15,771 bases of DNA from Bacteroidales bacterium UBA3824 (GTDB lineage: Bacteria; Bacteroidota; Bacteroidia; Bacteroidales; UBA3824), in contig DGIK01000106.1 in assembly GCA_002393195.1 (NCBI GenBank), positions 4,384-20,154 of the forward strand. Reading direction: 5' to 3'. The position numbers were made by a program, and so were the translations under genes. A model generated the notes under the pieces. That model was not told the origin of the DNA. It did not search any database and saw only the letters and a program-made list of their open reading frames with translations. Position 1 is the stretch's first letter; each line of letters starts with the position of its first letter. Below, one piece after another: positions 1 through 15,771 of this stretch.

Positions 1-57
1 ACCGAACAAGTAACCGAACAAGTAATGGGTCAGACCGAACAAGTAACCGAACAAGTA
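1..57 (+). repeat. 12-bp in-frame tandem repeat encoding TEQV
   Basis: ACCGAACAAGTA occurs four times exactly, at 1-12, 13-24, 34-45 and 46-57, with a 9-bp spacer (ATGGGTCAG) between the second and third. The unit is a multiple of three, so copy-number change lengthens or shortens the protein linker without frameshift. The array probably continues to the left of the window. Confidence 0.9.
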
Positions 58-270
58 CAAAGGTTACTTCAAGTTATTGATGGTGAAATGACGAGGGTAG
101 AAATAATGTTGTGCCTTGATTTAAATCATAGACCAACGTTTTATTATGATTATTTAAATCCGGCTTTACATTCGGGTTTGATAGCAATGACGCAGCCTGA
201 TTCGCCCAAGAGTCCGACCCAAAAATATTATTTAACAGAAAAAGGAAAACAATTGTTAAAGCAATTATGA
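1..270 (+). CDS. C-terminal part of a winged-helix regulator (AlbA_2/ATP-binding or Fic-type protein), 5' end outside window
   Basis: The reading frame is open to the left edge, so this is the tail of a longer protein; the ATG at 25 lies inside a repeat and is probably not the start. The visible part begins with TEQV repeats, which form the linker usually seen before the last domain, then a winged-helix-like domain of about 70 residues ending in YYLTEKGKQLL. In the known family, AlbA_2/divergent-AAA ATP-binding proteins and some Fic proteins of Bacteroidota end this way, and the C-terminal domain is thought to bind DNA. The stop overlaps the start of the next gene by four bases (ATGA), so the two are probably translationally coupled. 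This makes it a candidate local regulator of the sugar-acid genes. Which of the two families it belongs to cannot be decided from this end. Confidence 0.7.
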   Translation, partial: TEQVTEQVMGQTEQVTEQVQRLLQVIDGEMTRVEIMLCLDLNHRPTFYYDYLNPALHSGLIAMTQPDSPKSPTQKYYLTEKGKQLLKQL

Positions 271-1760
271 CACAATATATCCTCATCAATCCCGCCGACA
301 ATGTTTCGGTGGCTCTGTCGCCAATCAAGGCCGGTTCAAAAATCGACTTGAAGGGCGGTTTTGTGCTCAAAGACGACATTCCACAAGGTCACAAATTCGC
401 CGTTGTGGATATTCCAAAGGGCGGAAATGTTATAAAATACGGTTTCCCAATCGGACACGTAACGCAAGATGTGTCGCAGGGGTGTCATATCGACCATAAT
501 ATCCTGAAAACCAATCTTGAAGGCATTTCGGATTACACTTACACGCCCAATCTTGTGGAGATAAAACCATCTGACAATCAGCGCACTTTCTTGGGATTTA
601 GGCGCGGCGACGGTGGTGTCGGGGTTAGAAATCAAATTTGGATAATCCCGACTGTGGGCTGTGTCAACGGCATTGCGCAAAAGATAACTGAGCGTTTCCG
701 CGCCGAAATTTCAGGCAAGGAAGGCAGCGTGGACGCTGTGGTGGCGTTTCCGCACAATTATGGCTGTTCTCAACTTGGCTGCGACCACGAAAACACGCGC
801 AAAATACTCCGCAATATGGTGCATCATCCAAATGCGGGCGGAGTGCTGATGGTGGGGCTCGGTTGCGAAAACAATCAAATGTCAGCCTTCAAAGAACTTG
901 TCGGTGATATAGATGTTAACCGTGTCAAAATGTTTGAGGCACAGAAAGTTGAAGGCGACGAGGTGGAGTATGGATTGAAGATGTTAAGAGAGATATTTGA
1001 GGTGTGCAGCAAGGACGTCCGCACCGAAATCCCTGTGTCGGAATTGCGCGTCGGATTGAAATGCGGCGGCTCGGATGGCTTGTCGGGCATCACGGCAAAT
1101 CCGTTGCTCGGCGTTTTTAGTGATTGGATTGTATCTCAGGGCGGCACTACGGTATTGACCGAAGTACCCGAAATGTTTGGCGCGGAGACCATTCTGATGA
1201 ACCGTTGCGAGAGCCGTGAAGTGTTTGACAAGACTGTTGCGCTCATCAACAATTTCAAAAAATATTTTATGGACAACAATCAGCCGGTTTATGAAAATCC
1301 ATCGCCTGGCAACAAGGCGGGCGGCATTTCAACGCTTGAAGAAAAGTCGCTCGGCTGCACCCAAAAATGCGGCACAAGCACCGTCCGCGATGTTTTGAGT
1401 TATGGCGACACCCTCCAAACTCGTGGCCTCAACCTTCTCTCCGCGCCCGGCAACGACCTTGTGGCAGCCACCGCACTCGCCGCATCGGGCTGTCAGATGG
1501 TTTTGTTTACCACGGGACGCGGTACGCCGTTTGGGTCGATGGTGCCAACGATGAAAATCTCCACAAACTCGCCATTATTCAATGCCAAGCCGCAATGGAT
1601 TGATTTCAACGCCGGTGTAATTGCCGATGGAGAACCGATGGAGAATGTCGCAGCCCGCTTCATCGATTTTGTAATCGAAAAGGCGAGCGGCTCTGCGGTC
1701 AACAACGAGAAAAACGGTTACCGCGAGATTGCGATTTTCAAGACTGGGGTAACGCTGTAA
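267..1760 (+). CDS. uxaA: UxaA-family sugar-acid dehydratase (altronate/galactarate dehydratase family; possibly L-fuconate dehydratase)
   Basis: A 497-residue protein, the usual full length of the family (about 495). Residues 1-95 form the N-terminal SAF-like domain (KYGFPIGHV near 57-65, GCHIDHN near 72-78). The D-galactarate dehydratase/altronate hydrolase core follows: GFRRGDGGVGVRN (110-122), GCSQLGCDH, GLGCENNQ, GLKCGGSDGLSGITANP, TEVPEMFGAE, the Cys-rich GCTQKCGT and TTGRGTPFG. Family enzymes are metal-dependent and dehydrate sugar acids such as D-altronate to 2-keto-3-deoxy acids in the cytosol. The exact substrate cannot be read from sequence. A nearby amidohydrolase (2450-3379) suggests a lactone-to-acid-to-keto-acid route, as in the Campylobacter jejuni fucose locus, where a UxaA protein acts with an amidohydrolase. 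The start codon overlaps the upstream stop (ATGA), implying coupling. The gene symbol denotes the family, not a proven altronate activity. Confidence 0.92.
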   Translation: MTQYILINPADNVSVALSPIKAGSKIDLKGGFVLKDDIPQGHKFAVVDIPKGGNVIKYGFPIGHVTQDVSQGCHIDHNILKTNLEGISDYTYTPNLVEIKPSDNQRTFLGFRRGDGGVGVRNQIWIIPTVGCVNGIAQKITERFRAEISGKEGSVDAVVAFPHNYGCSQLGCDHENTRKILRNMVHHPNAGGVLMVGLGCENNQMSAFKELVGDIDVNRVKMFEAQKVEGDEVEYGLKMLREIFEVCSKDVRTEIPVSELRVGLKCGGSDGLSGITANPLLGVFSDWIVSQGGTTVLTEVPEMFGAETILMNRCESREVFDKTVALINNFKKYFMDNNQPVYENPSPGNKAGGISTLEEKSLGCTQKCGTSTVRDVLSYGDTLQTRGLNLLSAPGNDLVAATALAASGCQMVLFTTGRGTPFGSMVPTMKISTNSPLFNAKPQWIDFNAGVIADGEPMENVAARFIDFVIEKASGSAVNNEKNGYREIAIFKTGVTL

Positions 1761-1766
1761 ATGACG

Positions 1767-1818
1767 AATTTTGAATAATTTTGAAATAAATTTTTATAAA
1801 TTTCCCGCCGTCAGGCGG
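1767..1818 (+). repeat. 52-bp direct repeat, left copy (REP-like, with GC hairpin)
   Basis: This AT-rich block ends in the palindrome CCGCCGTCAGGCGG (stem CCGCC/GGCGG, loop GTCA). It is identical over 52 bp to 2382-2433; flanking bases differ on both sides. It lies 6 bp after uxaA. The hairpin could act as a terminator or mRNA-stabilising element, but it is not followed by a T-run, so intrinsic termination is doubtful. Confidence 0.9.
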
Positions 1819-1893
1819 TTGGATAAAAGATGTGGCCTTACGGCCAGAAATTTTACAAAAATTTAAAAGAAAATTTTTCAAAATTATTGGATT
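1769..1893. repeat. Foldback element: AT-rich arms around two GC hairpins
   Basis: The AT-rich arm at about 1772-1803 reappears, inverted and imperfect, at about 1860-1891; the reverse complement of the right arm begins AATAATTTTGAAA like the left arm. Between the arms are two hairpins: CCGCC-GTCA-GGCGG (1805-1818) and TGGCC-TTAC-GGCCA (1833-1846). The layout resembles a REP/BIME- or MITE-like non-coding element lying directly upstream of the GxxExxY gene. Only the left half occurs at the second copy (2382-2433). Confidence 0.55.
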
Positions 1894-1927
1894 GAAAGAA
1901 ATACAAACTATTATAAATCAATATTAT

Positions 1928-2353
1928 ATGGATTTGATAGAAGAACACAACAAGAAATACACTTTTTTCCGGGAGATTACAGGTGTGGCTATGAAAGTAC
2001 ACACCAAGTATAAACCAGGATTATTGGAGTCTGCGTATGAGGCAGCGATGAGATACCTATTGGACAAAATGGGGTATAAGGTTGAACGTCAGGTTTTTCT
2101 TCCAATTTTTTGGGATGATGTGCAACTTGACCAAACCTATCGTATGGATTTGGTGATTAATGATGACATCATTGTTGAACTCAAATCGGTAACTTATGTT
2201 GATACTAATCATCGTAAGCAATTGTGGAATTATATGAACTTGACTCACAAACCATTTGGTATGCTGATAAATTTCGGTGCCGAAAGCCTTTTCTCCGAAT
2301 GGTATGAACGTGATCCACAAACCGGGAAAATTGAAAAAATACGGTTACTGTAA
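1928..2353 (+). CDS. GxxExxY protein (PD-(D/E)XK nuclease-fold family)
   Basis: A 141-residue protein from the ATG at 1928, close to the usual family length (about 125-140). An upstream in-frame GTG (1832) would put the start inside a hairpin element, so the ATG is preferred. The name-giving motif is GLLESAY (G31, E34, Y37). A nuclease-like acidic pattern follows: RMDLVIND with D74, then VELKSV with E84 and K86, as in PD-(D/E)XK folds. The motif HRKQLWNYMNLT and the GMLINFG segment are also typical. The family is widespread in Bacteroidota and has no established biochemical role; nuclease activity is a fold-based inference. The gene interrupts a likely catabolic operon, is more AT-rich than its neighbours and is bracketed by 52-bp repeats, all pointing to acquisition as a cassette. 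Confidence 0.88.
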   Translation: MDLIEEHNKKYTFFREITGVAMKVHTKYKPGLLESAYEAAMRYLLDKMGYKVERQVFLPIFWDDVQLDQTYRMDLVINDDIIVELKSVTYVDTNHRKQLWNYMNLTHKPFGMLINFGAESLFSEWYERDPQTGKIEKIRLL

Positions 2354-2381
2354 AAATCAACGACGAGGATTAACGAGAACC

Positions 2382-2433
2382 AATTTTGAATAATTTTGAA
2401 ATAAATTTTTATAAATTTCCCGCCGTCAGGCGG
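2382..2433 (+). repeat. 52-bp direct repeat, right copy
   Basis: Identical to 1767-1818 over 52 bp, 615 bp downstream in the same orientation, and ending 16 bp before the amidohydrolase ATG. It contains the same CCGCCGTCAGGCGG hairpin but lacks the inverted right half seen at the left copy. Recombination between the copies would remove exactly the GxxExxY cassette and leave one hairpin between uxaA and the amidohydrolase. Confidence 0.9.
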
Positions 2434-2449
2434 CAAAAACAAAGTGATT

Positions 2450-3379
2450 ATGCAAATTATCGACGCACACAGCCATCTTTGGCTCAAACAGGATACCGTG
2501 GTGGACGGTCATCACCTCTACACCACAACTCGCGGACGCTCAATGTTTTTTGACGGCGAACGCCAAATGCTGCCCCCTTTTATGGTTGACGGCAAAAACA
2601 CAGCCGAAATTTTCCTTGCCAATATGGATTATGCACAGGTTGGCGGAGCGGTTGTGGTTCAGGAAGTTATCGACGGTATGCAAAACGATTACTTGATGCA
2701 GGTAGCTCGCAAATATCCCGACCGTTTTGTGGTTTGCGGAATGCCGCGCCTCGGTCTCGAATCAAAGGAAGCCGAGCCAAAAATCTCCGCCGACGACATT
2801 CTCAACGACATTAAACATTTACATTCGCTTGGTTTCAAGGCGATTGCAATTCCGGGACACCGTATCAACCGCCCGATGAAAGACCTTCTGCCTGCAATGA
2901 AATATATGGAGGAAAAACAGATGTTTTTCTCGATGTGCCTCGCCGACAACGAACGTCAGATTGCTGAATTTCAAGAAGTTATTTCCGAATGTCCCAATCT
3001 CAAAATCGCTATCGGACACTTTGGACTTGCCACCACTAAGAATTGGAAAAACCAAATTCTCCTTGCCCGCAATCCCAATGTTTTCATTGAATCGGGCGGC
3101 ATTACATGGCTCTACAACAGCGAGTTTTACCCGTTCCCCTCAGCCGTAAAAGCCATCCGCGAAGCCGCCGACCTTGTGGGCATCGACAAACTGATGTGGG
3201 GCAGCGACTATCCCCGCACCATCTGCGCCATCACCTACAAGATGTCGTACGATTTCATTGTCAAGAGCAACGCCTTCACCGATGCCGAAAAAGCCGCCTT
3301 CCTCGGCGAAAACGCAGTTAAGTTCTACGGTTTCAAGGATTTGCCGGAGTTGGAGTATGTGAAGAATATGTCGGAATAA
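2450..3379 (+). CDS. Amidohydrolase-2 family metal-dependent hydrolase (probable sugar lactonase)
   Basis: A 309-residue TIM-barrel hydrolase (ATG at 2450; an in-frame GTG at 2444 is possible). Visible metal-site residues are the N-terminal HxH (IDAHSH, H7 and H9), H190 in IAIGHFG and D253 in MWGSDYPR, the expected order for the amidohydrolase-2 family (PF04909). Members include sugar lactonases such as L-fuconolactonase and L-rhamnonolactonase as well as decarboxylases. Pairing with a UxaA-type dehydratase favours a lactonase that opens an aldonolactone to the acid which the dehydratase then uses; this is inference from context and from the C. jejuni fucose cluster, which also holds both families. 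No signal peptide is seen, so it should be cytosolic. It ends 3 bp from the convergent antitoxin gene. Confidence 0.85.
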   Translation: MQIIDAHSHLWLKQDTVVDGHHLYTTTRGRSMFFDGERQMLPPFMVDGKNTAEIFLANMDYAQVGGAVVVQEVIDGMQNDYLMQVARKYPDRFVVCGMPRLGLESKEAEPKISADDILNDIKHLHSLGFKAIAIPGHRINRPMKDLLPAMKYMEEKQMFFSMCLADNERQIAEFQEVISECPNLKIAIGHFGLATTKNWKNQILLARNPNVFIESGGITWLYNSEFYPFPSAVKAIREAADLVGIDKLMWGSDYPRTICAITYKMSYDFIVKSNAFTDAEKAAFLGENAVKFYGFKDLPELEYVKNMSE

Positions 3380-3382
3380 TCG

Positions 3383-3766
3383 CTATCTTGATACGCTCAT
3401 CGGCATACCGAAAGCCCACCCAAATTTGCGGACAAGTTCGGCGAGGAGATTGCGGTCTCTCGTGGGAATCAGAATATTGACCGATTCTTGTCGCGAATCG
3501 CGCTCTGCGATTTTTGCGGTGTCGAGGTCGTATTGTGTCTGCATATTCATCCAAATGTCGGCGGGTATGCCGAGTGCTTTTTCTAACGCAACGGCTACAT
3601 TAAGTGACACGCTTCGCTTGCCATTGACTGTTTCGCTTATAACAGACGGTTTTATGCCTGTTTGTTCTGCAAGTTGCTTCTGCGTAATGCCGCGCTCTTT
3701 GAGTTCGTCTTTTATCATTTCGCCGGGGTGAGTGGCGGCAAACGGGATGTAGGTCTTTTTATTCAT
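3383..3766 (-). CDS. higA: HigA-type antitoxin (XRE-family HTH)
   Basis: A 127-residue protein starting at the ATG at 3766; an upstream in-frame start at 3784 lies well inside the toxin gene and is unlikely. The N-terminus has the HigA signature HPGEMIKDEL, followed by a Cro/C1 helix-turn-helix (about residues 27-52: ITQKQLAEQTGIKPSVISETVNG in the sequence, here cited by position only as the core) and the typical ALGIPADIWMNMQTQYDL segment. HigA binds and neutralises HigB and represses its own operon. It overlaps the end of the toxin gene by 8 bp, with the toxin first, the standard higBA order. The C-terminal 40 residues form a slightly long tail with no recognised motif. Confidence 0.92.
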   Translation of the reverse strand: MNKKTYIPFAATHPGEMIKDELKERGITQKQLAEQTGIKPSVISETVNGKRSVSLNVAVALEKALGIPADIWMNMQTQYDLDTAKIAERDSRQESVNILIPTRDRNLLAELVRKFGWAFGMPMSVSR

Positions 3767-4076
3767 AGTGCTTAGAAATTTCAATTAATAATGCATTTAC
3801 AACAATGTTGTTTTCATCGGCAGAACTATTGAACAACAGACGGTATTGGTCGTTAATCCATACAGCATCAACGCCATTGAGGTCGCCTTTTTTCTTTTCA
3901 TAGTGAAGCGACTTGATTAAAAATAGGTCTTCAAGCCTTCTTGCTGCCTTTATATAGTTGACTACCTTGATATAGCGTTTTACAATGTCTTTCGACAGAC
4001 GCTTGTAACGGTGGTCTTTTGTGGCGCCCAAGGTGTAAAGATCCTCTAATCCTGTGTTATCAAATTCAATGTTCAT
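3759..4076 (-). CDS. higB: HigB-type toxin (RelE/ParE superfamily mRNA interferase)
   Basis: A 105-residue protein, the usual toxin size. Recognisable HigB features are DLYTLGATKDHRYKRLSKD near the N-terminus, the KSLHYEKKKGD segment (55-65), the strand WINDQYRL (73-80) and the end motif EISKHYE. HigB toxins are ribosome-dependent endoribonucleases that cut mRNA during translation. The gene is followed by higA with an 8-bp overlap and preceded by a Bacteroidota-type -7 box. It lies directly downstream, on the same strand, of the HerA-NurA-methyltransferase operon, 173 bp from the methyltransferase stop, which fits a defence-island setting. It appears complete. Confidence 0.92.
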   Translation of the reverse strand: MNIEFDNTGLEDLYTLGATKDHRYKRLSKDIVKRYIKVVNYIKAARRLEDLFLIKSLHYEKKKGDLNGVDAVWINDQYRLLFNSSADENNIVVNALLIEISKHYE

Positions 4077-4097
4077 TGTCCGATTGTTTTATTGCGG

Positions 4098-4105
4098 CAA
4101 ATATA
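4098..4105 (-). promoter_or_regulatory. -7 box of the higBA promoter
   Basis: On the minus strand TATATTTG matches the Bacteroidota -7 consensus TAnnTTTG, 21 bp upstream of the higB ATG. The best -33 candidate is a TTG about 22 nt further upstream (4128-4130), slightly farther than the usual 19-21, so the -33 element is weak. HigA would be expected to bind near here, but no clear palindromic operator was found. Confidence 0.55.
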
Positions 4106-4249
4106 ATAATAAATTTTGAAAAATTAGCAATTTTGCGAATTATTTTTGAGAAGATGTGCTTCATTGACATAAGTCAGTGTTTCGATGGCATTTGTTTGAA
4201 TACGGGCGGCATTAATATATGATTCTATATAGATTTCTTTATCAAAAAA

Positions 4250-5374
4250 TCATCTTGTTAAAATTATGTCAACTTCGCCCGGTTTCATTGACTTGTCCCC
4301 GAATAGTTTTGTTTGTGTCTTGGACAACTCTGTTAATGGTTTTTCCACTATTTGGACATTATGCTTCGGGAAGCGTTTTTGTAAAATTTCCAAAGTGGAT
4401 TTAAATGTAAATTCGCGTTTGTCTGTTCTTACATAAATTGTACTTTTTTTTGCCATCATCTTAGAACATAAGCCAAATACGTTATCCAAAAGTTCATAGT
4501 ATTCCTGTTTGTTTGCAAACCTACCCTTATGCTTGTCTTGTATTGCTTTGGGACTATCTGAACCACCCAACATCCATAATCTTAACCATTGGTCAGCATG
4601 GTAATTGGTTACAGCACAATACGGCGGAGACGTAAATAACAAAGAAAATTTTATGTTGTTTTCGATTGAACGTCTTGCTATATCAACCAATTGAACAGAA
4701 CTATCGCCAAAAAGTACTTTACTATCACAAACCTGAGGCAACCCTTTGGCGTAACGCCAATCAATCTTTTTAATTAAAAACTCACATGGGTTTATCTCAG
4801 GCGGTACAGCCATATTGTTGTTTTTCCACCAATTAACGGAATAATTCATACCCATTGATTTAGTCATACGCATTTGGTTGGATAATCCTTCGCCAATTTT
4901 GCCATGCAAATAAATCAATATGATGGACATCAATGTTGCATCAATGTTGTTATTTTCCCAATCCAAATAAGTCCTTGCCGACAAAAGAAACCTTAAAACT
5001 TCATTGCAATAGCATATATGGTAAAATTCAGGCATACCCAAAGCCATATCTTGAAACGCATCTCGTTTTCCATATATTTCAAGTAATCTATCAATAACAT
5101 CATCCTTTTTCGCAGGCGACAATTTAACTGTGCCATAAAGCCATCCCACTGGATTAATTTCTATGCCCAAACTATTTCTACCTAAAACACCGCCCGCAAA
5201 AATACTACTGCATCTGCCTGCAAAAGGGTCAATTATAAAATCCCCTTCTTTTGAATATTTCTCGACAACATCAAAAGCAAAATCAACAGGAAACATAGCA
5301 TAATAGGGACCGAACCGAGCCCAACGGCTTTCGGCTGTATCAAATCCATGTAATATTTTTTCTTTTACTAACAT
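4250..5374 (-). CDS. DNA methyltransferase of a HerA-NurA-methyltransferase operon (N6-A or N4-C type)
   Basis: A 374-residue protein from the ATG at 5374. The frame stays open 123 bp further upstream inside the nuclease gene, but the 5374 start gives a typical 7-bp stop/start overlap and precedes the conserved FGPYYAMFP block (21-29). Motif I is DPFAGR (49-54), followed by GIEINPVGW with the acidic E72 that would contact S-adenosylmethionine. Catalytic motif IV is TSPPY (248-252). Motif I precedes motif IV with about 195 residues between them, which could hold the target-recognition region. TSPPY fits amino-methylation (N4-cytosine or N6-adenine), not C5. Oddity: motif I continues as FAGRC where FAGRG is more usual. 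It is last in an operon with a DNA translocase and a nuclease, suggesting it marks self DNA. The recognition site is not predictable. Confidence 0.85.
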   Translation of the reverse strand: MLVKEKILHGFDTAESRWARFGPYYAMFPVDFAFDVVEKYSKEGDFIIDPFAGRCSSIFAGGVLGRNSLGIEINPVGWLYGTVKLSPAKKDDVIDRLLEIYGKRDAFQDMALGMPEFYHICYCNEVLRFLLSARTYLDWENNNIDATLMSIILIYLHGKIGEGLSNQMRMTKSMGMNYSVNWWKNNNMAVPPEINPCEFLIKKIDWRYAKGLPQVCDSKVLFGDSSVQLVDIARRSIENNIKFSLLFTSPPYCAVTNYHADQWLRLWMLGGSDSPKAIQDKHKGRFANKQEYYELLDNVFGLCSKMMAKKSTIYVRTDKREFTFKSTLEILQKRFPKHNVQIVEKPLTELSKTQTKLFGDKSMKPGEVDIILTR

Positions 5375-6747
5375 TTTGTTTTTCTCTCTTTGATTTCTTT
5401 TGCAATTTCGTCGAATAATCTTTTTCCCAAATTGAGAGGAATTGCCGCTTCTGCATGTGCCGAGATAAGCGGTGAGATGGAATTTGGATAACGGCATGAA
5501 ACTACGCTATCCAACAATGTCATAATATCTGCCAGTCTTGGGAATTGGTCAGGTTTTGCCGTTGATAGATTTTTTTGATAATCGGTAAAAGTACATGCAA
5601 CAGGTACTATTTTTTGTCCCGATTTGGTTTTGTAAAAGAATTTCCTACCGAAATAAGTGTCTTGACCATAAGGTTTTGTACTTTCGGAATATATAATATT
5701 CTTTTTGATATAGGAATCGTCTAATAGTAATGCTGATTGATTCGGAAATACGTCTGTATGTCCGTCTACATCAGTGTCGATGGTTTCAAAATGATTGAAA
5801 AAAGTACCGCTTTTTTCAATACCTATGATTAAAAGGTCAACACCGCTTACCTTTTTCTGTTTTTCATTTATCCTTTGTATCTCTTTGCTGATAACCTTAG
5901 TCAGCCATGATGAAGTGCTAAACACTGCCAATGGACCATCCATTACAAAGGCATATTCTTGCGCAAATTCAAGCCATCCATTTTGTTCAAATGCCCTGAG
6001 AATGTGAACGAGCCAAAGTTTTTCCATGGTGGACATTATTTGACCATACAACTCACCGCTCGTGCCGGAAGGATTAAGTAATTCATGCAAACGTAATGCG
6101 TCCGTAGAGTATAGATTTTTGCCGGAATGAGGACATTTGTAAATACCCATACCGTAAGTCATATCTTTGTCAGCATATCCTTCAATTGGACTCTTAGGCT
6201 TTGGCGTAGATTTTCCGTCTGAATCAATTTTAAGTTGAAATAAATATTCGTATGTATCTAAAAGAGATTCGCAATTTTTAAAGATTCTATTTCGTTCAAA
6301 TTCCTCATAAATTGCCTTTCTGACAGATGATTTGGCATCATCTTCTTTATCTAGGATGACATTACATCCGGGAAATACCGTTTCAATAGATGTTGCATCT
6401 TCTGTTTTTCTTGCTAATCGTGGATCAATAAACTTATTCGATTCCAATTGTTTTATTAAATCCAATTTGAGTAAAACAGACGCGATTGTAATGTAGCCAA
6501 ATTCAGCACCAGGAAAACCATTCTCAATAGGATGTGTCAAATTGCTGCCATCAATTGCAATGATGTAATTCGGCTGTAATTTGCTTCCTTCCAAATCTGA
6601 TTTTTTTACAATACTTTTTTTTACGCTGTTTGTCGCGTCTTTGTCCTTGTGACGGACAATTAAGCGTTTTTCAAGTTCAGCAACTTTTTTGCTTTCCATA
6701 ATCCGTCTAAGCGGTTCATAACTTGCAAATTCACCTTCGAAACTCAT
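5368..6747 (-). CDS. nurA: NurA-domain nuclease
   Basis: A 459-residue protein with a NurA-type (RNase H-like) nuclease domain. Key segments in order: YIIAIDGSN with D66, GYITIASV (84-91), FVMDGPLAVF with D270, GIEKSG with E311, YFGRKFFYK (366-373) and HAEAAIPLNLGKRLF with H431 and E433. NurA proteins are metal-dependent 5'-3' exo/endonucleases that work inside a HerA translocase in DNA end resection. Between the first two acidic motifs is an insertion of roughly 150 residues containing YKCPHSGKNLYSTDALRLHE, a sequence that looks like a degenerate Cys/His site. The start is supported by a strong Shine-Dalgarno (GGAGGG, 5 nt before the ATG), unusual for this phylum. The stop of herA is 14 bp upstream and the methyltransferase start overlaps its end by 7 bp, so the three genes form one operon. 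Confidence 0.85.
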   Translation of the reverse strand: MSFEGEFASYEPLRRIMESKKVAELEKRLIVRHKDKDATNSVKKSIVKKSDLEGSKLQPNYIIAIDGSNLTHPIENGFPGAEFGYITIASVLLKLDLIKQLESNKFIDPRLARKTEDATSIETVFPGCNVILDKEDDAKSSVRKAIYEEFERNRIFKNCESLLDTYEYLFQLKIDSDGKSTPKPKSPIEGYADKDMTYGMGIYKCPHSGKNLYSTDALRLHELLNPSGTSGELYGQIMSTMEKLWLVHILRAFEQNGWLEFAQEYAFVMDGPLAVFSTSSWLTKVISKEIQRINEKQKKVSGVDLLIIGIEKSGTFFNHFETIDTDVDGHTDVFPNQSALLLDDSYIKKNIIYSESTKPYGQDTYFGRKFFYKTKSGQKIVPVACTFTDYQKNLSTAKPDQFPRLADIMTLLDSVVSCRYPNSISPLISAHAEAAIPLNLGKRLFDEIAKEIKERKTKC

Positions 6748-6761
6748 TTTTCCCTCCGTTT
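6748..6761 (-). promoter_or_regulatory. Strong Shine-Dalgarno before nurA
   Basis: The short gap between the herA stop and the nurA ATG reads ACGGAGGGAAAAATG on the minus strand. GGAGGG would pair well with the 16S rRNA 3' end. Most other starts in the window show no such site, so nurA translation may be set higher than that of its neighbours. Confidence 0.6.
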
Positions 6762-8876
6762 TTATATCTCAAATTTATCGACTTGAACGGGAATCACAAA
6801 AAGATTGCTCAAAGTTTTTACTCTAAGGAATCCTTTGTCTTGTGCTCGTCTTATTGACGGTTCAAAATCTGCAAAATCATAGTACTTGCAAAGTTCTTTT
6901 GTCTCGTCTGTATTATTCAAATGGCTGATAAACCAGTTTGAAGTGTTTTTAAGAATGTTCTTTTGAATAGAACTTACCTCTTGTGTGGCATATACCATAC
7001 CAATATGGTATTTGGCACCCTCCTTTGCTGTTCGTACCCACATATTGGACGTGTCCAAGTCGTTACCGGCAGGGAGAATATTGTGTGCTTCCTCAACATA
7101 AACAAGTATTTGAGGAATATTATCGTTGCCATTGATAAATTCACGTTGATTATTCGTAAAAATCTTTGTAATAATACGAAGTGCAGAAGATTGATTCAGA
7201 GATGGCTCGCCTGTTGATTGGTCAACAATCACGAGTTTTCCCTTAATTAAATCTTTATAAATATCATCGGCATAATCACTTGACATTTTTGGACTATGCT
7301 GAGAAATTGCTTTTCCAATCTTTCTTGTACCATTGGGATATTGAAAAATTCCAAGAATTTTCTTCAAATCTTCGTCAGCCCATCTTTCGCCGGAACCATC
7401 GGGCCTATTGACATAGGCGTTTTCGAAATCCCTATATCCACTACTTGAATCTCTAATAAACTTATCCAATGATTCAAAAGCCGTTCCTAATTGTTCCCAT
7501 GTCGCATTGTTTGCAGCAAACACCATTGCCGCTGATTGATACTCAGGAGCATCAGTACTTTGGCTTTGTCTTAGCGCGGCCAATATTTCTGGACCAAATA
7601 ACCCTTTGGTTTTTGGTTGCAAAGAAACAGGCGGAGGAAACCCTGCACGATTCAAAACGGCGCGATATGCAAGAAGACGTCTGTTGTATCTGGTCATAGC
7701 AGACCCAAAAGGTGGCACATTTTCAGGCTTATTCAAATTAGCCTGAATGAAATTTTTAATATATGTTGTAGTATCGTCCGCCAAGAGATTGTTGATAATA
7801 TCCTTTCCTATCAGGATATTCTCTTCCAAATAGAAATTTAACAACATCATTTTCCTATCAGGATCTTTCGGGTGTGTTGTTATACCGTATGTTACGACTT
7901 CATTCTCTTTTTTTGCACCATTAATCAGTTTCCATACATTTTTCAATGCAGATTTATTGTCTTGCGAGTCTTTATCTTGTGCGTTTTCATTTGCATACTC
8001 ACCGTTAGGATCAAAGATTAATTGACCTATTCTAATCGGTTTCCCGCTATTGTCATTTTGCTTACGCAATTCAAAAACGGATTTTGCAATAATCTTTGTA
8101 GTATTAGATTTACCTGTTCTCGTCATTCCAAAAAGGGCAGACTTCTGCGAAAGCAAATCTGATGGATAGATATAAACGGGAACATTATCAATATTTTGAT
8201 ACTTCCGATTAGATGATGCATATCTCACATGGCCTATTTGCACTTTGCAATTTTCTCCATATGCTTTTTGCATTCGTTTTTCTTCTATCGGGTCAATATA
8301 ATTGACAATCGTTTTGAGAGCATCACCGTTGGGTTTGTACACTTTCATTCCTTCGTTGGGATAATAGTTAGAAAGGTCGCTACCAAACTTTAATTGCAGC
8401 GGTGCATTAGGACTCTGAGGGTCTTCTTCTAAATAGAACGTACCAATAATACGGCATAGAACTCCATTAAAACTCAGAAATCTCTTTGTGCGAAAATCCA
8501 TAGTCTCTTTTTCGTCCCAATGTTTTACCTCTCCACTTACTCTTTGTGCTGCCTCAACTCTGATACGCTCGGCTTCTTTGTCTTGTGGCAATTGTGCAGA
8601 GTCCATAACACGCAATAAGATAAAAGAGGCTTCTTCGTCTGCGAAATTGATTTCTGAATCAGGATTAACACGAGTCGCAATCAGGAAACTAAGGCTTGGA
8701 ATACCTCCTACTTCATGTTTGAAGAAGTCATTAATTATGACCTTCGCAGTTTCATAATTAATGGAGTATATATCACCAACGCATTGCTCTGATTGTATAA
8801 TTTTTCCAAAAATCTGTTTGCATTCGTTTACTCGACGAGATTTGAGGGTATCTTTTATGCTCTGTTCTATTTCCAT
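6762..8876 (-). CDS. herA: HerA-type DNA translocase ATPase (FtsK-HerA superfamily)
   Basis: A 704-residue protein starting at the ATG at 8876. The frame is open 276 bp further upstream, but that stretch overlaps the promoter and does not look like protein. Residues about 30-100 match an N-terminal HAS-barrel-like region (VGDIYSINYETAKVIIND). Walker A is GMTRTGKS (250-257), followed by LIFDPNGEY (286-294); Walker B is ILVYVEEAH (590-598, E595/E596); then RTAKEGAKYHIG and YATQEVSSI with Q632, and SHLNNTDETKEL (651-662). This is the HerA order. About 190 residues between the first strand and Walker B are larger than in archaeal HerA, so the protein is longer than the classical 500 residues. HerA hexamers pump double-stranded DNA and form a complex with NurA, whose gene follows after 14 bp. 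It is first in the operon, with a good promoter just upstream. Confidence 0.9.
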   Translation of the reverse strand: MEIEQSIKDTLKSRRVNECKQIFGKIIQSEQCVGDIYSINYETAKVIINDFFKHEVGGIPSLSFLIATRVNPDSEINFADEEASFILLRVMDSAQLPQDKEAERIRVEAAQRVSGEVKHWDEKETMDFRTKRFLSFNGVLCRIIGTFYLEEDPQSPNAPLQLKFGSDLSNYYPNEGMKVYKPNGDALKTIVNYIDPIEEKRMQKAYGENCKVQIGHVRYASSNRKYQNIDNVPVYIYPSDLLSQKSALFGMTRTGKSNTTKIIAKSVFELRKQNDNSGKPIRIGQLIFDPNGEYANENAQDKDSQDNKSALKNVWKLINGAKKENEVVTYGITTHPKDPDRKMMLLNFYLEENILIGKDIINNLLADDTTTYIKNFIQANLNKPENVPPFGSAMTRYNRRLLAYRAVLNRAGFPPPVSLQPKTKGLFGPEILAALRQSQSTDAPEYQSAAMVFAANNATWEQLGTAFESLDKFIRDSSSGYRDFENAYVNRPDGSGERWADEDLKKILGIFQYPNGTRKIGKAISQHSPKMSSDYADDIYKDLIKGKLVIVDQSTGEPSLNQSSALRIITKIFTNNQREFINGNDNIPQILVYVEEAHNILPAGNDLDTSNMWVRTAKEGAKYHIGMVYATQEVSSIQKNILKNTSNWFISHLNNTDETKELCKYYDFADFEPSIRRAQDKGFLRVKTLSNLFVIPVQVDKFEI

Positions 8877-8902
8877 ATTAATTGGGTGTTTTGATTTCAC
8901 GC

Positions 8903-8934
8903 CAAATTTACAACAAATTCCAATACTTGACAAA
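8903..8934 (-). promoter_or_regulatory. Promoter of the herA-nurA-methyltransferase operon
   Basis: The minus strand shows TTTG (8931-8934), a 20-nt spacer and TAAATTTG (8903-8910), an exact match to the Bacteroidota housekeeping consensus TTTG-N19-21-TAnnTTTG. Initiation a few bases downstream would give a leader of about 20 nt before the herA ATG at 8876, which also supports that start. Confidence 0.75.
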
Positions 8935-8997
8935 TCTTTTTGTAATTTTTTTGTATGAAAGTTATAATTCGCTAAATATAAATTATTTATTAGATTC

Positions 8998-9009
8998 TTT
9001 ATCGATAAA
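8998..9009. promoter_or_regulatory. Palindrome in the herA/rhuM divergent region
   Basis: TTTATCGATAAA is a perfect 12-bp palindrome lying between the two divergent promoters. It could be an operator, but a short AT-rich palindrome can occur by chance. Confidence 0.25.
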
Positions 9010-9036
9010 ATCGCAATATATGCGGTGGAATTCGTC

Positions 9037-9052
9037 AATGCAACGTAGCATT
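9037..9052. promoter_or_regulatory. Near-palindrome abutting the -33 box of the short rhuM gene
   Basis: AATGCAACGTAGCATT is a dyad with 14 of 16 symmetric positions. It ends 4 bp before the -33 TTTG at 9057. Size and position suit a repressor or activator site; the adjacent HTH protein is an obvious candidate binder, which is inference. Confidence 0.35.
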
Positions 9053-9056
9053 TCGT

Positions 9057-9087
9057 TTTGAATTTTCCCCTTATTTTTGTACATTTG
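9057..9087 (+). promoter_or_regulatory. Promoter of the short RhuM-like gene
   Basis: TTTG (9057-9060), a 19-nt spacer and TACATTTG (9080-9087) match the Bacteroidota consensus. The ATG lies 18 bp after the -7 box. The full-length RhuM gene at the right of the window has the same TACATTTG box at a similar distance from its start. Confidence 0.75.
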
Positions 9088-9105
9088 CCCAAAAATAGCA
9101 CGCTT

Positions 9106-9519
9106 ATGCCACAGCACCAAAACATATCCGAAGTCGCATCGCTTAAAAACAACGGCGAGATTGTTATGTATCAGCCTGATAATGATATTCGCTTGGAAGT
9201 CAGGTTGGATAAAGAAACTGTATGGCTAACACAACAGCAAATTGCTGATTTGTTTGGCGTTAAACAGCCTGCCGTTTCTAAACATCTTTCAAATATATTC
9301 AAGGAAGGCGAACTCGATAAAAATTCAGTGTATTCCATTTTGGAATATACTGCCGCAGTCAATGAGCACTTATGGACAACTCCTTCCCACGACCGTTGGC
9401 TGATTGTTGACGACAATCTTTTCCACTGTGGACATTCAATTAAAGATATGGGCAAAAAACTCACCGCAATAATGTTGATGGGAACTCCGCCCGAAACAAT
9501 TTTGAATGTTGTAATGTAA
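9106..9519 (+). CDS. Internally deleted RhuM-like HTH protein
   Basis: A 137-residue protein from the ATG at 9106. Residues about 20-80 match the N-terminus of the RhuM family: MYQPDNDIRLEVRLDKETVWLTQQQ, then a helix-turn-helix (IADLFGVKQPAVSKHLSNIF). At residue 81-93 (YTAAVNEHLWTTP) it jumps directly to a phospholipase-D-like C-terminal segment, SHDRWLIVDDNLFHCGHSIKDMGKK (94-118). Compared with the full-length relative at 14493-15332, about 150 residues are missing: the RhuM core, the coiled linker and the first half of the PLD-like domain. The frame, promoter and stop are intact, so it may still make a small DNA-binding protein; otherwise it is a recent pseudogene. It is divergent from herA. 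The C-terminal end (AIMLMGTPPETIL) differs from the longer relative, so it was derived from another family member, not copied from it. Confidence 0.75.
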   Translation: MPQHQNISEVASLKNNGEIVMYQPDNDIRLEVRLDKETVWLTQQQIADLFGVKQPAVSKHLSNIFKEGELDKNSVYSILEYTAAVNEHLWTTPSHDRWLIVDDNLFHCGHSIKDMGKKLTAIMLMGTPPETILNVVM

Positions 9520-9547
9520 TCGATAATACCTTAAAAACTACACCACT

Positions 9548-10978
9548 ATGCTAAAACATCTATTAATCATTGTATCGTTGCTTGTAATGCCGGTAATGGC
9601 ATCGGCGCAGGAAGGCGTTGAAAAACACCGTCTTATAGTTCTCACCGACATTGAGAACGAACCTGATGACGGCGAAAGTATTGTAAGACTGTTGTTGTAC
9701 TCTAATGTTATTGACATTGAGGGAATTATAGCCACAACGTCCGTTCACATGAAAAATATTGTTGCGCCGGAATCGATTTTGATGGCGGTGGACGCTTACG
9801 AAAAGGTGCGCCCAAATCTTTTGCTGCATCAGGAGGGTTGGCCCAAGGCGGATTATTTGCGCTCGATTGTTACGAAAGGTCTGCCAAAATACGGTATGAC
9901 AGCCGTTGGAAAGGGTTGTGATTCAGAAGGATCAGAACTCATTATCAATGCTCTGAAAAAAGACGATAGCCGTCCGCTGTGGATTTCAGTTTGGGGCGGA
10001 GTTAATACGTTGGCGCAGGCGTTGTGGAAAATCAAAAACAACTACAAGCCCGCTGAGGCTCAGAAACTTATCTCCAAACTTCGCGTCTATACCATCTCCG
10101 ACCAAGACGATTCAGGCATTTGGATTCGCAAAAATTTTCCCGAATTGTTTTACATCGTGAGTCCGGGCGGATACGGCAACGCCACATGGAGCGGAATTAT
10201 GGACGATGACCCTTTGTCGGAGCCACAATATATTTCTAATCAGTGGCTTGCAGAAAATATTCAGCAAAACCACGGGCCAATGGGTGAGATTTATCCTGAT
10301 GTGGCTTACGGTATGGAGGGCGACACTCCGTCGTGGTTGGGCTTGATTCCTAACGGTCTCAACGATATGGAGCACCCTGATTTTGGTGGTTGGGGCGGAC
10401 GTTACAAGTATTACACTCCCGAATACGAAACGCTTGATTTGAAGGGTTTTAACGGTGGTGTGCCTATTGAACACGAGCCGCACAATATTTGGACTAACGC
10501 GGTGGACTCGTTTTATTGTTATGCTCCGGGCGAGTACGGCAGGGCGATGGTCCGCACCAAAAAGACAGGCGGCTACAAGGCAACGGTGTGGCGTTGGAGG
10601 GCTGATTTCCAGAACGATTTTGCGGTGCGAATGGATTGGTGTACAAAGGATTACGCATCAGCCAACCACAATCCCATTGTAAAACTCGCTCACAGCGAGA
10701 AACTGACGGTAAAAAGTGGCGAGTGGTTTAGCCTTGATGCCACAGGCAGTTACGACCCCGATGGAGACAATCTCTCTTACCTTTGGTTTTGTTACCCTGA
10801 GGCGGGTACTTACGGTAAAAATCACGACGTGGAAGGCGCAGAAAACATTCGCCACGTCAATGTCCACGCGCCCAAAGTGTCCGCACCCTGCACAATACAT
10901 TACATCCTCAAAGTTACCGACAAAGGCACGCCAAGGCTTACGAGTTACAAGCGAGTGGTGGTGACAGTGATTCCATAA
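9548..10978 (+). CDS. Secreted DUF1593 / Sde182-like protein (nucleoside-hydrolase-like plus Ig-like domain)
   Basis: A 476-residue protein with a signal peptide (hydrophobic 4-17, cleavage likely after ASA at 20). The mature part starts with a DUF1593 domain, whose TDIENEPDD motif (33-41) resembles the calcium-binding aspartates of nucleoside hydrolases; WGGVNTLAQAL and the YTISDQDDSG and SPGGYGNATW segments are also typical. From about residue 371 an Ig/PKD-like domain follows (SLDATGSYDPDGDNLSYLW), matching the Sde182 C-terminal domain. Related proteins have been described as cellulose-binding and are common in polysaccharide-degrading bacteria, but the catalytic activity is not established. 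It starts 28 bp after the short RhuM gene, without a convincing promoter of its own, and ends 6 bp from the convergent YARHG gene. Codon use is GC-richer than in the defence genes. Confidence 0.88.
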   Translation: MLKHLLIIVSLLVMPVMASAQEGVEKHRLIVLTDIENEPDDGESIVRLLLYSNVIDIEGIIATTSVHMKNIVAPESILMAVDAYEKVRPNLLLHQEGWPKADYLRSIVTKGLPKYGMTAVGKGCDSEGSELIINALKKDDSRPLWISVWGGVNTLAQALWKIKNNYKPAEAQKLISKLRVYTISDQDDSGIWIRKNFPELFYIVSPGGYGNATWSGIMDDDPLSEPQYISNQWLAENIQQNHGPMGEIYPDVAYGMEGDTPSWLGLIPNGLNDMEHPDFGGWGGRYKYYTPEYETLDLKGFNGGVPIEHEPHNIWTNAVDSFYCYAPGEYGRAMVRTKKTGGYKATVWRWRADFQNDFAVRMDWCTKDYASANHNPIVKLAHSEKLTVKSGEWFSLDATGSYDPDGDNLSYLWFCYPEAGTYGKNHDVEGAENIRHVNVHAPKVSAPCTIHYILKVTDKGTPRLTSYKRVVVTVIP

Positions 10979-10984
10979 TGTGGA

Positions 10985-11899
10985 TTACTTACTCTTGTTT
11001 TCCCACGCCTTAATCAAATCCACGTTCAATTGCTCCAATTGTGAGAGTTGCACTTTTGAATTGTCGTTCAATGGCTTGTACCAACTCATTTTGGCGAAGT
11101 GGGCTTTGAGGTCGGCGGAGGAGAACACATAGCCGTGGCGGGCGTAGATTTCGTTGCGCATTACGCGGAGTTGAGCCTTGGAGAAATAATCCAATTCTGA
11201 CGGCAAAACCAATTTCAACGAGGTGTAAGGATACTGACCCGTGAGGATTTCGGTGATTTGGTCTTTCTTGGTGAGCGACTTGTAAAACGTTGATTGCTTG
11301 TAATATCCAACAGGGTTATCGTCGTCCCAAACGGCGTTGTAGAGGTCGATTCCCTTGTCGGTGAACTCCACCCAATAGATTTTGCCGTTTTTGAGTTTGA
11401 AACATTGTGCCATATTGCCATCGCTGACCTGAACCTCAAACTTCTCGCCGTTGAGCGATTCGCGGGCAAAGTTGTACTCCTTGCCCTGAGAGTCGGTGTA
11501 GATGCCGTCGAGCATATCGAGCAAAAGTTGGTCGTCGTGATTCCAATCTTTCAGTTCCGCCAAGAGTGTAGTGACTACGTTTTTGGAATTTCGCGCCACG
11601 AGCACAACGTTTTCCGCGTCGTAGCCGTCGATGATTTTCATTCTTGTAACAGTGCAGCCGTTGCCACTCATATTAAACTCAGCGTCAACTACTTTGTATT
11701 TGTCGGTTCCGATGCCTTTGAGTTCCCAATCAAGACCTGCATCGGTATAACCGCCAACGAATTGGTAGTTGCCATTTTCGGCCTTGTCGCAGTACCAACC
11801 GCCGAGACCGTCAGTCCAAGTGCGGTTGGTGATGTTTTGCGCGGTGGCGGTAGCGGCTAAAATAGTGGTCGTCAAGAGTGTAAAAAGTGTTTTTTTCAT
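10985..11899 (-). CDS. Secreted YARHG-domain protein
   Basis: A 304-residue protein with an N-terminal signal peptide (MKKTLFTLLTTTILAATATA, cleavage near A20). The C-terminal YARHG domain spans about 232-278, with the motif RNEIYARHGYVF (248-259) and the closing SWYKP (272-276) that define it. The middle part (25-225) is probably beta-rich and has no family I recognise; GGWYCDKAENGNYQFVGG near the start suggests a secreted or periplasmic fold. YARHG domains are extracellular and of unknown function, often found in Bacteroidota and Firmicutes envelope proteins. It is transcribed from a clear promoter at 11943-11974 and converges with the DUF1593 gene, their stops separated by 6 bp. Nothing suggests truncation. 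Confidence 0.88.
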   Translation of the reverse strand: MKKTLFTLLTTTILAATATAQNITNRTWTDGLGGWYCDKAENGNYQFVGGYTDAGLDWELKGIGTDKYKVVDAEFNMSGNGCTVTRMKIIDGYDAENVVLVARNSKNVVTTLLAELKDWNHDDQLLLDMLDGIYTDSQGKEYNFARESLNGEKFEVQVSDGNMAQCFKLKNGKIYWVEFTDKGIDLYNAVWDDDNPVGYYKQSTFYKSLTKKDQITEILTGQYPYTSLKLVLPSELDYFSKAQLRVMRNEIYARHGYVFSSADLKAHFAKMSWYKPLNDNSKVQLSQLEQLNVDLIKAWENKSK

Positions 11900-11922
11900 T
11901 GGTGTAAGTATTTGAGGGTTGC

Positions 11923-11938
11923 TGCGGAATTTTCCGCA
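11923..11938. promoter_or_regulatory. Perfect inverted repeat at the predicted YARHG start site
   Basis: TGCGGAATTTTCCGCA, a fully symmetric 16-bp sequence, lies 4 bp downstream of the -7 box, so it spans the expected transcription start and the first bases of the leader. It may be an operator, or a 5' hairpin on the mRNA. Confidence 0.45.
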
Positions 11939-11942
11939 AGGG

Positions 11943-11974
11943 CAAAACTATGAAATATTTTTATTAGATGCAAA
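11943..11974 (-). promoter_or_regulatory. Promoter of the YARHG gene
   Basis: On the minus strand TTTG (11971-11974), a 20-nt spacer and TAGTTTTG (11943-11950) match the Bacteroidota consensus. The leader to the ATG at 11899 would be about 37 nt. Confidence 0.7.
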
Positions 11975-12111
11975 CGTGTGGTGAATTTTGCCGTATTATT
12001 TGCGGATGGAATGTTTAACACACACGCCCACACCAATGGCTCGCTGAAAAAGGCGGAGAGGCGGGCGATGGTTTTGGAAAAAATCTTTCACGCTTGCAAT
12101 CAATAGTAGAA

Positions 12112-12864
12112 TCACACCGTTTTGTTTACAGATTCTTTATCCGTAAACAACATTTGAATGGTGAACTCAATTTTATTCAGTGTTGATATAGATTTTGTAT
12201 AATCTTCACTGATGTTGAAAATATTAGCGATTTTCAAACTTGCTGCAATTCTTTTGGTTTCATTAAGTTTTTCAGTTGTGGTAATATGGATTGTTCTTTC
12301 CTCAACTTGTGGACCATTAGGAATTCTATTTTTGAATAGATACTTGAAATTTTTGTGATTGTATAAACCCAATTCCGTTGCCATATCAACCGCTTTTTGA
12401 TAGTTTTCTGTTGTTAGCGGATTGTTTCCAAATCTTTCATAACGCGAATATTGTTTCTCTTTTTCTTGCATAACATTGGATTTAACATCGAAATTTAAAT
12501 CCAATGGTTTATATACGACAGAAAAAGGAGTAGTTCGTTCAAGAGTTTGACACTCTGTTATTTTGCTCTCAATTTTTATGCTTTTTGCACCCAAATAATC
12601 AGAGATTGTACACAATTCGTCAGCCAACTCGTTCAACGAAGTTTCTTCTAATTTATCCAATTTCACGAAACAATTGTCTTTATATGGATGCATAACCAAC
12701 ATCATTCCTTCAATGAAATCTTCGTTGGGAAATTTGTAGCCACGATACTTCTTGTTTACGATGTTTGGAGAAAGGAAAACAATATCTTTATCTATCGTAT
12801 TGGCTTTTTCCTCCCAACGATAGTTGACCGCTCGCTCCGCTGTTGTTATGTAGATTATTTTCAT
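12112..12864 (-). CDS. Unknown protein, third gene of the GTPase operon
   Basis: A 250-residue protein that I do not recognise. The N-terminal 65 residues (MKIIYITTAERAVNYRWEEKA) look like an alpha/beta start. A likely central region with alternating hydrophobic strands, LGAKSIKIESKITECQTLE and YKPLDLNFDVKSN (90-130), is followed by a charged helix (MQEKEKQYSRYERF). The C-terminal half is mostly helical. No signal peptide, no membrane segment and no catalytic motif is visible. It starts 12 bp after the stop of the tail-anchored protein and so belongs to the same transcript as that protein and the GTPase. By position it could be the effector or partner of the GTPase; this is inference. Codon use is AT-rich like the rest of the operon. 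Confidence 0.75.
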   Translation of the reverse strand: MKIIYITTAERAVNYRWEEKANTIDKDIVFLSPNIVNKKYRGYKFPNEDFIEGMMLVMHPYKDNCFVKLDKLEETSLNELADELCTISDYLGAKSIKIESKITECQTLERTTPFSVVYKPLDLNFDVKSNVMQEKEKQYSRYERFGNNPLTTENYQKAVDMATELGLYNHKNFKYLFKNRIPNGPQVEERTIHITTTEKLNETKRIAASLKIANIFNISEDYTKSISTLNKIEFTIQMLFTDKESVNKTV

Positions 12865-12876
12865 CTTTATTATTCT

Positions 12877-13503
12877 TTAAGTGGTTCTATAATAAATCAT
12901 TAAGACAATACCTAAACAGAGAATTATTAATATTATGATTAAATATATTGTTGTTTTATTTCTATATTTTATTTTATACCTATAGTCATCTAACTCGTAA
13001 ATAGGATTTGGTGCATAGCCATAAGTATGAAATTCTGTTTTTAACTTCTCCATAGCCCATTCTGTTATTGTTGTTGCAAATCTATTACTGTCATCAGCTT
13101 CGTTCAAAAGAAACCTGATTTCTTTTTCTGAAAAAGTATAACCATTATCGTTTGCAATATTATTCAGTGTTTCTATCGCAACATTCATATTGACAGTATT
13201 AGGCATATAAAACATAAAGGCGATATACCTGCCTTCAACATCACGTTGCTCAAAACTTGATTGTATATAAATTCCCGCTGGTCTTGTCGTGTATAAATAT
13301 CTGAAATTTTGCGACAAGCCATTTTTTTTCCAAACTTTTAAATCTCGTTCAAAGTTGAAAGCGGATAATTTGGAATAATCAAGAAGTTTTTTGACAACAT
13401 TTCGCCGATTCTGTTCCATGGATGTCAAATCTTCCCCCGCGACAATAATTTTGTCGTGCTTGCCATTTTCTCTGTCTTGTATCCACATTAAAGCCTCAAT
13501 CAT
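12877..13503 (-). CDS. C-tail-anchored membrane protein, second gene of the GTPase operon
   Basis: A 208-residue protein of no recognised family. The first 180 residues are soluble-looking, with a conserved-looking core TTRPAGIYIQSSFEQRDVEGRYIAFMFYMP (73-101, cited by position and partial sequence) and an acidic helix EKEIRFLLNEADDS. A single hydrophobic stretch follows at about 184-204 (IYLIIILIILCLGIVLMIYY), ending three residues before the stop. There is no signal peptide, so the soluble domain should face the cytosol, held to the inner membrane by its C-terminus. It begins 2 bp after the GTPase stop and is followed after 12 bp by the third gene. A plausible job is as membrane receptor, effector or regulator of the GTPase; there is no direct evidence. 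Confidence 0.78.
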   Translation of the reverse strand: MIEALMWIQDRENGKHDKIIVAGEDLTSMEQNRRNVVKKLLDYSKLSAFNFERDLKVWKKNGLSQNFRYLYTTRPAGIYIQSSFEQRDVEGRYIAFMFYMPNTVNMNVAIETLNNIANDNGYTFSEKEIRFLLNEADDSNRFATTITEWAMEKLKTEFHTYGYAPNPIYELDDYRYKIKYRNKTTIYLIIILIILCLGIVLMIYYRTT

Positions 13504-13505
13504 TT

Positions 13506-14177
13506 CTATTTGAATTTTTTAAGAATGTGAAAAGCTTCTTCTTTTCTTCTCATATCCACTAAGAGAAAAAAATGATCAAGAAGAATGCTCTTATAATCCT
13601 TATCTTTATTTAAATCGATGATTCGTCTTTTGATTCCATTGACAAGATTTTTCAATTTAAATTCCGCTTCTGAATCTCCATTGTATTTCTTGACAAGCAA
13701 TCCCTCAGTGTCAAATTCATCCAAATGCGTACCTATTACACCGTGGTCTCTTTTTTCACTAAGGAAACCGTGTCGTGTAATAAAATCGAATCGACAATTG
13801 GTAGCGAAGCGATAATCGTAGTCTTCTATATATTTTTTTGCGTTAAAGAAGAACAATGAAATATCAGATGCCTCAATGTATGCTGGATAATATGGACAAA
13901 GGTCTTCACTACCTCCTATATCGTCGTTGGATGCTATTTTAAATTTAAAATCCTTATCTTCAATAACAAACCTCTCGTATGGTGAAGTAATTGTCTGTTC
14001 CGATTTATCAATTTCATTGCACAAATTATACAAGAAACTTGTTTTGCCTGACGCACTCATCCCAAGCACCGCCATACCTTTGTAATTGAATATTTTTTCA
14101 TACAATGTTTTCTCTTTTTCGCCTAAGAGACAACCTAATACCATCGTCGAATTGACAAATAAACTATCCCAAAACAT
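13506..14177 (-). CDS. Small Ras-like P-loop GTPase
   Basis: A 223-residue protein with the motifs of a small regulatory GTPase. G1/Walker A is GMSASGKT (39-46), G3 is DIGG (86-89), resembling the DxGG of Arf/Ras-type GTPases, and a likely G4 is THLDEFD (150-156), a variant of the usual NKxD/TKxD that gives guanine specificity. The hydrophobic strand before G3 and ISLFFFNA after it fit the Rossmann-like fold. Binding of GTP, not ATP, rests on the imperfect G4 and is inferred. There is no membrane segment. It is first of three closely spaced genes (2 and 12 bp gaps), so the tail-anchored protein and the unknown protein are its likely partners. No standard promoter was found; a structured leader lies upstream. 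Small GTPases of this kind in bacteria act in polarity, motility, trafficking-like or defence systems. Confidence 0.82.
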   Translation of the reverse strand: MFWDSLFVNSTMVLGCLLGEKEKTLYEKIFNYKGMAVLGMSASGKTSFLYNLCNEIDKSEQTITSPYERFVIEDKDFKFKIASNDDIGGSEDLCPYYPAYIEASDISLFFFNAKKYIEDYDYRFATNCRFDFITRHGFLSEKRDHGVIGTHLDEFDTEGLLVKKYNGDSEAEFKLKNLVNGIKRRIIDLNKDKDYKSILLDHFFLLVDMRRKEEAFHILKKFK

Positions 14178-14200
14178 TTTTTTCTTTTTTAGTTCAACAA

Positions 14201-14234
14201 TCCTTTTTTGTCAGCCGAACACAAAAAGAAAGGA
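14201..14234. repeat. Inverted repeat in the GTPase operon leader
   Basis: TCCTTTTTTGT (14201-14211) pairs imperfectly with ACAAAAAGAAAGGA (14221-14234) around the loop CAGCCGAAC. It lies 24 bp before the GTPase ATG and would form a hairpin in the leader. Confidence 0.5.
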
Positions 14235-14251
14235 TGCAGACAATTTCACAG

Positions 14252-14370
14252 CACACCTGAGGTCGGCTAAAACCCATTTATGACTATGAAAAGCCCGCAC
14301 CCTTTTATAGGGATGCGAGCATTTGCAGGTGCTGACCATAAATTATCTGATTTTAGCCGTTTCAGGTATG
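14252..14370. repeat. Long imperfect inverted repeat around a terminator hairpin
   Basis: Left arm 14252-14282 contains ACCTGA, CGGCTAAAA and ATTTATG. Right arm 14337-14370 contains their complements in reverse order: CATAAAT, TTTTAGCCG and TCAGGT. Matches are broken by short bulges. The 54-bp interior holds the terminator hairpin. A further complementary pair, GTCAGC (14371 side) and GCTGAC (14331-14336), offers an alternative fold on the same strand. The length and nesting suggest a structured RNA or a foldback mobile element end. Confidence 0.6.
14289..14320 (-). terminator. Intrinsic terminator, minus strand
   Basis: On the minus strand GCTCGCA-T-CCC, loop TATAAAA, GGG-TGCGGGC is followed by TTTT. 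Stem pairs are complete except for one bulged T and one G-T wobble. It lies 172 bp after the RhuM stop, so it probably ends that transcript and insulates the GTPase operon. There is no T-run on the plus strand. Confidence 0.65.
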
Positions 14371-14492
14371 TCAGCCCTCCGCAAACGCTCTTTCAAATTA
14401 TGTCTTTTAACAGCGGCTAATTTACAAAAAAACTCAATATCAGAAAAATCTTTTACAAACTTTTTTGATAATATTTTCTAACCATCTGATTC

Positions 14493-15332
14493 TCAAATAA
14501 TCCTACTCAGCACCTCGCTCGCCGCCATCTCCATTTTGCTAAATGCGAACCACTTTTTGCCGAGGTCTTTGAGCAATGCGCCGATGTGATAGACGGTGTC
14601 GTCGATGATTAGAAAACGGTCGTGGGATTGTGTAAAACTTTGGATTGTGATTGGTGCGTATTGGGCGTTGTGGCGTTGGATGTCGAGTTGCAACTGAGGT
14701 GTCAAGTTTTTGGTGTAGATGGTTGCTGAAACGTTTTGCTCACGTTTGTCCAACATTTGCAAAACAGTATCATCAACGTAATTGTCTATTAAGACAATGC
14801 GTTGTTTTGCGCTGCGTATCAGGTCGTTGGCAAATTTGTATGCGTCGAAAATCTGTCCGTCGTAGAATATGCCCTCTACCGGTGGCAGTGAAGTCTTGAC
14901 AAAGAAGTCGATTTTGTTTTCGGTTTGGGTTACACGCTGTTCAAGCCGTTCCAACCGTTGGTTGACGGAGTAGCCTTTCATCATATACTCTTTAAGTACT
15001 CGGTTAGCCCATTGACGGAATTGTATGCCACGTTTTGTATTAACTCTGAACCCCACAGAGATAATTACATCGAGATTAAACAATTCCACTTTGCGTCTAA
15101 CCATACGGTTGCCTTCCTTTTGAAGTAGTTCCAAAATGGAACTACTTGAACTGCGTTCTAATTCTTCACAGTCAAAGATATTTTTCAGATGTTTCGTAAT
15201 TGCTTGACGTTGTGTGCCAAACAATTCCGCCATCTGTTGCTGTGTGAGCCACACCGTCTCGTTTTCAAGTCGAACTTCGAGTTTTATCGTTTCGTCCGGT
15301 TGATATAGGATTATTTCGTTGTTCTCTGCCAT
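14493..15332 (-). CDS. RhuM-family HTH protein with phospholipase-D-like C-terminus
   Basis: A 279-residue protein from the ATG at 15332; an in-frame TTG at 15356 overlaps the -7 box and is rejected. The N-terminus LEVRLENETVWLTQQQ leads into a helix-turn-helix (MAELFGTQRQAITKHLKNIF, 34-53), then the RhuM core (residues 79-119: VELFNLDVIISVGFRVN and FRQWANRVLKEYMM). A coiled-coil linker (NQRLERLEQRVTQTENK, 124-140) connects to a PLD-like part with RIVLIDNYVDDTVLQML (178-194) and SHDRFLIIDD (236-245). The last is an HxR variant of the HxK motif, so catalytic activity is uncertain. RhuM genes in Bacteroidota are often found beside type I restriction genes and in defence islands; their function is not established. 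A good promoter lies just upstream and a terminator downstream, so it is probably monocistronic. Confidence 0.85.
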   Translation of the reverse strand: MAENNEIILYQPDETIKLEVRLENETVWLTQQQMAELFGTQRQAITKHLKNIFDCEELERSSSSSILELLQKEGNRMVRRKVELFNLDVIISVGFRVNTKRGIQFRQWANRVLKEYMMKGYSVNQRLERLEQRVTQTENKIDFFVKTSLPPVEGIFYDGQIFDAYKFANDLIRSAKQRIVLIDNYVDDTVLQMLDKREQNVSATIYTKNLTPQLQLDIQRHNAQYAPITIQSFTQSHDRFLIIDDTVYHIGALLKDLGKKWFAFSKMEMAASEVLSRII

Positions 15333-15353
15333 AATACCATTTCTTTGATGCAA

Positions 15354-15385
15354 CAAATGTAGTAATAATTAAGCAAATGGTCAAA
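15354..15385 (-). promoter_or_regulatory. Promoter of the full-length RhuM gene
   Basis: On the minus strand TTTG (15382-15385), a 20-nt spacer and TACATTTG (15354-15361) match the Bacteroidota consensus. The -7 box ends 21 bp before the ATG at 15332. The box is identical to that of the short RhuM gene at 9080-9087. Confidence 0.75.
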
Positions 15386-15541
15386 TATGTGAGGCTAGTT
15401 TTTCAAATAAACATTCAATAATAATTGCATAATCCAAAAATACCAAAATTTCTTTCTCCGTTCCAAAAAATCTCTATTTTTGACTGTTGTCGAACAATGT
15501 TTTCAGGCTTAAATATAATTGTCGATTCTCAAACTGAATAC

Positions 15542-15580
15542 AAAAAAAAACGCAGCCGCCCGAATCCCTCGAACGGCTGC
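15542..15580 (-). terminator. Strong intrinsic terminator of the gene at the right edge
   Basis: On the minus strand GCAGCCG (15580-15574) and CGGCTGC (15558-15552) form a perfect 7-bp GC-rich stem, followed by G and a run of nine T (15550-15542). It lies about 70 bp after the stop of the partial gene, whose transcript it should end. The plus strand has no T-run after the stem. Confidence 0.88.
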
Positions 15581-15610
15581 AATTTTCGATTCATCTAATT
15601 ATTAATTCCC

Positions 15611-15657
15611 AACTTTCAATTTTCAACTTTCAACTTTCAATTTTCAATTTTCAATTC
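15611..15657. repeat. Heptamer tandem repeat
   Basis: Six consecutive 7-bp units of the form AAYTTTC (AACTTTC or AATTTTC) from 15611 to 15652, plus a partial unit. The array includes the stop codon of the partial minus-strand gene (15651-15653). Such heptamer runs are frequent between genes in Bacteroidota. Seven is not a multiple of three, but here most of the array lies beyond the stop. Confidence 0.8.
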
Positions 15658-15771
15658 TTCACGCTTACTCCGCTGATAGAAATGCTGCCGGTGTAGCAAT
15701 TGATGCTCCAACAGTTTTTCTGAATACCGTAGATGCGGTTGGTGTAGGCGCAGACGTCGTTGATGTAGAGC
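15651..15771 (-). CDS. C-terminal end of an unknown protein, 5' end outside window
   Basis: About 39 residues are visible, beginning LYINDVCAYTNRIYG and ending GSISISGVSVKN before a TGA at 15651-15653. The frame is open to the right edge. GC-rich codon use, like the metabolic genes, and a strong terminator just downstream support a real gene. The fragment has three Cys and alternating hydrophobic residues, which would suit a secreted beta-rich protein, but it is too short to assign to a family. Confidence 0.65.
   Translation of the reverse strand, partial: LYINDVCAYTNRIYGIQKNCWSINCYTGSISISGVSVKN

Follow-up and report, generated by a model that had tools for sequence, protein, structure and literature searches.

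Small GTPases of the Arf and SRβ types with longin-type partners are best known from eukaryotes and archaea. The hallmarks of Arf proteins are a DxGGQ motif with the catalytic Gln, an NKxD motif, and an N-terminal amphipathic, myristoylatable helix starting with MG. Proteins of the longin/roadblock superfamily typically have a five-stranded sheet in the order β-β-α-β-β-β with flanking helices, and directly bind a small GTPase as homo- or heterodimers. The RB/longin families are thought to be archaeal in origin and sporadic in bacteria, and the small-GTPase genes of the archaeon MK-D1 generally do not lie in operons with RB/longin partners (PMC10933270). The working of a GTPase with its partner can be compared with the SRβ–SRX pair (PMC4686813) and with MglA–MglB, a Ras-like GTPase and its roadblock GAP (PMC4316618), where the G3 motif of MglA deviates from the Ras consensus (PMC3000849), as it does in the protein described below. 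Small GTPases of bacteria are found together with roadblock or sensor partners, and the Group 1 Rup GTPases (Wuichet and Sogaard-Andersen 2014) lack the G3 Gln and have as neighbours a coiled-coil protein, a transmembrane (TM) protein with an OmpA domain, and a signalling protein (PMC4316618). The DO-GTPase/GAP1 conflict systems (Kaur et al. 2020), with their GAP1, GASH, and FNIII proteins, offer a further comparison (PMC7159879).

Operon organization

The window analysed here is a stretch of 15,771 nucleotides of contig DGIK01000106.1 from Bacteroidales bacterium UBA3824, whose assembly (G000) has a size of 4.18 Mb, a completeness of 96.7%, and a contamination of 6.4%. Three consecutive genes on the reverse strand encode an Arf/SRβ/Roc-like small GTPase of 223 aa (gene 1, 13506..14177), a protein of 208 aa with a soluble domain and a C-terminal anchor (gene 2, 12877..13503; P2), and an α/β protein of 250 aa with a long β hairpin and no known fold (gene 3, 12112..12864; P3). 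The layout in the original prediction, with gaps of 2 bp between genes 1 and 2 and 12 bp between genes 2 and 3, was reproduced exactly, and the operon is AT-rich as had been claimed, with a GC content of 0.325 versus 0.431 in the upstream RhuM-family gene (PDC-S05; 14493-15356, reverse strand; 316 bp from the operon), and 0.477 and 0.481 in the next two genes downstream, which encode a YARHG-domain protein with a signal-peptide-like start (10985-11899, reverse strand) and a nucleoside-hydrolase-like protein, respectively. The stem of the proposed terminator-like structure exists between the RhuM gene and the operon (14293..14320, reverse strand), but the single hairpin observed is not above chance, the mean of shuffled sequences being 1.2.

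Comparison with described systems

The operon resembles the SRβ–SRα(SRX) pair in its Arf-related GTPase, in a probable longin-type partner domain, and in the membrane complex that we infer below; the resemblance extends to an N-terminal TM segment on the GTPase from a genome of the same genus (G004) and on 13 of 17 further relatives (P0003–P0019). It differs from that pair in having an unrelated third gene and neither an NG domain nor an SRP link in the window operon, and in the position of the anchor, which is on the partner P2, whereas the window GTPase has no TM segment and a moderately hydrophobic N-terminus (best 19-residue mean, 1.29) and scores 12.8 bits with the SRPRB model of Pfam (cut-off, 25). 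With MglA–MglB, the operon shares a bacterial small GTPase and a small partner encoded next to it, whose fold class may be similar; unlike that pair, it has a GTPase nearer to Arf/Roc, a membrane anchor, a third gene, and a P2 that gives no Robl_LC7 (PF03259) match. Group 1 Rup systems likewise combine a bacterial small GTPase with a membrane component in a conserved operon, but no Rup-type neighbours were found here: there was no match to OmpA, kinase, or cyclase among the window neighbours scanned, and the ORFs of the two related loci L004 and L029 were inspected by eye. The DO-GTPase/GAP1 systems are similar in the pairing of a GTPase with a dedicated partner, in membrane proximity, and in variable neighbours; however, the window GTPase scores 12.6 bits with DO-GTPase1 (cut-off, 27) and is accompanied by no GAP1, GASH, or FNIII protein. 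The GTPase of L029, from a genome of another family (G308), scores 22.6 bits with DO-GTPase2 (cut-off, 27).

Apart from the Arf-type GTPase, the three window proteins gave no significant match to a described system or family in PADLOC 2.0.0, Pfam, or NCBIfam. The best PADLOC matches of the window proteins were PDC-M16A (0.036) and DrmD (0.038), with none for P2, and those of the relatives' GTPases were all NTPase models (PtuA at 1.2e-4 for L004; LeoA at 0.001 and IetA at 0.006 for L029). No description of the operon was found in the literature covered, which excludes most subscription papers and bioRxiv preprints, and the trio is apparently undescribed. By analogy, the best reading is that the operon may work like SRβ–SRX or MglA–MglB; membership in either system is unsupported.

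Protein 1 as a divergent small GTPase

All of the GTPase motifs originally predicted are present in protein 1 on the reverse strand, namely the G1/P-loop GMSASGKT (14040..14063; residues 39–46), the G3 motif DIGG (13911..13922; residues 86–89), which is followed by Ser and not Gln, and the variant G4 motif THLD (13719..13730; residues 150–153). Among 15 aligned family members, the P-loop residues Gly39, Gly44, Lys45, and Thr46 and the Thr at the G2 position are invariant, and D[I/M]GG is found in all 15; none has Gln after G3 and none has NKxD at G4, where an Asp is kept at the aligned position in 13/15. This combination of invariant P-loop, G2, and G3 residues with the missing Gln and NKxD argues for a divergent small GTPase. 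Arf (PF00025) is the best Pfam family for the window protein, with a score marginally above its cut-off (23.0 versus 22.3 bits), and the PDB matches listed are ARL and Arf proteins, with ARL3 at 3e-4. A profile of the 15 members reaches ARL3 at 1.6e-11 (positions 28–121) and the Roc domain of LRRK2 at 5.5e-11 (over 34–207 of 210 positions). At E ≤ 0.001, Arf is matched by 13, Roc by nine, Ras by six, SRPRB by three, DO-GTPase2 by three (below its cut-off), and Gtr1_RagA by two of the 15. The earlier label "Ras-like" is refined, since the closest GTPase relatives are Arf, SRβ, and Roc rather than MglA; judged by its sequence, protein 1 is a divergent small GTPase of the Arf/SRβ/Roc type. It begins with MFW, not with the Arf-type MG, and relatives that do begin with MG include those of L003 (G052) and P0009. 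Hydrolysis by protein 1 may require a residue supplied in trans.

Distribution and conservation

In single-sequence searches of 5.8 billion proteins, proteins 1 and 2 matched only themselves. A genome search with the window GTPase retrieved relatives from G004 (E = 3e-15) and G052 (E = 2e-5), and a three-row GTPase profile gave 17 matches besides the query (P0003–P0019), P0004 being the G052 protein. Across genomes of the order, the refined GTPase profile A4 (E ≤ 1e-5) found matches in at least 12 of 393, five of them strong at E ≤ 1e-30 (G000, G004, G052, G308, and G027) and seven weaker, with a weak second match in G052; profile A3 found matches in at least 8 of 393, with G136 and G115 only at E of 0.004–0.006. 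Another search matched at least 7 of 384 genomes, G033 among them. In the phylum, the three-row profile (E ≤ 1e-3) matched 10 of 395 genomes, including G000 itself. Of the phylum matches, L009 was read, and its GTPase looks Rab-like by eye; of the seven weaker order matches, G062 was read, whose locus L051 looks like Rup by eye and is separate from this family. The GTPase queries tried found no relatives in IMG/VR, phage, and plasmid collections; no relative emerged from scans of viral contigs with A1, P0008, the L033 domain, and P3 of the window; and in the plasmid search with P2, L003 (G052) had no match and L004 (G004) had one at E of 0.9.

The co-occurrence of the three families, on which the original prediction hinged, is borne out by the full operon in the same order in at least 3 of the 393 genomes of the order (G000, G004, and G308). 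The genes are consecutive in both other genomes, with the GTPase, P2, and P3 at 8881-9561, 9564-10355, and 10345-11103 in G004, which belongs to the same genus, and at 578-1291, 1288-1791, and 1776-2606 in G308, which belongs to another family. Pairwise similarity across the three operons is well above that of shuffled sequences, and, together with the conserved order, shows that these are more than chance ORFs. The distribution is sparse within families, with at least 2 of 18 genomes in that of the window and at least 1 of 15 in that of G308. In G052, the GTPase is accompanied by a short and doubtful P2, and P3 had no match there; the contig of G027 stops 93 bases past the GTPase, so that this locus counts neither for nor against the operon. 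At the G052 locus (L003 61-2471), a protein of 431 aa, which has a hydrophobic segment and sub-threshold matches to DUF533, LETM1, and TerB, precedes the Arf-like GTPase (starting MGLLDNIW) and the short doubtful P2.

Protein 2 and the position of the predicted membrane anchor

TM segments were called by a 19-residue Kyte–Doolittle scan with a cut at 1.4. As had been predicted, P2 carries a lone hydrophobic segment at its extreme C-terminus (12895..12951, reverse strand; residues 185–203; mean, 3.22). For its N-terminal domain (13135..13503, reverse strand; residues 1–123), the order β-β-α-β-β-β-α is predicted, a longin/roadblock-like arrangement of strands and helices in a low-confidence structure model. 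In the structure comparison, longin/roadblock complexes made up 15 of the 50 rows listed, with β-lactamases ranked above them. No significant match to a family was found for P2 in Pfam, NCBIfam, or PADLOC; at E ≤ 10, P2 members gave no match to Robl_LC7 (PF03259), and PF03259 had no match in the own genome G000 at E ≤ 0.01. Ile8-Gln9 and Asp88/Arg92 of P2 are invariant in the four-row alignment A5, and P2 homologues adjoin the GTPase gene in L004 (G004) and L029 (G308).

The site of the predicted anchor changes from operon to operon, being the C-tail of P2 in the window and in G308, the N-terminus of the GTPase in G004 (mean, 2.74), and the C-terminus of the GTPase in G027. Each of the three complete operons encodes a single protein with a predicted TM segment. 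An N-terminal segment of at least 1.4 is present in 13/17 of the relatives P0003–P0019; in G052, neither the GTPase nor the putative P2 has a segment, and the upstream 431-aa protein has one at 1.88. Since the predicted anchor switches between GTPase and P2, these two proteins are likely to form a membrane-bound complex, and the moving anchor is the strongest indirect evidence that the two form a single unit bound to the membrane.

Protein 3

The model of P3 (pLDDT of 75.9, fair) consists of a helix (residues 69–90), a long β hairpin (95–118/121–145) with an uncertain tip, and a mixed α/β C-terminal half. The earlier description of P3 as a protein without a recognised domain holds, as no fold matched in the structure comparison and no family matched significantly in Pfam, NCBIfam, or PADLOC. 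In pairwise BLASTP, window P3 aligns with its counterparts in L004 (G004) at 1e-17 and L029 (G308) at 2e-11. Proteins of 635–729 residues in G308, G342, G292, and G305 contain a related domain, to which window P3 aligns at 2e-4, 8e-7, 0.003, and not at all, respectively, and the P3 of L004 aligns with all four at 3e-7 or better. Among these larger proteins, one of four has a sub-threshold match to TerB and one of four to bPH_3, and both of those scanned match PDC-S48. By relay, the G305 domain leads to a protein on Planktothrix plasmid p3 (E = 1e-5), which in turn leads to a protein on Pectobacterium plasmid Drgb1 (E = 3e-10); plasmid collections gave no match to P3 of the window or of L029 (G308). 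Since the domain recurs in larger proteins and, by the relay, within a type III restriction operon, P3 is not tied to the GTPase but also belongs to other contexts. On plasmid p3 of Planktothrix agardhii (L062 1852-8746), the P3-related gene lies between those of a type III DNA methyltransferase and a BPTD_3080 restriction endonuclease, possibly as a three-part restriction system, with an integrase gene nearby.

Genomic neighbourhood

The defence-type genes predicted to surround the operon are present in the window. Besides the RhuM gene, a HerA-like ATPase (796 aa), a NurA-domain protein (459 aa), and an N6/N4 DNA methyltransferase (415 aa) are encoded at 4250-9152 on the reverse strand, ~3 kb from the operon. 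This block, with a GC content of 0.365 and a methyltransferase ORF overlapping that of NurA, is likely a defence set. On the forward strand, a short ORF (9058-9519) matches the HTH part of the RhuM/PDC-S05 models, and this ORF and the RhuM gene on the reverse strand flank the sugar-hydrolase, YARHG, and GTPase genes. Further away are a pair of HigB-like toxin and HTH antitoxin (3383-4076, reverse strand) and a GxxExxY protein (TIGR04256, 3.8e-35; 1832-2353, forward strand).

In G004, the genes after the operon encode a YhcG/DUF1016 nuclease (PDC-S02), a nucleotidyltransferase–HEPN pair, another YhcG, and a RhuM protein. The G308 locus (L029 46-8744) is a co-directional cluster encoding a CxxC-rich protein, the GTPase, P2, P3, a PP2C phosphatase, a WG-repeat protein, and other small proteins, as well as two proteins without matches in which HECAH/HELSH motifs were seen by eye; most of the proteins scanned in it have no Pfam match. 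The neighbourhoods of the operon at these three loci fit conflict or stress islands.

Discussion

We propose, at about even odds, that the three genes specify a small-GTPase switch tethered to the membrane and composed of an Arf-like GTPase, a longin-like anchoring and regulatory P2, and P3 as the output. The proposal builds on the GTPase family assigned from sequence, on the conserved three-gene linkage, and on the alternating site of the predicted anchor. P2 would be the dedicated docking and regulatory partner of the GTPase, probably longin-like in fold and bearing the anchor here; binding of the GTP-bound GTPase to P2 at the inner membrane would control P3, which would sense or execute the output. 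P2, as a GAP/GEF-like regulator, or P2 together with P3 would regulate the GTPase cycle and carry the output, and the operon may serve in conflict or stress. Of the switch–receptor–effector module originally put forward, the GTPase (by sequence), the membrane protein, and the co-occurrence of the genes stand, while its completeness, the role of P3 as an effector, and a function in immunity or envelope stress are conjecture. A role in defence is plausible.

A specific form of such a role would be anti-phage defence or abortive infection, in which a phage sensed at the membrane switches the GTPase, and P3, once freed or activated, attacks the cell or the phage. It is consistent with the HerA–NurA–methyltransferase set and the RhuM gene around the window operon, with the YhcG, nucleotidyltransferase–HEPN, and RhuM genes that follow the operon in G004, with the relative of the L033 P3-type domain in the type III restriction locus of the Planktothrix plasmid, and with the AT-rich, sporadic nature of the operon. 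We nevertheless regard it as rather doubtful, since the window proteins have no significant PADLOC match and the relatives' GTPases match NTPase models, the collections of viruses, phages, and plasmids gave no relatives for the GTPase queries tried, nor the plasmids any for P3 from the window and L029, and the PP2C/WG-repeat cluster of G308 looks more regulatory or stress-related; the three loci are too few for an enrichment statistic near defence genes. That same cluster points instead to a membrane-stress or surface-sensing switch unrelated to phages and akin to conservons or the Group 1 Rup systems, as do the sub-threshold TerB or bPH_3 matches in two of the four larger proteins with P3-type domains and the roadblock or sensor partners described for bacterial small GTPases (PMC4316618). 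The sporadic distribution (at least 2/18 and 1/15 genomes) and low GC suggest horizontal gain, which is unusual for a housekeeping system, and such a stress switch is to us a possibility of similarly low weight.

Still less probable is that protein 1 is a degenerate P-loop pseudo-GTPase, acting as a scaffold without switching. Although the absence of both the Gln after DIGG and NKxD from all 15 members would suit a scaffold, the P-loop Gly, Lys, and Thr, the G2 Thr, and the Asp-x-Gly-Gly of G3 are invariant in the same 15, and Group 1 Rup GTPases also do without the G3 Gln (PMC4316618).

The boldest extension of the membrane-tethered switch, which we consider unlikely, is that Bacteroidales carry a horizontally moving, SRP-receptor-like immune switch. 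In it, the GTP state of an Arf-like GTPase on a longin-type membrane dock would gate P3, an effector triggered by infection and acting on membranes or nucleic acids. If this were true, the exchange of the anchor would show selection on the membrane location of the complex and not on that of either subunit.

A short bacterial operon that pairs an Arf/SRβ-type GTPase with a longin-type partner, together with a third component and an anchor of changing position, would offer a simple genetic system for testing how such a dock governs a switch of the Arf kind that has no G3 glutamine of its own. It may also bring a new class of switch to the conflict systems of bacteria.
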